Below are positions 1 through 64,000 of a stretch of DNA of 64,000 nt, piece after piece (positions within the stretch are counted from its first letter, which is position 1; each line of letters begins with the position of its first letter). The notes under the pieces were generated by a model that saw nothing but the letters and a program-made list of their open reading frames with translations, did not search any database and was not told where the DNA came from. The position numbers were made by a program, and so were the translations under genes. The DNA comes from Streptomyces sp. R41 (GTDB lineage: Bacteria > Actinomycetota > Actinomycetes > Streptomycetales > Streptomycetaceae). The stretch lies in assembly GCF_041053055.1 (NCBI RefSeq), contig NZ_CP163443.1:10337001-10401000 (forward strand), in the 5' to 3' direction.

Positions 1-890
1 CCGTTGCCGCCCTCGGGGCGGGTGCACAGGTCCTCCTGGATGAGGGAGGCGAGGTAGTCGTACGCCTCCTCCACGCGAATGCCGGTGGCCTGCGGGGTGG
101 TCCATCGGAAGCCGCCTCCGCGCCCGCGTCGCTCGGCGGCCGGGTAGAAGGTGTCCCAGAGCCAGGAGCCGCCGGGCGCCTTGGACTCGGCGAGCAGGTT
201 GGTGCCGTTCGCGAACAGCCAGGGCACCACGCCGCCCCACAGCCGGTTGGTCCAGAAGTACGGCGTGAAGTGGGAGCCGCTGGAGCGCTTCATGTCCCGC
301 AGCAGCGCGGTGAAGTCGTCGTGCGTCCAGTCGGCGGGCGGGAGGTCCGCGCCCGCCCGCTTCAGCACCTGCTTGTTGAGATACATGTCGGCCGCGTTGA
401 ACTCGACCGGCAGCTGGTACAGGCTCCCCTCGTACATCATCGACTCCACCAGCGAGGGGTGGACATCGGCGAAGTACTCGCGCAGCTCGGCCGCGTCCCG
501 CTTCACCCAGCGGTCCAGCGGCACGCCGAGGCGCTGGGCGAACAACTGGACGCCCTCGGTGGCGACGTAGACCAGGTCGGGGGCGCTGCCCGCCGCGATC
601 TGGGTGAGGATCTTCGCGAAGAAGTCCGACCAGTCGACGGCCTGCACCGCGTTGATCCGGAGCCTGATGTCGGGATGCAGCTTCCGGAAGCCCTCGCTGA
701 GGGTGCGGACGGCGGCCTGGTCGAAGGCGGAGCCCAGCGTGGCGACGACGAGGGAGCCGTCGTCACGGCCGGGGATGTCGGCTCCGGTGAGCCGGTCCCA
801 GCTCGCGGCGGTGCCGGCCAGGGCGGCGGCACCCGCGCCGTAGGCGCCGTACCGCAACAGAGTGCGGCGGGGGAGGTGCGAGTCGGTCAT
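1..890 (-). CDS. Extracellular sugar-binding protein of an ABC transporter (3' end beyond window)
   Basis: The reading frame runs without a stop from ATG at 890 to the window edge, so the C-terminus lies outside. The N-terminus has a twin-arginine-like run (PRRTLLR near residue 8) followed by a hydrophobic Ala/Gly stretch, as in Streptomyces Tat-exported binding proteins. The body reads like family 1 solute-binding proteins, with features such as RKLHPDIRLRIN, PDLVYVATEG and FNAADMYLNK. It would capture a sugar outside the cell for an ABC importer whose permeases probably follow beyond position 1. It is divergent from a GH32 levanase, so a fructan or sucrose-type ligand is inferred, not shown. 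Family call is firm; substrate is open. Confidence 0.85.
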   Translation of the reverse strand, partial: MTDSHLPRRTLLRYGAYGAGAAALAGTAASWDRLTGADIPGRDDGSLVVATLGSAFDQAAVRTLSEGFRKLHPDIRLRINAVQAVDWSDFFAKILTQIAAGSAPDLVYVATEGVQLFAQRLGVPLDRWVKRDAAELREYFADVHPSLVESMMYEGSLYQLPVEFNAADMYLNKQVLKRAGADLPPADWTHDDFTALLRDMKRSSGSHFTPYFWTNRLWGGVVPWLFANGTNLLAESKAPGGSWLWDTFYPAAERRGRGGGFRWTTPQATGIRVEEAYDYLASLIQEDLCTRPEGGN

Positions 891-898
891 CGGACAGG

Positions 899-1003
899 CC
901 TAACTCGTGTTAGTTCAGGGATGATGCCCCAGATGATGTGAAGCGGGTCAGGGCCCTGTCAAGGGTCGCGAACGCTTGACCTTTAACGAGTTAGGTCTAC
1001 AGT
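899..1003. promoter_or_regulatory. Divergent promoter region with paired operator half-repeats
   Basis: CTAACTCGT occurs at 900-908 and its reverse complement ACGAGTTAG at 986-994, one copy in front of each divergent gene. The second copy lies inside the spacer of a good sigma-70-type promoter for the levanase: TTGACC at 976-981, 16 bases, TACAGT at 998-1003. A repressor bound there would block transcription. The shared motif suggests one regulator for uptake and hydrolysis; which regulator is not encoded in view. Confidence 0.55.
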
Positions 1004-1055
1004 CCTGGTTCCACATGAGCCGCCGTTTCCATGACTCGCACGAGAGGAACGATGC

Positions 1056-2603
1056 GTGATGCGTGGGTTGTCCAGGAGAGCCTTGTTCGCCGGGTCGGCC
1101 GCGGGAGCGGCAGCCGTGGCGCTGCCCGCGGCGCCGGCCGCAGCCCGGCCCAAGGGCGCGAGATCCGGCGTGAGTTACCGCGCCGAGTACCACTTCACGG
1201 TCCCCGACGCGTGGAAGAACGATCCGCAGCGACCGGTCTGGATCGAAGGCGAGTATCACTACTACTACCTGTACAACGCGGACTACTTCACCGGAGCCGT
1301 CGGCACCGCCTGGCGTCTGGCCACCAGCACCGACCTGGTTGCCTTCCGGGACCGCGGGGTCGCTGTCCCCAAGGACACGACCCCCAACGGGGACGTCTGG
1401 TCGGGCTCCGCGGTTCTCGACGCGGACAACACCGCGGGCTTCGGCGCGGGCGCAGTCGTCGTCATCGCGACGATGTCCCACGACGACGGTCCCACCTCAC
1501 AGGCGCAGTACCTGTACTACTCCACCGACGGCGGCCGCACCTTCACCAACCACGGCACCGATCCGGTCCTGCCCAACCCAGGCGTGCGCGACTTCCGTGA
1601 TCCCAAGGTGATCCGGGACGAGGAGCGCGACCGGTGGTTGATGGCGCTCGCCGAGGGCACGAAGATCGGCTTCTACCACTCCGAGGACCTCAAGAAGTGG
1701 ACGTACGCGGGCGGCTTCGTCAAGGAGGGGATCGGGACGCTGGAGTGCCCCGACCTGTTCCGCATCACGGCGGCGGACGGTACGGCGACGTGGGTCCTGG
1801 GCGTGAGCGCGAACGGCAAGGGCTCGGGGCTGCCGAACACATACGCGTACTGGACGGGCTCCTTCGACGGAAACGCCTTCACCGCCGACGCCGCCGACCC
1901 GCAGTGGCTCGACCACGGCTTCGACTGGTACGGAGCCGTCACCTTCGAGAAGCGGCACGCCGACGGCTCCGTCGACCCGCGCATCCGGTACGCCATGGGC
2001 TGGCTGAACAACTGGGACTACCCGAACATCACGCCCACGATCGACTGCGACGGCTTCAACGGCACCGACTCCATCGTCCGCGAGATCACGCTCGAGCGTG
2101 CCGGTTCCGGCACGTACTACCTGGCCTCGCGGCCGATCGCCGCCCTGGACGACCACGTCTCGCGCACGGTGCGCCTCGGCGACCTGAAGGTCGACGGGAG
2201 CCGAGTGCTGGACTACGCCGGCGTCGCCTACGAGCTCACCTGCGAGATCAGCTGGGACCAACTCGCTGGAGCGGGGGTGCAGTTGCGCCGCTCTGCCGAC
2301 GGCAGCCGGCACATCGACGCGGGCGTCTACGGCGACTACGCGTTCGTCAATCGGCGCGGCGCCGTCAACCCCGACACCTCCGGCAAGTGGCAGGAGAGCC
2401 ACACCCCGTTCGACCCGTCCGCGCGCAAGGTAAAGCTACGGATCTTCGTGGACCGCACGTCCGTCGAGGTGTTCGTCGACGACGGCCGGTACGTGCACTC
2501 GATGGAGGCGTTCCCCTACCTCGTCGACACCGGCCTCGCGCTGTTCACGATCGGTGGTGCGGCAGTGTTCCGGAACACGGTGATACGGGAGTTCACGGTG
2601 TGA
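1056..2603 (+). CDS. Secreted GH32 glycoside hydrolase (levanase/fructan hydrolase type)
   Basis: A 515-residue GH32 enzyme, cleaving beta-fructosyl bonds in levan, inulin or sucrose. The N-terminus carries a Tat-like signal (RR at 7-8, Ala-rich core to about 31). The nucleophile motif appears as WKNDPQ (Asp56), the transition-state motif as RDP (Asp182) and the acid/base motif as EC (Glu230). The C-terminal third fits the beta-sandwich of the family (FVDRTSVEVF near 460-475). GAGAGGA at 1042-1048 serves GTG 1056 or ATG 1059. It is divergent from a sugar-binding protein with a shared operator. The Lys in WKNDP replaces the common Met; exact substrate cannot be read from sequence. Confidence 0.9.
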   Translation: MMRGLSRRALFAGSAAGAAAVALPAAPAAARPKGARSGVSYRAEYHFTVPDAWKNDPQRPVWIEGEYHYYYLYNADYFTGAVGTAWRLATSTDLVAFRDRGVAVPKDTTPNGDVWSGSAVLDADNTAGFGAGAVVVIATMSHDDGPTSQAQYLYYSTDGGRTFTNHGTDPVLPNPGVRDFRDPKVIRDEERDRWLMALAEGTKIGFYHSEDLKKWTYAGGFVKEGIGTLECPDLFRITAADGTATWVLGVSANGKGSGLPNTYAYWTGSFDGNAFTADAADPQWLDHGFDWYGAVTFEKRHADGSVDPRIRYAMGWLNNWDYPNITPTIDCDGFNGTDSIVREITLERAGSGTYYLASRPIAALDDHVSRTVRLGDLKVDGSRVLDYAGVAYELTCEISWDQLAGAGVQLRRSADGSRHIDAGVYGDYAFVNRRGAVNPDTSGKWQESHTPFDPSARKVKLRIFVDRTSVEVFVDDGRYVHSMEAFPYLVDTGLALFTIGGAAVFRNTVIREFTV

Positions 2604-3149
2604 GGCCTCCTCCGCCTACGACGTGTGCACGCGGCGAATGCGCTGCGGGTGGCGGCACCAGGTCAACGATCTCCCGGTAGGTGCTCACGACATAGCTCCT
2701 GGGCTCCTCGCGCACCACGGCCGGGTGGCGAGGAGCGCCGGGCCACATGGACCCGGCGAAGTCGAAGTCGAGGTCCGGCGTCGGTGAGGTCGCCTTGATC
2801 GCGGGGACGTTTCGCTTGCAGCCTCCGCTGGTCGGGCGGGGGCCGTCTCGTTCCCAGTCGGCGCCCGCCATCGCCGCCTGCCTCATCGCCGCCGTCGCCT
2901 CCTGGCTGCGCGGCGGCAAATACGTGCACACCGACCAGCCGATAGCCGTCGGCGGCACCGATTGCGCACCCGTAGCGCCGATCCTGGGGACGATACGCGG
3001 CGGCGTGGCACCGGAGCGAGCGGTCGTCCCTGTCAGAGCCGACGGCGTCCCTGGCGTCCCACGATCTGCCCCGCCGTTTGTCGGCCCCGGCACTGCTCGG
3101 GCCAGGCCGCGCGACGACAAACGCCGGCCTGCCGGGGGTGCATCCCTCG
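2604..3149. other. Interval without a recognisable gene
   Basis: Several open frames cross this stretch on both strands, but none shows a family motif, a ribosome site or a consistent codon pattern. It may be decayed sequence belonging to the broken gene that follows. Confidence 0.5.
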
Positions 3150-3512
3150 ATGTGTACACGCTGATCGTCACTGCCCATGGTTACCGCCCGGCCACGTACG
3201 CGATGACGACCAGCGGCAAGGGCAGAACCGCCGGTGCGGACGCCACCCCCCGGGGCGAACGGGCAGATCACCGGCGTGGTCTGCGGACCGGGCCCGGACA
3301 GCCCACTGCCCGGGGCGGTGCTACGAGCCGTCGATCCGAGGGGCACGGTGGTGGCGTACGCGACCACCGGCCACGACGGCCGGTTCCAGCTGGCCGGCCT
3401 GCCCCACCACCTCTCCACGGCAACCAGGGCCGAAGCCTCGCCGGACCCGCCGGACCCGCACGTCCGGCCAGGCGCCACATTGCACCTCGAGCTGGACGGC
3501 ACATGGTCATGA
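3150..3512 (+). pseudogene. C-terminal remnant: carboxypeptidase-regulatory-like domains, probably from an MFS drug exporter
   Basis: Two successive pieces in different frames look like one protein tail. The first reads YTLIVTAHGYRPATYAM (about 3153-3205). The second, from about 3250, reads GQITGVVCGPG, PLPGAVLRAVDPRGTVV and ATTGHDGRFQLAGLP. This is the beta-sandwich repeat found at the C-terminus of some Streptomyces MFS exporters. The frame changes near a run of C residues around 3246-3251. No start, membrane segments or upstream exporter body are present. Its stop at 3510-3512 overlaps the MarR start (ATGA), so the intact ancestor was probably an exporter-marR operon. Confidence 0.6.
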
Positions 3513-4060
3513 GCGAGTCACAGCGAGCAGTGTCCGGACCGTCAGCGCCGCCCTCGGGCCGTGACGAGATCGTGGCCCCACTGCGGACGGCAGTCCTGCG
3601 TCTGGCCCATGGGCAACGCGCACCGGCAGAACGGCACGACCTGACCCCAAGTCGTCTGACCGCCCTGGGTGTTCTGTCCGCACACGGCCCCCTACGGGTC
3701 GGCGACCTGGCCCGCGGCATGAGCATCAGCATGCCCAGTGCCTCCCGACTGGTCGACATCCTGGTGGCCGCCGACCTGGTGGGCCGCCGTCCCGACCCGC
3801 ACGACCAGCGCGCTTCTCTCCTCGCCCTCACCCCGACCGGCACAGCCGTCCTGGACAGCATCCGCCGCGAGAGTCTCCAGGCCCTGGCCACGACCATCGC
3901 CACGCTTCCCGACGACCAGCTCGACACGCTCGCCGCTGCCGTGCCCCTACTGGACACGCTGGCTCAGCGATTGGCCCCCGGCGACCTCCCGACCCACGAA
4001 CTCGCCACGCCCGCCGCGCACCGACGGCATCACCGCGCAGGGAGTGACGAGCCTTACTGA
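3509..4060 (+). CDS. MarR family transcriptional regulator
   Basis: A 183-residue winged-helix protein. The LTPSRLTALGVLSAHGPLRVGDLA and MSISMPSASRLVDILVAADLVGRR regions fit the MarR recognition helix and PDPHDQRASLLALTPTG fits the wing. The start at 3509 forms an ATGA overlap with the upstream broken reading frame; ATG 3503 in the same frame is an alternative. MarR proteins usually repress a neighbouring efflux or stress gene, and here that neighbour appears to have been lost, leaving an orphan regulator. The C-terminal tail is rich in Pro, Ala and His and looks unstructured. Confidence 0.85.
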   Translation: MSESQRAVSGPSAPPSGRDEIVAPLRTAVLRLAHGQRAPAERHDLTPSRLTALGVLSAHGPLRVGDLARGMSISMPSASRLVDILVAADLVGRRPDPHDQRASLLALTPTGTAVLDSIRRESLQALATTIATLPDDQLDTLAAAVPLLDTLAQRLAPGDLPTHELATPAAHRRHHRAGSDEPY

Positions 4061-4232
4061 CCCCAACTGTGCCGAAGGCGTCTTTTTCTGCCTGAGCACG
4101 ACTTCGCCCACCCCACCTATGAGTCGCAGTCGCACCCGGGCCGGCCGACCAGATCCCAGAGGTCGTCCACGCCTCCCTCGACCGTGAAGGGTGCACCTGG
4201 CCATACGGTTGAGGTGTTGGGAGGTGGGCGCC

Positions 4233-4679
4233 GTGTTCGAATACGGAACGGACGGCCCGAAGGTGATCGTCGTCGGCGTGGACGGGTCCGAGTCGTCGTG
4301 GCGCGCCGCTTCTTATGCCGGGGGCCTTGCCCGACGGCAGGGGTCGCTGTTGGCCGTCGTGTACGTCCAGCCCCTGCCCACGATGGCGTTCGCGCCCGGC
4401 CTGTCCGCGGCGATGGCGGAGACCACCTCTCAGATAGCCGAGGACATCGTCTCGCAGGTACGGGAAAGGGCCGAGCTCCTGGGCGACGTCTTCCGGGTGC
4501 GGTGGGAGTTCCACACCGTCGCCGGCGACGCGTTCGGCGGCCTTGTGCGGGCGGCCGACGAGTTGAAGGCCGACGCTGTGGTCGTCGGCGCTTCCGAGCA
4601 CGCGGGTCATCGCTTCATCGGCTCGCTCGCCGTGCGCTTGGTCAAGGCGGCTCGGTGGCCGGTCACCGTAGTTCCGTAA
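4233..4679 (+). CDS. Universal stress protein (UspA family, single domain)
   Basis: A 148-residue single Usp domain. The N-terminal strand KVIVVGVDGSESSWRAASYA matches the family, and ADAVVVGASEHAGHRFIGS near 115-135 is the nucleotide-binding GXXXG-type segment in the variant form G-A-S-X9-G-S. GTG at 4233 was chosen because GGAGG lies at 4220-4224; a longer frame from ATG 4191 lacks such a site. Usp proteins bind ATP and support survival under stress. It stands alone, with no operon partner in view. Confidence 0.85.
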   Translation: MFEYGTDGPKVIVVGVDGSESSWRAASYAGGLARRQGSLLAVVYVQPLPTMAFAPGLSAAMAETTSQIAEDIVSQVRERAELLGDVFRVRWEFHTVAGDAFGGLVRAADELKADAVVVGASEHAGHRFIGSLAVRLVKAARWPVTVVP

Positions 4680-5186
4680 CCGTTTCGAGGGACCGGTGTT
4701 CCGTTCGCTAAATGTCACCCGCTGCCCGCCCACATCGCCACTGGCGAGCCGGGATACCTGTAGTGATGTTGGCCTCCGCCGAGAAACCGGCACTGACGTT
4801 CCGGTGGCTGGTTCCGCGCCGCGCCTTACGCAGCGACGCATCGCCTGTGGGGGCGGCACCGATGGTGCCGCTGCACACGTTGCCCGCTCGGCACGGGCCG
4901 AGCAGCGCCGAACGATCCGAAGCCGGGAGGTGACGGTGAGCAGCGAGAACCGGCACACGGAACGAGGCGCTCCACACATCGCCTGCGGAAGCGAGGCGGG
5001 AGAGAAGAAGGCTCTGACTGGACGAGCAGCCGCCCCGCTCCGACACTGGCTGGTGGATCTTAGTACCAGGCGCAGAATGACCTGCTCGGCATCAGCAGGC
5101 TCTGCCATCACTCACACCCGCGACCGGACACACAGGCGACAGCCGCTGCCGGTTCTTGACTTCCCGCAAGTCCAGGAGATGACGCC
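4680..5186. other. Interval without a recognisable gene
   Basis: About 500 bases between the Usp gene and the oxidoreductase operon. The open frames here show no family motifs. The 3' end must hold the operon promoter and the ribosome site CAGGAGATG near 5173-5181. Confidence 0.5.
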
Positions 5187-5786
5187 ATGAGCTCCTTCTC
5201 ACCCGGTTTCCGCGGGCGTGCCCGTTCGCTGGCGGACCGTCTGCCTCCCGGCCAGTACCCCACGGAGCAGTTTCCCGTGCTGTCGGCGGGCCCTACTCCA
5301 CGCGTCCCCACCGAGACGTGGGCCTTCACAGTGACCACGGAAGAGGGACGCGCGCACCAATGGACGTGGGAGGAGATGATGGCCCTTCCGCAGCAGGACA
5401 CGGTGACAGACATCCATTGCGTGACCCGCTGGTCCAAATTCGACACCGAGTGGCGCGGTGTCTCGCTGGACGCCTTCTTCGAGGATGTCGAGACGGCCGC
5501 GGAGTACGCAGTGGTCCACAGTCACGGCGGTTACACCACGAACGTGCCGCTGGAGGACCTCCTCGATGGCAAGGCCTGGATCGCCCACACCTACGACGGC
5601 TACCCCCTCTCTCCGGAGCACGGCGGCCCGGCCAGGCTGCTCGTGCCGCACCTGTACTTCTGGAAATCGGCCAAGTGGGTGAGCGGACTGCAGCTCACAC
5701 TGGAGGATGAGCCGGGCTTCTGGGAGTCGGTCGGGTATCACAATTACGGCGACCCGTGGCGCGAGCAGCGCAACTGGGGAGACTGA
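5187..5786 (+). CDS. Sulfite oxidase-like molybdopterin oxidoreductase
   Basis: A 199-residue protein of the SUOX/MsrP fold. The molybdenum-ligand cysteine sits in DIHCVTRWSKFDTEWRGV (Cys78). VHSHGGYTTNVPLEDLL and YPLSPEHGGPARLLVPHLY are further conserved parts of the pterin pocket, and it ends with the typical SVGYHNYGDPW tail. No signal peptide is seen, so it is probably cytoplasmic. It is followed after two bases by a flavin reductase and then a zinc protein, indicating an operon in which the reductase supplies or accepts electrons. The physiological substrate is not known for this family. Confidence 0.88.
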   Translation: MSSFSPGFRGRARSLADRLPPGQYPTEQFPVLSAGPTPRVPTETWAFTVTTEEGRAHQWTWEEMMALPQQDTVTDIHCVTRWSKFDTEWRGVSLDAFFEDVETAAEYAVVHSHGGYTTNVPLEDLLDGKAWIAHTYDGYPLSPEHGGPARLLVPHLYFWKSAKWVSGLQLTLEDEPGFWESVGYHNYGDPWREQRNWGD

Positions 5787-5788
5787 CC

Positions 5789-6499
5789 ATGACCCTCGCC
5801 TGGCGCAGGGCCCGGCTCGTCGAGCGCCATCCGCAGTCCGCCACCGCCCGCTCCCTGGTCTTCACCGTGCCGGGGTGGCCCGGCCACCTGCCCGGCCAGC
5901 ACGTCGATGTGCGGCTCACCGCCGACGACGGCTACCAGGCGGTGCGCAGCTACTCCCTCGCCGCGCCCGCCGACGGCGACCGCATCGAACTGGGCGTCCA
6001 AGCCGTGCCCGACGGCGAGGTCTCGCCCTACCTGGCCGACGAGCTACCGCCGGGCGCCGAGGTGGAAGTGCGCGGTCCGCTGGGCAACTGGTTCGTCTGG
6101 CGCAGCGAGCAGACGGAACCGGTGCTGCTGGTGGCGGGCGGCTCCGGACTCGTACCTCTGGCGGCCATGATCCGTGCCCACCGCCAGGCGGAGTCAGGCA
6201 GCCCTTTTCATCTGCTGTATTCGGTGCGCACCCCCGACGACGTCTGGTACCACGACCACCTGGCCGACGGGGATCCCACCCTCGACGTCCGCATCGTGTA
6301 CACGCGGCAGGCTCCGCCCGGCAGCACCCGCCCGCCCGGCCGTCTCACGCCGAAGGACCTGGACGCTTGGTCGAACCGACTGGAGCCGGTCAGCCCCGTC
6401 TACGTCTGCGGACCCACCGGCTTCGTCGAGACCGCAAGCGACCTGCTCGTCGACCTGGGGCGCGACCCCGCCACCATCCGCACCGAACGCTTCGGCTGA
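5789..6499 (+). CDS. FAD/NAD(P)-binding ferredoxin reductase-type protein
   Basis: A 236-residue reductase. The FAD part includes GQHVDVRLT and the motif RSYSLAA (about 49-56). The NAD(P) part includes LLVAGGSGLVPLAAMIR and ends with YVCGPTGFVETA. No iron-sulfur domain follows, so it is a two-domain flavin reductase. It begins two bases after the molybdo-oxidoreductase stop, so the two are translated together and very likely work as a redox pair in the cytoplasm. Confidence 0.88.
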   Translation: MTLAWRRARLVERHPQSATARSLVFTVPGWPGHLPGQHVDVRLTADDGYQAVRSYSLAAPADGDRIELGVQAVPDGEVSPYLADELPPGAEVEVRGPLGNWFVWRSEQTEPVLLVAGGSGLVPLAAMIRAHRQAESGSPFHLLYSVRTPDDVWYHDHLADGDPTLDVRIVYTRQAPPGSTRPPGRLTPKDLDAWSNRLEPVSPVYVCGPTGFVETASDLLVDLGRDPATIRTERFG

Positions 6500-6530
6500 C
6501 CCGCCGACCAGAACCGCACGGGAGGTCCTC

Positions 6531-6803
6531 ATGACAGACGCTTCCACCCACCTGGACGGCAACTGTCTCGCCGGCCCGCTTTCGGAGATCCTCTCCGTGG
6601 AACCCACCACGGCCTGGTGGCGCTGCCCGGAGTGCGCCCGGACGGGCCCACTTGCCCAACTGCACGTCTACGGCCCCGAGCCGGGTCTGACCGCTCGGTG
6701 CCCAGGATGCGCGTATGTCGCCCTCAGGCTGGTCAGGGAGGGGGAGCACATCTGGCTGACGATGGGGAGCGGCACCGGCGCGTTCCGCTTCTCCATCACC
6801 TAG
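6531..6803 (+). CDS. DUF6510-like small zinc-ribbon protein
   Basis: A 90-residue protein with two CxxC pairs (CPEC near 32 and CPGC near 62), as in a zinc ribbon, and a short C-terminal beta segment. GGAGG at 6521-6525 precedes ATG 6531. It is third in the operon with the molybdo-oxidoreductase and flavin reductase; this gene order recurs in actinobacteria in my recollection of DUF6510. Its role is unknown; a chaperone or electron-transfer accessory is only a guess. Confidence 0.75.
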   Translation: MTDASTHLDGNCLAGPLSEILSVEPTTAWWRCPECARTGPLAQLHVYGPEPGLTARCPGCAYVALRLVREGEHIWLTMGSGTGAFRFSIT

Positions 6804-6864
6804 GTGACGTTCGCGGCGGACACGAACTGGCGTCGTCGTGTCCGCCGCGACATCTTCTCGTGCG

Positions 6865-8073
6865 TCAGCAGGTCCCCTCGTCCTGCCATGGCCCCCACTC
6901 CGAGGCGCTCGGCACCTCGTTCTGGGTCCACCACTTGGCCTTCCAGTTGTGCTTGTTGTACGAGACCTCGTTGCCGGCGGTATAGACCGCCGTCGAGCTC
7001 CAGGCGGTCTTGCACGCGGTGCTCGGAGGGGTCGGGGTAGGGGTGGGGGTGCTGGTGGGCGGGGTGGCTCCGGCGAACTTCACCGAGTACTTCGCGAAGT
7101 CCCAGGAGTTCTGCGCCACGCTGGAGCACGTGCCCGACGTGCGGCCGCCGTTGTCGGCGGGAGTGCACTGGCGGTCGCGGTTGAGGGACCAGAAGGTGAA
7201 GCGGTCCATGTTGTGGCTGGTGGCGTAGTCCAGCACCGTCTGGAAGTCGGCCTGTGAGAAGAACTCGCCGGTGTCGCTGCGTCCGTTCATCCCTGAGAAG
7301 CCCTCGTGGGCGTAGGCGGTCGCCTGGTCCCAGCCGAAGGTGGACTGGAGGATCGTGTTGAAGTTGGTGAGCGCGCTGGTCTGTGAGGCCGCGCCGTTGA
7401 AGCCGCCGTCGAACGGCATGATGGAGAAGTTGTTGGGCGTGAACCCCTGTGACTTCGCCTCCAGGAGCATCTGCTTGCCGAACCAGCCGGTGCCGTCCGC
7501 CGTGCCGGCCGTGGTGACGGAGACGTAGAGGCCGGGGTTGTTCTGCTGGAGGATCTTGGCAGCGCCGATCTCGTTCTTGATGGCCGCCGTGTTCTCGTAC
7601 TCCGGCTCCTCCAGATCGAAGTCGATCGCGTGCAGGCCGTACTTGGTGATGACCTGCTGGTACGCCGCGGCGGTGGCGGCCGCGTCCGAGCAGGCCTGCC
7701 CGAGCTTGGTGCCGCCGTACCCGCCGATCGAGACGGAGACATCGCCGCCCTTGGAGCGGATGGTGTTGATGACCGACTGCACGGCGGTGTCCGAGGAGAC
7801 GGCGGCCGTGCCGCCCCAAGTGGGGGAGCAGCCACCGCCGTTGGGGGCGAGGATGAACGCCAGCTGGAATGCCTTGAGGCCGGTTGCGTCCATGATGGCC
7901 GCCGGGTCCGGCGGGTCGTTGTCCAGTGGCATCAGGTAGGGAGCGGCGGCGTACCAGCGATTGCTGAGCGCGGTGGTCGCGCCCGAGGCATGGCCCGCGA
8001 CCAGGGCGGTCGTGCCGACTGCGGCCAGGCTTACGGCGGCGGCCGCGCTCAGACATGCGCGAAGACGTCTCAC
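6865..8073 (-). CDS. Secreted GH18 chitinase with C-terminal chitin-binding module
   Basis: A 402-residue secreted enzyme. A Sec signal spans about 1-31. The GH18 barrel shows SVSIGGYGG (about 113-121) and the catalytic strand IDFDLEE, with the proton donor Glu155; the usual leading DG of DGxDxDxE is replaced by HA. A Thr/Pro linker (near 345-355) joins a CBM5/12-type domain from about 357, with W residues and two framing Cys. GTG 8073 is preceded by GGAGG. It degrades chitin outside the cell. Two DasR-like boxes upstream suggest N-acetylglucosamine control. Confidence 0.92.
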   Translation of the reverse strand: MRRLRACLSAAAAVSLAAVGTTALVAGHASGATTALSNRWYAAAPYLMPLDNDPPDPAAIMDATGLKAFQLAFILAPNGGGCSPTWGGTAAVSSDTAVQSVINTIRSKGGDVSVSIGGYGGTKLGQACSDAAATAAAYQQVITKYGLHAIDFDLEEPEYENTAAIKNEIGAAKILQQNNPGLYVSVTTAGTADGTGWFGKQMLLEAKSQGFTPNNFSIMPFDGGFNGAASQTSALTNFNTILQSTFGWDQATAYAHEGFSGMNGRSDTGEFFSQADFQTVLDYATSHNMDRFTFWSLNRDRQCTPADNGGRTSGTCSSVAQNSWDFAKYSVKFAGATPPTSTPTPTPTPPSTACKTAWSSTAVYTAGNEVSYNKHNWKAKWWTQNEVPSASEWGPWQDEGTC

Positions 8074-8138
8074 TGTGCCTCCAGGGGAGTGGGGGAGTGG
8101 CCCCAGCTTCTGGGGGCTGTCGCGATCACGTCAATAAG

Positions 8139-8176
8139 TTGGACTAGACCAGACAGGTCTTTGGACTAGACCAGAC
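8139..8176 (-). promoter_or_regulatory. Two tandem DasR-type boxes (dre) upstream of the chitinase
   Basis: A 16-base direct repeat, TTGGACTAGACCAGAC, occurs at 8139-8154 and 8161-8176. Read on the gene strand each contains TGGTCTAGTCCA, one base from the TGGTCTAGACCA core known from Streptomyces chitinase promoters and DasR sites. The copies are 22 bases apart, about two helical turns. Confidence 0.8.
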
Positions 8177-8437
8177 GTTTCCTTTACCTTGACTGCGCGA
8201 GCTTGCCCAGGGTGGCCGGTTGCGCCGCCAGAGAGGTCGGCGCGATCCGGCAGAACGGCCGCCGGCTCAGCGAGTCAGGGACACTCTGACCAGCTCCACC
8301 GTCCCCGACCACACGTCGTCATCTGGATCGCGGATCCCGACAGCTCCTCGGAACAGGGACTTCGCCGCCTGGCAGCAGACACGGCCGCACAGGAAACCGA
8401 CCAGTCTCCCACTCACCGATACGTCTCTCCTGAAAGC

Positions 8438-8700
8438 CTCGCATCGGACGCCACCGGCAGACGCACTACCAGCCGCGTAGCGGCGGGCCACGTGCGTGAA
8501 GGCGACGACCTCGATGTCGGCGTCGTACTTGTCGATGGTGACGGCCAGGCCGGGCCATGACCAAGAGCCAGGACCAGCCGGCAGCGGTTCGGGCCGAGTT
8601 CCTCGACTACTCCGTCGCGGGTGTAGCGGTACAGGGCGCCGGCGGGCAGAGCCAGTCGCCGGAGCCGTCGGAGCCCCGGAACCTGCCGGTCATGCAGGCG
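8438..8700 (-). pseudogene. C-terminal remnant of a WYL-domain (YafY/DeoR-type) regulator
   Basis: On the minus strand one frame reads LYRYTRDGVVEELGPNRCRL, and the next frame continues as GSWSWPGLAVTIDKYDADI then EVVAFTHVARRYAA. Joined, this matches the C-terminal extension of WYL regulators. One missing G at GTCCTG-GCTCT (about 8564) would restore the frame. No helix-turn-helix or WYL core remains. It lies just downstream of a DUF899 gene read from the same strand. Confidence 0.55.
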
Positions 8701-8709
8701 GCCAGATGA

Positions 8710-9444
8710 TCAGTGCGTCGCGTACTCGTCGTGGCGGCGCAGCCAGAAGATCTCCTCGCCGTCCTCGTGGCGGCCCAGCGGCGTCCGGTCGAGGAGACCG
8801 TAGTAGGCCATGGCAGGCTCAAGCCCGCGAGCGGTGGTGACGTATGTCCGGTAGACGGTGCCGTCGGAGAGCGCGTAGGCGCTCAGCCCGGGCCCCTCGG
8901 TGACGTACCCGAGCACGTCCGTGCCGCACGCCTCCGCGTTCTGACTCACGGCCGGCGGCATCTCGCCCTCGAGGAACGGCCTCAGCTCCTCCTCGGTGTG
9001 CAGAAAGCCGAGGTCGCGGTGGAAGTCGCTGCCGGCGGTGGAGACCCAGTCGAAGCTCCAGCCCATCCGCTCCCTGTAGGCGAGAAGCTTGTCGAGCGGC
9101 GCCCGCGAGGAGCAGATCAGTGTCACGTCGCGGGCCTTGAGATGGACCGCGTTGGGGCTGAGGGTGTCCGCGATCGAGGAGCAGACCGGGCATCCGGCTT
9201 CGTACGGCGGGCCGAACATGAAGTGGTAGATGAGCAGCTGCGAGCGCCCGTCGAAGAGGTCCGCGAGCGACTGGGTCCCGTCCGAGGTCTCGAAGCCGTA
9301 GTCCTTCTCGACCGGCACCCAGGGAAGCTCCTGCCGCTTCCGCGCGAGCTCGTCGCCGCGTCGGGTGAGTGCCTTCTCCTCCGCGAGCAGCTCCAGGCGG
9401 GCCGCCTCGAATTCCTCCTGTGTGCCGATCCTGTGCTCGGGCAT
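8710..9444 (-). CDS. DUF899 family thioredoxin-like protein
   Basis: A 244-residue protein of the DUF899 family: LTRRGDELARKRQELPWVPV near 30-50, LIYHFMFGPPYEAGCPVCSS near 80-100 with a CPVC pair, MGWSFDWVST and a C-terminal LLDRTPLGRHE. ATG 9444 follows AGGAGG, which rules out the longer upstream frame. The fold is thioredoxin-like; a redox role is inferred from the CxxC and the family. Downstream lies the remnant of a WYL regulator on the same strand. Confidence 0.88.
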   Translation of the reverse strand: MPEHRIGTQEEFEAARLELLAEEKALTRRGDELARKRQELPWVPVEKDYGFETSDGTQSLADLFDGRSQLLIYHFMFGPPYEAGCPVCSSIADTLSPNAVHLKARDVTLICSSRAPLDKLLAYRERMGWSFDWVSTAGSDFHRDLGFLHTEEELRPFLEGEMPPAVSQNAEACGTDVLGYVTEGPGLSAYALSDGTVYRTYVTTARGLEPAMAYYGLLDRTPLGRHEDGEEIFWLRRHDEYATH

Positions 9445-9851
9445 GGCCTTTCCCTCCTGTGTGGGAGCAGAGCACCGCATCGCGGCGGGCGGTCGCCCGC
9501 AGCATCTGCCTGCAGTGCCTGCACAGGCGTACCCGTCCGGCTATACGTCCACCGTACGCGCGCGGCGGCGGGCCTTCGAGACGAGCCAAGGGCCCTCAGC
9601 CCTACAAGATCATTCCCCTGGCGCCAATGGTTTCCGTTGTCCCCGAGGCCGGATGCCGGCAGAGGATCCCCCATCCGCATTCAGCGGTGGCTGTCGCCGG
9701 GCGCTAGCAGGCTGGTGACCTCAATGATCGCCTCGGTGGAGTGCAGATCCTCGCAGTCGCCAGTGACATCGCTCGGCCGCGCCTTACACGGCCTCTCACA
9801 ACGGACAACGCCGGTTGCGGCACACAGGGGCGCCACGGCAGGGTTCGGGGT
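9445..9851. other. Divergent intergenic region
   Basis: About 400 bases between the divergent DUF899 and flavodoxin-like genes. No coding motif is convincing. Promoters for both must lie here but no clear -35/-10 pair stands out. Confidence 0.4.
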
Positions 9852-10304
9852 GTGCCCACTTTGCTGATCGTGCATCACACACCCTCGCCCAACTGTCAGG
9901 CGATGTTCGAAGCCGCCGTCTCCGGCGCGACGGCACCGGAGATCGAGAACGTCCAGGTCGTGCGGCGGGCGGCGCTGTCAGCCACCGCGTCGGATGTACT
10001 CGCCGCCGATGGATATCTGCTCGGCACTCCGGCGAACCTCGGCTATATGTCAGGAGCCCTCAAGCACTTCTTCGACCAGATCTACTACCCCTGCTTGGAC
10101 GAGACGCGCGGCCGGCCCTTCGGCTACTACGTGCACGGCGGGAACGACGTCACGGGCGCGGTGCGCGGCATTGAGTCGATCACGACGGGCCTCGGCTGGC
10201 GGCGCGCGGCCGAGGCTGTGAAGGTGACGGGTGAGCCCGGCAAGGCCGACGTCGAGGCGTGCTGGGAATTGGGAGCGACGCTCGCCGCCCAAATGATGGG
10301 CTGA
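9852..10304 (+). CDS. Flavodoxin-like NAD(P)H-dependent oxidoreductase
   Basis: A 150-residue flavodoxin-fold protein. MPTLLIVHHTPSPNCQAMFE gives the first strand and phosphate loop, GYLLGTPANLGYMSGALKHF the second FMN loop, and the Tyr-rich segment FGYYVHGGND the third. GTG 9852 is used because it places the first strand at the N-terminus; the longer frame from 9741 adds an unrelated stretch. It likely binds FMN and acts in a quinone or nitro reduction reaction; no partner gene is adjacent. Confidence 0.8.
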   Translation: MPTLLIVHHTPSPNCQAMFEAAVSGATAPEIENVQVVRRAALSATASDVLAADGYLLGTPANLGYMSGALKHFFDQIYYPCLDETRGRPFGYYVHGGNDVTGAVRGIESITTGLGWRRAAEAVKVTGEPGKADVEACWELGATLAAQMMG

Positions 10305-10331
10305 TCCGACCGCAGCGGCGCACGAGCCCGG

Positions 10332-10934
10332 TCAGCCCATGACCTTACGCGGTACGAGCTCCCTCAGAAGTTGTAAGGCTTCGCCATGGTGGGCGTTCGC
10401 GCTGTCGGTGAAGAGGTTCACGGCGGAATGGACCTTGACCAACGCGGTTGCCTCGCACGCCGGTTGCCGGCCCGGGCGGTGAGTACGGCGGCGGCCCCCA
10501 GGTGGGCGAGTACTTCCGTGGTGCGGCCCTCTTCGGCCGGGACCCACCCGACCAGGGCAGGACCTGTGACTCGCCGCGAGTGCCCGCCTCGGCTCGCGCT
10601 GCCTCAAGTGCCGTCTCCAGTGGCGGAGTCCGGCCGTCACCGCCGTACCATCTGCGCCCTGCCATGCCTGTATGCCCCAGTCCTCCACGTCCAGCAGGCT
10701 CAGGCGACGTGACTCGTCGGACAGATTTTTGCTCAGCGCGCTGAGGGGCAACCGGGTCAGCGTCGCCGGTGGACGGGGGAGTCCCTGTCCCTGAGCGGTC
10801 GTGGCGAAGATGAGCGCCAGGCGCGGCGCGGTCGGCGGGGAGAAGCGGGCGCTCTCATACACGTCGGGACTTGACGAAGAGGGGCACCGAGGCAGGCCCT
10901 CCTCGGGCTCGTCCGGTTCCAAGCCGACCCACAA
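10332..10934 (-). pseudogene. Coding-like stretch of unknown origin with changing frames
   Basis: Minus-strand frames here give plausible protein-like pieces in sequence: RLALIFATTAQGQGLPRPPA and LSDESRRLSLLDVEDWGIQAW, then ETALEAARAEAGTRGES, then GWVPAEEGRTTEVLAHLGAA, then a last piece SANAHHGEALQLLRELV. They lie in three frames, suggesting a decayed gene with several indels. I do not recognise the family. Confidence 0.3.
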
Positions 10935-10969
10935 GTCGGGGTGGAGAAGGCGCGTCGACGGATGTGCCG

Positions 10970-11875
10970 TCAGCGGGCGGTCGCCGAGGTGACAGCCGCA
11001 CGGGCCTCACGTTCCACCAGTGCGATGCCGTCCTTCATCGACGTGTTGCCGTCCGAGAGGACGGCGACGAGGTAGTGACGCCCGCTCGCCGTGACCTGTC
11101 CGACGCTGTTGACGTCCCACAGTCCGGTTGTATTGCGCTGCAGCCAGCCGTTCTTCAATGCCCATCCGGAACCGGCGGCAGCGGAGACGCCCCACGCCTG
11201 CTCGCCGACGATGCGCGTCATCAGCGTGCGGATGTACGTTCGGGACGCTTCGTTGAGCGCCGTGGAACCCGCGTGTGAGACCGGTCCGGTGTCGAACACC
11301 GCCCGTAGCAGCCGTATCTGGTCGCTCGCCGTCGTCCGCGTCAGCCCCCACTTGGCGCCGGGGCCGCCCTTGGTCGAGGTCAGCCCCAGCCGCTTGTTCG
11401 CCGCTTCCAGGCCCGGCGCCAAGCCGATTCGCCGCCACAGCGCGTTCGCCGCCGTGTTGTCGCTGCGCTCGATCATCGCCTCCGCCTGGGCCCGCTCCAG
11501 CGTGGTCAGGTCGTGTCCGGCGTCCTGCGCCTGGAGCAGTGCCGCGGCAAGGATGTCGACCTTGACGATGCTCGCGGTGTCATAGGGAGTGTCGTCGCCG
11601 TACACGGCGGGCTCGCGGCCCGTGCCGTCCAGGTCGAACACCGCAGCCGTCACCCGCGCCTTCCGCTGGGGCTGCACGAGTGGGGCGAAGTCAGTCGTGG
11701 CGGCGTCGGGCCGCACCGACGCCGGTGCCGCGGCCGCCGGGTCGAGCGATGCGGCCGAGAAGAGCGTTGCCAGCGAGGCCGCGAGAACGCCGGCGCGGAC
11801 CGCGGCGCGCCTGCCTTGCGGCCTGCGCCTCCCCGCGCTCTGCGGGTGCGGCAAGGGGGACAGTCGGTGCGGCAT
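10970..11875 (-). CDS. Class A beta-lactamase-like serine hydrolase, secreted
   Basis: A 301-residue protein with an Arg-rich N-terminus and hydrophobic signal (about 27-50). It carries the penicillin-recognising motifs SIVK (Ser102-Lys105), SDN (138-140) and KNG (241-243), where KNG replaces the usual KTG/KSG. It belongs to the Streptomyces serine hydrolases annotated as beta-lactamase-like. Whether it hydrolyses beta-lactams is uncertain because the Omega-loop Glu is not obvious. ATG 11875 is chosen as the residue before the signal; longer frames extend it with non-coding sequence. Confidence 0.82.
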   Translation of the reverse strand: MPHRLSPLPHPQSAGRRRPQGRRAAVRAGVLAASLATLFSAASLDPAAAAPASVRPDAATTDFAPLVQPQRKARVTAAVFDLDGTGREPAVYGDDTPYDTASIVKVDILAAALLQAQDAGHDLTTLERAQAEAMIERSDNTAANALWRRIGLAPGLEAANKRLGLTSTKGGPGAKWGLTRTTASDQIRLLRAVFDTGPVSHAGSTALNEASRTYIRTLMTRIVGEQAWGVSAAAGSGWALKNGWLQRNTTGLWDVNSVGQVTASGRHYLVAVLSDGNTSMKDGIALVEREARAAVTSATAR

Positions 11876-12262
11876 GGTGAGGAGCCTCGGCAGTTCATGG
11901 GGGAGGCGTACAGAACTGCGAACGTACACAAAACGCCCGCCCCGCGACGTGACCGCTGCCACGGCAAGGCCCATTGGGTATGAAATGTGGCGAGAACCAC
12001 AGGTCCGGGCGGGGGCGACTCCACAGTGGCCCGCCGCCGCGATCTTTGACCCGGAACCCGACGGCTGAGGCGTCACCAGTAGCAGTCGCGCACGTCTCAG
12101 GTGCCGGACGTACTTCACCGGCGTCAGCCACGTCAGGCTTTTCGTGTGCATCTGGCACGTCCCCGCTCGGCGCATCAGATGCGATGGCCTGTGGCGGAAG
12201 TCACGATGGAACGTGGAGGGGGGCAGCGTGTCCATCAGCCCAGGCACGACGGGAGGTGCCCA

Positions 12263-12859
12263 GTGGCAGGCACCGGATCGGCCAAGCGAACGGGCAACCT
12301 CTTCTTCGCGTTCGCCCCCTGGATCATCTTCGACGTCGTGGCGAGCCCCAGTACGTGGGAGTACGCGGCCCTGGCGGCCCTGCTGGCCTCCATCGTGCTG
12401 AGTCTGGGCGACATGCGACGGGGCAGCTTCAAGATCCTCGAGGTGACCGGGATCGTCTTCTTCGCGGTCCTCAGTCTGCTCGCGCTCGCCCTCGACCGGC
12501 ACGACCTCATGTGGCTCGAGACCTACGCGCAGACGCTCGCGAACGGTGTCATCGCCCTCGTCTCGCTCGTCTCCCTCGCGTTCGTGCCGTTCACGACTCA
12601 GTACGCCCGCGAGTCGACGCCGCGTGAGTACTGGGATTCGCCAACGTTCCGGCACATCAACTTCGTTCTCACCGCGGTCTGGTCCGCCGTGTTCGCGGCC
12701 ACTGCTGTGCTCGGCCTGATCGCCGTACACACCACAGGCATGTCGGACTGGCTGAACTGGATCGTTCCCGTGGCTCTTCTGGTCCTGGCCGTCCGGTTCA
12801 CGGAACGCTATCCCGATCAGTACACCGCGAAGCAGGGCATCAAACACGCCGTTGTGTGA
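12263..12859 (+). CDS. Integral membrane protein, about five helices, unknown function
   Basis: A 198-residue hydrophobic protein. Helices are predicted by eye near 11-28, 33-50, 60-78, 92-112, 140-160 and 165-180. GGGAGG at 12251-12256 lies six bases before GTG 12263. Charged loops include ERYPDQYTAK at the C-terminus. It resembles conserved Streptomyces membrane proteins without assigned function. It converges on a cold shock gene with a strong hairpin between. Confidence 0.75.
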   Translation: MAGTGSAKRTGNLFFAFAPWIIFDVVASPSTWEYAALAALLASIVLSLGDMRRGSFKILEVTGIVFFAVLSLLALALDRHDLMWLETYAQTLANGVIALVSLVSLAFVPFTTQYARESTPREYWDSPTFRHINFVLTAVWSAVFAATAVLGLIAVHTTGMSDWLNWIVPVALLVLAVRFTERYPDQYTAKQGIKHAVV

Positions 12860-12997
12860 GCGCGGGGAGATCGTCGTGACCACACGTACCACCGCTTTCT
12901 TTCGACCCGGCACGGTTCGGTCATGTGATGACGATCTGCCCGATGGGGCGCCTGACGCCTCGCCCGTCGGACAGCCCCGAGAGCTCGGCTACGGCAA

Positions 12998-13027
12998 GGC
13001 GCCCCGCACCGTCTGGTGCGGGGCGCC
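12998..13027. terminator. Strong hairpin terminator between convergent genes
   Basis: A perfect 13-base stem, GGCGCCCCGCACC at 12998-13010 and its complement at 13015-13027, with loop GTCT. It sits 11 bases past the cold shock stop and can also end the membrane-protein transcript. Confidence 0.85.
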
Positions 13028-13038
13028 GAGACGGTCGG

Positions 13039-13242
13039 TCAGACCGGCGTGACGTTCTCCGCCTGCGGGCCCTTCGGGCCCTGCGTGATGTCGAAGTTGA
13101 CCTGCTGGTTCTCCTCGAGGGATCGGAACCCGGCGGCGTTGATGGCGGAGTAGTGGACGAAGACGTCCGGGCCGCCGCCGTCCTGGGAGAGGAATCCGAA
13201 TCCCTTTTCGGCGTTGAACCACTTCACGGTGCCGGTGGCCAT
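13039..13242 (-). CDS. Cold shock protein, CspA family
   Basis: A 67-residue OB-fold protein with RNP1 (KGFGFLSQ) and RNP2 (VFVHYSAI), the single-stranded nucleic acid binding surface. The start is [14 protein letters not shown] with AAGGGG upstream. It acts as an RNA chaperone. The message begins with a perfect hairpin just ahead of the ribosome site (13267-13290), which could influence translation. Confidence 0.96.
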
Positions 13243-13266
13243 GTTTGTCCCCTTGTCCAGGGTCGG

Positions 13267-13290
13267 GGGGTACTGGCTTGTCAGTACCCC
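13267..13290 (-). promoter_or_regulatory. Hairpin in the 5' untranslated region of the cold shock gene
   Basis: GGGGTACTG at 13267-13275 pairs perfectly with CAGTACCCC at 13282-13290, loop six bases. In the transcript it ends about 25 bases before the ATG, close to the ribosome site. Cold shock genes often carry structured leaders, so a temperature or translational switch is possible; a terminator of an upstream transcript is an alternative. Confidence 0.5.
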
Positions 13291-13606
13291 TGGGTTGAGG
13301 TGATCGCCCTGGTCCTCGGGTACTGCTGCACAGCACGACGCCCGCGGGGCGTCCGCGGGCGCTGAGACTTCGGAACCACGACTGCTAGCAAGGAAGTTAT
13401 CCGATCCGCGGTCGCCTGGCTACGCGGCGCAGCGAAACCGGATGCGTCTTGGGACCTGCTCTCCTCGTCGGCGACGAGCTCGGCACGGGTCTGGACATCG
13501 CTGCCGGCATCCTCAAGGAGCTGCACCGCGGGGTTGCCCGTCACGGGCTGATGATCGCCTCTACCAACAGTGAGCGGGAGAAGCCCGAACTGTGAGGCTT
13601 CGTGGA
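13291..13606. other. Interval with a short unrecognised coding-like piece
   Basis: Between the cold shock leader and the aldo/keto reductase stop. On the plus strand 13480-13595 reads GDELGTGLDIAAGILKELHR followed by GVARHGLMIASTNSE and a stop. It has no start or known family and may be a gene relic. Confidence 0.35.
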
Positions 13607-14599
13607 TCACCACTGGTTGTGGATCTGCGGACGGATCAGTTCGTCGTAGACGTCTTGGACGGCCTTGTGCGTGTCCTGATCCAGCGGCGCCAGCGCGGCC
13701 GCGGCGGCGTTCGCGTGCGCCTGATGGGCGTTGCGCGCGCCCGGTATCACGACGCTCACCGCCTCCTGGTCGACGATCCAGCGCAGCGCAAACTGAGCCA
13801 GCGTCACACCCTCGGGCACCAGCGGACGCAGCCGCTCCACCGCCTCGAGCCCGGTCGCGTAATCCACGCCCGAGAAGGTCTCGCCGACGTCGAAGACCTC
13901 GCCGCGCCGGTTGTAGTTGCGGTGGTCGTCCGCGCCGAAGACTGTCGCGGCCGTGTACCGCCCCGAGAGCAGCCCGCTGGCCAACGGCACGCGCGCGATG
14001 ACGCCGACCCCTGCCCCCGCCGCGGCCGGCAGCACCTTCTCCAGCGGCTTGGCGCGGAAGGCGTTCAGGACGATCTGGATCGTGGCAAGGTTCGGGCGGC
14101 GGATGGCGGCCAGCGCCTGCTCGCAGGTGCGGACGCTGGCTCCGTACGCCGCGATGGTCCCGTCCTCGACCAGCGCGTCGAGGGCGTCGAACACCTCGTC
14201 GCTCGCGTACACCGGGCCCGGCGGGCAGTGCAGTTGCACCAGGTCGAGCCGCTCGACCCCGAGGTTGCGCCGCGAGCGGTCGGTCCACGCGCGGAAGTTG
14301 GCGGCGTTGTAGTTCTCCGGCTCCTGCGCCATCCGCCGGCCCATCTTCGTCGCCACGGTCGGTTTCCTCGTGCCCGTCCGCGCGTGCGACCGCAGGAGTT
14401 TGCCGATGATCTGTTCGCTTCGTCCGTCCCCGTACTCGTCGGCGGTGTCGATGAAGTCCACGCCCGACTCGAGCGCCGCGTGCAGCGTGCCGAGGGCGTC
14501 GGCCTCGTCCACCTGCCCCCAGCCCGCGCCGAGCTGCCAGGCCCCGAGCCCGATGATCCCCACCTGCCTACCCGTACGCCCCAGCATCCTGATCTCCAT
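13607..14599 (-). CDS. Aldo/keto reductase family oxidoreductase
   Basis: A 330-residue (beta/alpha)8 reductase. The catalytic tetrad is visible: Asp and Tyr in DTADEYG (about 50-56), Lys in VATKMG and His in VQLHCPPG. The NADPH-binding end includes VSVVIPGARN. It opens with MEIRMLGRTGRQVGIIGLG from ATG 14599; upstream in-frame codons lack a ribosome site. It reduces carbonyl compounds using NADPH; the substrate cannot be told. It sits beside a transposon scrap and has no operon partner. Confidence 0.9.
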   Translation of the reverse strand: MEIRMLGRTGRQVGIIGLGAWQLGAGWGQVDEADALGTLHAALESGVDFIDTADEYGDGRSEQIIGKLLRSHARTGTRKPTVATKMGRRMAQEPENYNAANFRAWTDRSRRNLGVERLDLVQLHCPPGPVYASDEVFDALDALVEDGTIAAYGASVRTCEQALAAIRRPNLATIQIVLNAFRAKPLEKVLPAAAGAGVGVIARVPLASGLLSGRYTAATVFGADDHRNYNRRGEVFDVGETFSGVDYATGLEAVERLRPLVPEGVTLAQFALRWIVDQEAVSVVIPGARNAHQAHANAAAAALAPLDQDTHKAVQDVYDELIRPQIHNQW

Positions 14600-14702
14600 G
14601 ATCACGACTCTAGAGGGAGGGCGAGTCCGGGCGCCGGGACTTTGGGGCCGGGGCCTTGCACACATGCTGTGATGGGCCGCCGATGGTGCCATGGTCGTCC
14701 AG

Positions 14703-15009
14703 TCTGTACCGGACCGACGACCTGCCTGACCGGCCCTCGGCGGCTCGCTGACCCGCGCGATCCGCTGGGACGTGATCGCTCAGCAGTACGACCAGATGGT
14801 CGAGTACGCCACCGCGCTGCGCCTGGGCACCGCGGAGGCCGAACAGGTCCTGCACCGCTTCCCCCGCGGCGGCCCCAGGCACTCCAACTGCCGGGCGCTC
14901 GAGGAACTCGGCCGCGCCGTCCGCACCGTCTTCGCGTGCGACCGCCTGGCCAGCCCGGACCTGTGCCGGGAGACCCACGGCGGCCTTCGGGTCGTACGGC
15001 TACTCCTGG
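14703..15009 (+). pseudogene. C-terminal fragment of a Tn3-family transposase
   Basis: The plus strand reads [20 protein letters not shown], then [20 protein letters not shown] and [20 protein letters not shown], which are signature Tn3 transposase C-terminal segments. A preceding piece [11 protein letters not shown] lies in another frame, so there is a frameshift near 14730-14750. It ends against the carboxymuconolactone decarboxylase gene, whose stop is at 15010. Confidence 0.8.
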
Positions 15010-15483
15010 TTAACCGAGCCGGCCGACCTGGTAGTCGCCGGCGGGCTGCTGGATGATGACGTTCAGGCGGTTGAAGGCGTTGATGAGGGCGATGGCGCAC
15101 ACGAGGGTGGCGAGCTGATCTTCGTCATAGTGCTTGGCAGCATTCGCCCAGGCCTCGTCGCTGACGCCACCGGCCGCATCCGCGATGCGGGTGCCCTGCT
15201 CCGCCAGCTCCAGGGCGGCGCGCTCGGCGTCGGTGAACATCGTGGTCTCCCGCCAGGCCGCGACGAGGTTGATGCGCGTCGAGGTCTCCCCGGCGTGCGC
15301 GAGCTCCTTGGTGTGCATGTCGACGCAGCCACCGCAGCCATTGATCTGACTGGCGCGGAGTTTCACCAGTTCCTGCGTCGCGAACGGCAGTGTCGAGTCC
15401 GCGAGCACCTTGCTGGCCGAGATGATGTGCTTCAGGGACTTGGCTGCGGCCGGGATGCCGAGGGGGTTCAAGCGTGCTTCCAT
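15010..15483 (-). CDS. Carboxymuconolactone decarboxylase/AhpD family protein (ECF41 partner)
   Basis: A 157-residue all-helical AhpD-fold protein with the redox motif CGGC in [13 protein letters not shown] (about 60-72) and the family ending [18 protein letters not shown]. Such proteins act as alkylhydroperoxidases or decarboxylases. CMD, oxidoreductase or epimerase genes are the known genomic companions of ECF41 sigma factors, and here CMD and an epimerase flank that regulon. An exact ECF41-type promoter lies 41-67 bases upstream of ATG 15483. The ATG at 15483 follows GGAG. Confidence 0.9.
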
Positions 15484-15523
15484 GGTGCACTCCTGTGTCG
15501 TCGTTGTTGGTTGCACCCCCTGT

Positions 15524-15550
15524 GACGAGACAGCTCCGCGAGCTGTGACA
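15524..15550 (-). promoter_or_regulatory. ECF41-type promoter of the decarboxylase gene
   Basis: On the minus strand TGTCACA (15550-15544) and CGTC (15527-15524) are separated by exactly 16 bases. This is the promoter consensus published for ECF41 sigma factors. The spacer holds a small inverted repeat (CAGCTC/GAGCTG). Confidence 0.85.
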
Positions 15551-15965
15551 TGGACGAATGTGACGCGCCTCTCCCGTGGCGCACCGTGGCGCGGACCCAC
15601 GACGACGTTCCGTCGACCTCGCTCCGCCGCCTCCGTGCGCCCGGCCCTCGCGCCCCGGCGGCCGCCGCCCGTCCCCGTCCGACGGACACACAACATAGGG
15701 AACACCGGCCATGGCACGAGCCGAGCCCGGCACGCCGCGCCGTGAGTTGCCGACGTACGAGACCTGCGAGCCCGATACTCCGCCGACTGGCCGACTGGCT
15801 GGCGCAGCCACGTCGACAGCGAGCTGACCCCGTGATTTCTCCTGAGCCCCGCTGAGCGCTCCCCCAGTGGCCAGGATTTGGGTCGGCGGGTGGCGAGCTC
15901 ATCCTCGTCTCAGGCTTTGCCCAGGCGGCACCAACGACTTTCTCCCCACCTTTCTTGCCCTCCGA

Positions 15966-15992
15966 TGTCACAGACGGCGGGGCTGTCTCGTC
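15966..15992 (+). promoter_or_regulatory. ECF41-type promoter of the epimerase-sigma operon
   Basis: TGTCACA at 15966-15972 and CGTC at 15989-15992 are separated by exactly 16 bases, and the final bases of both ECF41 spacers in this window are the same (GCTGTCT). Transcription would start near 15998-16001. It implies the sigma factor activates its own operon. Confidence 0.85.
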
Positions 15993-16027
15993 TCGGAGGT
16001 GAGTTGATGGGGGAATCAGGACGGGTG

Positions 16028-16966
16028 ATGATCATGCGGGTGTTCGTGGCAGGTGGGACTGGGGTCCTGGGGCAGCGGCTCGTGCCGCAGCTCGTGGCCA
16101 GGGGGCATCAGGTGACGGCCACGACGACGAGCGCGGCCAAGCTGGGCCTGCTGGAACAGCTGGGCGCGGAGGGGGTGGTGATGGATGGGCTGGACGGGGT
16201 GTCGGTCGGTGAGGCGGTGGCTCAGGCGCGGCCGGATGCGATCGTGCACCAGATGACCGCGATTTCCATGGCGCACGCGGGCAAGCCCGACATCAAGCAC
16301 ATGGACCGCTGGTTCGCCGCCACCAACCGGCTGCGTACCGAGGGAACGGACCACCTGCTGGCCGCCGCCGAGGCGACCGGCGTATCCAACTTCGTCGCGC
16401 AGAGCTACGCCAGCTGGAACGGCATCCGTGAGGGCGGCTGGGTAAAGACCGAGGAGGACGAGCTGGACCCGATGACGGGGACGGTGGCACAGCCGGGGAT
16501 CGAGGCGATGCGGCACGTCGATGAGGTGGTCGTCAAGGCCGGTGGCGCGGCCCTGCGCTATGGCGGGTTCTACGGGCCGGGCGCTACCGACGATTACGTG
16601 GCGCTGCTGCGCAAGCGGCAGTTCCCGCTCGTCGGGAGCGGTGCAGGCCACAGCTCGTGGGTGCACCTCGACGACGCGGCGAGCGCCACCGTGCTGGCCG
16701 TGGAGCAGAAGGCGAAGGGCGTGTTCAACATCGTCGACGACGAACCGGCCCCGGCCAGTGAGTGGCTGCCCTGTCTGGCCGAGTGCGCGGGAGCGAAGCC
16801 GCCGATGCGCATCCCCAAGTGGCTGGCCCGGCTGTTGGCCGGGGAGGTGGTGGTGGCGATGATGACGGAGGGGCGGGGCTTCTCCAACGCCAAGGCCAAG
16901 CGGGAGCTCGGCTGGGAGCTGCGCTACCCGTCGTGGCGGCAGGGCTTCAAGGAGGAGCTGGCGTGA
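16028..16966 (+). CDS. NAD(P)-dependent epimerase/dehydratase family protein
   Basis: A 312-residue Rossmann protein: VFVAGGTGVLGQRLVPQLVA at the N-terminus is the nucleotide site, with SYASWNG and ALRYGGFYGPG further on. Start choice is open. ATG 16007 has GGAGGTGAG upstream, but the ECF41 promoter would start the RNA inside that site. ATG 16028, preceded by AGGA at 16018-16021, and ATG 16034 fit better. It overlaps the sigma factor gene by four bases (GTGA), so they are translationally coupled. It is an epimerase-type partner of the ECF41 system; the substrate is unknown. Confidence 0.88.
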   Translation: MIMRVFVAGGTGVLGQRLVPQLVARGHQVTATTTSAAKLGLLEQLGAEGVVMDGLDGVSVGEAVAQARPDAIVHQMTAISMAHAGKPDIKHMDRWFAATNRLRTEGTDHLLAAAEATGVSNFVAQSYASWNGIREGGWVKTEEDELDPMTGTVAQPGIEAMRHVDEVVVKAGGAALRYGGFYGPGATDDYVALLRKRQFPLVGSGAGHSSWVHLDDAASATVLAVEQKAKGVFNIVDDEPAPASEWLPCLAECAGAKPPMRIPKWLARLLAGEVVVAMMTEGRGFSNAKAKRELGWELRYPSWRQGFKEELA

Positions 16967-17883
16967 CCCGGGCCGAAGAGTTCGAACAGCTGCGGCCGCT
17001 GCTGTTCTCGATCGCCTACCGGATACTGGGCAGTGTGAGCGAGGCCGAGGACGCGGTCCAGGAGAGCTGGCTGCGCTACGAGGCCTCCCCGACACAGCCC
17101 GCGTCGACCAAGGCCTTCCTGTCGGCGGTGGTCACCCGGATCTCGATAGACGTCCTGCGTTCGGCGCGCGTGCGGCGGGAGGAATACGTCGGGCCGTGGT
17201 TCCCCGAGCCGGTGCTGACCGACCCCTACCAGGACCCGGCGCGGTCGGCAGAGCTGGCCGACTCGCTGTCGATGGCGGCGCTGCTGCTGGAGCGGCTCTC
17301 GCCGCTGGAGCGGGCGGTGTTCGTGCTGCGGGAGGTGTTCGCCTTCGACTTCCCGGAGATCGCCTCGGCGGTGGGGCGCTCGGAGGCGGCCTGCAGGCAG
17401 CTCGCCGTGCGGGCGCGCCGCCACATGGACGCGGGCCGGCCCCGATTCGAGGCCGACCGCAAGGAACGCGAGGAACTCGCCGAGCGATTCTTCGGCGCTT
17501 TCAGGGAAGGGGACGTCGACGGGCTGCGAGAGCTCCTCGCCGTCGATGTGCACATGGTCGGCGACGGCGGCGGCAAGGCACCTCAGTTGGCCAAGCCCAT
17601 CTTCGGCCACGAGAAGGTGGCCCGGGTGCTCGCCGCGACGTTCCCGCTGCTCGCCCGGATCGGCGTAGTCGTGGAGCTGCACGAGGTCAACGGCCAGCCG
17701 GGCGCGGTCTTCCGCGACCGGGACGGCAAGGTCATCAACACCTGGACGCTCGACATCCTCGACGGGCAGATCCAGACGATCCGCACGGTGAGCAACCCCG
17801 ACAAGCTCGGCCACATGGGGCCGGTGGCGGACGCCTGGGCGCTCAAACGCGAAGCGAACCAGGCTCGCCGGTCCACGGACTGA
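16963..17883 (+). CDS. ECF41 family RNA polymerase sigma factor with SnoaL-like C-terminal domain (SigJ type)
   Basis: A 306-residue ECF sigma factor. Region 2 spans about 4-70 and region 4 about 104-155. A fused SnoaL-like domain follows from about 170. The ECF41 signature motifs are all present: WFPEP (79-83, for WLPEP), DGGGK (201-205) and NPDKL (278-282). The C-terminal domain is known to control activity in place of an anti-sigma factor. GTG 16963 overlaps the epimerase stop and follows GGAGGAG. Two matching promoters flank the decarboxylase-epimerase interval, so it probably drives both. Confidence 0.93.
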   Translation: MTRAEEFEQLRPLLFSIAYRILGSVSEAEDAVQESWLRYEASPTQPASTKAFLSAVVTRISIDVLRSARVRREEYVGPWFPEPVLTDPYQDPARSAELADSLSMAALLLERLSPLERAVFVLREVFAFDFPEIASAVGRSEAACRQLAVRARRHMDAGRPRFEADRKEREELAERFFGAFREGDVDGLRELLAVDVHMVGDGGGKAPQLAKPIFGHEKVARVLAATFPLLARIGVVVELHEVNGQPGAVFRDRDGKVINTWTLDILDGQIQTIRTVSNPDKLGHMGPVADAWALKREANQARRSTD

Positions 17884-17893
17884 CCGGAAGGTG

Positions 17894-17932
17894 CGCCTGC
17901 GCTCCAGACCTGTGGTGCCGGGAGCGCAGGCG
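17894..17932 (+). terminator. Hairpin terminator after the ECF41 gene
   Basis: CGCCTGCGCTCC at 17894-17905 pairs with GGAGCGCAGGCG at 17921-17932, loop 15 bases, starting 11 bases past the stop. Confidence 0.7.
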
Positions 17933-18302
17933 GGCGGGGGAAGCCCACCGCAGCGGCAGGGTCTCGGGCACCGGCGATAGGGATCTCGACATCGCGGACC
18001 TGCACGCCGCGGTCGAGACAGCAGGCTACGAGCTCCCACCGGCGTCTTCGCCCCCCGCTCACCCGACCGCCCCAACCCGATCGGCCTGCACACCGTCCGC
18101 CACGATGCCGAGGATGTTGAACAGCAGTCCTCCGACCGCGTCGGTGGGTGTTACGCGCATGCGCATGTCCCGCGTCGTCGACTGTCAGCTGCTGCCCGCT
18201 GGATGCACGGTGAGGGACCGGCTCGCGGGCGGTGGGGGACGGTGAGCGGAGATGCGTGAGAGCGTCTCCGCGCCGATGGGCGACCTGCGGCAAGATTGAG
18301 CC
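17933..18302. other. Interval with a possible heavy-metal-domain relic
   Basis: One plus-strand frame near 17965-18050 reads DLDIADLHAAVETAGYELPP, resembling the last helix and strand of an HMA (CopZ-type) domain. No start, no CxxC and no complete domain are present. The rest shows nothing recognisable. Confidence 0.3.
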
Positions 18303-18836
18303 GTGCCAACCGAGTCGGACAAGATTGAGCTGAGCGAACACGAACTTCGTGAGATCGCGGGCTACGCGGCTGATTGTGCGCGCAGGGCGCTGTCGATCTT
18401 CGAACAGAATCTTCCTGCTGACACGCGCCCTCGCGACGCCATCGACGCAGCACACGCTTTCGCTGGGGGCGGCCGGCGCACGGGCGCTCTGCGGCAGAGC
18501 GCGTGGGCGGCATACAGAGCGGCACGAGAAGCCGCCTCACCCGCTGCGGTCGACGCGGCACAAGCGGCGAGCCATGCGGCCGCCGCTGCGTACCTTCATC
18601 CCAAGGCAAGCGCTCATCAGGTGAAACACATTCTCGGTGCGGCAGCTCATGCGGCACGAGCAGAAGAGTTGGCATCCGGAGAAGACCAGCGTGTCACTGC
18701 GGGGACCCTTGAATGGGCGCGTCATCACGCACCAACTGCGGTCACCGCGGTGCTCGGCCGTCTGCCCGCCGCGCCTCCCGGAGGCGGGCGCGTGGGAGAG
18801 CTCATCCGCGATCTCGACGCCGCTCTCCGCGCCTGA
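18303..18836 (+). CDS. Putative immunity protein, Imm5-like
   Basis: A 177-residue alpha-helical, Ala-rich protein with the features LREIAGYAADCARRALSIFE, AFAGGGRRTGALRQ and HPKASAHQVKHILGAAAHAA. These match Streptomyces proteins annotated as putative immunity proteins (Imm5-like). Members neutralise polymorphic toxins in other systems, but no toxin gene is adjacent here, so it is an orphan and the immunity role is inference from the family only. GTG 18303 begins the conserved region; no strong ribosome site is visible. Confidence 0.7.
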   Translation: MPTESDKIELSEHELREIAGYAADCARRALSIFEQNLPADTRPRDAIDAAHAFAGGGRRTGALRQSAWAAYRAAREAASPAAVDAAQAASHAAAAAYLHPKASAHQVKHILGAAAHAARAEELASGEDQRVTAGTLEWARHHAPTAVTAVLGRLPAAPPGGGRVGELIRDLDAALRA

Positions 18837-19264
18837 GGGCGATCAGATACCAGAGGCCCGCAGATGGATTCCCTTCCGTGACCGTCCCGGGCCGGACGTT
18901 GAGCCAGTAGAGCTCGGCTGCGGTGGCGCCGTTGAGGATGCGGCGGGGGCGGGTGCGCGGTCGAAGCGGTCAGTGGAGAGGGGCGGTTCGACCGGATGAC
19001 TCTTGGAGAACAACCTCTCCGGCCCCGCCGCTCACGCGGCGGGGCCGGAGTTCACGTCATGTCTGGGCCGGTCTCCCCGTGGGATGAGCGTGATCGCTGC
19101 GGGCATGGGGATCGTGCAGGGAGGAGAGCCAAAAGGTGCTCACCTGTTCAGCGGCGCTCAAGGCTTCCGGGGCTACGCGATCGCCGGACCGGGGCCGCCG
19201 GGGCACGGCGCGGGTCACTCGGCCACGGAAAGATGGCGCTGCAACGGGCGCGCGAGGGCGGGAC
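18837..19264. other. Intergenic interval carrying a terminator
   Basis: About 430 bases between the convergent Imm5-like and SDR genes. Apart from the strong hairpin at 19017-19050 nothing coding is convincing. Confidence 0.5.
19017..19050. terminator. Strong bidirectional hairpin terminator
   Basis: A perfect 15-base stem, CTCCGGCCCCGCCGC at 19017-19031 with its complement at 19036-19050, loop TCAC, between convergent genes. Confidence 0.85.
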
Positions 19265-19996
19265 TCAGGCGAGCCAATCGGCGTAGTGGGTCGGGGCGAT
19301 GCGGGCGTCGCCGTGGGCAATCAGGACGTCACCCTGGACGGCCGCGAACATGCCGGCGGTGTCATCGATGACGACCGAGCGCCCGTCGCCCTTGGCGGTG
19401 AGGGTGATCCGGCCGAGTTGGTCGAGGGTGTAGACGTCAGGGCCTGCGATGTTGAGGATGCCGTTCAGTGGGGTGCCTGCGGCGACCCCGGCCACGGTGG
19501 CGGCGACGTCGGCGGCGGCGATCGGCTGGATGGGCGTGCGCGGCAGGCGGACCGTCTCGCCGTCGGCCGTCCATGACAGGACCGCGTCCATGAACTCCAT
19601 GAACTGCGTGGCGCGGACGATGGAGTACGGGATCGGGCCGCCGGCGAGGATGTCCTCCTGGAGCGCCTTGGCTTGGTAGTAGTCCAGTTGGGGCACCTGG
19701 TCCACGCCGACGATGGAGAGCACGACGAAGTGGCCGACGCCGCCCTTCTCGCTCGCGGCCAGAAGGTTGGTCATGGACGTGCGGAAGAAATCGGGCGAGG
19801 CGTCGTCGAACGTCGGGGAGTTGGTCAAGTTGACGACGACGTCGGCACCGGCCACGGCATCCTCCAGGCCCTGGCCTGTGATGATGTCGACGCCCGTGGA
19901 CAGGGAGTGCGGTACGGCCTCGTGTCCGGCTGCTTTCAGGTTCTCCACGACCTGTGACCCGATCAGTCCGGTTCCCCCGACAACTGCGATCTTCAT
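19265..19996 (-). CDS. NAD(P)H-binding SDR/NmrA-type oxidoreductase
   Basis: A 243-residue atypical short-chain dehydrogenase. MKIAVVGGTGLIGSQVVENL holds the GxxGxxG site; ADVVVNLTNSPTFDD and FVVLSIVGVDQVPQLDYYQAK (YxxxK) follow. It is divergent from an Rrf2 regulator, and palindromic operators lie between them, so the regulator very likely controls it. This SDR-Rrf2 arrangement suggests a response to redox or electrophile stress; the substrate is not known. Confidence 0.88.
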   Translation of the reverse strand: MKIAVVGGTGLIGSQVVENLKAAGHEAVPHSLSTGVDIITGQGLEDAVAGADVVVNLTNSPTFDDASPDFFRTSMTNLLAASEKGGVGHFVVLSIVGVDQVPQLDYYQAKALQEDILAGGPIPYSIVRATQFMEFMDAVLSWTADGETVRLPRTPIQPIAAADVAATVAGVAAGTPLNGILNIAGPDVYTLDQLGRITLTAKGDGRSVVIDDTAGMFAAVQGDVLIAHGDARIAPTHYADWLA

Positions 19997-20067
19997 GGCT
20001 TGCCCTTACCCTCGACTCTTAGTGTCCGATATGCACCTTATGAATCCAGGTGGCACCCCGGACTCAA

Positions 20068-20117
20068 ACTCGGACATCTTTCATCCGAGACAATACTCGG
20101 ACATCATGTGTCCGAGT
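20068..20117. promoter_or_regulatory. Twin palindromic operators of the Rrf2 regulator
   Basis: ACTCGGACA-N5-TGTCCGAGT at 20095-20117 is a perfect 9-base inverted repeat. A second, weaker copy (ACTCGGA then TCCGAG) lies at 20068-20089, and a half-site TGTCCGAT at 20023-20030. They fill the 146-base divergent promoter region. Confidence 0.75.
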
Positions 20118-20142
20118 CAAGAGGCGTTGTTACGATGACGAC

Positions 20143-20625
20143 GTGAAGATGTCTGGCGGTGTGGAGTGGGCACTGCACTGCTGTGTCGTGCTGACATCTG
20201 TGCAAGAACCTGTGCCCGCCGCGCGGCTGGCGGAGTTGCACGACGTTTCGCCCACATACCTCGCGAAGCAGCTCCAGGCCCTCTCGCGGGCCGGACTAGT
20301 GCGATCAGTACAGGGAAAGTCGGGCGGCTACGTCCTCACCCGATCCCCCTCGCAGATCACGGTGCTTGACGTCGTCGAGGCGGTGGACGGGCCCGGCGAG
20401 GCGTTCGTGTGCACGGAGATCCGCCAGCGCGGCCCGCTGGCGGCCCCGCCCGAGTCGTGCACCGCGCCCTGCGCCATCACCCGGGCCATGGCCGCGGCAG
20501 AGTCTGCGCGGAGGGAAGCCCTGCGGGCTGTCACCATCGCCGACCTGGCCGCCGACGTCGAATCCGACTACGGGAACGGGGCGCTGGCCGGCATCGGCGC
20601 CTGGCTGAGCGCAGCCGACGCGTAA
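20143..20625 (+). CDS. Rrf2 family transcriptional regulator
   Basis: A 160-residue winged-helix protein with AARLAELHDVSPTYLAKQLQ (helix-turn-helix) and GLVRSVQGKSGGYVLTRSP (wing). Three cysteines occur in the region AFVCTEI...ESCTAPC (about residues 88-108), the place where family members bind an iron-sulfur cluster or sense thiols. GTG 20143 and ATG 20149 are both possible starts. It probably represses itself and the divergent SDR gene through the ACTCGGACA palindromes. Confidence 0.88.
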   Translation: MKMSGGVEWALHCCVVLTSVQEPVPAARLAELHDVSPTYLAKQLQALSRAGLVRSVQGKSGGYVLTRSPSQITVLDVVEAVDGPGEAFVCTEIRQRGPLAAPPESCTAPCAITRAMAAAESARREALRAVTIADLAADVESDYGNGALAGIGAWLSAADA

Positions 20626-20739
20626 CGCGAGCCCGGACACGCGACACCCGCCCCCCGCCGTGCGGACGGCCGCGACACACGACATGCCTCGGGTAATGCG
20701 TGCGGTTCCCTTGCGCGCAGTCCGCTGAGAGTTGCGGCC

Positions 20740-20890
20740 AGGCTGCGGCGGGCCGGCGGCAGGCACGGCAGTAGGCGGTGGGAGCGGTGCCCACGACGTC
20801 ACGGAACCGGGCGCGGAGCTTGGTGCTGCTGCCGAGGCCGCTTTGGGCGGCGATCTGCTCGCGGCACGTGACGGAGCCCAGCATATGTGG
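20740..20890 (-). pseudogene. C-terminal helix-turn-helix remnant of an AraC-type regulator
   Basis: The minus strand reads CREQIAAQSGLGSSTKLRAR then FRDVVGTAPTAYCRAC, the second helix-turn-helix of a GlxA/AraC protein. No upstream domain is present. It lies just before an intact AraC gene on the other strand. Confidence 0.65.
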
Positions 20891-20934
20891 TTCAATATTC
20901 AATTATGTAGGTTGGTGCACAAGGAGGTCGCACC

Positions 20935-21804
20935 ATGGCGGAGCTCGGCCTGACGGACACGGGTGGCATCCTGCGGCAGCCGGGAGTGAGGCCGCGCAGA
21001 AGCAGTTCCGGCCTCGGCTGGGAGCAGCTGTACCTCTCGGCGCAGGAGGAGCAGCCTTACCGCGCGGAGTTCGGCCCGGCCCCCACGCATCTGTTGATCC
21101 TGCACCTCAGCGGGCCCGTCACCGTACGCCGAGGAAAGGGCAGCGGCGTACGGTCGCGGGCGGTGCCCGCCGGTGGGATCTTCCTGCAGCCGGCCGGCCG
21201 CACCCTGGACGTCGAGCTCGGCGATCGGCTCGACACGATCCACGCGTACCTCACGGACGAGGCGCTGCGCGAGGCCAACGACGGCCGGTCCGTCGAGCTC
21301 TCCGAGGAACTCGGCGCCACGGATCCGCTCGTCGAGCAGCTCGTACTGGCGCTGGAGGGCGCGGTGCGGCAGTGGGAGCCGTCCGCGCGCACGTACACCG
21401 ACCACCTGACCGGGATGCTCGCCGCGCAGCTCGCCCGGCGGCACCGCGCCGGGGCACTCGAGCCGGAGCCGACGGGAGGCGGGCTGTGCACCCGGCAGCT
21501 GAACGCCGTACGCGACCTCATGGCACAGCGTCTGGCCGAACCGCTGCCGATCGCGGACCTTGCCGCGGCGGCCGCGCTGAGCGTCAGCCAGTTCACACGG
21601 CAGTTCCGGGCGAGTACCGGTCAGTCGCCGCACCAGTTCCTGCTCGGGCTGCGCCTGGAGCAGGCCTGCCGGCTGCTGCGCACCCAGACCTCTCCCATCG
21701 CCGAGATCGCGGCCGAGTGCGGTTTCTCTCATCAGGAACATCTCACGCGCGTGATGCGCAACCGCCTGGGCACGACCCCGGCGGCCCTGCGGCGCGCGGG
21801 CTGA
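20935..21804 (+). CDS. AraC family regulator of the hydroxyquinol operon
   Basis: A 289-residue AraC protein. The N-terminal part (about 30-180) is a cupin-like effector domain; the C-terminal domain holds both helix-turn-helix motifs (IADLAAAAALSVSQFTRQFR and IAEIAAECGFSHQEHLTRVM). ATG 20935 follows AAGGAGGT. It is codirectional with and directly upstream of the aromatic-degradation genes, so it is likely their activator, with an aromatic compound as effector (inference). An AT-rich stretch (TTCAATATTCAATTATG) just upstream probably contains the promoter. Confidence 0.9.
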   Translation: MAELGLTDTGGILRQPGVRPRRSSSGLGWEQLYLSAQEEQPYRAEFGPAPTHLLILHLSGPVTVRRGKGSGVRSRAVPAGGIFLQPAGRTLDVELGDRLDTIHAYLTDEALREANDGRSVELSEELGATDPLVEQLVLALEGAVRQWEPSARTYTDHLTGMLAAQLARRHRAGALEPEPTGGGLCTRQLNAVRDLMAQRLAEPLPIADLAAAAALSVSQFTRQFRASTGQSPHQFLLGLRLEQACRLLRTQTSPIAEIAAECGFSHQEHLTRVMRNRLGTTPAALRRAG

Positions 21805-22009
21805 CGCGCCCGCCGCTGGGCGGCTGCTCGTGCGGTGACTCCTGTGCCGCGGTGAGGCATGGGCGCTCGCGCTCTCCGCTCGCGCGTTTTGTGCAGCAAA
21901 GCGAGCCGAACGTGCAGGCGTTCACGCGTACGTAACTTCCATACTCGGTGGCCAAGCAGCCCGGACAACACGGCTGACATGCATCACCGACATGCGAAGG
22001 CGGAACGCG

Positions 22010-23950
22010 ATGCGGACTTTCGTCCACACCTCCCGGCCGTCCCGGGTGGTCTTCGGGGCCGGCACCGTCGGACGGCTGCGCGACGAGGTCGAGCGGCTCG
22101 GCCGCTCCCGGGTGCTGCTCCTGTCCAGCCCGCTCCTGGCACAGGCCTCCGCTCGTGTCCGCGAGGCGCTCGGCGACCTGGTGGCCGCCGAGTTCGACGG
22201 CGCGGTGATGCACACGCCGGTGGAGGTGACCGAGCGGGCGCTCGACGTCCTGCGGGACGCGGACGCCGACTGTCTCGTGGCGGTCGGTGGCGGCTCGACG
22301 ACGGGTCTGTCGAAGGCCCTCGCGCTGCGCACCGACCTCCCCCAGGTGGTCCTGCCGACCACGTACGCCGGCTCCGAGGTGACTCCCGTGCTCGGCGAGA
22401 CCCGCGACGGGCAGAAGGTCACCCAGTCCTCCCCGGCGATCCTGCCGGAGACCGTCGTCTACGACGTCGACTTCACCCGAACCCTTCCCCTGGCCATGTC
22501 GGTCACGAGCGGTATCAACGCACTCGCGCACGCCGTCGAGGCGCTGTACTCCGCCGACGCCAACCCGGTCACCGACCAGCAGGCCCTCGACGCGATCTCC
22601 CGTATCGCCCGCGCGCTGCCCCGACTCGCCGCCGATCCGGGCGACGTGGACGCGCGCGCCGATCTGCTGCACGCGGCCTGGCTCGCCGGCACGTGTCTGG
22701 CCACGGTCGGCATGGGCCTGCACCACAAGCTGTGCCACACGCTCGGCGGCAGCTTCGACCTGCCGCACGCCGAGACGCACACCGTCGTCCTGCCGCACGC
22801 CATGGCCTACAACGCGCCCGCGGCTCCGGACGCCATGCGCCGTATCGCCGAGACCCTCGGCGCGCCCGACGCCCCCGGCGGCGTGTACGACCTGGTCGCC
22901 TCCCTGGGCGGGCCCACCTCGCTGCGCGATCTCGGCATGCCGGAATCCGGCCTCGCGCACGCGACCCAGCTGGCGGTGGCGACGCCGTACCCCAACCCGC
23001 GCGAGCTGACCTCCGAGGGCATCGCGGGCCTGCTGGCCGACGCCTGGCACGGACGCCGACCGGCCCCCACGGCACATCAACTTCCCTCCGCCGACCCCAA
23101 GTTGGCGCGCCTGACCGAACAGGTCGTTGCCGGCTTCGCCCAGACCCCCGATCCCCGCGTACGGGAGCTCCTGTCCGACCTCGTCCGCCATCTGCACACC
23201 TTCGTCGCCGCCAACGACGTCACCGAGTCCGAATGGCAGTACGCGATCGACTTCCTGACCCGCACCGGGCAGCTGTGCAGCCCGACCCGGCAGGAGTTCG
23301 TCCTGCTCTCGGACACCCTCGGCGTCTCCAGCGCCGTGGACCTGCTGACCAACTCGCGTACGCCCACCACCACTCCGTCCGCCGTCCTTGGCCCCTTCTA
23401 CGTCGACGGACCGCCCGAGACCGCGCACGGCAGCGACATCGCCGCGGGGCTGCCCGGCACCCCGCTCTGGGTGGACGTGCGCATCACGGACACGGACGAC
23501 GCGCCCGTCAAGGACGCCGTCGTCGACGTGTGGCAGTCCAACGAGGACGGCTTCTACGACGTCCAACTCCCCGATCTGGACGGGCCGGTGCTCCGCGCCC
23601 GGCTGCGCACCGACACCGAGGGACGGCTCACCTTCTGGTCGATCCTGCCCTCCGAGTACCCCATCCCCGACGACGGGACGGTCGGCGGGATGCTCGCCGC
23701 GGTCGGCCGCCACCCCTACCGGGCACCCCACCTCCACTTCATGATCGACGCGCCCGGGCACCGCAGGCTCGTCACCCAGCTGTTCGTCGCAGGCGGCGCC
23801 TACCTGGACAGCGACACCGTCTTCGGGGTCAAGGACGAACTCGTCGTCGACTTCGCGCCCCACAGCGGCCCCACCCCGGACGGCCGCCGCGTCGACGGCG
23901 ACTGGCGCCGCCTCGACTACACCTTCCGCATCGCCCCCCAGGCCGACTGA
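22010..23950 (+). CDS. Fusion of maleylacetate reductase and hydroxyquinol 1,2-dioxygenase
   Basis: A 646-residue two-enzyme protein. Residues 1-355 are an iron-ADH-type maleylacetate reductase: VGGGSTTGLSKA (92-103), LPTTYAGSEVTPV (115-127), ALAHAVEALY (171-180) and HTLGGSFDLPHAETHTVVLP (243-262). Residues 365-646 are an intradiol dioxygenase with iron ligands Tyr464 (GPFY), Tyr550 (PSEY), His574 and His576 (PHLHF). Each part is about the length of the stand-alone enzyme. The dioxygenase opens hydroxyquinol to maleylacetate and the reductase makes 3-oxoadipate, so consecutive steps are joined in reverse order along the chain. ATG 22010 follows AAGGCGGA. Confidence 0.92.
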   Translation: MRTFVHTSRPSRVVFGAGTVGRLRDEVERLGRSRVLLLSSPLLAQASARVREALGDLVAAEFDGAVMHTPVEVTERALDVLRDADADCLVAVGGGSTTGLSKALALRTDLPQVVLPTTYAGSEVTPVLGETRDGQKVTQSSPAILPETVVYDVDFTRTLPLAMSVTSGINALAHAVEALYSADANPVTDQQALDAISRIARALPRLAADPGDVDARADLLHAAWLAGTCLATVGMGLHHKLCHTLGGSFDLPHAETHTVVLPHAMAYNAPAAPDAMRRIAETLGAPDAPGGVYDLVASLGGPTSLRDLGMPESGLAHATQLAVATPYPNPRELTSEGIAGLLADAWHGRRPAPTAHQLPSADPKLARLTEQVVAGFAQTPDPRVRELLSDLVRHLHTFVAANDVTESEWQYAIDFLTRTGQLCSPTRQEFVLLSDTLGVSSAVDLLTNSRTPTTTPSAVLGPFYVDGPPETAHGSDIAAGLPGTPLWVDVRITDTDDAPVKDAVVDVWQSNEDGFYDVQLPDLDGPVLRARLRTDTEGRLTFWSILPSEYPIPDDGTVGGMLAAVGRHPYRAPHLHFMIDAPGHRRLVTQLFVAGGAYLDSDTVFGVKDELVVDFAPHSGPTPDGRRVDGDWRRLDYTFRIAPQAD

Positions 23951-23964
23951 CCGAGGAGCGCCTC

Positions 23965-25728
23965 ATGACACGTACAGACACCTACGACACCGACGTCCTC
24001 GTTGTCGGCAGCGGCCCCGCCGGCGGCTCCGCGGCCCTGCTGCTCGCCACGTACGGGATACGCACCCTGCTGGTGACGAAGTACGGCTGGCTCGCCAACA
24101 CGCCGCGTGCGCACATCACCAACCAGCGCACCATGGAGGTCCTGCGCGACCTCGGCGTCGAGGCAGAGGCCCTCGCCGCCGGCAGCCCGTCGCACCTCAT
24201 GGGCGACACGGTCCTGTGCACCTCGCTCACCGGCGAGGAGATCGGCCGGATCCGCAGCTGGGGCACGGGGCCCGGCTCGGCCACCGAGTACGCCTCGAAG
24301 AGCCCGTGCCAGATGATCGACCTGCCGCAGACATATCTGGAACCGATCCTCGTCAACAACGCTGCGGCCCGCGGCGCCAAGGTCCGCTTCGACACCGAGT
24401 TCCTGAGCCTCACGCAGGACGAAGACGGCGTCACCGCGTTGCTGCGCGACCGGGTCCGCGGGGACGAATTCACCGTACGAGCACGCTACTTGATCGGTGC
24501 GGACGGCGGGCGCAGCACGGTCGCCGAGCAGATCGGGCTCCCCATCGACGGGCGCATGGGCAAGGCCGGCTCCATGAACGTCGTCTTCAAGGCCGACCTG
24601 TCCCGCTACTGCGCCCACCGGCCGAGCGTCCTGTACTGGGTACTGCAGCCCGGCGCCGAGACCGGCGGCATCGGCATGGGCCTCGTCCGGATGGTGCGGC
24701 CGTGGAACGAGTGGCTCCTGGTGTGGGGATACGACATCGAGCAGCCGCCGCCCGACGTGGACGAGGAATCCGCGCGGCAGATCGTGCGCGACCTCATCGG
24801 CGACCCCGAGCTGCCCGTCGAGATCACGTCGACCTCACTGTGGACCGTCAACCACAGCTACGCCACGGCGTATTCGTCGGGCCGGGTCTTCTGCGCGGGC
24901 GACGCCGTGCACCGTCATCCGCCGTCCAACGGACTCGGCTCCAACACCTCCGTCCAGGACGCGTACAACCTCGCCTGGAAGCTGGCCATGGTGATCCGGG
25001 GCGAGGCGGGTGCCGCGCTGCTCGACAGCTACACGGCCGAACGGGCCCCGGTCGGGCGGCAGATCGTGGAGCGGGCCAACCTCAGCCGCGACCAGTTCGG
25101 CCCCATCTTCGCGGCGCTCGGTGTCGGCGACGGCCTCGACGAGGAAGCCATCGCCGAGGGGCTCGCGGCCACGCGCGCGAAGACCACCGAAGGCGCCAAG
25201 CGGCGCAGCCTGCTCCAAGAGGCCATCCAGCTCAAGAACTACGAGTTCAACGCGCACGGCGTCGAGATGAACCAGCGTTACGCGTCGGGCGCGGTCCTCG
25301 CCGACGACGCCCCGGCCGAGACCTGGGAGAACGATCCCGAGCTGATCCACCAGCCGACGACACGGCCCGGCGCCAAAGTTCCGCACGCCTGGCTCGTCGA
25401 CGCACAGGGACAGCGGATCTCCACACTCGACGTCGTCGGCAAGGGCAGCTTCACCCTGGTGACCGGTCTGTCGGGCGTCCTGTGGGACAAGGCCGCGAAG
25501 GTCTGCCGGGACGAACTCGGCGTCCCGCTGCGGCTGGTGCGCATCGGAGCCGACGACACCCGTGACGCGTACGGCGAATGGAGCCGCGTCTGCGACATCG
25601 CCGAGGACGGTGTGCTCCTTGTCCGCCCGGACGGTCATGTCGCCTGGCGCCGGACCGTGGCCCCCGAGACCGCGGCGTCGGCGCAGGACGAACTGCTGGC
25701 CGCCCTGCGGCACGTGCTGCAGCGATAG
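23965..25728 (+). CDS. FAD-dependent aromatic hydroxylase (phenol/resorcinol monooxygenase type, TfdB-like)
   Basis: A 587-residue class A flavoprotein monooxygenase. FAD motifs: VLVVGSGPAGGSAALLLATY near 11-30, IGADGGRSTVAEQIG and GDAVHRHPPSNGLGSNTSVQ. The C-terminal thioredoxin-like extension (about 470-587) is typical of the phenol hydroxylase group. It resembles 2,4-dichlorophenol 6-monooxygenase. Placed between the hydroxyquinol dioxygenase fusion and the CoA-transferase, it most likely hydroxylates resorcinol or a related phenol to hydroxyquinol with NAD(P)H and oxygen. ATG 23965 starts 14 bases after the previous stop, with GAGGAG upstream. Confidence 0.9.
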   Translation: MTRTDTYDTDVLVVGSGPAGGSAALLLATYGIRTLLVTKYGWLANTPRAHITNQRTMEVLRDLGVEAEALAAGSPSHLMGDTVLCTSLTGEEIGRIRSWGTGPGSATEYASKSPCQMIDLPQTYLEPILVNNAAARGAKVRFDTEFLSLTQDEDGVTALLRDRVRGDEFTVRARYLIGADGGRSTVAEQIGLPIDGRMGKAGSMNVVFKADLSRYCAHRPSVLYWVLQPGAETGGIGMGLVRMVRPWNEWLLVWGYDIEQPPPDVDEESARQIVRDLIGDPELPVEITSTSLWTVNHSYATAYSSGRVFCAGDAVHRHPPSNGLGSNTSVQDAYNLAWKLAMVIRGEAGAALLDSYTAERAPVGRQIVERANLSRDQFGPIFAALGVGDGLDEEAIAEGLAATRAKTTEGAKRRSLLQEAIQLKNYEFNAHGVEMNQRYASGAVLADDAPAETWENDPELIHQPTTRPGAKVPHAWLVDAQGQRISTLDVVGKGSFTLVTGLSGVLWDKAAKVCRDELGVPLRLVRIGADDTRDAYGEWSRVCDIAEDGVLLVRPDGHVAWRRTVAPETAASAQDELLAALRHVLQR

Positions 25729-25736
25729 GGGAAGCG

Positions 25737-26495
25737 ATGGACAAGCAGGTGGCCACGGCCGAGGAGGCCCTGGCGGGCGTGACGGACGGACAGTCGTTCG
25801 CCGTCGGCGGATTCGGGCTCAGCGGCGTCCCGGACACCCTGATCAACGCCCTGTACGCCACCGGGGTCTGCGGGCTGAGCGTTGTCTCCAACAACTGTGG
25901 CGTGGACGGCCGCGGCCTCGGCATCCTGCTGGCCGCGGGCCGCATCGCCCGGGTCACCGGCTCGTACGTGGGCAACAACAAGGAGTTCGCCCGCCAGTAC
26001 CTCGCCGGCGAACTCGAGGTCGAGCTGACCCCGCAGGGCACCCTCGCCGAGCGGCTGCGCGCAGGCGGCAGCGGCATCCCCGCCTTCTTCACCCCGGCCG
26101 GTGTGGGGACGCAGGTCGCGGAGGGCGGGCTGCCCTGGCGGTACGCCGCCGACGGCAGCGTGGCGGTGGCGTCGCCGCCCAAGGAGGTGCGGGACTTCGA
26201 CGGCACGCCGTATGTGCTGGAGCGTGGCATCACCACCGATTACGCCCTGGTCCGGGCCGCGCGCGGGGACCGGCACGGCAACCTCGTCTTCAACCGCGCG
26301 GCACAGAACTTCAATCCGCTCGCCGCGATGGCCGGACGGATCACGGTGGCCGAGGTGGAGGAGCTGGTCGAACCGGGAGTGCTGGATCCCGACGAGGTCC
26401 ACCTGCCGGGCGTATTCGTGCAACGCGTCGTGGCGCTCACGTCCGAGCAGGCGGCGGACAAGCCCGTCGAGCGCAGGACGGTGCGACAGCGATGA
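25737..26495 (+). CDS. pcaI: 3-oxoadipate CoA-transferase, alpha subunit
   Basis: A 252-residue family I CoA-transferase alpha subunit with [46 protein letters not shown] and FFTPAGVGT. Together with the next gene it moves CoA from succinyl-CoA to 3-oxoadipate. Start ATG 25737 is preceded by AGGGGAAG and lies nine bases after the monooxygenase stop. SCOT-type transferases look similar; operon context selects 3-oxoadipate. Confidence 0.88.
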
Positions 26496-26535
26496 ACCCG
26501 AACAGGGCCACAGAGCAGAAGGCGGCGTGTACGTC

Positions 26536-27198
26536 ATGAGCTGGAGCAGGGACGAGATGGCGGCGCGGGCCGCGCGTGAGCTGCGCGACGGCGACTACGT
26601 GAACCTCGGCATCGGACTGCCCACGCTGGTCGCCGACTTCCTGCCGCCGGGCGTGGATGTCGTACTGCACTCGGAGAACGGGCTGCTCGGCGTCGGCCCC
26701 TACCCGGCGCCGGACGAGGTCGACGCCGATCTGATCAACGCCGGCAAGGAAACCGTGACGGTCAGGCCGGGCGCGTCGTTCTTCGACTCCTCGCTCTCCT
26801 TCGGCATGATCCGCGGCGGCCACATAGACACCGCGGTCCTCGGCGCGATGCAGGTCTCGGTCCGCGGCGACCTGGCCAACTGGGCGATCCCCGGCAAGAT
26901 GATCAAGGGTATGGGCGGCGCGATGGACCTCGTCCACGGAGCGCGCCGGGTCGTGGTCGTGATGGACCACACGGCCAAGGACGGCAGCCCGAAGATCGTC
27001 GAGGAGTGCACTCTGCCGCTCACGGGCCGCGCGTGCGTGGACCGGATCATCACGGATCTGTGCGTCCTCGATGTCACCGCCGACGGACTCACGCTGGTCG
27101 AGACGGCACCCGGCGTGAGTGCGGCCGAGGTCCTCGCGCTCACCCCCGTCGCCGCCGTCGACCTCCCCTCCCAGACGAGTACGCGAAGGAGCCCTTGA
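26536..27198 (+). CDS. pcaJ: 3-oxoadipate CoA-transferase, beta subunit
   Basis: A 220-residue beta subunit with [17 protein letters not shown] and the catalytic glutamate in HSENGLLG (about residue 48). [19 protein letters not shown] and [19 protein letters not shown] are family landmarks. It forms the heteromeric transferase with the alpha subunit encoded 40 bases upstream. Its stop overlaps the thiolase start by one base. Confidence 0.88.
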
Positions 27199-28388
27199 TG
27201 ATCGAGCGACCCCGTGACGTCTACATCGTCGACGCCGTCCGCACCCCCTTCGGCCGTTACGGCGGCGCCCTGTCCGGCGTACGTCCCGACGACCTCGCGG
27301 CCGGAGTCCTGCGCAGCCTCCTTGACCGCAGCCCGGATCTGGACCCGGCGCGCATCGACGACGTACTGCTCGGCAACACCAACGGCGCCGGCGAGGAGAA
27401 CCGCGACGTGGCCAGAATGGCCGTGCTACTGGCGGGACTTCCCGTCAGCGTGCCCGGCGCCACGGTCAACCGGCTCTGCGGCTCCGGTATGGAGGCCGTC
27501 ATCCAGGCGGCCCGCGCCATCGCGCTCGGCGACGCGTCCATCGCGATCGCGGGCGGCGTCGAGTCCATGAGCCGCGCGCCCTGGGTACTGCCGAAGCCGG
27601 ACCGTGCCTACCCCGCCAAGGACCAGCAGCTGTACTCGACGACACTCGGCTGGCGGATGGTCAACCCGCGGATGCCCCAGGAGTGGACGATCCCGCTGGG
27701 CGAGAGCGCCGAACTGGTCGGAGCCAAGCACGGCATCACCCGCGAGGCCCAGGACGCATTCGCGCTCGCGAGTCACCGCAACGCCGCCCGCGCCTGGCGG
27801 GATGGCCTGTACGACGCCGAGACCGTCCCCGTCGAGGGCGTCGAGCTGCCGCGCGACGAAGGCATCCGCGACAACACCTCTCTGGACGCTCTTGCGAGGC
27901 TCAAGCCGGCCTTCGTCCAGGACGGCACCGTGACCGCGGGCAACGCGTCACCGCTCAACGACGGCGCTGCCGCGCTGTTGCTCGCCGACGAGGCGGGCCT
28001 CGCGGCGATCGGCCGCGAGCCGCTGGCGCGGGTGCGGGCGGCGGCGGTGACCGGCATCGAGCCGCAGTACTTCGGTCTCGGCCCGGTGGACGCGATCCGC
28101 AAGGTACTGGCGAAGGCGGGGGTGGACGCGGCCGACCTGCACACGGTGGAGCTGAACGAGGCATACGCGGCGCAGGCGCTGAGCTGCCTCGCCGCCCTGC
28201 CCGAACTCGACCCCGCCGTCGTCAACCCGCGCGGCGGCGCGATCGCGATCGGCCATCCGCTGGGCGCGTCGGGCGCGCGGATCACCGCGGCTGTGGCCCA
28301 CCAGCTTGCCTCGGCGGGCTCGGGGACGGGCCTGGCGGCCCTGTGCATCGGTGTGGGCCAGGCCCTGGCACTGGTCCTCGAACGCTGA
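27198..28388 (+). CDS. pcaF: 3-oxoadipyl-CoA thiolase
   Basis: A 396-residue thiolase with the nucleophile Cys94 in NRLCGSGMEAV, the HP motif in GHPLGASGARITAA and the second cysteine in ALCIGVGQ. It cleaves 3-oxoadipyl-CoA into succinyl-CoA and acetyl-CoA, the last step of the pathway. Start ATG 27198 overlaps the previous stop and follows GAAGGAG. By sequence alone another acyl-CoA thiolase is possible; position after the two CoA-transferase subunits makes the assignment strong. A 12-base hairpin follows. Confidence 0.9.
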   Translation: MIERPRDVYIVDAVRTPFGRYGGALSGVRPDDLAAGVLRSLLDRSPDLDPARIDDVLLGNTNGAGEENRDVARMAVLLAGLPVSVPGATVNRLCGSGMEAVIQAARAIALGDASIAIAGGVESMSRAPWVLPKPDRAYPAKDQQLYSTTLGWRMVNPRMPQEWTIPLGESAELVGAKHGITREAQDAFALASHRNAARAWRDGLYDAETVPVEGVELPRDEGIRDNTSLDALARLKPAFVQDGTVTAGNASPLNDGAAALLLADEAGLAAIGREPLARVRAAAVTGIEPQYFGLGPVDAIRKVLAKAGVDAADLHTVELNEAYAAQALSCLAALPELDPAVVNPRGGAIAIGHPLGASGARITAAVAHQLASAGSGTGLAALCIGVGQALALVLER

Positions 28389-28394
28389 CGAAGC

Positions 28395-28421
28395 CCAGGG
28401 CGGTGTGGAACACCGCCCTGG
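28395..28421 (+). terminator. Terminator of the hydroxyquinol operon
   Basis: CCAGGGCGGTGT at 28395-28406 pairs perfectly with ACACCGCCCTGG at 28410-28421, loop GGA, six bases past the thiolase stop. Confidence 0.85.
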
Positions 28422-28493
28422 AGCAAGGTGGGGGACGCGTCACCCAGGACCAGCGGTCGGGGCGGGGCCTCGAACAGTCCCTCTGTCCGGCAA

Positions 28494-28559
28494 TGTGCAA
28501 CTGATGGTTGCGCAACAGCGGACTGCGCGCTAGCGTGATGTGCAACCAAACGTTGCGCA
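28494..28559. promoter_or_regulatory. Twin operators of the SRPBCC/ArsR module
   Basis: TGTGCAAC-N5-GTTGCGCA occurs twice, at 28494-28514 and 28539-28559, centres 45 bases apart, immediately before the ribosome site GGAGG at 28561. The positions suit repression by the ArsR protein encoded in the operon. Confidence 0.8.
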
Positions 28560-28569
28560 TGGAGGAAGA

Positions 28570-29031
28570 GTGAAGACTATGGAGTACGGCAGCATCGAAC
28601 GCGAGATCCACGTCGACGCCTCGCCCGAGGTGGTCTTCGAGGTGGTCAGCCGCCCTGAGCACATCTCCGAATGGTGGACCGACGACGCCGACATCGAAGC
28701 GACTCCTGGCGCTGTCGGTGAGCTTGTCTGGGGCGACAGGGCAGAAGTCGTCCCGATCACCGTGGTGAACGCCGAGCCGCCTCGATTGTTCTCGTTCCGC
28801 TGGTGCTATCCCGATGGCAAGGTCGACGAATCCGCCAATTCTCTGCTGGTCACCTTCGAGCTCACCCCGTCGGGCACGGGCACCACGATTCGGCTCACCG
28901 AGACCGGATTCCGGGAGATGGGCTGGGAGGCCGCCAAGGTGGCGGAGCAGTACCGCGAACACGGCGTCGGTTGGGACACCTTTGTCCCCCGACTCGGGGC
29001 GTACCTCGCGCGACTGGTGTCAACCCCATGA
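28570..29031 (+). CDS. SRPBCC (START/AHSA1-type) domain protein
   Basis: A 153-residue SRPBCC fold: IEREIHVDASPEVVFEVVSR, HISEWWTDDADIE, LFSFRWCYPDGK, then a C-terminal helix with GWDTFVPRLGAYLARL. GTG 28570 follows GGAGGAA closely; ATG 28579 is an alternative. It is co-translated with the ArsR gene through an ATGA overlap. Such pairs are common; the fold binds small hydrophobic ligands, but the function is not known. Confidence 0.88.
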   Translation: MKTMEYGSIEREIHVDASPEVVFEVVSRPEHISEWWTDDADIEATPGAVGELVWGDRAEVVPITVVNAEPPRLFSFRWCYPDGKVDESANSLLVTFELTPSGTGTTIRLTETGFREMGWEAAKVAEQYREHGVGWDTFVPRLGAYLARLVSTP

Positions 29032-29381
29032 CAGCCGCCGTCGACGACGACCTGTGGTCCGCGGTCGGGGACCCGACCCGTCGGCGGATGCTCGACCTGC
29101 TCCTGGCGGACGGCGATGGCACCGCCACCAGCCTCAGTGAGCAGCTGCCCGTGACACGGCAGGCCGTCGCGAAACATCTCGGCGTGCTCGACCGCGTCGG
29201 CTTGGTGCACGCCACGCCTGCCGGGCGAGAGCGGAGATACCGCGTGGACGAGGCGCAACTAGCGCGCGCGGTCGCTCAGTTGTCCTCGGTGGGGGCGGCG
29301 TGGGACGCCAGGCTCCGGCGCATCAAGCGGATCGCCGAGGCGATTCAGCGCAGCAAAGACGAGCGCGGCCCACAGCAGTGA
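29028..29381 (+). CDS. ArsR family transcriptional repressor
   Basis: A 117-residue winged-helix protein: WSAVGDPTRRRMLDLLLADG, TSLSEQLPVTRQAVAKHLGV (recognition helix) and VHATPAGRERRYRV (wing). No metal-binding cysteine pair is seen, so it is of the non-metal type that partners SRPBCC proteins. It probably binds the two TGTGCAAC palindromes ahead of its operon. Confidence 0.9.
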   Translation: MTAAVDDDLWSAVGDPTRRRMLDLLLADGDGTATSLSEQLPVTRQAVAKHLGVLDRVGLVHATPAGRERRYRVDEAQLARAVAQLSSVGAAWDARLRRIKRIAEAIQRSKDERGPQQ

Positions 29382-29428
29382 ATTCATGAAGGTCATAGGA
29401 GAACCAACACGGGAAGGAAGACTCGAAA

Positions 29429-29872
29429 ATGGTGGACATCCTGCACAGGGTCGGAATCAAATCGTCGCTGGCCGAGGTCTACGCGGCCTTGACCACCGCC
29501 GAGGGGCTTGCCGGCTGGTGGACGACCAACACGCAAGGCGAAGGCAACGACCTCGGCGGCGTGCTCCAATTCCGGTTCGGGGCCGGCGGGTTCGACATGA
29601 AGGTCCTCGAGCTTCACCCGGGCAAGCGCGTGCTGTGGGAGGTGGTCGACGGACCCGAAGAATGGATCGGCACCCACGTGGACTGGGACCTCGATCAGGT
29701 CGACGACTACACCATCGTTCTCTTCAAGCACGAAGGCTGGAAGGAGCCGGTGGAATTCATGCACCACTGCAGCACCAAGTGGGCGGTCTTTCTGATGAGC
29801 CTGAAGTCGCTGATCGAAACCGGGAAAGGCGCTCCGGATCCCCACGACGTCAAGATCGACAACTGGAACTGA
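29429..29872 (+). CDS. Second SRPBCC domain protein
   Basis: A 147-residue SRPBCC protein: MVDILHRVGIKSSLAEVYAA, LAGWWTTNTQGEG, FRFGAGGFDMKVLEL and a C-terminal helix MHHCSTKWAVFLMSLKSLIE. It lies 47 bases after the ArsR gene and is likely part of the same transcript. Function unknown. Confidence 0.87.
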   Translation: MVDILHRVGIKSSLAEVYAALTTAEGLAGWWTTNTQGEGNDLGGVLQFRFGAGGFDMKVLELHPGKRVLWEVVDGPEEWIGTHVDWDLDQVDDYTIVLFKHEGWKEPVEFMHHCSTKWAVFLMSLKSLIETGKGAPDPHDVKIDNWN

Positions 29873-29999
29873 CGCTCCGCTCCATTCGGAAGCGAATCGC
29901 CCCGTCGAGGCACCCAGGGGCCGTCTGAAGCGCCGTTCGGGGGAACGGCGGGTTGTCGCGGAGAGGGGGCGGGAGGCGCGGCTCGTACGTTCGGCCGAC

Positions 30000-31412
30000 G
30001 TGACCTACGAATCGAGTGACCGTGCATCCGGCCCCACCCGCCGCGCCGCGCTTGCCGGACTCGTCGGTGGGGCCGGGGCCGCGCTGGCCGCTGGCTGCAC
30101 CCCGTCGGGCGCGTCGACCGCGGCGGCGCCCACTCCCAGCCGCACGGCCTCGCCCTCCGCCCCGGCGGGCGATCCCACGCCCGGGGTGATGACCCTCTTC
30201 AAGGACCCCGCCTTCAACTTCAGCGGGCTCCTAGCACTCGGCGCGTCCGGCTACGGCGCCGGTGAGGTGGGTGAGGTGCTCACCACCGTGAACGCGATCA
30301 ACAAGGCCGGCCTGTCCGCGCAGACGTATACCGAGACCTTCAAGAAGCTCGGCGATCAGTTGATGGAGGCGCCCCAGGGCAGCAAGCCCGAGGCGCAGAC
30401 CACACGCTTCCGTGTGCTGCGCGCCGCCCAGTACTACGGCCAGGCGCTGTTCTTCGTCCTCGGCTCCGACGACCCCGGCAGCGAGGAACAGCTGTACAAG
30501 GCCGGGCGCGGCGCCTGGGACAAGTTCTGTGAGCTGTGCGACCCGGCACCGGTGACGGTGAAGGTCCCGTACGGGAAGACCCCGCTGCCTGTGTGGTTCT
30601 TCCGGCCGAACGACTCCGACGAGCGGCGCCCCACCGTGATCCTCACCAACGGCAGCGATGGACAGAACGTCGACATGTGGACCTATGGCGTCTCGGCCGC
30701 TCTGGAGCGCGGCTGGAACGCGCTCGTGTACGACGGGCCCGGCCAGGGGCAGTTGCTCTTCGTGGACCAGGTCGTCTTCACGCCGCGATGGGAGACCGTG
30801 GTCACGCCGCTCCTCGACTGGTTGGCCGCCCGCCCGGACGTGGACATGGGCAAGATCGCCCTGACCGGGCTGAGCATGGGCGGGAACCTGGCCCCCCGGG
30901 CCGCGGCCTTCGAGAACAGGATCGCCGCTCTGGTGGCGATGCCCGGCACGCTGTCGTCGTGGCTGGGCTTTCCTCCGGAGATCCGGGAGATCCTCACCCC
31001 GGACAAGGAGGAGACCAACAACATCTGGAACAAGAAGGTCGTGCCCGAGCTGCCTCCGTCCGCGGCCGCGACGATGAAGAAGCGCATCGAGCCCTTCTCC
31101 GTGCCGGCGATGCTCGACGCCCGCGAGGGCAAGATGTTCACCGACTTCTACACCCCCGCCAAACTCATCGAGTCTCTGGACATCACGAACGTCGTGAGCC
31201 GCATCAAGATGCCGACGCTGGTCCTCGACTACGACGACGAGCAGTTCTATCCCGGTCAGCCGCGCCAGATGTTCGACAAGCTCACGGCTCCCAAGGACTA
31301 CGTGAAGCTCACCAAGGCCACCGGCGCGCAGCTGCACTGCTCCCCGATGGCCCCGCAGCAGCACTGCGCGGTCGTCTTCGACTGGCTGCAGGGAAAGCTG
31401 TCAGGCAGCTGA
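30000..31412 (+). CDS. Exported alpha/beta hydrolase lipoprotein
   Basis: A 470-residue protein with a twin-arginine signal (RR at 14-15) ending in the lipobox LAAGC (Cys33), followed by a Ser/Thr/Pro linker, so it is probably anchored outside the membrane. The hydrolase body shows NALVYDGPGQGQLLF (oxyanion region), the nucleophile elbow GLSMGG, acid TLVLDYDDE and a final QQHC. It resembles the dienelactone/FrsA-like hydrolases that carry an N-terminal helical cap. Substrate unknown. Confidence 0.85.
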   Translation: MTYESSDRASGPTRRAALAGLVGGAGAALAAGCTPSGASTAAAPTPSRTASPSAPAGDPTPGVMTLFKDPAFNFSGLLALGASGYGAGEVGEVLTTVNAINKAGLSAQTYTETFKKLGDQLMEAPQGSKPEAQTTRFRVLRAAQYYGQALFFVLGSDDPGSEEQLYKAGRGAWDKFCELCDPAPVTVKVPYGKTPLPVWFFRPNDSDERRPTVILTNGSDGQNVDMWTYGVSAALERGWNALVYDGPGQGQLLFVDQVVFTPRWETVVTPLLDWLAARPDVDMGKIALTGLSMGGNLAPRAAAFENRIAALVAMPGTLSSWLGFPPEIREILTPDKEETNNIWNKKVVPELPPSAAATMKKRIEPFSVPAMLDAREGKMFTDFYTPAKLIESLDITNVVSRIKMPTLVLDYDDEQFYPGQPRQMFDKLTAPKDYVKLTKATGAQLHCSPMAPQQHCAVVFDWLQGKLSGS

Positions 31413-31706
31413 CTTCTGCGGCGACCGCCCGAGCGCCTCGCACGTCCGCTACTACCGGCTGAGCCCGCGGCCATCCGAACTCATCAACAAACGAGACGTG
31501 TTGAGGGATCAGGCACACATTCGTGAGGACGATCACCGTGTGCCCTCGCTGATTACACACTGCCAGGACCTGTCCGGGCGATCACGTGCGGATTCGGATG
31601 ACCAGGGCTGCCGCGGTGGCATCCGTCTCACCCCACCGTGCCGCAACGAAATCCGCAAGGACCCCTAAAGTCGGTGGCGGCCATCAGTACTTGGAGAGGC
31701 ACCTGC

Positions 31707-32687
31707 ATGCATGACACAGCCGACTTCATAGCGGACATCTACGCCCTCGGCACCGGGCCGTGGAGGATGACGCCCGTCACCCGCGGCGCACTGGGCCAGA
31801 TCTGGCAGTTAACCGGAAACGGCTCCTCATGGGCGGTGAAGGAACTTCTCTTCGGCTGCGACAAGCAGCAGGTCCGCCGGGAAGCCGCACTCCGCAACGC
31901 CACGGAGAAGCTGGGGATCGTGTCGCCGCGATTCATCCCGAATCGCGAGGGCGAACACGTCTCACAACTCCCTCCCTCGTTGGGCGGCTCCTATGTAAAG
32001 CTGTACGACTGGGTCAGCGGCAGTGAGGCAGACGCCTCCGATCCGGAAATCCTGAGCTGGTTCGGCCGGACCCTGGCACTCCTCCACATGGCCGGAGCCG
32101 GCGCGACCGCGACACCGAACTCCTGGTACGAGGAGTGCCACCAGGATGCCGACTGGACAGAGCTGCACCAGCAGATCCGCCGGGCCGGCCTGCCGTGGTC
32201 GGACGCTCTGGGCCGATTCGTCTCCACCTCGGCGGCAGAGCTGAGGCACCATGTGACCGCGTCGGACTCCGGTGATTTGGTGACGTCACATCTCGATCTG
32301 CAGCCCCAGAATGTTCTGGTCGGTCCGGCCGGTCCTGTTCTCCTCGACTGGGACAACGCGGGATCCACCTCGGCGGAACGCGAGCTCGCAAGAGCCGTTT
32401 ATGTATGGTCGGGCGGAAACCAGTTCAACGCGGATTCCGCTCGGCGATTGACGCGCGCGTATGTGGATGCAGGAGGTCGTGCGGCCATCAAAAGTCTGGA
32501 TTCGTTCTCAATGCTTTTCGCCACGGCCCTGAACTATCTTTACGTGCAAGCCGAGTGCGCGATCGATCCGACGGTGACCGCCGCGCAGCGGGAGTTCGCG
32601 AGCGGCCAAGTCGTCGCCTCCTTGCGGAACGCGCCGGACCTGGCCGCGGCCTCCCGATTGATCAAGGCCCTTGAGACCGAGTGGTGA
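31707..32687 (+). CDS. Aminoglycoside phosphotransferase-family kinase
   Basis: A 326-residue APH-fold kinase. The ATP lysine is in WAVKELLFG (Lys45), the catalytic loop is HLDLQPQNVLV (195-205) and the metal-binding motif is LLDWDNAG (212-219). GGAGAGG at 31692-31698 precedes ATG 31707. Such proteins phosphorylate small molecules, sometimes antibiotics, but nothing here fixes the substrate. It has slightly lower GC than its neighbours. Confidence 0.85.
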   Translation: MHDTADFIADIYALGTGPWRMTPVTRGALGQIWQLTGNGSSWAVKELLFGCDKQQVRREAALRNATEKLGIVSPRFIPNREGEHVSQLPPSLGGSYVKLYDWVSGSEADASDPEILSWFGRTLALLHMAGAGATATPNSWYEECHQDADWTELHQQIRRAGLPWSDALGRFVSTSAAELRHHVTASDSGDLVTSHLDLQPQNVLVGPAGPVLLDWDNAGSTSAERELARAVYVWSGGNQFNADSARRLTRAYVDAGGRAAIKSLDSFSMLFATALNYLYVQAECAIDPTVTAAQREFASGQVVASLRNAPDLAAASRLIKALETEW

Positions 32688-32864
32688 CCGGTCGGTCATC
32701 GAGGTCGTCGCAGATCACTCCGAAGACCTCAACCACCCACGGCTGAGATCCACTTGGCGAGGACCCACCACAGAGCGACCGACTTTGCGGACACGACCCA
32801 GGGCGTGCCGACGCAGCCGGTGCCCCTGATCTGCCTGTACGTGGCGTAGCGGTCCGATGCGTGA

Positions 32865-33443
32865 TCACGCTGCAGGCGGAGAACTGCGGGCTGGGGAGAG
32901 TGCCGCGCGTGCGGCGGTGAGGATCTCGTCCGACAGCGGCGAGTCTTGGACGGCGCGGGCCAGTACGACGGCACCGAGCATGGTGCACAGCCGCGTGATG
33001 CCGTCCTGGTCGTCGGTGGCGAGCCAGGCGGCGAAGTCCCGTACGCCTTCGGAGTAGGCGCGGTGGGCGTCGTGATCACCTCTGTCGCGGGCCATGTCAG
33101 CGGCGAGCGCCGCGGCGGGGCAGCCTGTGGACGCGTTGTCGCGGTGGCGGGGGGACAAGTACGCGTCGATCATGGTCTGCTGTGCCTCTTCGCGCCGCCC
33201 CTCGTTCTCCTCCAGGGTGGCCGTGCGCCACTGGGCCAGTTCGTCGAATGCATGCCTGACCGCCTCGTCGATCAGGGCTTCCTTGGAGTCGAACTGCTTG
33301 TAGAAGCCGCCGTGGGTCAGGCCTGCCGCCTTCATCAGATCCGCGACGCTCACGCTCGTGCCCTGCTCGCGAAAGAGGCGAGAGGCCGCCTCCACGACCC
33401 GCTTGCGGTTCTCCCGCGCCTGCGCCTGCGACACGCGGCCCAT
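32865..33443 (-). CDS. TetR family transcriptional regulator
   Basis: A 192-residue TetR protein. The DNA-binding domain reads RKRVVEAASRLFREQGTSVS then LMKAAGLTHGGFYKQF; the C-terminal ligand domain includes a [17 protein letters not shown] segment typical of the subgroup. ATG 33443 follows AAGGAGGT. Divergent from a membrane permease gene, which it probably controls. Confidence 0.9.
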   Translation of the reverse strand: MGRVSQAQARENRKRVVEAASRLFREQGTSVSVADLMKAAGLTHGGFYKQFDSKEALIDEAVRHAFDELAQWRTATLEENEGRREEAQQTMIDAYLSPRHRDNASTGCPAAALAADMARDRGDHDAHRAYSEGVRDFAAWLATDDQDGITRLCTMLGAVVLARAVQDSPLSDEILTAARAALSPARSSPPAA

Positions 33444-33488
33444 GGCACCTCCTTGATGGATGAGGGCTGGCATCTATCATAGCTCTGG

Positions 33489-33512
33489 AATAAATTACTT
33501 TAATAATCTATT
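33489..33512. promoter_or_regulatory. AT-rich imperfect palindrome between TetR and permease genes
   Basis: An unusually AT-rich 24-base island with AATA.ATTA on the left and TAAT....TATT on the right, in the divergent promoter region. Candidate TetR operator or -10 elements. Confidence 0.4.
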
Positions 33513-33605
33513 GAGCGGGCGTCGCAACCGCGACTCGGCCACCTCGCCGACCATCGCCCGTCCCCTTCCCGCGCCGCACGTCCCTTCCACCAGAAAGCCC
33601 CCGTC

Positions 33606-34652
33606 ATGGAAACCCCCGTCGGATCCGCTCCCGAGCGTGAACAGGCACCCTCAGCAGCGGTCGAGCTCTCCCTCCAGCCGAACCAGGCCGCCCGCCGTCG
33701 GCCGCCGGTGAGGGCCTGGCTCCAACCGACAGTGATCGCCCTGATCGTCGCGGCGGCCTTCATCGGCTGCTACGTGGGCCTGCAGCGCGACCCTCAGCCC
33801 CATCAGATCCCCATCGCTGTCACCGCACCGGACCTGTCGGGCCGGATAGGCCAGGCCCTCGGCGACAGTGTCGATGTCCACCGGGCCGCCGGCGCCGAGG
33901 ACGCGCACCACGCACTGGAGCGCCACGACGTCGTCGCCGCGCTCAGCACCGACGGCCCGGGCCGGCTGCGCCTGGAGATCGCCGGGGCAGTCGGCGCGTC
34001 CACCACATCGGCCGTGAAGAACCTCGTCGGCGCCTACGCAACCGGTGCGGGCGAGCACGTCACCATCGAGGACGTCGTGCCCCTGACCCACTACGACGCC
34101 CGGGGACTGGCCGGCTTCTACATGGCCTTCGGCGTGACCCTGGCCGGTTTCGTCCTCGGCTCGAACGCTCTCGGCCTGGCCGGTCTCCTGCGCCTGCGCC
34201 ACCGGTTCTGGCTGCTGGCCGGCGCCTCCATGGCCATCGGCACGGTCGCCGCGATCATCGCAGGCCCGGTTCTGGGAGCGGTCCCGGCCCCGGTCGTTCC
34301 GCTGGTCTTGACGCTCACCCTGCTGGCAGCTGCGGCCGCCTTCACCACCAAACTGCTCGGCACCTATCTCGGCCCGGTCGGGCTCCCAGTTGCCACCCTG
34401 GTGCTCCTCACCGCCGGCAACGCCACCAGCGGTGCCACCATCGGCGCCGATCTGCTGCCCGCCGCGGCCCGAGCCGTCTCCGCACTGCTGCCGCCCGGCG
34501 CGGCCGTCCGCGCCATCACCGGCCTGAGCTACTTCGACGGCGCTCACACGGCAGGCCCTGTGATCACGCTCGCGCTGTGGGCCGTCATCGCCGGGGTCCT
34601 GGTCGGTCTGCGCCCCCGCCTGATGCGGCGGCGCACCACAGCCGTCGCCTGA
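33606..34652 (+). CDS. ABC-2/YhgE-like membrane permease
   Basis: A 348-residue membrane protein. One helix (about 40-60) leads into a large extracytoplasmic domain (65-165), then five helices follow (175-340). This layout is that of ABC-2/YhgE-Pip type proteins. No ATPase subunit is next to it. It is divergent from a TetR regulator, suggesting an inducible export or cell-surface role. Substrate unknown. Confidence 0.75.
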   Translation: METPVGSAPEREQAPSAAVELSLQPNQAARRRPPVRAWLQPTVIALIVAAAFIGCYVGLQRDPQPHQIPIAVTAPDLSGRIGQALGDSVDVHRAAGAEDAHHALERHDVVAALSTDGPGRLRLEIAGAVGASTTSAVKNLVGAYATGAGEHVTIEDVVPLTHYDARGLAGFYMAFGVTLAGFVLGSNALGLAGLLRLRHRFWLLAGASMAIGTVAAIIAGPVLGAVPAPVVPLVLTLTLLAAAAAFTTKLLGTYLGPVGLPVATLVLLTAGNATSGATIGADLLPAAARAVSALLPPGAAVRAITGLSYFDGAHTAGPVITLALWAVIAGVLVGLRPRLMRRRTTAVA

Positions 34653-34731
34653 CCCGTGTCACACGCCGAAGGCACATGTGATCACACCACCACTCAACTG
34701 CTCAGCTATCCCGTCAGAAGGAGATCGACCG

Positions 34732-35637
34732 ATGGTTGCCCGCAACCTTGTTCTCATTACCGGCGCCGGTGGCGTGGGCCGCACGGTCCTCGACCAACTG
34801 CGCGCGCAGGACGTGCCGGTGCGCGTGATGGTCCGTCGCGACGACGAGCGCGCGGCCGAGTTTCGTGCGCTCGGTGCGGAGGTCGTCGTCGGCGACCTGA
34901 CCCGACCCGAGACGGTAGCGGCCGCGCTGCAGGGCGTGGCGCGGATGTACTTCGCGATGCCCGTGTCGCCGGACCACCTGCTGGCGGCGACCGTGGTGGC
35001 CACTGTGGCGCGCGAGTACGGGCAGTTGGACGGCCTGGTCGACATGTCACAGATGACGGTGTCGCAAATGACCGCCACCAGCACCGCGGAGTCCCACCAG
35101 CAGCGCTTGCACTGGCTGGCCGAGCAGGTACTGAACTGGTCGGGCCTGCCCGTAGTCCACATCCGGCCGACGTCGTTCCTGGACAATCCGCTGTTCACCA
35201 CGGTGGCGGCGCAATCGATCCGGGAGAGCGGCACGATCGCGCTGCCGTTCGGCACCGGACGCACCTCGCCGGTCGCCGTGGGCGACGTCGCCCGGGTGGT
35301 CGCCACCGTGCTCCGCGACCCTGCCCCGCACATCGGGCACGTCTACGAGCTGACCGGGCCACGCACGGTCGACATGACGGAGATGGCCGAGGAGTTCTCA
35401 CGGGCGCTGGGGCGTCCGGTGACCTATGTCGACGTGCCGCTGGACGAGTGGCGGACCGAGGTGCTCGCCAAGGTGGGCCTTCCGCCTCACACCGAACAGC
35501 ACATCGCCACCATGGCCCGACTGCACCACGAGAACCGCTACGACCGCGCATCCGACGACGTCGAACGTGTTACGGGTGTACCTGCCCAAACCATCGAGGC
35601 GTTCGTGGCCGCTCGCAAGGACCTCTACCTGGGCTGA
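34732..35637 (+). CDS. NmrA/SDR-like NAD(P)-binding protein
   Basis: A 301-residue NmrA-type Rossmann protein. NLVLITGAGGVGRTVLDQLR carries the nucleotide motif; VMVRRDDERAAEF and GDLTRPETVAAAL follow. The C-terminal region includes TYVDVPLDEWRTEVL, a landmark of the family. ATG 34732 follows AGAAGGAGA. It may be a quinone or NADPH-sensing oxidoreductase. It lies downstream of the permease but 79 bases apart. Confidence 0.87.
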   Translation: MVARNLVLITGAGGVGRTVLDQLRAQDVPVRVMVRRDDERAAEFRALGAEVVVGDLTRPETVAAALQGVARMYFAMPVSPDHLLAATVVATVAREYGQLDGLVDMSQMTVSQMTATSTAESHQQRLHWLAEQVLNWSGLPVVHIRPTSFLDNPLFTTVAAQSIRESGTIALPFGTGRTSPVAVGDVARVVATVLRDPAPHIGHVYELTGPRTVDMTEMAEEFSRALGRPVTYVDVPLDEWRTEVLAKVGLPPHTEQHIATMARLHHENRYDRASDDVERVTGVPAQTIEAFVAARKDLYLG

Positions 35638-35971
35638 GCCGCTCCGGCCGGGGCCGGACCCGCCGCAGAGGCATCGCCCCTTGTGCCGCGGCGGGAATGA
35701 TCCCGGCCTTGTCCTGGTTGTGGAGGACGTGGTTGTGGAGGGGACAGTGTCCCCGGGCCTCACCTATTGCCCACGAGGACGATCGTTCGGCTGAAGCCTC
35801 GTGGAGCCTTTCGCCGCGTAGGCGACCGCCCTTCACGACCATGTGGACGTGCAGCTCCGACCGGATCCCGGTCGGAGCTGCGTGCGTTTGAGTCTTCGGC
35901 GGGTCTGCCGGGCAAGCCCGGGGGTGAACGCAGCGATACGTGCCTACCGGGGGCAGCTGGTGCCCATCGAA
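35638..35971. other. Interval before the IS element
   Basis: No gene recognised. It contains a strong hairpin at 35851-35881 and ends at the left CTAG of the insertion sequence. Confidence 0.5.
35851..35881. terminator. Strong hairpin
   Basis: GCAGCTCCGACCG at 35851-35863 pairs perfectly with 35869-35881, loop five bases. It is over 200 bases past the NmrA stop, so it may belong to sequence cut by the IS element. Confidence 0.65.
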
Positions 35972-36048
35972 CTAGGGCGCGTATCGAGTCGTGATCAATT
36001 TGCGGGATGTGCCTTCGTGGCACGGTCCGGTCCGATAGACGGTCTTAC

Positions 36049-36546
36049 GTGACGCGAGTGCAACTGACCGATCCGGATTGGGAGTTCATCGAGCCGTACC
36101 TGCCGATCGGCGAGTACGGCCCGTACCCCGAGCGACTGCGGCAGCAGTTCGAGGGCGTGATCTGGCGGTTCAAGACGGGCGGGCAGTGGCGGGAGATGCC
36201 GACGGAGTTCGGCGCCTGGTCGACCGTCCACAACCGCTTCCGGCAGTGGCGTGACGCCGGCGTCTTCGAGGCCCTGCTGGAGGGCCTGATCACGGAAGCC
36301 GCGAAGCGGGGTGAGGTGGACCTGTCCCTGGTCACCATCGACTCCACCACCGCCCGAGCCCACCACGACGCGGCCGGGATGCACCTCGACGAGGACGTCG
36401 TCACCGCCCTGGAGAAAGCCGCGGCCGAGGAGGAGAAGGCCAGGTCAAAGGGGGCGGCCTCGAAGAGCAAAACGGGCAAGAGACCGAAAGCGATCCCGCG
36501 CTGGAAGAACGACGACGCATCCGGCGTCGGCGGAAACTCCGGCTGA
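36049..36546 (+). CDS. IS5-type transposase, first reading frame
   Basis: A 165-residue product with the DUF4096-type N-terminus (LTDPDWEFIEPYLP, FKTGGQWREMP, AWSTVHNRFRQW) and the first catalytic Asp in VTIDSTTARAHH. It stops at 36546. The rest of the transposase lies in the -1 frame. The heptamer AAAGGGG at 36447-36453, in the reading A AAG GGG, is a classic -1 slippage site and probably allows the full protein to be made. Confidence 0.88.
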   Translation: MTRVQLTDPDWEFIEPYLPIGEYGPYPERLRQQFEGVIWRFKTGGQWREMPTEFGAWSTVHNRFRQWRDAGVFEALLEGLITEAAKRGEVDLSLVTIDSTTARAHHDAAGMHLDEDVVTALEKAAAEEEKARSKGAASKSKTGKRPKAIPRWKNDDASGVGGNSG

Positions 36547-37052
36547 AGGCCGCCCTCCTCGGACGTTCCAGAGGCGGGCAGACCAGCAAGGTCCACCTCG
36601 CCGCCGACCGCAAGTGCCGCCCGCTGGCGTTCATCCTGACCACGGGCCAGGCAGCGGACAGCCCGCAGTTCATCCCCGTCCTGAAGAAGGTACGGGTACG
36701 CGGGCCCGTCGGCCGACCCCGCATCCGGCCGGACGCGGTCGCCGGGGACAAGGCGTACTCGTCCCGCGGAAACCGCGCCCACCTGCGCAAACGCCGTATC
36801 AAGGCGGTCATCCCGGAGAAGAAGGACCAGGCCGCCAACCGGAAGAAGAAGGGCTCCAGAGGTGGCCGACCCGTCAGCCACGACGCCGATCTCTACAAGG
36901 AGCGGAACACCGTCGAACGCCTGATCAACAAGCTCAAAGCATGGCGAGGCATCACCACCCGATGCGACAAGACTCCCGACAGCTACCTCGCCGGTCTCCA
37001 CCTGCGCGCCTCGATGATCTGGATCAAGGACCTCACCAGGACCACCCGATGA
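36450..37052 (+). CDS. IS5-type transposase, second frame (made by -1 frameshift)
   Basis: Open from the slip site to TGA 37050-37052. It reads LGRSRGGQTSKVHLAAD, then AVAGDKAYSSRGNRAHLRKR with the second catalytic Asp, and ERNTVERLINKLKAWRG with the catalytic Glu. All DDE residues are thus present across the two frames and the element may be active. It has no credible start of its own. Confidence 0.85.
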   Translation, partial: GGGLEEQNGQETESDPALEERRRIRRRRKLRLKAALLGRSRGGQTSKVHLAADRKCRPLAFILTTGQAADSPQFIPVLKKVRVRGPVGRPRIRPDAVAGDKAYSSRGNRAHLRKRRIKAVIPEKKDQAANRKKKGSRGGRPVSHDADLYKERNTVERLINKLKAWRGITTRCDKTPDSYLAGLHLRASMIWIKDLTRTTR

Positions 37053-37119
37053 TCACGACTCGATATGCCCCTAGGTGACGCGCTGAGGTGCCGGACGCCA
37101 AGGGCGGGCAGGAGTTGAG

Positions 37120-39390
37120 TCAACGGTCAACCAGCCGTGGACGCGGGGCCTCACCCGTGGATTCCGCGTCGGTGTCGTCGGTGCCGACCGGGCCGCGGGG
37201 AAGCATCCAGTCTAGCCACTTCGGCAGCCACCAGTTGGTCCGGCCGAGGAGTGTCATGGTCGCCGGTACCAGCACCATGCGTACGACCGTGGCGTCGATG
37301 AAGATCGCGGTGGCCAGGCCGAGCCCGAACATTTTGGTGGAGGGGTCCTCGGCGACGGCGAAGGACAGGAAGACCGCCACCATGATGAGGGCGGCCGAGG
37401 TGATGATCCGGGCGGTGCGCGAGACGCCCTCAACGATCGCCGTGCCGTTGTCGCCGGTGCGCAGGTACTCCTCGCGTACGCGGGAGAGGAGGAACACCTC
37501 GTAGTCCATCGACAGGCCGAACAGGATGGCGAAGAGGAACATCGGGATGAACGACACGATCGGAACCGTCGCTTCCAGCCCGATGAGTGCGCCTCCCCAG
37601 CCCCACTGGAAGACCGCGACCATGATGCCGTAGGCCGCGCCGATGCTCAGCAGATTCAGCAGTACCGCCTTGAGCGGTACGAGTATCGAGCGGAAGACGA
37701 GCATCAGCAGCAGGAACGACATCGCCAGCACGGCGGCGACGAACACCGGCAGGCGTTGGCTGGTGCGTTGGCCCACATCGGACAGGCTCGCGGCGGCGCC
37801 GCCGACGTGGGCCCTGGCCGGGCCGTGCCCGATCGCCGTGGGCAGCACGTCGGTGCGCAGCCGGGCGATGGTGTCGGCCGTGGCCTTGTCCTGAGGGCTG
37901 GTGGTCGGGAACACCACGAGGGTCGCGATGCCGGTGGCCCGATCGATGTGCGTCGGCGCGACGGATGCGATGCCCGGATCCGCCGCGACCGTTGCGACGA
38001 GTCGGTCCAGCACTCCCGGATCACCGGTGGGGTCCGCGGCGATGACGAGGGGACCGTTGGTGCCCGGGCCGAACCCCTCGGCGACGAGGTCGTAGGCCCG
38101 GCGCTCGGTACGGCTGTGGGGCAGTGAGCCGTCGTCGGGCAGGCCGACGCGCAGGCCGAGCACGGGCAGCGTCGCGGTCAGCAGCAGCCCCGCCGCGCCG
38201 ACCGCGTACGGCACCGGGTGCTGGCTGACGTGCCCGATCCAGCGACGCCACCCGGCGCCGTGGGCGGCGCCTGCCGCCGGGTCCCGCCGCCGTGCGAGTC
38301 GGCCCAGCTTCCTGGTCTGCAGAGCCCGGCCGATCCGGCCGGCCCGGGCCAGGCGTGGGCCGGCGGCGCCGAGGAAGGCCGGCAGCAGCGTCACCGACGC
38401 GACCACCATGGTCAGAACGACGATCGAGACGGCGAGCCCGCCCACCGTCATGAACGGTACGTTCGCGACCGCCAGGCCGAGGATCGATACGACGACGGTG
38501 CCGCCGGCGAAGACCACGGGCCTCCCCGCCGTGGCCACCGCTCGCCCCGCCGCCTCGCGGGGATCGAGCCCGCGCGCGAGGTACTCCCGGTGCCTGGCGA
38601 GCACGAACAGCGCGTAGTCGATGCCCACTCCGAGCCCGACCATGCTGCCCAGGACCGGTGCGAAGGTGGGGACCTCTGTCACCCCCGCCAGTACCGTCAT
38701 CGTGGCGACCCCGACGGTCAGCCCGAAGACCGCCATGCCGATCGGCAGCGCGGCGGCGACGAGCGAACCGAACGCCAGGAACAGGATCGCGGCCGCGGCG
38801 AGGAGGCCGATCAGCTCGCTCGCGCCGCCGTCGGGGTCGGAGAAGACGTAGAAGAGGTTCCCGCCCATCTCGATGCGCAGCGGCAGCTCGGCGCGCAGCC
38901 GGTCGCCGAGATCGACGAGGGCGTCGAGGTCTTCGGCCGACAGCAGGCTCTGGTCGGGGTACTGCACCCGGACGACCGCGATCCGCCCGTCGGCCGAAAC
39001 GAGGCCGCCGCGCACGGCGGTGTCCCCGCCCGCGTCGAGCGCCCCCGCCGGGTCGCTCGTGCCGAGCACGTGCGGCAGCCGCTTCACCTCGGCCCGCAGC
39101 CGCGTGAGAGCGGTGCGCGCGCCGTCGTCGTCGAAGAACGTCGCACCGTCGTCGAGGGGGGTGACGACCACTTGGGCGGTCATCCCCTCCTGGCCGGTGC
39201 CTGCCCGCTCGATCAATTCCGCGGCCCGTCGGGAGTCCAGTCCCGGAGCGGTCATCGAGTCCGCGGTCCGCCCGCCGAAGGCGACGGCGGCGAGGACGGC
39301 GAGCGTGGCGGCGATCAGCCATGCCGCGATCACCCGCCAGGGATGGCGGGCGGCGCTTGCGCCCAGGCGCAACAGGGCTTTCGAGAGCAT
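37120..39390 (-). CDS. MMPL family (RND-type) membrane exporter
   Basis: A 756-residue transporter with twelve helices in two halves, each with a large external loop. The proton-relay signatures occur twice: GVGIDYALFVLARHREYLAR and GLSMDYEVFLLSRVREEYLR. It exports lipids or hydrophobic compounds using the proton gradient. ATG 39390 follows GGAGG; a longer frame upstream has no ribosome site. It is divergent from a two-component system that may control it. IS pieces lie on both sides of this three-gene module. Confidence 0.92.
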   Translation of the reverse strand: MLSKALLRLGASAARHPWRVIAAWLIAATLAVLAAVAFGGRTADSMTAPGLDSRRAAELIERAGTGQEGMTAQVVVTPLDDGATFFDDDGARTALTRLRAEVKRLPHVLGTSDPAGALDAGGDTAVRGGLVSADGRIAVVRVQYPDQSLLSAEDLDALVDLGDRLRAELPLRIEMGGNLFYVFSDPDGGASELIGLLAAAAILFLAFGSLVAAALPIGMAVFGLTVGVATMTVLAGVTEVPTFAPVLGSMVGLGVGIDYALFVLARHREYLARGLDPREAAGRAVATAGRPVVFAGGTVVVSILGLAVANVPFMTVGGLAVSIVVLTMVVASVTLLPAFLGAAGPRLARAGRIGRALQTRKLGRLARRRDPAAGAAHGAGWRRWIGHVSQHPVPYAVGAAGLLLTATLPVLGLRVGLPDDGSLPHSRTERRAYDLVAEGFGPGTNGPLVIAADPTGDPGVLDRLVATVAADPGIASVAPTHIDRATGIATLVVFPTTSPQDKATADTIARLRTDVLPTAIGHGPARAHVGGAAASLSDVGQRTSQRLPVFVAAVLAMSFLLLMLVFRSILVPLKAVLLNLLSIGAAYGIMVAVFQWGWGGALIGLEATVPIVSFIPMFLFAILFGLSMDYEVFLLSRVREEYLRTGDNGTAIVEGVSRTARIITSAALIMVAVFLSFAVAEDPSTKMFGLGLATAIFIDATVVRMVLVPATMTLLGRTNWWLPKWLDWMLPRGPVGTDDTDAESTGEAPRPRLVDR

Positions 39391-39565
39391 CGGGTCCTCC
39401 AACCACCTCGTCGGCCGTCCTTGTACGGCCGCCGATGCCGAGGCTCGTCGCCACGGCGCTCCGCGGCATCGGCCCGCGGGCCGCGGATCCGTCGGCCCCG
39501 GGGCGGAGTGACGACCCGTCCTTTCGGCTGATGCGCGGCACGCCGCGGTCCCTAGGCTGAGAACC

Positions 39566-40738
39566 GTGCTCCGAGACGACCTGCGAACCCTGTGGACCGA
39601 ACCCCGGCCGCCCGACGCGCCCGCCCGGGTGCGCCGGGACTGGGCGCTGCTCGCCGCGGGCCTTGCCGGTGTGGCGCTGGAGGCCACCCTGCGCGAGAAC
39701 GTCGTGTGGCGGCCGGTGGCGGTGGTGTTCGCCGTATGGCTGTGCCTGCTGCCCCTGTGGCGCCGGACCCGCCCGCTGGCGATGGTGACGCTGGCGTTCG
39801 GCTCGGTGATCCTGCTTCAGGTGGCCTCGCTCGTCGCCGCACCGCGCGAGCCCGTCGGCCTGTACACCGGCGCGGTCGTGCTCGTGCTGGTGTACGCGCT
39901 GCCCCGGTGGGGATCGGGACGCGAGATCGTGCTGGGCGGCGCGGTGATCCTCGCGGCCAGCGCGCTGTGTTCCGTCACGGACGAGACCCCGGTCGTCGAA
40001 AATGTCGTGGGCTTCGTCTTCCTGCTGCTGCCCGGCGTGGTCGGGGCTGCCGTGCGGTTCCGGGTGACCGCTCGCGAGCGGCAGTTGGAGCAGGTGCGCT
40101 CCCGCGAGCGCGAGCAGCTCGCCCGGGAACTGCACGACACGGTGGCCCACCACGTGTCGGCCATGGTGATCATCGCCCAGGCGGGCCGGGTGCTCGCGGG
40201 CACCGACCCGTCCGCCGCCGTCGAGGCGCTGGAGGGGGTCGAGGAGGAAGGGGCGCGCACGCTGGAGGAAATGCGCGCCATGGTCGCCGCGCTGCGCGAC
40301 CGCGGGGTCGGCGCCGAGCTGGCGCCCCCTGCCGGAGTCGCGGATCTGGAGCGCCTGGTGCGCACCCCGGGTGGTCGCCTCAGGGTCGACCTGGGGCTCG
40401 ACGGCGAACTGGACGCGCTGCCCCCGGCCGTGGACGCGGCCGTCTACCGGATCGTGCAGGAGTCGGTGACCAACGCGCTGCGCCATGCGGTCGACGCGAC
40501 CGAGCTCGTCGTTCGGGTCGCCGCGCAACGGCACACGGTACGGGTGAGCGTGCGCGACAACGGCCGGCGCACCGGCCGGGGTCGCGACGGATACGGACTT
40601 ACCGGACTGCGCGAGCGCGCGACCCTGCTCGGCGGCACACTACGAGCCGGCCCGGGTACCGACCGGGGCTGGCATGTCGAAGCCGAACTGCCGAGAGCGA
40701 GGAGCGAGAGCGGTGTCCATTCGCGTCCTCGTCGCTGA
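39566..40738 (+). CDS. Sensor histidine kinase, NarL-partner type
   Basis: A 390-residue membrane kinase. Four to five helices cover about 25-165. The HisKA_3 phosphoacceptor is in LARELHDTVAHHVSAMV, and the ATPase domain has VYRIVQESVTNALRHA (N box) and GYGLTGLRERATLLGG (G boxes). GTG 39566 is the start. It overlaps the response regulator gene by 26 bases. Divergent from an MMPL exporter. Confidence 0.92.
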   Translation: MLRDDLRTLWTEPRPPDAPARVRRDWALLAAGLAGVALEATLRENVVWRPVAVVFAVWLCLLPLWRRTRPLAMVTLAFGSVILLQVASLVAAPREPVGLYTGAVVLVLVYALPRWGSGREIVLGGAVILAASALCSVTDETPVVENVVGFVFLLLPGVVGAAVRFRVTARERQLEQVRSREREQLARELHDTVAHHVSAMVIIAQAGRVLAGTDPSAAVEALEGVEEEGARTLEEMRAMVAALRDRGVGAELAPPAGVADLERLVRTPGGRLRVDLGLDGELDALPPAVDAAVYRIVQESVTNALRHAVDATELVVRVAAQRHTVRVSVRDNGRRTGRGRDGYGLTGLRERATLLGGTLRAGPGTDRGWHVEAELPRARSESGVHSRPRR

Positions 40739-41375
40739 CGACCAGACGATCATCCGCACCGGGCTGCGGATCATGCTGAACGCCCAGCCCGGCATCGAGG
40801 TGGTCGGCGAGGCCGCCGACGGGCGGGAAGCGGTACGTCTGGCTCGCGAACTACGCCCCGACGTCTGCCTGTTCGACATCCGCATGCCCGTACTCGACGG
40901 GCTCGAGGCCACCCGGCTGGTCGCCGGCCCGGGCGTCGCCGACCCGCTGGCCGTGGTCGTCATCACCACGTTCGACCTCGACGAGTACGTCTACGGCTCA
41001 CTGCGTGCCGGCGCCCGCGGATTCCTCCTCAAGGACACGGGACCAGACCTTCTGGCGCAGGCCGTACGGTCGGCGTCCGACGGTGAGGCGCTCATCGCGC
41101 CCAGCGTCACCGTCCGCCTGCTCCAGGCATTCGCGGACCTGCCCGCCGGCCGGCCCGCGGCCCAGCCGGTCTCACCCGTCACCGCCCGCGAGGAGCAGGT
41201 GCTCCTCGCCGTCGCCCGCGGGCTGACCAACACCGAGATCGCCGACGCGCTGCACATCAGCCTCAGCACGGTGAAGACGCATCTGGCCAGCCTGATGGCC
41301 AAACTCGGCGCCCGCAACCGGGTCGAGATCGCGATGTGGGCCTACGAAACGCGCCGTATCCTCCCCGGAACCTGA
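40713..41375 (+). CDS. NarL/LuxR family response regulator
   Basis: A 220-residue regulator. The receiver has acidic residues in VLVADDQ, the phospho-Asp in CLFDIRMP and Lys in FLLKDTG; the LuxR helix-turn-helix is LTNTEIADALHISLSTVKTH. GTG 40713 follows GGAGCGAGAG. Partner of the kinase immediately upstream; the divergent MMPL exporter is the likely target. Confidence 0.93.
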   Translation: MSIRVLVADDQTIIRTGLRIMLNAQPGIEVVGEAADGREAVRLARELRPDVCLFDIRMPVLDGLEATRLVAGPGVADPLAVVVITTFDLDEYVYGSLRAGARGFLLKDTGPDLLAQAVRSASDGEALIAPSVTVRLLQAFADLPAGRPAAQPVSPVTAREEQVLLAVARGLTNTEIADALHISLSTVKTHLASLMAKLGARNRVEIAMWAYETRRILPGT

Positions 41376-41507
41376 GCCGGGTGCCGGGCCATGTCCCATG
41401 AGTCCCCGCCCGGACATCAGTGCACCGGTCGGCTCACGTCGGCTCCACGTGCCTCACCCGCCCCAGAGCGTGGCGTACCAGGAGGCCGGAACTGGGACGG
41501 TGAGACA

Positions 41508-41625
41508 CCCGATACGACAAGACTCCCGACAGCTACCTCGCCAGTCTCCACCTGCACGCCTCGATGATCTGGATCAAAGACCTCGCCAGGACCACCCGAT
41601 GATCACGACTCGATACGCGCCCTAG
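41508..41625 (+). mobile_element. Detached right end of the same IS5-type element
   Basis: Near-identical to the last 118 bases of the intact copy (matching from ACCCGAT about 36957 to the CTAG at 37071): the same DKTPDSYLA..HLHASMIWIKDL reading and the same terminal repeat, ending CTAG 41622-41625. Its terminal repeat matches the left end of the full copy even better than the full copy's right end does. Confidence 0.85.
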
Positions 41626-41649
41626 TAGCCGGCCTGAAGACGAACGCGG

Positions 41650-41850
41650 TCTCCGAGCCGCGCGGCGGATCTCGGTACCTGGATCGCCTTCGCCGACGAG
41701 ACCGGGCAGTCGAGGCGCCGCGCGCCAGGCCGTGGGGACGGGTCGGCCGCACGCCGGTCGTGCGGGCTGGTGGCCGGGGCTCCCGGCGCGTATCGATGGC
41801 CGGGATGGTCTGTTACAGGCCAGGCGAGCGGTCCCGGCCACGGAGTGGCT
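41650..41850 (+). pseudogene. IS630-family transposase fragment
   Basis: One frame reads LGTWIAFADETGQS, the next RPWGRVGRTPVVRAGGRGS then RRVSMAGMVCYRPGERS. Together they match the core of IS630-type DDE transposases around the second catalytic region. Both ends are missing and the frame is broken. Confidence 0.7.
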
Positions 41851-41906
41851 GGTGAGCTGGTTGTAGCTGCTTGTCTTGATGCGCGTGGTGGGGGGCAACG
41901 CTTGCC

Positions 41907-41975
41907 GCTGCCACCCCGCACTCGCAGGCCGGCCACCGGTCAACCGTGTGAACTAACGTGTCAGGTCAATGCACC
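41907..41975 (+). repeat. IS481-type 3' end remnant (copy A)
   Basis: Aligns with 44733-44800: both have GCTGCCAC.CCGCACTCG, CCGTGTGAAC and GGTCAAT.CACC in the same order and strand. In frame it reads CHPALAGRPPVNRVN, the C-terminus of an IS481 transposase. It lies 18 bases past the stop of the flavin monooxygenase gene. Confidence 0.7.
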
Positions 41976-41992
41976 CGGCCGTGCGCCGCAGC

Positions 41993-43225
41993 TCACCGCA
42001 CCGACTCGGCCGGCGGACGCTCGCGCACGGCGCCGTAGCCGATGAAGTACGCGGGCACGCGCTTGAGCCACGGAGAAGTGGTGAGCAGGTTGCTCATCCG
42101 CTCCGCCCGCCTGGCATTGCCGAAAGGCGGGCGTCCCGCGAGTGCGGGCGCGATGACCCTCGCGTGAGCGAACCGCTGCAGTGCCTGCGTCGCCGCCGTG
42201 GTCGGCCACCGGCGCCGCTGGACGCCGCGTACGTCCCGCAGGCCGACCACACCCCTGCGCAGCGGTTCGACGAGATACCGCGCGGCGGCCACTGCGTCTT
42301 CGACGGCGAGGTTGATGCCGATGCCGAAGACCGGTGACATCGCGTGCGCCGCGTCGCCGATGCACAGCAGTCCCGGGCGGTGCCAGCGCCGGAGGCGGTC
42401 GAGCCGTACGTCGAGCATCTTCACCTCGTCCCATGACCGCAGCGCATGCGCCCGGTCCGCGAGCCAGGGCACGGCGGCGGAGAAGTCGGCCATGAACCGC
42501 TCGAGACCGGCCGCGCGGCGCTCGGCGTCGGACCCCTTGGGAATCAGCGCCGCGCACTGCCAGTACTCCCCACGGTCGATCAACGCGGTGAGGAGCCGGT
42601 CGCCGGCGCCTCCCACAAGCCCGTGCGGGTCGCCTTCCCGCCGTGGCACCCGGAACCACCAGGCGTCCATGGGGCAGGTGAACTGCCGCAGCCGCAGTTC
42701 GGGCCGCGACCGGGCCAGCGAGCCCCGACCGTCGCACGCCACCGTGAGGGTGGCCCGCAGTTCGCCGGTACGGCCGTCGGACGTTCGGTACCGCACCCCG
42801 GCGACCCGTCCGTGCTCCACGAGGAACGACGTCGCCTCAGTGCTCATCCGCACGGAGAAGGACGGCTCCTTTCGGGCCTCGTCGGCGAGGAGGTCCAGCA
42901 GGTCCCATTGCGGCACCATCGCCACGTAGTTGTACGGGCCCGGTAGTGCGCTGATGTCCGAGACGGTGATCAGCGAACCGTCCGCGCCGAGCGGCAGCTG
43001 GACCGTGGTCACCCGACGTTGCTGCAGACGGGCGAAGCGCTCGGCCAGACCGAGATCGTCCAGCAGTGCCAGGGTCGAGGGATGCACTGTGTCGCCGCGG
43101 AAGTCACGCAGAAAGTCGCCGTGTTTCTCCAGGACCGTGACGGCCACGCCGGCCCGGGCCAGCAGCAGGCCGAGGACCATTCCCGCGGGGCCGCCGCCCA
43201 CCACGCAGCACGTTGTCCGCTCCAT
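41993..43225 (-). CDS. FAD-dependent monooxygenase (class A hydroxylase type)
   Basis: A 410-residue flavoprotein. It starts TTCCVVGGGPAGMVLGLLLA (FAD ADP-binding motif), has DFRGDTVHPSTLALLDDLG, then CDGRGSLAR (DG motif) and CIGDAAHAMSPVFGIGINLA. It hydroxylates an unknown organic substrate with NAD(P)H and oxygen. ATG 43225 was chosen as the start of the conserved fold; ATG 43249 is possible. It is divergent from a cytochrome P450 and the pair is flanked by IS481 remnants. Confidence 0.9.
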   Translation of the reverse strand: MERTTCCVVGGGPAGMVLGLLLARAGVAVTVLEKHGDFLRDFRGDTVHPSTLALLDDLGLAERFARLQQRRVTTVQLPLGADGSLITVSDISALPGPYNYVAMVPQWDLLDLLADEARKEPSFSVRMSTEATSFLVEHGRVAGVRYRTSDGRTGELRATLTVACDGRGSLARSRPELRLRQFTCPMDAWWFRVPRREGDPHGLVGGAGDRLLTALIDRGEYWQCAALIPKGSDAERRAAGLERFMADFSAAVPWLADRAHALRSWDEVKMLDVRLDRLRRWHRPGLLCIGDAAHAMSPVFGIGINLAVEDAVAAARYLVEPLRRGVVGLRDVRGVQRRRWPTTAATQALQRFAHARVIAPALAGRPPFGNARRAERMSNLLTTSPWLKRVPAYFIGYGAVRERPPAESVR

Positions 43226-43331
43226 CGCAGCCCATCCCTTCGGTGACATCCGCGATCGGGTTAATTGGGACATATACCATCAGAAATGAACAACTCCGCC
43301 GTGTGGGTTCGTGACGCCCCCTGGAGGCCTG

Positions 43332-44558
43332 ATGAGCCAGCAGCCGGTCCTACTGCCGTACGCCGATCCGGCCTTCATGGCAGATCCCTTCCCGCTCTAC
43401 CGGCAGCTGCGCGAGGACGGCCCGGTACGGCGCGCCGTCATCGCCGGCGGCCTCGAGGCATGGTTGGTCACGCGCTACGAAGACGGCCTCGCGGCCCTGT
43501 CCGACTCACGGCTGAGCAGCGACGTCCGCGATGCCTCGGACCCCCGCCTCCTCGAGCGGCTGCCCGCCACGGAGCGCGAGTCGATGCTGCGCACCATGCT
43601 CCGCACCGACCCGCCCGACCACACCCGCCTGCGCCGCCTGGTCTCCAAGGCGTTCACCGCCCGCAGGGTGGCCGAGCTGCGGCCGCGCGTCCAGGAGATC
43701 ACCGACCGGTTGCTCGACGCGATCGAGCCCGCGGGCAAGGCCGACCTCGTCGAGGACTTCGCGCTGCCGCTTCCCGTCACTGTGATCCGCGAACTGCTCG
43801 GAGTGCCCGTCGCCGACCGGGACGACTTCCAGCGGTGGACCGACGACATGATCCTTCAAGGAGACGAGCCGCCGGACCCGGCCCGGATGGACCGAGCGTG
43901 GCGGCAGATGCGCTCGTACCTGACCCGACTCCTCGAGGACAAGCGAGCCCGGCCCGCTGACGACCTGCTCAGCGCGCTCATCGCCACCCGGGACGAGGAA
44001 CACCGGCTGGACGAGGATGAGCTGATCGCCATGGCTTTCCTGCTGCTGGTGGCCGGGTACATCACCACGGTCAACCTGATCGGCAGCGGCATCGCCGCAC
44101 TGCTCGCCCACCCCGACCAACTGCGGATGCTGCGGGACGATCCGGAACTGCTGCCCGGTGCGATCGAGGAGTTCCTGCGCTACGACGGACCGGTCAACCC
44201 GGGCATCGCCCGGTTCGCGCGCGAGGACGTCACCATCGCGGGAGTGACCATCCCGCGCGGAGCGACCGTGCTGGTCGCCTCCGCCATCGCCGACCGCGAC
44301 CCGGCGCAGTTCCCGGACCCCGACCGCCTGGACATCACCCGGCAGGACAACGCGCACCTCGCCTTCGGGCACGGCATCCACTACTGCCTGGGCGCGCCAC
44401 TGGCCCGGCTCGAGGGGCAGATCGCCATGGGAACCGTCCTGCGCCGCCTGCCCCACCTCAGCCTGGCCGTGCCGCCCAGCGAACTGCGATGGCGTTCGGG
44501 CGGTCTGCGCGGCCCCGAACAGCTGCCCGTCACGTTCACCTCGGGCGACTCCGGCTGA
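43332..44558 (+). CDS. Cytochrome P450 (CYP105/107-like bacterial type)
   Basis: A 408-residue soluble P450. Heme loop: FGHGIHYCLGAPLAR with Cys352; helix K ExxR at Glu280-Arg283; DPPDHTRLRRLVSKAFTARR near 93-112. The I-helix oxygen-activation motif is AGYITT (241-246), with Ile where Glu or Asp is usual. ATG 43332 follows GGAGG. It needs ferredoxin partners, not present nearby. Divergent from a flavin monooxygenase; the two may modify the same compound. Confidence 0.93.
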   Translation: MSQQPVLLPYADPAFMADPFPLYRQLREDGPVRRAVIAGGLEAWLVTRYEDGLAALSDSRLSSDVRDASDPRLLERLPATERESMLRTMLRTDPPDHTRLRRLVSKAFTARRVAELRPRVQEITDRLLDAIEPAGKADLVEDFALPLPVTVIRELLGVPVADRDDFQRWTDDMILQGDEPPDPARMDRAWRQMRSYLTRLLEDKRARPADDLLSALIATRDEEHRLDEDELIAMAFLLLVAGYITTVNLIGSGIAALLAHPDQLRMLRDDPELLPGAIEEFLRYDGPVNPGIARFAREDVTIAGVTIPRGATVLVASAIADRDPAQFPDPDRLDITRQDNAHLAFGHGIHYCLGAPLARLEGQIAMGTVLRRLPHLSLAVPPSELRWRSGGLRGPEQLPVTFTSGDSG

Positions 44559-44579
44559 CTGCACCACACGGAGGCGTTC

Positions 44580-44803
44580 GTGTCCCACCGTTCACGGCGG
44601 ACGGCTGCTCGTTGCACGTGTGCTCTCCGGCCGCCCAGTCGCTCATGAGACGGGCATCTCGCGTGCCACCGCACACAAGTGGGTGCGCCGGTGGCGGCGG
44701 AACGCTGCCCCTACCGGTCGCAGACTGCAATTGCTGCCACACCGCACTCGGCGGCAAGCCACCCGTCAGCCGTGTGAACAACCCTTCGGGTCAATACACC
44801 TAG
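44580..44803 (+). mobile_element. Internally deleted IS481-type element (copy B)
   Basis: The 5' part starts GTGTCCCACCG and reads VLSGRPVAHETGISRATAHK then WVRRWRR, the helix-turn-helix of IS481 transposases, with frame breaks near the start. It is joined directly to the 3' end, CHTALGGKPPVSRVNNPSG then QYT and a stop, ending at CACCTAG. About 1 kb of the middle is missing. Its 3' end repeats the sequence at 41907-41975. Confidence 0.75.
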
Positions 44804-45053
44804 GACACCCATGGCCCTTAGCGAGCAGCACAACGTCGGCACAGGCAGGCAGATCATCTTCCTGCTGGGGCGTGCCTTCAGGCGAGAAACGCATTTTTCG
44901 CACAGATTTGTCCACCGCGCCGCGCAAGCGGCGTCGCCCAGCGTTGATGGTCCAAAGCGTGAATGGTGAGGCCCTGTCACTGCCCAGGCGTCCACTTCAC
45001 GCCCGCCGACGTGACCAACAGCCCGGCCGCCCCACCACTCCCAGGACCAGGCG
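44804..45053. other. Interval without a recognisable gene
   Basis: No family motif on either strand. The downstream end of the small-gene operon (minus strand) runs into it. Confidence 0.4.
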
Positions 45054-45182
45054 CTAAAGTCCGGCGATCAGCAGCAGAACGAGGACCGCAGCCGAAATCA
45101 CCGCGACAGGCGACGCCTTCGGGACGGCCGTCCGGGGCCGAGCGGCAGTGAGCCGGGCCCAGTAACTGCCAGTCCGGCTCAC
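45054..45182 (-). CDS. Small single-helix membrane protein, 42 residues
   Basis: Reads from GTG 45182 to TAG 45054-45056. It has a basic N-terminal half (RLTAARPRTAVPKASP) and one hydrophobic helix AVISAAVLVLLLIAGL at the very end. It starts five bases after the stop of the upstream small gene, so the two form a tiny operon. Too short for a family call; resembles tail-anchored small Streptomyces proteins. Confidence 0.5.
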   Translation of the reverse strand: MSRTGSYWARLTAARPRTAVPKASPVAVISAAVLVLLLIAGL

Positions 45183-45187
45183 CGCGG

Positions 45188-45358
45188 TCATGTGGTCTTG
45201 ATGTCGTCCACCCGCTCGCCCTCCGCCTGGGACGGCTCGGTCCTGGGGACGTCCGGGTGCTGGGCTGCACGCTCAGCCGGGTCGTCGCGCTCGCCCTCAG
45301 CTTGGGAGGGTGTGTGAGAGTACAGCCAGGTGTCGTAATCCGAGGCTTCGGATGTCAT
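45188..45358 (-). CDS. Small acidic protein with repeated PSQAEGER motif, 56 residues
   Basis: From ATG 45358, with GGGAGG seven to twelve bases upstream. Sequence is strongly charged and contains PSQAEGER twice (about residues 17-24 and 41-48), each followed by acidic residues. No cysteine and no membrane segment. Likely disordered. Function unknown; it is followed by a 42-residue membrane protein. Confidence 0.6.
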   Translation of the reverse strand: MTSEASDYDTWLYSHTPSQAEGERDDPAERAAQHPDVPRTEPSQAEGERVDDIKTT

Positions 45359-45833
45359 GGCGGGCCTCCCTCGGTCGCTCATCTCCCATGCTCCTCCCTC
45401 GACCCGTGCAGGGCGAGACCAGCCGGGGCCGCACCTCGCGGCCCATGCCACCGAAGCTGCAGGATGCGCAGCCCAGCCGATCTTCGGTGGCACTGAAACT
45501 CGCCCACATCTCTGCAGTCGACCACGTACGTCGCCGACGACGCGCTCCCCGACCGCGGAGGCCCCACGGCGACCTGATGCGTGCCGCCCTGTTCGAGGCC
45601 GCGCGCCGGCATGGTGCTCTCCCGGCGGCCTTCCGATCAAGATCAGGTTCAGGCGAAGATCACCAAAGGCTGCCGTCGAAGGGTTCAGAATTCAGGCGTC
45701 GCCGAGAGAGGCCGCCATTCGGACCACCGGCTGGACCCTTCCAGTGATTGCCACACGACTCGCGAGCGGAGCACACGGCGTAGGGGTAGGGCGTCTGCGC
45801 AGCAGATGCACCGGATTCGTGAGGAGATCAGCC
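45359..45833. other. Divergent intergenic region
   Basis: About 475 bases between the small-gene operon and the next plus-strand gene. No convincing reading frame; promoters for both sides are expected here. Confidence 0.4.
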
Positions 45834-46118
45834 GTGTACGCAGCCGTCAGACGATACGAAGGGGTGACCGATCCGGCTGAGGCAGGGCGTCGGGTGAACG
45901 AGGGATTCGTGCCGCTCATCCGTCAGATCCCCGGCCTCCTGGCCTACTACTGGGTCGACGCCGGGAACGGAGTCATGCTCTCGACCAGCGTCTTCGAAAG
46001 CGAGGCCGGGGCCGAGGAATCAATCAAGCAGGCGGCGGTCTTCGTGCGGGACAACCTTGCTTCGCTGCTCCCCAACCCTCCCCAGGTCATGTCCGGCCAG
46101 GTCGTGGCTTCCGCATAG
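45834..46118 (+). CDS. Small dimeric alpha/beta-barrel-like protein (antibiotic biosynthesis monooxygenase-like)
   Basis: A 94-residue protein with [58 protein letters not shown] and a C-terminal Val-rich strand. This pattern is that of the ABM-like ferredoxin-fold proteins. GAGGAGA at 45821-45827 precedes GTG 45834. Conserved in Streptomyces; function unknown. Confidence 0.75.
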
Positions 46119-46365
46119 CGAGGATGCTCAGGCCACCGAGCCGATGCTGCGCACCCTCGGCGGCCTGCCGGCGGCGCGCCTACTCCAGGTACCCGAGCTC
46201 TCTGCCCGGCCGGCAGTGCGTGCACGCGTCCAAGCTGGGCCCGCCGACTGGCCGGCAGGCGGGCGGAGTCGGGAGGTTCGGACCTTTCGGAGGCCGTATC
46301 GCCCGTACCCTTCGTGGTGTCTACGGCGTCACATACTGGGCGCCAAACACTGGAGGCAACACCTC

Positions 46366-47382
46366 GTGCTCATTGCTCAGCGTCCGTCCCTGACCGAAGA
46401 GGTCGTCGACGAGTTCCGCTCCCGGTTCGTGATCGAGCCGCTGGAGCCGGGCTTCGGTTACACCCTCGGCAACTCCCTGCGTCGTACGCTCCTCTCCTCG
46501 ATCCCGGGTGCGGCGGTCACGTCCATCCGCATCGACGGCGTTCTGCACGAGTTCACCACCGTGCCGGGCGTCAAGGAGGACGTCACCGACCTGATCCTCA
46601 ACATCAAGCAGCTGGTCGTCTCCTCGGAGCACGACGAGCCTGTCGTGATGTACCTGCGCAAGCAGGGCCCGGGCCTGGTCACCGCCGCCGACATCGCGCC
46701 CCCGGCCGGTGTCGAGGTGCACAACCCCGACCTCGTCCTCGCCACGCTCAACGGCAAGGGCAAGCTGGAGATGGAGCTGACCGTCGAGCGCGGTCGCGGC
46801 TATGTCTCCGCCGTTCAGAACAAGCAGGTCGGTCAGGAGATCGGGCGCATCCCGGTCGACTCGATCTACTCGCCGGTGCTGAAGGTCACGTACAAGGTCG
46901 AGGCGACCCGTGTCGAGCAGCGCACCGACTTCGACAAGCTGATCGTCGACGTCGAGACCAAGCAGGCCATGCGTCCGCGGGATGCCATGGCGTCGGCCGG
47001 TAAGACTCTGGTCGAGCTGTTCGGTCTGGCCCGCGAGCTCAACATCGACGCCGAGGGCATCGACATGGGCCCGTCCCCCACGGACGCCGCCCTTGCCGCC
47101 GACATGGCGCTGCCGATCGAGGAGCTGGAGCTCACGGTCCGCTCCTACAACTGCCTCAAGCGTGAGGGCGTCCACTCGGTGGGGGAGCTCTTGGCGCGCT
47201 CCGAGGCCGACCTCCTGGACATCCGCAACTTCGGTGCGAAGTCCATCGACGAGGTCAAGGCGAAGCTGGCCGGCCTGGGCCTGGCCCTCAAGGACAGCCC
47301 GCCCGGATTCGACCCGACCGCCGCGGCTTTCGGCGCGGACGATAACGCGGACGCAGGTTTCGTCGAGACCGAGCAATACTGA
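46366..47382 (+). CDS. rpoA: RNA polymerase alpha subunit, located outside a ribosomal-protein operon
   Basis: A 338-residue complete alpha subunit. The N-terminal domain (1 to about 230) carries [20 protein letters not shown] (dimerisation) and reads as canonical Streptomyces. The C-terminal domain (about 250-325) has [20 protein letters not shown] and [23 protein letters not shown] 46366 follows GGAGG. Compared with the chromosomal Streptomyces RpoA as I remember it, changes cluster in the linker and C-terminal domain (AADM, EGV, ELL, AGL and a two-residue loss near the end). None of infA, rpsM, rpsK or rplQ is present nearby; the neighbours are accessory genes and a Tn3 transposase. It is therefore probably an extra copy. 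Confidence 0.95.
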
Positions 47383-47520
47383 ACGCCGCGCGAGTCGCGC
47401 GGGAGCCACTCCTGGAGCGGCCAGGCATATGACGAGCCCTTCCGGCTCGCCCCGTCGAACTATCGCGTCCTCGCCGAGGCCGCTGCGGCCGACGGCACGG
47501 CCTGAGCCGGGACGCACGAA
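47383..47520 (+). pseudogene. Short 3' coding relic between rpoA and its terminator
   Basis: In the plus frame ending TGA near 47505, the sequence reads SWSGQAYDEPFRLAPSNYRV then LAEAAAADGTA. It has no start and no recognised family. It suggests the rpoA segment was joined to the tail of another gene. Confidence 0.3.
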
Positions 47521-47559
47521 AGCCGTCCCGGTGGCACGGGGGAAGCCACCGGGACGGCT
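47521..47559 (+). terminator. Strong hairpin terminator downstream of rpoA
   Basis: AGCCGTCCCGGTGGC at 47521-47535 pairs perfectly with 47545-47559; nine-base loop. Confidence 0.85.
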
Positions 47560-47589
47560 CCGCTCGGCGTAGAGCCTCAAGAGCCCTAC

Positions 47590-47765
47590 AGGCCAACCGA
47601 CTTGAGTAGGTTCAGCAGCACGTCGGTGTTGCCCATCGCATTCTGTAGCGCCACGCCTGCCACACCGCCGGGAGGTCGCCGGCCAGGGCCCGGATCTGCT
47701 CGCGCTCGTCGGCGGTGAGGAGGCGGGGTCGGGCCGCGGCGACGCGGTCATACTCCTCGCTCAGC
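47590..47765 (-). pseudogene. Serine-recombinase C-terminal fragment
   Basis: The minus strand reads SEEYDRVAAARPRLLTADER then EQIRALAGDLPAVWQA, matching the coiled C-terminal part of large serine recombinases, then breaks. Another frame continues as VALQNAMGNTDVLLNLLKSV and stops, of unknown origin. A relic lying against the truncated Tn3 transposase. Confidence 0.5.
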
Positions 47766-47803
47766 TACAGGGCAGGCGCCGGTCGCCCACGTTCCAATCG
47801 GCG

Positions 47804-50209
47804 ATGTTTCCTCCGTGGATCCGAATGGGGCAGGCGCGGATGCGGGCCCGCGACGACCTGACCACGATGTTCTGCAAGCGGGTCGCGTTGCAGGTCAAGC
47901 GGGCCAAGGCGGAGCTGGAGAGCATCCGGGAGCAACAGCAGGCCATCGTTGAGGCGTTGATCGGGAACTACCGCACCGTGCTCCAGCACATCGACGCCGA
48001 CAGTCCCGTCCAGGCCGCCCGGGAGAAGGCGGCTGTCATGACGGCCGAGATCCTGGAGGCGGTCGGGGAACTCGACCAGGACGCGGAGGCCGACGCCGTC
48101 GCCGCGCGGCTCGGCGAAGGGTTCGGGCCCGCCGTGCACACTATGGCGAAGGCCCTGTACGTGCAGTCCGGCGCCTTGGGAGTGCCCGCGGCGGCGGTGG
48201 ACGACTTTGGCGGGTTCGAAGGCCAGTACGAGCAGGTCGAGAAGGTCGCCGCGCACCACGGCAACTACTGGGAGGTGCTGCCGTACGGGCACCTGCTCAA
48301 GGACCGCTCCACGATGTACGACCTGACCAGCCGCCTGGAGCTGCGGGCCACCTCCGAGGACAACCGCGGGCTGGACGCGCTCGCGCACGCCCGCCGGTAC
48401 AAGACCTCCCGCGACTACATCCCGGAGCGGCACGAGGACGGCCGCCCGGTCGACATCTCCTTCGCCACGCTGAACTGGCAGAAGGCCGTACGCGACAAGA
48501 ACCGGCCTGGTGTCTTCGTGCGCAAGCACTTCGAGGCGATGGTCTTCGCGGCGCTCGCTGAGGAACTGCGTACAGGCGACGTCGCGGTGGCCGGGTCGGA
48601 GGAGTACGCCGACTGGAGCGAGCAGCTGCTCCCCTGGGAGGACGTCGAGGCGAAGCTGGGCGACTACCTGGCGGAGGTCGGGCTTGCCGAGCCCGGCGAC
48701 GCGGTGCCGTACGATGCCGTGTCGTTCAGCCGGCAGCTGGAGGACAAACTCACCGCGGCCGCCGCGACGGCGGACGCCGGGTACTTGGACAACGAGGGCC
48801 TGGTCATCGACCCGGAGACCGGTATTCCCTCGCTCAAGGCGCGCCGCTCCGAGGGGCAGCGGGCCTCGGCCAGGGTGCTGGAGCAGGAGATCAAGGCGAG
48901 GATGCCGGAGCGCTCGCTAATCGGGATCATCTCCCGCACCGCGTACTGGGTGGAGTGGTGGCGCCGCTTCGGCCCGTCGTCCGGCAACGAGCCGAAGCTG
49001 AGGGACCCTTTCGGCCGGTACGTGATCATCATGTTCGTGAAGGGCACCAACATGGGCCCCTACGAGGCCGCCCGCCACATCCCCGGCGTCACCGGACACG
49101 AGCTGTCGCTGGCCGCGAACCGGCACTTCTCCATCCCGACGCTGAACGAGGCGATCGCCGACCTGGTCAACGCGCACGCCCGCCTGGACATCTCCCAGGC
49201 GTGGGGCGACGGCTCCGCGGTCGCCGCGGACGGCACCCACATGGACACCTACCTCAACAACCTGCCGTCCGAGACCTCGGTGCGGTACGGCAAGCCGGGC
49301 GGCATCGCCTACCACCACATCTCGGACGCGTACATCGCGTTGTTCACGCACTTCATCCCGTGCGGGGTGTGGGAGGCCGTCTACATCATCGAGGGTCTGC
49401 TGAAGAACACCTCCGAGGTGAAGCCGACCACGGTGCACGCGGATACGCAGGGCCAGAGCTTCCCTGTCTTTGCGCTCGCCCACCTGCTGGGCTTCGACCT
49501 GATGCCCAGGATCCGGAACTGGAAGGAACTGACCTTCTACCGGCCCACGCAGCAGACGGAGTACGTGCACATCGATGCCCTGTTCGGCGAGCCGGGCCGC
49601 AACGTCATAGACTTCGACCTGATCGAGTCCCAGTTCCGGCACCTGATGCGGGTGGCGATCTCCGGACGCGAGGGCGCCATCTCCTCGACGATGCTGCTGC
49701 GTCGCCTGCGCGCGGGCTCACGCGAGAACGCCACCTACAACGCCTTCCGTGAGGTCGGCCGTGTGATCCGTACCGTCCAGCTGCTGCGCTACCTCTCGGA
49801 TGCCCCGCTGCGCCGGCGGGTCACCGCGGCCACGAACAAGGTCGAGGCGTTCAACGGCTTCTCCCAGTGGATCGGCTTCGGCAACGGTGGCGTCATCACC
49901 GACAACGACCCCGTCGAGCAGGAGAAGACCGCGAAATTCAACGCTCTGCTCACGAACGCGGTGATCTTCCACAACGCCCTGGACATCGCCGAGATCGTGC
50001 GCCAGCTCCAGGAGGAGGGCCACGTCGTCGACCCCGAGGACCTGGCCCACATCTCGCCCTACCTGACCGAGCACATTCGCCGCTTCGGCGAGTACTCCAC
50101 CCACGAACTCGGCCTTGAGCCCGAGGCGTACGACCCGCGCCTGGACGTCGACTTCGGCCCGCTGCGCGGCGACGGCCCCGGCGCGGACGGCTACGGCCAG
50201 GCAGCCTGA
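47804..50209 (+). CDS. tnpA: Tn3-family transposase, N-terminally truncated
   Basis: An 801-residue Tn3 DDE transposase; full-length members have about 1000. The catalytic domain is intact: first Asp in WGDGSAVAADGTHMD, second in VHADTQGQSFPV, Glu in ATNKVEAFNGFSQW. The first complete block is CKRVALQVKRAKAELESIRE near residue 25, so about 200 N-terminal residues (DNA-binding region) are lost. No terminal inverted repeats or resolvase were recognised. Probably inactive alone but may act if trans-complemented. A matching N-terminal piece lies on the other strand at 56206-56526. Confidence 0.88.
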   Translation: MFPPWIRMGQARMRARDDLTTMFCKRVALQVKRAKAELESIREQQQAIVEALIGNYRTVLQHIDADSPVQAAREKAAVMTAEILEAVGELDQDAEADAVAARLGEGFGPAVHTMAKALYVQSGALGVPAAAVDDFGGFEGQYEQVEKVAAHHGNYWEVLPYGHLLKDRSTMYDLTSRLELRATSEDNRGLDALAHARRYKTSRDYIPERHEDGRPVDISFATLNWQKAVRDKNRPGVFVRKHFEAMVFAALAEELRTGDVAVAGSEEYADWSEQLLPWEDVEAKLGDYLAEVGLAEPGDAVPYDAVSFSRQLEDKLTAAAATADAGYLDNEGLVIDPETGIPSLKARRSEGQRASARVLEQEIKARMPERSLIGIISRTAYWVEWWRRFGPSSGNEPKLRDPFGRYVIIMFVKGTNMGPYEAARHIPGVTGHELSLAANRHFSIPTLNEAIADLVNAHARLDISQAWGDGSAVAADGTHMDTYLNNLPSETSVRYGKPGGIAYHHISDAYIALFTHFIPCGVWEAVYIIEGLLKNTSEVKPTTVHADTQGQSFPVFALAHLLGFDLMPRIRNWKELTFYRPTQQTEYVHIDALFGEPGRNVIDFDLIESQFRHLMRVAISGREGAISSTMLLRRLRAGSRENATYNAFREVGRVIRTVQLLRYLSDAPLRRRVTAATNKVEAFNGFSQWIGFGNGGVITDNDPVEQEKTAKFNALLTNAVIFHNALDIAEIVRQLQEEGHVVDPEDLAHISPYLTEHIRRFGEYSTHELGLEPEAYDPRLDVDFGPLRGDGPGADGYGQAA

Positions 50210-50519
50210 CCATCGATGCCAGGTCACGACTTCAGCGGCAGCGTGATGCCGTCCGGCGCCAGCGCCATGCACACGCACCCGCACTTGGATCGGCGAGTGT
50301 GAGGCCGGTGCCGGCGGCCGCCGCGGGTATCGGCGGGCAGATTCGCCACCAGCTCCGCAAGCGCGTCCGCCGTGAGATGGGCCGATTCCTCGGTGCGAGG
50401 CCGACGGCCCCGGGAAGGGTGGCCACAGGTCGCCGTCCGGCGCTGAATCGCTGGCCCTGGCTGCGTTGTCGTATCCGTTCTGGATGTGGGCCCGCCGGGG
50501 GCGGTGCACTGTGTGCGGA
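50210..50519. other. Interval with a coding-like minus-strand piece
   Basis: The minus strand 50430-50224 has a plausible frame containing TEESAHLTADALAELVANLP and KCGCVCMALAPDGITLPLKS then a stop, with Cys-rich segments. No start or family was identified. It may be the tail of a decayed gene. Confidence 0.3.
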
Positions 50520-51116
50520 TCAGCGGGCGATCGAGATCGCGAAGGGTGTGAATCCGGTGGACCGGATGACGTGCGGGACGAAGAGGATCGCGGCCTCTGT
50601 GGCGCGGGCGGTCTGGATCCCGCCGAGATCAGTGATCCACTCCTTGCGCCAGCCGAGGTTGATGAGCAGTTCACGGACGGTCTGCTTGGCCTGCGGGTCC
50701 TCGCCGGAGAGGAAGGCGTCGGGCGCCTGGGTGAGCGTGGCTGGCGCGGTCATCACCGGGAAGAGCATGGTGTTGAGTGTCTTGACGACGCGCGTTTCGG
50801 GGAGCGCTTCCTGGAGTTGCTCGGCGAGGCTTGAGCCGGGGTAGATCAGGTCGGCGGGCAGTCCGTCCGGTCCGTCGGTGGTGGCGTTGGAGACGTCGAC
50901 GAGGATCTTGTCGCGCAGTTCCTCGCGCAGGGCGACGAGCCGGTCCAGCGAGCCGGTGCCCGGGGTGGCGTTGATGACGACCTGGGCTGTCCGGGCCGCG
51001 TCGGCGGCGGCGCCCGGGGCGCGGTCCGCCACGGTCACCTCATGCCCTGCCCGGGTGAGGGCTGTGGCCAGGTTGCCGCCGACGCGGCCGTTTCCGAGAA
51101 CTGCGATCGTGGTCAT
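50520..51116 (-). CDS. NADPH-dependent F420 reductase-type oxidoreductase
   Basis: A 198-residue Rossmann protein. MTTIAVLGNGRVGGNLATAL is the nucleotide motif; VINATPGTGSLDRLVAL and KTLNTMLFPVMT follow as in the Fno/NAD(P)-binding family. It ends near 198, as expected. It lies 40 bases downstream of the inositol-phosphatase-like gene on the same strand and is likely cotranscribed. Cofactor F420 use is a family inference. Confidence 0.87.
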   Translation of the reverse strand: MTTIAVLGNGRVGGNLATALTRAGHEVTVADRAPGAAADAARTAQVVINATPGTGSLDRLVALREELRDKILVDVSNATTDGPDGLPADLIYPGSSLAEQLQEALPETRVVKTLNTMLFPVMTAPATLTQAPDAFLSGEDPQAKQTVRELLINLGWRKEWITDLGGIQTARATEAAILFVPHVIRSTGFTPFAISIAR

Positions 51117-51156
51117 GATGATCTGGTCCTTCCGTGCTGCAGGTATTGGTGCGCGG

Positions 51157-51975
51157 TCAGCGTGAGAGCGTGGCGACGGCCTCGGCGTGGACGCCGGGCG
51201 CGGCGGCCAGGAAGCTCTCGCTCTGCGGGGTCCAGGGGCGGCCCTCGGCGTCGGAGATCTGTCCGCCGGCCTCGGTGACGAGCAGCGCCCCGGGCAGCAG
51301 GTCCGCGCGGGCGCCGGCGAACTGCCAGAAGGCGTCGATCCGGCCGGCGGCCACGTTCAGCAGGTGCAGGGTCGCGGGCACGGCGGTGCGGACGACGAGC
51401 GCGTCGAAGAGCATCGCGGTGATCGAGGAGCCGACGCGCCGTACGACCTTCTCGTCCTCGTCCGGCCGGGCCTGGCTGGTGGCCACGATGCTCAGGCCGA
51501 GGTCCGCGGTCTGGGAGACGCGCAGCGGCCGGCCGTCGAGGTGGGCGCCCGCGCCGGTGAGCGCGGTGTAGGTCTCGCCGGTCAACGGCAGGTGGACCGC
51601 GGTGAGCACCGGCTGGTTCTCACGCACGAGGGTGGCGGTCACCGCCCACTCCGGCAGGGCGTGCAGGTGGTTGACGTTGCCTTCGGCCGGATCCACGACC
51701 CACCATTCGCCGGGCGGCAGCGCCCCGCCGTCCAGTTCGTCCTCCACCCAGCCGGCGTCCGGGCGCAGGCGCGTGAGGCGGGGGCGCAGGATGTCGAGGG
51801 CCATCTCGTCGTTGGCGGCGAGCGCGCGCATCAGCTCTTCGCGGGTCTGGTAGCGGACCACCTCGCCGAAGCGCTCGCGCAGCGCCGAACCCGCCTCACG
51901 CACGGCGTTCGCGGTCTGGGCGAGCACGTCGGCGTCGGAGGCGGCGACTGCGGTGGTCTGAAGCGTTTCGGACAT
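51157..51975 (-). CDS. Inositol monophosphatase-like protein with altered metal site
   Basis: A 272-residue IMPase-fold protein: GWVEDELDGG (about 75-84, the first metal Glu), WWVVDPAEGNVNHLHALPEW (91-110) and LLPGALLVTEAGGQISDAEG. The canonical DPxDGTxNF appears as DPAEGNVNHL, so the second Asp is Glu and the Thr is Asn, which could weaken or change activity. It is upstream of the F420-type reductase and divergent from a LysR regulator that likely controls both. Confidence 0.83.
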   Translation of the reverse strand: MSETLQTTAVAASDADVLAQTANAVREAGSALRERFGEVVRYQTREELMRALAANDEMALDILRPRLTRLRPDAGWVEDELDGGALPPGEWWVVDPAEGNVNHLHALPEWAVTATLVRENQPVLTAVHLPLTGETYTALTGAGAHLDGRPLRVSQTADLGLSIVATSQARPDEDEKVVRRVGSSITAMLFDALVVRTAVPATLHLLNVAAGRIDAFWQFAGARADLLPGALLVTEAGGQISDAEGRPWTPQSESFLAAAPGVHAEAVATLSR

Positions 51976-52114
51976 GGTGGTATTCCCGTCTGAGGAGGGG
52001 TGCTGTGGCCGGTCGAGGGCCGAACTGCGCGTTACTTCTTGCGCTTTCGCCTCAACGGTATGCAGCCCCGCAATTAACTTCAAATGCATGTCAGGCACGC
52101 CTAGGATTACTCGC

Positions 52115-53020
52115 ATGCAATTGGATTTGAACCTGCTCGCCGCGCTCGACGCGCTGCTGGAGGAGGGAAGTGTGGCCGGGGCGGCCGCGCGCCTGCACGT
52201 CACCGCCCCCGCGATGAGCCGGAGTCTGGGCCGAATCCGGCGCACGACCGGGGATCAGATCCTGGTGCGCACCGGCCGCACGATGACCCCGACGCCGTAT
52301 GCGATCGCCGTCCGGGAACAGGTGCACGAGCTGCTGCACCAGGTCCAGGGGGTGCTGGCACCGAGCCGTGAACTCGATCTGGCAACGTTGGAGCGCACTT
52401 TCACACTCCGCTGGCACGATTCCCTGGTCGCCTTGAGCGGCCCCGCACTGCTCGCGGCCGTGCGCGGACAGGCGCCGGGCGTGCGATTGCGCTTCGTCGC
52501 GGAATCGAGCATCGACACCCCCGAGTTGCGGCGCGGCGAGGTCGACCTGGAGGCGAACGCCAACCGCCCGAGCGCACCGGACATCCGTGCCGAGAACGTG
52601 GGCGAGACCCGCCTCGTCATCGTCGTGAGGCAGGGGCACCCCCTCACCCGCGTCAGGACCGTCACCGCAAAGCGGTACGCCGCGGCTGAGCACGTCACCG
52701 TCTCGCGACGTGGAAACCTCAGCAATGCCCTCGACGACGCCCTCGCGCGGCTCGGCCTCACCCGCCGCGTGGTGGCGACCACGCCCACGGAAGCGGCCGC
52801 GCTGGAGTTCGCGCGCGGCTCCGATCTCCTGATCAGTGTCCCCGAAGCCACCACGCGGTCAGCGGTCGCCGACCTCGGCCTGGTGGTGCTCCCGCTCCCG
52901 CTCGAACTGCCGTCGGCACCGATATACCTGTCGTGGCATCAGCGCTACGACACCGACCACGCCCACGCCTGGCTGCGCGGGCTGGCGCGAACCGCGCTGG
53001 CCATGTGCGGAGCGTCGTAG
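52115..53020 (+). CDS. LysR family transcriptional regulator
   Basis: A 301-residue LysR protein. LDLNLLAALDALLEEGSVAG then AAARLHVTAPAMSRSLGRIR form the winged helix; residues 90-295 are the substrate-binding domain. ATG 52115 starts the family pattern (MQLDLNLL); no ribosome site is clear, so a leaderless message is possible. Divergent from the inositol-phosphatase-like operon, the usual arrangement for LysR and its target. Confidence 0.9.
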   Translation: MQLDLNLLAALDALLEEGSVAGAAARLHVTAPAMSRSLGRIRRTTGDQILVRTGRTMTPTPYAIAVREQVHELLHQVQGVLAPSRELDLATLERTFTLRWHDSLVALSGPALLAAVRGQAPGVRLRFVAESSIDTPELRRGEVDLEANANRPSAPDIRAENVGETRLVIVVRQGHPLTRVRTVTAKRYAAAEHVTVSRRGNLSNALDDALARLGLTRRVVATTPTEAAALEFARGSDLLISVPEATTRSAVADLGLVVLPLPLELPSAPIYLSWHQRYDTDHAHAWLRGLARTALAMCGAS

Positions 53021-53390
53021 TCGGCGCCGTCCGGCCGCTTCACCCATACGTCCACGCGACCACCTTGATGCCGCACGGCCGGCCGCTGTGCGGACCCGCA
53101 TCAGATCACCAGCCCCCGAGGGGGGCGTACACGACCAACCTGAACGCGGTCGCGAAGCCTGCTGCGCGCTCTGAGCGGCGTCCTCATCGGGGAGGCCGGC
53201 GTCCACGGGCGCCCCGGCGGCAAGCCCACCTGGGGTCCACCCGCCACCGCCGCGTTGCGACGACTCGTCGCAACGGTCCGCCGGCCTGGTGAGCACGGCC
53301 CGGCGGCCTACGTCACCGACGCGCGTCGCCCGGCGTAAGCAGACTACTGACTTCGGCTCGTTAACTCCCTCTCCCCTCCGGCGACCTCGC
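53021..53390. other. Interval without a recognisable gene
   Basis: A plus-strand frame ending at TAA 53336-53338 reads LSGVLIGEAGVHGRPGGKPT and LVATVRRPGEHGPAAYVTDA, but it has no start and no known family. The remainder is featureless. Confidence 0.35.
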
Positions 53391-54524
53391 TCACGCGGTC
53401 GACTCCTGGCCGATGAGCAGGTCGAGCAGGCTGGCGGGGGCGTTGTCGCCGAAGATCAGCTGGTGATTCTTGTCGGATTCGGCGGCGAACTGGGCACTGC
53501 GGGGAAAAAGGGCCTGCTCGTACTTCGCAAGGGCGGCTTCGACATCGTCGGGATGTGCGGCGATGGCTTTGCCGAGTTCAGCGCCGTCGAACATGGCGAG
53601 GTTGGCGCCCTCCCCGGCGAACGGTGACATGAGGTGGGCGGCGTCGCCCAGCAGCGTCACGCCGGGAACGCGGTCCCAGCGGTGGCCGATCGGCAGGGCG
53701 CTGATCGGGCGCGGGGCGAGGGCGGTTTCCCCGTCAGTGATGAGTGCGGTGAGTTCAGGCGCCCATCCGGTGAATTCTGCCGCGACCTGGGCCGCCGCCG
53801 TTTCGGGACTGGCGACAATGGCGGCGATCCAGTCCTGCGGCTTGTTGAGCGCGACGTAGGTGTGAAGAACGGCGTCGGCCTCTCGATGGCCAAGGATCCC
53901 CTTGCCGGCTGTGACGGCGAACAGGGAACCGTCGCCGGCGGCCTTGGCCGCTGCGGGGTGGCGCTGGTCGGCGTCGTACAGGTAGGTCTCGATGAACGAC
54001 GTGCCGACGTACTCGGGCTTGGCGTCGGAGAGCAGCGGCCGGATCCTCGACCAGGCGCCGTCCGCGCCGACGAGGAGGCCGGTCGTCACGGTTGGCCCGT
54101 CGGCGAAGGTCAGCTCGTGCCTACCGTCTCCGAGGGGGCGGACACTGGTGACCTTGTGTCCCCACTGGATCATCTCGTCGGGCAGCGAGTTGATCAGAAT
54201 CCGACGCAGGTCTCCGCGGAGCACCTCAGGGCGACCGCCCGTGCCGTCGTCGGGCTGGTCGAGCAGTACCGCGCCGTGCTGGTCGAGCACGCGCAGGGCC
54301 TCGCCGCCTTCGTGGATGATCGCGCGGAACTCGTCGGTGAGGCCGGCCGCTTCGAGGGCGAGCTGCCCGTTGTACTCGTGGATGTCGAGCTGACCGCCCT
54401 GCGTGCGGGCGTCCGCCGATATCTCGGCTTCGTAGATGGTCGCGGGGATGCCGTGCAGGTGCAGGACCCGTGCGAGGGTCAGGCCGCCGAGCCCGGCACC
54501 GACGATCGTGACGGGAGTGGTCAT
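53391..54524 (-). CDS. FAD-dependent monooxygenase, Tet(X)-like
   Basis: A 377-residue flavoprotein: VTIVGAGLGGLTLARVLHLH (FAD), GGQLDIHEYNGQLALEAAGL, VGADGAWSRIRPLLSDAK (DG motif) and VTLLGDAAHLMSPFAGEGAN. It groups with Tet(X)-type enzymes that hydroxylate tetracyclines or aromatic polyketides, but activity toward antibiotics cannot be told. ATG 54524 is preceded by AAAGGGAAA. Divergent from a TetR regulator with two palindromic operators between them. Confidence 0.9.
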   Translation of the reverse strand: MTTPVTIVGAGLGGLTLARVLHLHGIPATIYEAEISADARTQGGQLDIHEYNGQLALEAAGLTDEFRAIIHEGGEALRVLDQHGAVLLDQPDDGTGGRPEVLRGDLRRILINSLPDEMIQWGHKVTSVRPLGDGRHELTFADGPTVTTGLLVGADGAWSRIRPLLSDAKPEYVGTSFIETYLYDADQRHPAAAKAAGDGSLFAVTAGKGILGHREADAVLHTYVALNKPQDWIAAIVASPETAAAQVAAEFTGWAPELTALITDGETALAPRPISALPIGHRWDRVPGVTLLGDAAHLMSPFAGEGANLAMFDGAELGKAIAAHPDDVEAALAKYEQALFPRSAQFAAESDKNHQLIFGDNAPASLLDLLIGQESTA

Positions 54525-54554
54525 GGTGGTTTCCCTTTCGCTTGGACACCGCTC

Positions 54555-54620
54555 TACTGCGATACAGTGTTCGCAGTACCGGCGCCACGATAGCACTACT
54601 GCGAACAGTGAGCGCAGTAG
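54555..54620. promoter_or_regulatory. Paired TetR operators
   Basis: TACTGCGA-N8-TCGCAGTA at 54555-54578, a perfect palindrome, and CTACTGCG-N9-CGCAGTAG at 54596-54620. They share the TACTGCG half-site and cover the divergent promoter region. Confidence 0.8.
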
Positions 54621-54636
54621 TGAGGAGGAAAAACCG

Positions 54637-55365
54637 ATGGACGACGCCCACACGGTGATCTGGAACCGGCCGGAGCGGGCCGCGAAAGGCCCCGCGCCGT
54701 CACGCACGCGGGCGGAGATCACCAGCGCTGCTATCGCGATCGCCGACGCCGAGGGCATCGAGGCACTGTCCATGCGGCGCGTCGCCAAGGAACTGGGAAC
54801 GGGCACAGCCTCGCTCTACCGCTACCTGGCGTCCAAAGACGACCTGCTCGACCTCATGCTCGACGCCGTAGCGGCCGAAGACGGCGGCCCGCCTGCCCCC
54901 ACCGGCGACTGGCGCAGCGACCTGCGAGGCCTGGCCCATCGTTCCCGGGCCGCCTTCCACCGGCATCCCTGGATGACCTCCCTCGCAGCAGGGCGCCCAT
55001 CACTTGGACCGAACTCCCTCGACGCCATCGAACGCGCACTCGCCGCCCTCGATCCCCTCGGCTTCGATATCGACGTGATGATCACCGTCGTCGACACGCT
55101 GCAGGCCTTCGTCCGCGGCTACGCCATCGGCGAGCTCGCCCAACAGGAAGCCGTCCGACGCTCCGGAGTCGGCATCCAGCAATGGATGGACGCCCATGCG
55201 CCCTACCTCGACAAAGTCGTCAAGAGCGGGCGCCATCCACTCCTCGCCCGGGTCATTCGTGATGCCGAGCTTCCCCACGCGGCCGACAGCGCCGAGCGCG
55301 GGTTCGAACTGGGACTCGAACGACTCCTCGACGGATGGGAGGCCAACCTCCCGGTCCGGCCCTGA
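54637..55365 (+). CDS. TetR family regulator with TetR_C-type ligand domain
   Basis: A 242-residue regulator. The DNA-binding domain spans about 25-70 (IEALSMRRVAKELGTGTASL then YRYLASKDDLLDLMLDAV). The C-terminal domain resembles the TetR_C class (WRSDLRGLAHRSRAAFHRHP). GAGGAGG at 54622-54628 precedes ATG 54637. It probably represses itself and the divergent monooxygenase via the TACTGCG palindromes. Confidence 0.92.
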   Translation: MDDAHTVIWNRPERAAKGPAPSRTRAEITSAAIAIADAEGIEALSMRRVAKELGTGTASLYRYLASKDDLLDLMLDAVAAEDGGPPAPTGDWRSDLRGLAHRSRAAFHRHPWMTSLAAGRPSLGPNSLDAIERALAALDPLGFDIDVMITVVDTLQAFVRGYAIGELAQQEAVRRSGVGIQQWMDAHAPYLDKVVKSGRHPLLARVIRDAELPHAADSAERGFELGLERLLDGWEANLPVRP

Positions 55366-55499
55366 CTATCCGGCAGCGTCATCTGGCGGTTCATCGGGGA
55401 ACCTCCACACCCCGACGCCGGCCTCCGCGCGCCGAACCCCCGACGCAACGCGATTCCCCGAAACGACCCGCCAGGGCTTGCACGGATCGGCGGACGCCT

Positions 55500-56205
55500 C
55501 GTCGTATCTGCTTTTGGGCCAGCTCGGCGACCAGCCCCGGGGAAGTCGATCCGCTACTTCAAGCCCTCTCCCGAGGCCCTCGACCTCGCCGTGCCAGCCC
55601 TCGCGTTCGGCTTCCGCTATGCGGTCGAGCAGGCTGTCGCGGGTCTGCACGATACGGTCGCGCTGGGCGGGATCGGGCCGTAGGAGACTGCATCTGAGGC
55701 AGCTGTGCTCATGGACGCAACCGGTCCCGTAGGCTCGGCCGCAGTCGCCCAAGGCGACCCGGCGGCGTTCGAAGTGGCCGAGGAACTCCTCCCACTCCTC
55801 GTCGGTCGGGTTCGGTATTCCTCGCTGGGGCGGGTGGTGCGGCGGCGGGCGATGAAGGCCCGGTGGCCGTTGATGACCTCCTCGGGATAGACCGCCTTGT
55901 ATCCCATGGTGGTGTTGATGTCGCCGTGGCCTACCACGAGTTGGGCGATGTGGAGTGGCATCCCGTTCATGATCGCGTCCGTGATGAACAGCCCAGCCTC
56001 CGGAAGTCATGGGGGCTGAAGGTCAGCGGTCGGCTGGTGGCGTCGGTGAGACCGGTGCGGGCAAGCGCGTCGTTGAGCATGTCCCTGATCCCGGCAGCCG
56101 GGATCGGCCGCTTCTCCACGCCGATGTGGCGCTGGAACAGAAGCGGCATCGGCGGGTTCCAGACGCGTTCGTGGTTGTCGTAGGAGACAACAAGTGGGAC
56201 GGCGC
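55500..56205 (-). pseudogene. Tyrosine recombinase (integrase) C-terminal half, frameshifted
   Basis: Successive minus-strand frames read PMPLLFQRHIGVEKRPI and TFSPHDFRRL, then MPLHIAQLVVGHGDINTTMG, then PTDEEWEEFLGHFERRRVAL and CVHEHSCLRC. This is the catalytic half of a Streptomyces integrase with the Arg (HDFRR) and His (GHGD) residues. After HDFRRL the 5-base unit GGCTG is duplicated, breaking the frame, and a single base is lost before PTDEEW. The N-terminal half is absent. Confidence 0.8.
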
Positions 56206-56526
56206 CGTTCGCGTCGCTGCCGTACGGCGGTTCGCTGTCGTTCCGCCGTACGGTTCACCGCCCTCGGCACCGTGCCTTCCGGCCGCTCGACCGCGCGGCG
56301 GACGCAGTCGACGACCGTATCGGGGATCTCGTCCAGCTTCGGGAAACACCCCATGCGCTGATACGACTTCATCGCGAGCAGCTGGGCCAGCAGATGCGCG
56401 TCGCAAATCGACACGGGCAGCAGCCCACTCGACCTCGTCACGGCTCGGCGCGAAGAACAGATGCAGCTCATGCGCGGTGATCAGCCGCTTGAACCACGGA
56501 TACGCGGTTCTCTCGATCGAGGTCAC
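56206..56526 (-). pseudogene. Tn3 transposase N-terminal fragment
   Basis: From GTG 56526 the minus strand reads TSIERTAYPWFKRLITAHEL and HLFFAPSRDEVEWA, then in another frame LLAQLLAMKSYQRMGCFPKL and DEIPDTVVDCVRRAVERPEG. This is the DUF4158-type start of Streptomyces Tn3 transposases. It stops where the integrase remnant begins. It could be the part missing from the transposase at 47804, or come from another copy. Confidence 0.65.
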
Positions 56527-56724
56527 AACCCACCCCGCCCCGGACGACATCCAACGTCACCACCAAGGATGCCGAGCCGAACGGGTGACGGGCGGACCTG
56601 CCCAGGGGCCAAGATCATTCCGTGGCGGGCTTCTGGCGTATCTGGGTCATGCCCCCGAATGTCTGCCTGAATGCCCCCTCGTCCACTCTCCTGTCAGTCT
56701 CGTCGGACACGGAAGGTACTACTC

Positions 56725-57016
56725 GGGATCATGGCGGGCGCACGCCAGCGCCGCCCCAGCCGCGATCTGAGCCTGCCGCCGCACGTTCCGGGGCAGACGC
56801 TCACCGCGCTGCAGGCGCTGCGGGGGATGACTGTCAATGCCGCGTACACGGCGGCCGACGAGCACGAGGCGGGCCGCCTGGCGCCCGGCTTTCGTGCGGA
56901 CCTCAGGGTCTTCGCCGACGATCCGCTCACCACCGGCCGCGACCGAACTGCCGGATCTGCCGGTGCGGTTGACCGTCCTCGACGGCAAGGTCACGTACCG
57001 GGCCGAGGACTTGTAG
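56725..57016 (+). pseudogene. Amidohydrolase (YtcJ-like) C-terminal fragment
   Basis: Reads LPPHVPGQTLTALQALRGMT, VNAAYTAADEHEAGRLAPGF and RADLRVFADDPLTT, then in the next frame LPDLPVRLTVLDGKVTYRAE ending TAG 57014-57016. This is the tail of an amidohydrolase family 3 enzyme with one frameshift near 56935. Confidence 0.7.
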
Positions 57017-57029
57017 GACAGGCCCTGCG

Positions 57030-57206
57030 GCGCGCTCGCGTCCGAGGTACTCCTCGTCGGTCATGGGACCCACGATCCACATCCGGCCAGTTGCGTTGGC
57101 CGGGCGGCTGACGGGGGCGCGCGAGCAACGGCCCCAGCCTCTGGACCGCACGGCACACCGTGGACGACGAGACGCCGAAGAGCGGGCCGAGCTGCCGCAG
57201 CATCGT
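57030..57206 (-). pseudogene. IS5/IS112-type transposase N-terminal fragment
   Basis: The minus strand reads LRQLGPLFGVSSSTVCRAVQ then RLGPLLA, the helix-turn-helix of IS112-like transposases, followed in another frame by ATGRMWIVGPMT. Both ends missing. Confidence 0.6.
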
Positions 57207-57212
57207 CAGGTG

Positions 57213-57350
57213 GAGGGCACGGAAGAAGCCCGGCTGATCGTCCTGCGCGGCAACTCGGCTTCAGGCAAGTCGAGCGTCGCGGCCGGTCTCCGTGACCGCT
57301 CCGGCCGCTGCGTGGCCCTGGTCGGCCAGGACAACCTCCGCCGTATTGTG
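57213..57350 (+). pseudogene. AAA-type kinase/ATPase N-terminal fragment
   Basis: Reads ARLIVLRGNSASGKSSVAAG and CVALVGQDNLRRIV. GNSASGKSS is a Walker A loop. The domain is cut off after about 45 residues, where it overlaps the antisense end of the sortase gene. Confidence 0.6.
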
Positions 57351-58103
57351 CGGCATCAGAGGGATCGGACCGGCGCTGTGAGCAGCGGCCTGTTTCACTG
57401 CGGTGAGCGTCGCGTACACGACGACGTTGGCCTGGTATCCGGTGCCACTGACGTAGCCGCCGCAGGTGATGACCCGTAGTTCGGGCTGGTCGGAGTTGCC
57501 GTAGACCTTTTTGCTGGGGAATTTCTTCTTGTCGTAGACCTCCACGGCGTCGACGGTGAATACGGCTGTGCGCCCGTCAGTCCGGCTGATCTCGATCGTG
57601 TCGCCCTTGGTCAGATCGCCGAGTTGGTAGAAAACGCCGGGGCTGCCGCCGGGCATGTCCACATGCCCGGCGGTGACGGCTGTGCCTGCCGAGCCTGGTG
57701 CGGTGCCCTGGCCGTACCAGCCGGCGAGGTTGGAGTTGTCGGCGGGCGGGGGCCGCAGCGCTCCCGCCCTGTCGAGGTCCAGCTCCGTCATGGGGGCGTT
57801 CACGTCGATGGCGGGGATACGAAGGCGAACGGGCTGTGCGGCGGGCAGTGGCCGGACGGCGGGGGGCGTTGCTGAGGCGGCGCGGCCGGGCGTGGGACCT
57901 GCCGAGGGAGTGGAGAAGGCCTGGCCGGCCGAAGGCTGCGGCGGCTGCCTGTCGTGCATCGCGCCGGTCATCAGCACGGAACCTGTCACCAGTGCCAGGG
58001 CCAGGTGCGTGACCGGGGGGACGAACGTGTGTGGGGGCGCGTTGGTTTTGTGTGCGGGTTCCATCGCGGTGGGGCCTCTTGCCTGCAGCCGGGTGGGGTT
58101 CAT
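57261..58103 (-). CDS. Class F sortase
   Basis: A 280-residue membrane-anchored sortase. A hydrophobic helix lies near 31-48, then a Pro/Ser/Thr linker, then the catalytic domain with His147 in TAGHVDMPGG and Cys214 in VITCGGYV. The catalytic Arg is not evident in the usual place (Gln224 in GYQANVVVY). The last about 35 residues run antisense through an ATPase remnant, so the native C-terminus may have been replaced by read-through. ATG 58064 is an alternative start. Codirectional surface protein upstream. Confidence 0.87.
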   Translation of the reverse strand: MNPTRLQARGPTAMEPAHKTNAPPHTFVPPVTHLALALVTGSVLMTGAMHDRQPPQPSAGQAFSTPSAGPTPGRAASATPPAVRPLPAAQPVRLRIPAIDVNAPMTELDLDRAGALRPPPADNSNLAGWYGQGTAPGSAGTAVTAGHVDMPGGSPGVFYQLGDLTKGDTIEISRTDGRTAVFTVDAVEVYDKKKFPSKKVYGNSDQPELRVITCGGYVSGTGYQANVVVYATLTAVKQAAAHSAGPIPLMPHNTAEVVLADQGHAAAGAVTETGRDARLA

Positions 58104-58143
58104 TCCCGCGGCCCCGGGGACCGGTGCGGCGGGAGTGGGGCGG

Positions 58144-58629
58144 TCAGGTTCGGTTGCCGTGTGAGCGGCGGCGCATCCTGACCAGGCACCCGGCGGCGGC
58201 CGCGGCGAGCAGTGCGCCGCCGACAGCGAAGGGTGTATCGGTGTCCTTGGTGTCTCCGAAACCGGCTTCGACGGCGCCGTTCGGCTCGCGGCCGGCGATC
58301 TGGTACGTGTCGGTGATCTTGGTCAGTGGCGGGCACTTGACGGTGACGGTGTCGGTGTCGGGACTTCTGTCTTCCGGGAGCTGGAACTCGCCGGTGAGCT
58401 CGCCCTCGTGGTCGCCTTCGAAGAGGTGGAACGTTCCTCCTGCCTCCGACTCGCCCTTGCCGTACGTGACGTCCGGGCCGCAGGCCGTGGTGCTGACGGT
58501 GACGGTAGAGCCCGGGGAGGCATCCCCCGGGCGGATGTGGAGCTCTGAGTCATCGGCGGCGGCTGGACTCTGCAGAACTAGCACGCCGATGACCAGGCCG
58601 ATACCAACGCCAACGTGTGTGTTTCGCAA
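58144..58629 (-). CDS. Secreted surface protein with C-terminal membrane anchor, sortase neighbour
   Basis: A 161-residue protein: signal peptide (about 5-25), an extracellular Ig-like region rich in Thr and Asp with two Cys, and a C-terminal helix AVGGALLAAAAAGCLVRMRR with basic tail. No LPxTG is visible, though the helix and RRR tail resemble a sorting signal. TTG 58629 is preferred because GGAGGA lies six bases upstream; the longer frame has none. It precedes the sortase gene by 40 bases, a recurring pair in Streptomyces. Confidence 0.78.
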   Translation of the reverse strand: MRNTHVGVGIGLVIGVLVLQSPAAADDSELHIRPGDASPGSTVTVSTTACGPDVTYGKGESEAGGTFHLFEGDHEGELTGEFQLPEDRSPDTDTVTVKCPPLTKITDTYQIAGREPNGAVEAGFGDTKDTDTPFAVGGALLAAAAAGCLVRMRRRSHGNRT

Positions 58630-59145
58630 GGGAATCCTCCAATGGAGCAGTGACCGGCCGGTCTGCGCGGTGCCCCTGTTGTGCTCCACCGACGAGGCAA
58701 CCGACACTCCGTCAGCTCCGCAACAGGAGGCATCGGCACAGGTGTCACCCGGGCAGGCGTAGCGACTGCTCTCGGATGAACATTTACGCAGGTCGCTGCG
58801 GCAGAGGTCGACGCAGTGGAGGAATCGCCGGCGGGGCAGCGGATGGGCTAACGGCCCACGTCCCCAAGTGGGCCCCGGCGCACGGTCCTATGCGCAGCCG
58901 CCCTGCGGGACCCGCTCACCGGCGCTTCACCAGACGTCCAGCAGCTCATTGCCCAGGAGGCGAAGACGCCTCCACAGCCTGCCATCCTGCGTGCCAAGGG
59001 CCTCAAACAGGTGATCGGGGCAGGATTAGCTGATGCGGCGGATGGCCTTCCACGCCATGCGAGGTGGGCGTGAGATGTCCCTGAGTCGTCATCGTGCACT
59101 CCCCGTTGTGATGCGAAATGGGTTGTGAGGAAAATGGCGACCGCC
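58630..59145. other. Interval without a recognisable gene
   Basis: A plus-strand piece near 58925-59070 reads VQQLIAQEAKTPPQPAILRA then KGLKQVIGAGLADAADGLPR and stops; no start or family found. The rest holds the promoter of the surface-protein operon. Confidence 0.35.
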
Positions 59146-59784
59146 TCATTCCGGCCAGCCCGAGTTCTTGATGACTTCGACGAAGTCGCCGCGCACGAAG
59201 CCGGGTACGAAGTGAGCCAGCACGTCCGCCTTGACGTTGCCGAACGTGGTGCCGGGGCGATCCTTGATGCCCTCGGTGAACGCGGCGAGGATCCGGTTCT
59301 TGAAATCCGGGCGGGGGTGTGCCGCCACGACGGCGGTGCGCTGCTCGTCGGAGACCGCGTCGTAGCCGATGCCCAGGACGTCCAGCTCCACACCTCGGGT
59401 GACCAGGGCGATCTCGGCTGCCATGTGCAGCGGGATCTCAGGCGTGGTGTGCAGGGCGATGCTCGTCCAGACCCGCTGGGCGGGCTCGCCGGTGATGCCG
59501 TGGGCGTGCAGGAACCGGCGGGCCTCATCGGCGCCGTCGATCTCGAAACGCTGGTCGGTACGGCGGAACCGCTCGGTGAGCCCGAGGTCGTGGAACATCG
59601 CGCCCACGTACAGCAGCTCGGGGTCGAAGTCGAGCTGCTGCTCCCGGCCGCGCAGGGATCCCCACAGGAACACCCGTCGGGAGTGGGCGAACAGCAACGG
59701 CGGTGCGGCCTCGCGCACCAGCTCGGTTGCCTCCCGCACAAGGGCGGTGTCCGGGATCTCCACGCCTGCGATCACTTCACTCAT
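59146..59784 (-). CDS. HD domain phosphohydrolase-type protein
   Basis: A 212-residue HD-domain protein. The metal-binding HD pair is in YVGAMFHDLGLTERF; HSRRVFLWGS gives an earlier His and IALHTTPEIPLHMAAEIALV later ones. It likely hydrolyses a phosphorylated or cyanamide-like small molecule. ATG 59784 starts the family. Divergent from a GlxA-type regulator, probably its controller. Confidence 0.9.
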   Translation of the reverse strand: MSEVIAGVEIPDTALVREATELVREAAPPLLFAHSRRVFLWGSLRGREQQLDFDPELLYVGAMFHDLGLTERFRRTDQRFEIDGADEARRFLHAHGITGEPAQRVWTSIALHTTPEIPLHMAAEIALVTRGVELDVLGIGYDAVSDEQRTAVVAAHPRPDFKNRILAAFTEGIKDRPGTTFGNVKADVLAHFVPGFVRGDFVEVIKNSGWPE

Positions 59785-59895
59785 GGCTTCTCCGTCTCCT
59801 TGGTCTCCTTGCTGGACCGTTGGTCTGCCTCCAGGGTCATCTGCGGCGTACGCTGGAGCCATGTCCTCACGGCCAGGAAAACCACGGATTCGGAC

Positions 59896-60864
59896 ATGAC
59901 GCACAGGGTCGGATTCGTCGTCTTCGACGGCGTGACCATGCTCGACGTCAGCGGCCCTTCCGAGGTGCTGCACCAGTCGGGCAGGTTCGGTCACCCCTAC
60001 GAGCTGGTGCTGGTCTCCCCGCGCGGTGGCACAGTCACCACCTCTACCGGGCTGGCGCTGACCGGCACGGTGACCGCGGTTGACGCCGGGCCGGTCAACA
60101 CGGTCGTGGTCGCCGGGGGAGACCGGTTGGCCCAGCAGCCCGCCGAGAAGGAGCTGTTGGCCGTGGCCCGCGATCTTGCCGACCAGGCGGCACGGGTCAC
60201 CTCGGTCTGTACCGGGGCCTTCGTCCTCGCCGAACTCGGCCTGCTCGACGGCCGCAGGGCGACGACCCACTGGCGGCACGCCGAGACACTCGCCCGCCGC
60301 TACCCCCGGGTGCGCGTCGAGCCGGACGCCATCCACATCCGCGACGGGCACTACGTCACCTCTGCGGGCATCAGCGCGGGGATCGATCTGACCCTCGCCC
60401 TCGTTGAGGACGACCACGGAGCAGAGGTGGCCAGGGACATCGCGCGCGAGTTGGTCGTGTTCATGCAACGTCCCGGCGGGCAGTCGCAGTTCTCCGCGGC
60501 CAACACCACTCCACCACCGCGCAATGACCCACTGCGCTCGCTGATCGCCTCGGTGCTCGCCGACCCGGCCGCCGACCACAGCCTGCCCGCCATGGCGGCA
60601 GCCGCGGCCGTCAGTCCCCGGCACCTGACGCGGCTCTTCCGAACCGAACTCGGCACCACACCCGCCCGCTGGGTCGAACGGGTCCGCCTCGACCGCGCCC
60701 AGCAACTCCTCCTCGAAGGCCACAGCGTCACCTCCGCAGCGCACCACAGCGGGCTGGGCACCGACGAAACCCTCCGCCGCGCGTTCGCTCGCCACCTGGG
60801 CACCACACCGACCCACTACCGCAGCCGTTTCACCAGCACGCGTCGGCAAACACCCATGCATTGA
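59896..60864 (+). CDS. GlxA family transcriptional regulator (DJ-1/PfpI plus AraC domains)
   Basis: A 322-residue two-domain regulator. Residues 1-180 are a DJ-1/PfpI domain (VGFVVFDGVTMLDVSGPSEV, VTSVCTGAFVLAELGLLDGR). Residues 215-310 are the AraC domain with both helix-turn-helix motifs (LPAMAAAAAVSPRHLTRLFR and VTSAAHHSGLGTDETLRRAF). ATG 59896 begins the first strand. Divergent from the HD-domain gene. Confidence 0.92.
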   Translation: MTHRVGFVVFDGVTMLDVSGPSEVLHQSGRFGHPYELVLVSPRGGTVTTSTGLALTGTVTAVDAGPVNTVVVAGGDRLAQQPAEKELLAVARDLADQAARVTSVCTGAFVLAELGLLDGRRATTHWRHAETLARRYPRVRVEPDAIHIRDGHYVTSAGISAGIDLTLALVEDDHGAEVARDIARELVVFMQRPGGQSQFSAANTTPPPRNDPLRSLIASVLADPAADHSLPAMAAAAAVSPRHLTRLFRTELGTTPARWVERVRLDRAQQLLLEGHSVTSAAHHSGLGTDETLRRAFARHLGTTPTHYRSRFTSTRRQTPMH

Positions 60865-60874
60865 GCCGTGACCT

Positions 60875-61245
60875 CTTGGCTTCGACCTCTTGGCTTCTTT
60901 CGGGGAGCGTCGCGGACCGGGCCGAACAGCCTGATGCCCCACTTCTGGGCCGCGCGTGCATGCTGTCCGGGGTGCTGCAGTCGCCGTCCACCGCATGTTC
61001 CAGCGACCGAAATCCTTGTTCTGTCAGGCCCTGGTGGACGTGGTCCAGGGCGTCGATGTCCTGCTCCGGGGCCGGCCGACTCGCCACTTGGACGATCACG
61101 TTTCGGGCCGGTGTCGGCGCAGGTTTCGGTCTGGTGGTCGCGGTAGCCGATCCAGTCGCGCTGCCCAGAAGCAGTGATCTTCTGGTTGTACCGGGCCTCG
61201 GGATCGTGTGGGGGGACGATCTCCATGCTCGACCAGGGCACCCGC
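60875..61245 (-). pseudogene. IS1182-family transposase fragment
   Basis: Minus-strand frames read EIVPPHDPEARYNQKITASG, then DWIGYRDHQTETCADTG, then VIVQVASRPAPEQDIDALDH and ending in KWGIRLFGPVRDAP. These are the central segments of IS1182 transposases, split by at least two frameshifts. Confidence 0.7.
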
Positions 61246-61555
61246 GCGCTGGCCGCATCCGGCCTGCCGTCCGCCGAGGACTTCCCGGTGTTCCGCTGCT
61301 CGGGCGCCCGCCGACTCGGGCCCGCTGCTCGGCGCGAGTCATGCCGGGGACGAGGGCCCGTTCGGCGTCTGGGAGGACGAGCCGGAGGAGGCAGACCGGG
61401 GTGGGACCGTCGCGGACCTGTCCTCCCGCCCCCGGGAGTGGGCCGCCCGCGCCTCAAGCGGCTGGCAGAAGCGGGGTCTTGGGGCCGCCTCGGCTGGGCA
61501 GCCTTGAGGAGCGTGCCGCTCGCCGTCTACATCCCCGTGGCGGCGAGGGGCCGTT
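61246..61555. other. Interval without a recognisable gene
   Basis: Low-complexity, very GC-rich sequence on both strands; no family motif. It separates transposon debris from the conserved small-protein cluster. Confidence 0.4.
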
Positions 61556-61711
61556 TCAGCCCTTCCTGACGTCCTTGAGGTAGGCCCGGACCAGCTCCTG
61601 GCCGTCGGGGCACCGGCCTGATCCCCTCGCGCACTCCCGGCATAGCCGTATGTGTTCCAGGTATGCGTCGTAGCTGCCCTGGGCAGCGGGCCTGATGAAA
61701 GTGTCCTGCAT
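61556..61711 (-). CDS. Small Cys-rich protein, 51 residues
   Basis: ATG 61711 follows GGGGAGG seven bases upstream; TGA at 61556-61558. The sequence includes YDAYLEHIRLCRECARG and GRCPDGQELVRAYLKDVRK, with three cysteines (CxxC then C) as in a small metal-binding protein. Such short proteins occur beside ATPase/DUF397/XRE clusters in Streptomyces. Function unknown. It is shorter than usual gene-calling limits. Confidence 0.75.
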   Translation of the reverse strand: MQDTFIRPAAQGSYDAYLEHIRLCRECARGSGRCPDGQELVRAYLKDVRKG

Positions 61712-61774
61712 CCGGTGCCTCCCCGCGCCCGTCGGCGCACTCCTTGTTGACCGATTGTCAGCGCAACACCCTCT

Positions 61775-62416
61775 TCACCAAGAACGCGTGCCTTCCTCTG
61801 CGGCGGTCGGGTCACGTGCGAGGCAGGTCGGCAGCATGGCCCAGACGGTCTTGCCCGCGGGAACGGTCCTGCCCGCTCGGTAGCGCCAGGTCCAGCCCCA
61901 GTGTTCGGACAGAGCGTCGACGATGCGCAGGCCCCGGCCGTGCTCGTCCAAGAGGTCGCTCGTGCGCGGGTATACGGGTGGGCTGTCGCTTGAGTCCGTG
62001 ACGGCGCACACCAGGTGGGACGGTCGCTGGGTGAGCTTCAGCCACACCTCGGCCTCGCCGTCCGGGGCGTGCTCCATGGCGTGCACCACGGCGTTGGCGG
62101 CCAGTTCGGCGACGACGGCGAGGGCGTCGGCGCTGCAGTGGTCCAACGCCCAGTTGCCCAGGGTGCGATGGGTGAAGTCACGCGCCTGGGGGCACGCCTG
62201 TGTGGTGCCGATGAGGCGCAGTACGGCGGTCCTGGATGAGCCGGGCGAAGGCCCCTGGCGCGTGAACTCTCGAGGATTCGAGGCGCTGGAGAGGGCTCCG
62301 CGATCGAGGGCGTCGGGCGGCGCGGACCGCTCTGGCAGTGGCGCAGCCGCGCTGGGAAGCCGGGGCGCTTGGTGCACAGGTAACGACACAGCGTCTCCCT
62401 GATGGGACGTCAGCAT
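61775..62416 (-). CDS. RsbW-like ATP-binding protein (anti-sigma factor type)
   Basis: A 213-residue protein whose C-terminal 140 residues form a GHKL ATPase domain: ADALAVVAELAANAVVHAME (N box) and HGRGLRIVDALSEHWGWTWR (G box). The N-terminal 60 residues look disordered. ATG 62416 is used; GTG 62428 is possible. It is of the Streptomyces anti-sigma-like ATPase group found next to XRE/DUF397 genes. Binding partner unknown. Confidence 0.85.
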   Translation of the reverse strand: MLTSHQGDAVSLPVHQAPRLPSAAAPLPERSAPPDALDRGALSSASNPREFTRQGPSPGSSRTAVLRLIGTTQACPQARDFTHRTLGNWALDHCSADALAVVAELAANAVVHAMEHAPDGEAEVWLKLTQRPSHLVCAVTDSSDSPPVYPRTSDLLDEHGRGLRIVDALSEHWGWTWRYRAGRTVPAGKTVWAMLPTCLARDPTAAEEGTRSW

Positions 62417-62588
62417 GCGCCAACACACGGGTTGGCGTCACGGGCTATTATCCACAACCGAAGGCGCCGTCGTGCAATTTCACGGGAAATTGTGCGTATG
62501 GGTGCCGAAGGCACGCGGCACGCGGTGTGATCCGACCCAGTAGGTGGCGAGGTTGCAGGCGTGGCGGAACGTGAGCAAGGAGAGTGCG

Positions 62589-62819
62589 GTGCCATCAGTT
62601 CCGAACGGAGTGCGGGCGAGTTCACTGGGCGTCCGCTGGATCAAGAGCCGGCACAGCAATGCCGAAGGCAACTGCGTCGAGGTGGCCGCCCTGGGCGAGG
62701 AGGGTATCGCGATGCGCAACTCCCGGGACCCCGACGGCCCGGCCCTCATCTACACGCCGGCCGAAGTTGCCGCCTTCCTGGCCGGTGCGAAGGACGGAGA
62801 GTTCGACCACCTGCTGTGA
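62589..62819 (+). CDS. DUF397 domain protein
   Basis: A 76-residue protein with VRWIKSRHSNAEGNCVEVAA, MRNSRDPDGPALIYTPAEVA and the ending FLAGAKDGEFDHLL, all DUF397 hallmarks. GTG 62589 has AAGGAG six to eleven bases upstream; GTG 62571 is an alternative. DUF397 proteins pair with XRE-DUF5753 regulators as in the BldB/WhiJ-type systems of Streptomyces; here the XRE gene follows 98 bases later. Confidence 0.9.
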   Translation: MPSVPNGVRASSLGVRWIKSRHSNAEGNCVEVAALGEEGIAMRNSRDPDGPALIYTPAEVAAFLAGAKDGEFDHLL

Positions 62820-62917
62820 AGCGGAGCCGGTCGTCCCCACTTCTGTGGAGGCCTGCAGAAGGAGAGAGCGGGATGCGACAATGCGGTCTGTCGTCTGCCG
62901 GTCTATGGGGAGTCAGG

Positions 62918-63838
62918 ATGTCCGCCGAGTCACCTCTTATCTCCCGTCTCGAACCGTATCTGAACCGGACCGAGCCCGCTCCGACCTTGCTGAAGATGCT
63001 GGTCGGTGTCCAGCTGACGGGCATCCGCGAGGACCTTGGTCTCTCCCAGGACCAGGCAGCGCGAGCCGTGGGATTCAGTCCGGCGAAGCTGTCGCGCATC
63101 GAGGCGGGCAAGGGTCGCCGACCCCCCACGGAAGCCGACGTCCGCGCGCTGCTGGAGCTGTACAAGGCCGACGACTACGAGGCGCAGGTGCTGCTGCAAC
63201 TGCTGCGGCGCGCCGGCGAGCCGGGATGGTGGCAGCGCTACGACAAGCGCCTGATGCCCGAGTGGTTCGATCGGCTGGTCGGCCTGCAGGAGGCGGCCGT
63301 CGCCATCCGTACCTTCGAAATCCAGTACGTTCCGGGCCTGTTGCAGGCTCCGGCCTACACCCGGGCGGTCGTGGAACGGGGTCTGCCGACGGCACCGGCC
63401 CGCGAAGTGCAGCGCCGCGTCGAGCTGCGCATGCGCCGCCGGGAGCTGCTGCAGCGCGCGGATGCCCCGAAACTGTGGGCGATCATCGACGAGTCCGTCC
63501 TGCTACGCGTCCTGGGCAGTCGGGAGGTGATGCGCGAGCAGCTCCAGTACCTCGTCGATATGGCTCAGCGCCCCCATGTGACCGTGCAGATCGTGCCCCT
63601 GGACGTGACGAACGCCTCCGCACCCGCCATCCCCGTCACATACCTGCGCTTCGGCGGCGTCGATCTGCCCGACATCGTGTACCTGGAGCACATCAAGAGT
63701 GCCGCGTTCCTGGAAGACCGCGACGAGACCGAGGAGTACCGGCTGGTCCTGGACCGGCTGGGTGACGAGGCGCTCAACCCGCGCGAGTCCCTGGTGCGGC
63801 TGCGCGACACCATGGAACAGCGTTACGCCGCTCCGTAA
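62918..63838 (+). CDS. XRE family regulator with DUF5753 domain
   Basis: A 306-residue WhiJ-like regulator. Helix-turn-helix at about 35-70 (LTGIREDLGLSQDQAARAVG, FSPAKLSRIEAGKG) and DUF5753 from about 100 to 285 (FEIQYVPGLLQAPAYTRAVV, HVTVQIVPLDVTNASAPAIP). ATG 62918 follows GGGGAG. In the WhiJ paradigm it would bind DNA and be antagonised by the DUF397 partner next to it. Confidence 0.92.
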   Translation: MSAESPLISRLEPYLNRTEPAPTLLKMLVGVQLTGIREDLGLSQDQAARAVGFSPAKLSRIEAGKGRRPPTEADVRALLELYKADDYEAQVLLQLLRRAGEPGWWQRYDKRLMPEWFDRLVGLQEAAVAIRTFEIQYVPGLLQAPAYTRAVVERGLPTAPAREVQRRVELRMRRRELLQRADAPKLWAIIDESVLLRVLGSREVMREQLQYLVDMAQRPHVTVQIVPLDVTNASAPAIPVTYLRFGGVDLPDIVYLEHIKSAAFLEDRDETEEYRLVLDRLGDEALNPRESLVRLRDTMEQRYAAP

Positions 63839-63882
63839 CCCGTCACCCGGCGAGCGCCTCGGACCCGGGGTACGGCCCCGCT

Positions 63883-64000
63883 CTAGTGGATGCGGCCCAC
63901 GCCGCCGAACTCGATCCACTCCTGGGTGAGCTGACGGGGAGCCACCTCACTGTCCGGCCGCCAGGTGGACACCTCCACCAGCCCCGGTTCGATGATGTCC
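63883..64000 (-). CDS. SAM-dependent methyltransferase, DUF574 type (3' end only)
   Basis: The last 38 codons lie in the window; the gene continues beyond 64000. They read IIEPGLVEVSTWRPDSEVAP then a tail ending GGVGRIH and TAG at 63883-63885. EPGLVxVSxWRPD is typical of the S-adenosyl methyltransferase family (DUF574) that often accompanies DUF397/XRE clusters. Confidence 0.75.
   Translation of the reverse strand, partial: DIIEPGLVEVSTWRPDSEVAPRQLTQEWIEFGGVGRIH

Follow-up and report, generated by a model that had tools for sequence, protein, structure and literature searches.

RpoA2, a second RNA polymerase alpha-subunit lineage of Streptomyces with a leader hairpin in common with native rpoA

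Streptomyces sp. R41 carries two genes for the alpha subunit of RNA polymerase, one inside and one outside the ribosomal-protein operon. Here, we show that the second gene is a member of a paralog lineage that has low pN/pS, undergoes gene conversion with native rpoA and has a leader hairpin in common with it. The hairpin precedes the ribosome-binding site in native and paralog rpoA mRNAs alike and is covarying and uncatalogued. We call the lineage RpoA2 and define it by a position outside rpsM-rpsK-rplQ, a paralog-type leader, a GTG start and V269, all four of which are found in the gene described here.

The second rpoA gene and its relatives

The window, that is, the whole stretch of 64,000 nucleotides that was analysed, covers bases 10,337,001-10,401,000 of a genome that is a single contig of 10,462,393 bases. 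It holds an uninterrupted reading frame of 338 codons (Table 1), whose product matches NCBIfam NF003514 over residues 1-338 at 656.9 bits (cut-off 434) and TIGR02027 at 379 bits (cut-off 227.8). PF01193, PF01000 and PF03118, which cover the dimerisation and insert domains of the N-terminal domain (NTD) and the C-terminal domain (CTD), are all above their cut-offs, and 7vpd, a solved alpha chain of 340 aa, is matched over its full length at 715.9 bits. Equivalog cut-off and domain content alike place the protein in bacterial RpoA. The genome has one rpoB and two rpoA matches, the second of which, C1:6332699-6333718, lies between rpsK and rplQ, with the S13 and S11 genes before it and the L17 gene after it. 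Since this is the usual ribosomal-protein place, the window gene, 4 Mb distant and ~78 kb from the contig end, is the extra copy. The original prediction of a full-length, intact extra rpoA outside that operon, with a GGAGG site of its own, is thereby borne out. As to the terminator that it also named, a terminator-like hairpin lies downstream (piece folded at -39.5 kcal/mol, z -5.1), and a nearer hairpin at 47386-47402 does not rise above shuffles (z -0.2). The TACCCT hexamer is a putative promoter element.

Table 1 Features of the window around rpoA2
Feature	Position	Strand	Evidence
rpoA2, complete alpha-subunit paralog, 338 aa, GTG start	46366..47382	+	ORF, profile matches, alignment
GGAGG ribosome-binding site	46352..46356	+	sequence
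TACCCT, -10-like hexamer, inside block found in many paralog and native leaders	46306..46311	+	sequence listing
rpoA-leader RNA hairpin (model R1 match, 38.9 bits); arms 46325-46330 and 46339-46344	46322..46349	+	covariance model
Terminator-like hairpin, 15-bp stem, without T run	47521..47559	+	folding
Stretch in common with locus L106 (genome G033), 92.7% DNA identity	46233..47459	+	DNA comparison
Tn3-family transposase, 801 aa, whole DDE domain matched	47804..50209	+	domain match
Cytochrome P450 (context only)	43311..44558	+	domain match
Protein with FAD-binding mono-oxygenase-type domain (context only)	41993..43273	-	domain match

From the native to the window protein, the first codon changes from ATG to GTG, L247M, I269V, V276L, M304L and D329N are substituted and A321-D322 are lost, with zero changes in residues 2-246, in agreement with the prediction of an unchanged NTD and of changes and a two-residue loss in the linker and CTD. 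At the DNA level, the first base and five others among the first 25 differ, a single difference lies between bases 26 and 738 (bases 26-641 are identical), and many, including a 6-base deletion, fall in the CTD and tail. The two copies are thus not identical, with 1 of 675 bases differing in nt 31-705 and 18 of 309 compared in nt 706-1020 (Fisher p 8e-9).

Of the 67 other loci, L106 matches the gene and its surroundings over the longest stretch, outside which the flanks do not match it. What had been read as transposon debris next to the gene includes a Tn3-family transposase that looks intact and has no DNA match in other rpoA2 loci. Neighbour ORFs of the 68 paralog loci were called by a custom script and then clustered. 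The commonest family reaches 11 of the 68 loci and no family is found in more, so a cluster-linked self-resistance role finds no support in this clustering. That commonest family is a 73-aa protein with a sub-threshold match to the RNA-polymerase-interacting CarD/TRCF RID domain; it is encoded beside rpoA2 in L058, L060, L062, L064, L069, L070, L079, L092, L104, L105 and others, and tblastn finds it at 13 of 68 paralog loci. As a specific partner it was dropped, given matches in 199 of 199 genus genomes searched, strong in many without rpoA2. A cold-shock-protein-like stretch lies at 13042-13242 of the window (- strand), and similar ones lie near several rpoA2 loci; such genes are common.

A GTG start, which may lower translation, is found in 55 of 68 paralogs but in none of the 78 natives, V269 in 53 paralogs and one native, and a deletion at 321 in 30 paralogs and no native. 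In a leader tree built on few columns, a branch with 99% SH-aLRT separates 65 paralogs and 2 natives from 76 natives and 3 paralogs. These three exceptions (L068, L081 and L105) have ATG starts and native-like leaders, and conversion may have overrun their starts. Over the last 30 leader bases, ungapped pairs are 75% identical in 54 GTG-type paralogs versus 48% in natives, and upstream of -140 identity is near 30% in both. Starts, signature residues and leaders suggest that most extra copies are essentially one lineage, RpoA2.

An extra rpoA locus was fetched in at least 62 of 392 genus genomes, own genome included, so that copies in related genomes, which the original prediction had proposed to look for, do exist. 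The count is a lower bound: 86 genomes have two or more rpoA matches (own, 68 carried forward and 17 with fragmentary matches only), and seven of those 68 are not counted as carriers, namely G025, G059 and G233 (weak or partial second match), G114 (gene split over contigs), G294 and G301 (partial copies only) and G278 (copies cut at contig ends). Fewer than two matches are found in 306 of the 392 genomes, and rpoA2 is therefore dispensable for the genus. Among the 68 paralog loci analysed, 66 have an ORF of at least 330 aa, and two (L119 and L121) have shortened C-termini. The exact leader and start pattern of rpoA2 has 85 stretches in a named genome collection (L174-L258, some genomes twice), all titled Streptomyces except two 'Actinobacteria bacterium OV320'. 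In the first 80 of these (L174-L253), rpoA is readable in 76: 50 genes are intact over 330 aa, 24 run off the end of the stretch and 2 are short; V269 is found in 47 of the 50 intact genes.

Plasmid records matching rpoA number 87, of which 21 are from Streptomyces. The five plasmid copies examined (L259-L263) start with ATG, have leaders of a sister type and carry V269 in only two cases, and were rejected as direct source of the window copy. On the linear plasmids NZ_CP108499 and NZ_CP108986 (L261 and L263), rpoA is two genes from an ssb gene, and in L261 a terminal-protein gene lies nearby as well, not far from the end of the plasmid. A phage origin was likewise rejected, as none of the 23 matching phage records is named for Streptomyces and identity is 60-80% in 1 and <60% in 22. 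Two full-length copies are also present in 5 of 35 genomes of a sister genus in the same family, in which three more genomes have fragments only; one of the five has a second copy with a window-like leader, and the other four (L157-L160) carry a separate, ~88%-identical rpoA lineage with a different conserved leader of its own. In a phylum sample of 296 genomes, two full-length copies are found, among the matches listed, in only three genomes, of the own genus, a count that leaves aside distant rows with two or three matches (e.g., G504, G509 and G539).

For chromosome position, 36 contigs with one paralog each were tabulated by hand, and the 30 with the native gene in the middle 40% were used. 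Of these 30, 19 have the paralog within the outer 20% at one side or the other (expected 12, p 0.008), a moderate bias, given possible rotation of contigs and the omission of the six others. In G253, two extra rpoA copies of equal score, at C1:608773 and C1:10931041, each lie ~609 kb from one end of the 11.54-Mb contig, an arrangement that very long terminal inverted repeats would produce.

Gene conversion and selection

If paralog and native evolved apart, a paralog would be expected to be equally distant from own and foreign natives. The ratio of own to foreign divergence is 0.96-1.01 in codons 301-340 and 0.30-0.37 in codons 121-220, with the minimum of 0.30 at codons 181-200, and it climbs unevenly toward both gene ends. 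Synonymous difference in the NTD, linker plus CTD core, and tail is 0.087, 0.188 and 0.338 for 58 own pairs, and 0.201, 0.274 and 0.338 for 600 sampled foreign pairs; in 51 of the 58 own pairs the NTD value is below that of the CTD. Ranked by closeness among 78 natives, the own native comes first for 40 of 60 paralogs in the NTD (leaving 20 for which it does not), 19 of 60 in the CTD and 5 of 58 in the tail, where L119 and L121 were left out of the ranking. A foreign paralog is closer than the own native for 17 of 60, 43 of 60 and 55 of 58, respectively. The window pair is among the clearest cases.

By these patterns, gene conversion with the native gene accounts for most of the NTD identity, an effect that is absent from the 3' tail. 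Being attributable to conversion, NTD identity is by itself no proof of selection for assembly combined with a re-tooled CTD. The domain contrast of the original prediction is accordingly right in that changes are confined to the CTD and tail, and is weakened by the source of the unchanged NTD. As to direction, the paralog-type residue at 56, 89 and 196 is kept in 13 of 24 close versus 29 of 36 distant pairs, a weak signal (p 0.044). Q89 is found in 24 of 68 paralogs but in none of the 78 natives, which suggests conversion from native to paralog, although selection on natives could give the same pattern.

The dN/dS-type check put forward in the original prediction was made as pN/pS, by a counting method on 600 sampled pairs per class with L119-L121 dropped. 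Paralog-paralog values are 0.083 in the NTD, 0.131 in the linker plus CTD core and 0.371 in the tail, compared with native-native values of 0.037, 0.029 (CTD) and 0.010; the paralog values are 2.2-, 4.5- and 37-fold higher. As paralog pN/pS is low yet above native, the paralog is constrained, but the constraint is relaxed. The acidic C-terminal tail of native Streptomyces RpoA (residues 313-340) has extreme between-species conservation, as its value of 0.010 reflects, which suggests a function for that tail.

Residues differing from the native consensus make up 1.4% of the paralog NTD, 5.3% of the CTD and 14.0% of the tail. We take the core DNA-contact set of the CTD to be E. coli R265, N268, C269, K298 and S299, and paralog sites 253 and 255 to be homologous to the sigma-facing 261 determinant. 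None of the five core contact residues differs in any of the 68 paralogs, and the 287 determinant is almost as well kept. The sole changes touching the sigma-facing determinant are E255D (17 of 68 paralogs) and E253D (7 of 68), both in 0 of 78 natives and neither in the window copy, in which the DNA-contact, 261 and 287 determinants are all native. Other contact positions vary in 2 of 68 (281), 2 of 68 (291) and 13 of 68 paralogs (284). The CTD and tail changes may be contact tuning or tolerated drift.

A hairpin in the leaders of native and paralog rpoA

With one mismatch allowed, the pattern GGCGTCANATANNGGGCG has two matches in the whole 10.46 Mb, one ahead of native rpoA and the other ahead of the window gene (hairpin at C1:10383322-10383349); read backwards as a control, it has one. 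For the hairpin alignment, 67 leaders (33 paralog, 34 native) were picked by hand from 89 distinct stretches, and the 22 left out by hand include the less typical L089, L115, L119 and L121. The 7-bp stem is paired in 95.3% of cells in these 67 leaders, versus 36-50% in slid controls, and in 94.7% versus 37-50% when all distinct leaders are used unselected. Neither the observed covariation score nor the count of 37 two-sided cells is attained in any of 500 shuffles, whereas four pairs with two-sided change are reached by 26 of 500 and the number of pair types by 459 of 500; related sequences inflate such covariation counts. A near-invariant U.G pair would favour RNA rather than a DNA dyad.

A covariance model (R1) has at least one match of at least 28 bits in 40 of 41 genus genomes and 47 such matches altogether, with many weaker matches outside the count; some leaders of these genomes had trained the model. 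Two matches each are found in G000, G007, G009, G011, G013, G032 and G033, which are six two-copy genomes and one with fragmented copies, and a single match in G021, which also has fragmented copies. R1 matches 82 of 148 genomes of the class at E up to 0.1, in many of them weakly. In all 58 loci checked for the best matches, rpoA lies directly downstream in the same direction. Twenty of these loci are outside the genus, with RpoA 74-86% identical, and none was used in building R1; in these (17 distinct) the stem covaries and is 95.7% paired versus 33-53% when slid, on an alignment fitted to the model. The distance from the end of an R1 match to the start codon is 11 to 56 bases.

Against Rfam 15, window positions 46000-47700 give no hit at E up to 1, and the native leader gives two sub-threshold hits, both upstream of the hairpin and none to it. 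A literature search for an rpoA-leader element found none among the papers listed, which supports novelty only thinly. The E. coli alpha-operon S4 site is a structured ribosomal-protein leader in alpha-operon mRNA close to the ribosome-binding site. The rpoA hairpin is likewise structured, in alpha-operon mRNA and near a ribosome-binding site; unlike the S4 site, it is short, lies directly before rpoA and is found in several families of the class in our sample.

In the native region (L003), the interval from rpsK to native rpoA contains a long inverted repeat (L002:1380-1413) upstream of the leader hairpin, and the whole 121-base region with it folds at -56.9 kcal/mol (z -4.8). It is possibly an attenuator or terminator. 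Similar or partly decayed inverted repeats lie before many rpoA2 copies.

A proposed accessory alpha isoform and alternative readings

The reading that we rank highest, as an evenly balanced judgement from sequence comparison, is that RpoA2 is a functional accessory alpha isoform under the leader control of the native gene. It would be an old Streptomyces lineage, located on chromosome arms and elsewhere on chromosomes, with a related form on plasmids. The gene would have its own transcription start region, with transcription from the -10-like block and translation from the GTG. Because the same hairpin stands in both leaders, its synthesis would probably be set by the same leader-level signal as that of native rpoA. 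Gene conversion keeps the NTD near-identical to that of the host's native alpha, so RpoA2 should dimerise with native alpha and enter RNA polymerase. As the CTD DNA contacts are kept, the mixed enzyme should be broadly competent, with mild tuning, perhaps, through the CTD and the relaxed tail. More tentatively, the actinomycete rpoA hairpin could meter alpha synthesis, via alpha or a ribosomal protein, with the mobile second alpha of Streptomyces in the same circuit, which would give mixed-alpha polymerases with a composition set by two-gene competition.

Another reading, which we find rather unlikely, is that rpoA2 is a redundant dosage copy, a largely interchangeable rpoA with no special function that spreads vertically and horizontally, decays slowly and is refreshed by native conversion. 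The mostly conservative substitutions of the window copy, the relaxed constraint in CTD and tail, the two shortened copies among 68, the unconserved neighbours and the strong conversion signal would all suit it, but most of the 68 loci retain the signature residues and leader block, and CTD pN/pS is still 0.131 where gene conversion is weaker. Doubtful, too, is a specialised alpha whose CTD or tail re-targets a polymerase subpopulation to certain promoters or regulators or evades an alpha-directed inhibitor or phage protein. The concentration of changes in CTD and tail, the E255D and E253D changes exclusive to paralogs, and an arm and plasmid location that suits adaptive genes speak for it; yet the DNA contacts do not vary at all among the 68 paralogs and the 287 determinant hardly varies, both are native in the window copy, no partner gene or regulator occurs in more than 11 of 68 loci, and the NTD/CTD contrast is confounded by gene conversion. 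The altered promoter choice or inhibitor resistance suggested in the original prediction thus has little support. That the gene is a recent segmental duplication or assembly artefact of this genome only is highly improbable: bases 26-641 are identical between the copies, as such an event would give, but the window gene has its own leader, its CTD and tail differ at 18 of 309 bases and by the 6-base deletion, the genome is a single contig and the same lineage is found in 61 other genomes.

Two rpoA genes have been reported in S. avermitilis MA-4680, Chloroflexus, Francisella and two further genomes (PMC3294249). The S. avermitilis gene, from the same genus, very probably belongs to the RpoA2 lineage; the listing in that source gives it as a single case, without lineage, leader, plasmid copies or gene conversion. 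As here, Francisella alpha1 and alpha2 are encoded by two non-identical rpoA genes per genome, one outside the ribosomal operon, but they are strongly diverged and reported to form an oriented heterodimer (PMC3294249), whereas in Streptomyces the gene is optional and the assembly domain near-identical via conversion; residues 2-246 are unchanged between the copies here, and diverged assembly domains of the Francisella type are thus absent. The rpoB(S)/rpoB(R) pair of Nonomuraea and other actinomycetes is likewise a duplicated core polymerase gene in an antibiotic-producing actinomycete, in which rpoB(R) has substitutions tied to drug resistance and a changed transcription programme (PMC5431353); the window rpoA2, by contrast, has no changes at the known functional or drug-contact sites on the list used here. 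Duplicated core genes have been used for ranking clusters, and the part of PMC8510958 that concerns them does not name rpoA. Among the matches listed, no other paper on a Streptomyces rpoA family was found by title or abstract start, with subscription journals and preprints outside the scope.

The usual textbook picture of bacterial RNA polymerase is of a single core enzyme with exchangeable sigma factors. With an optional second alpha in about one in six sampled Streptomyces genomes and relatives on plasmids, core composition would be a variable trait of a genus that produces many antibiotics. In genome mining, the default should be not to take an extra rpoA for a resistance marker. The converted NTD versus the unconverted tail provides a natural test of what may vary in alpha, and if the leader hairpin is confirmed as an RNA regulator, Actinomycetes would have a new point of control over an essential gene.
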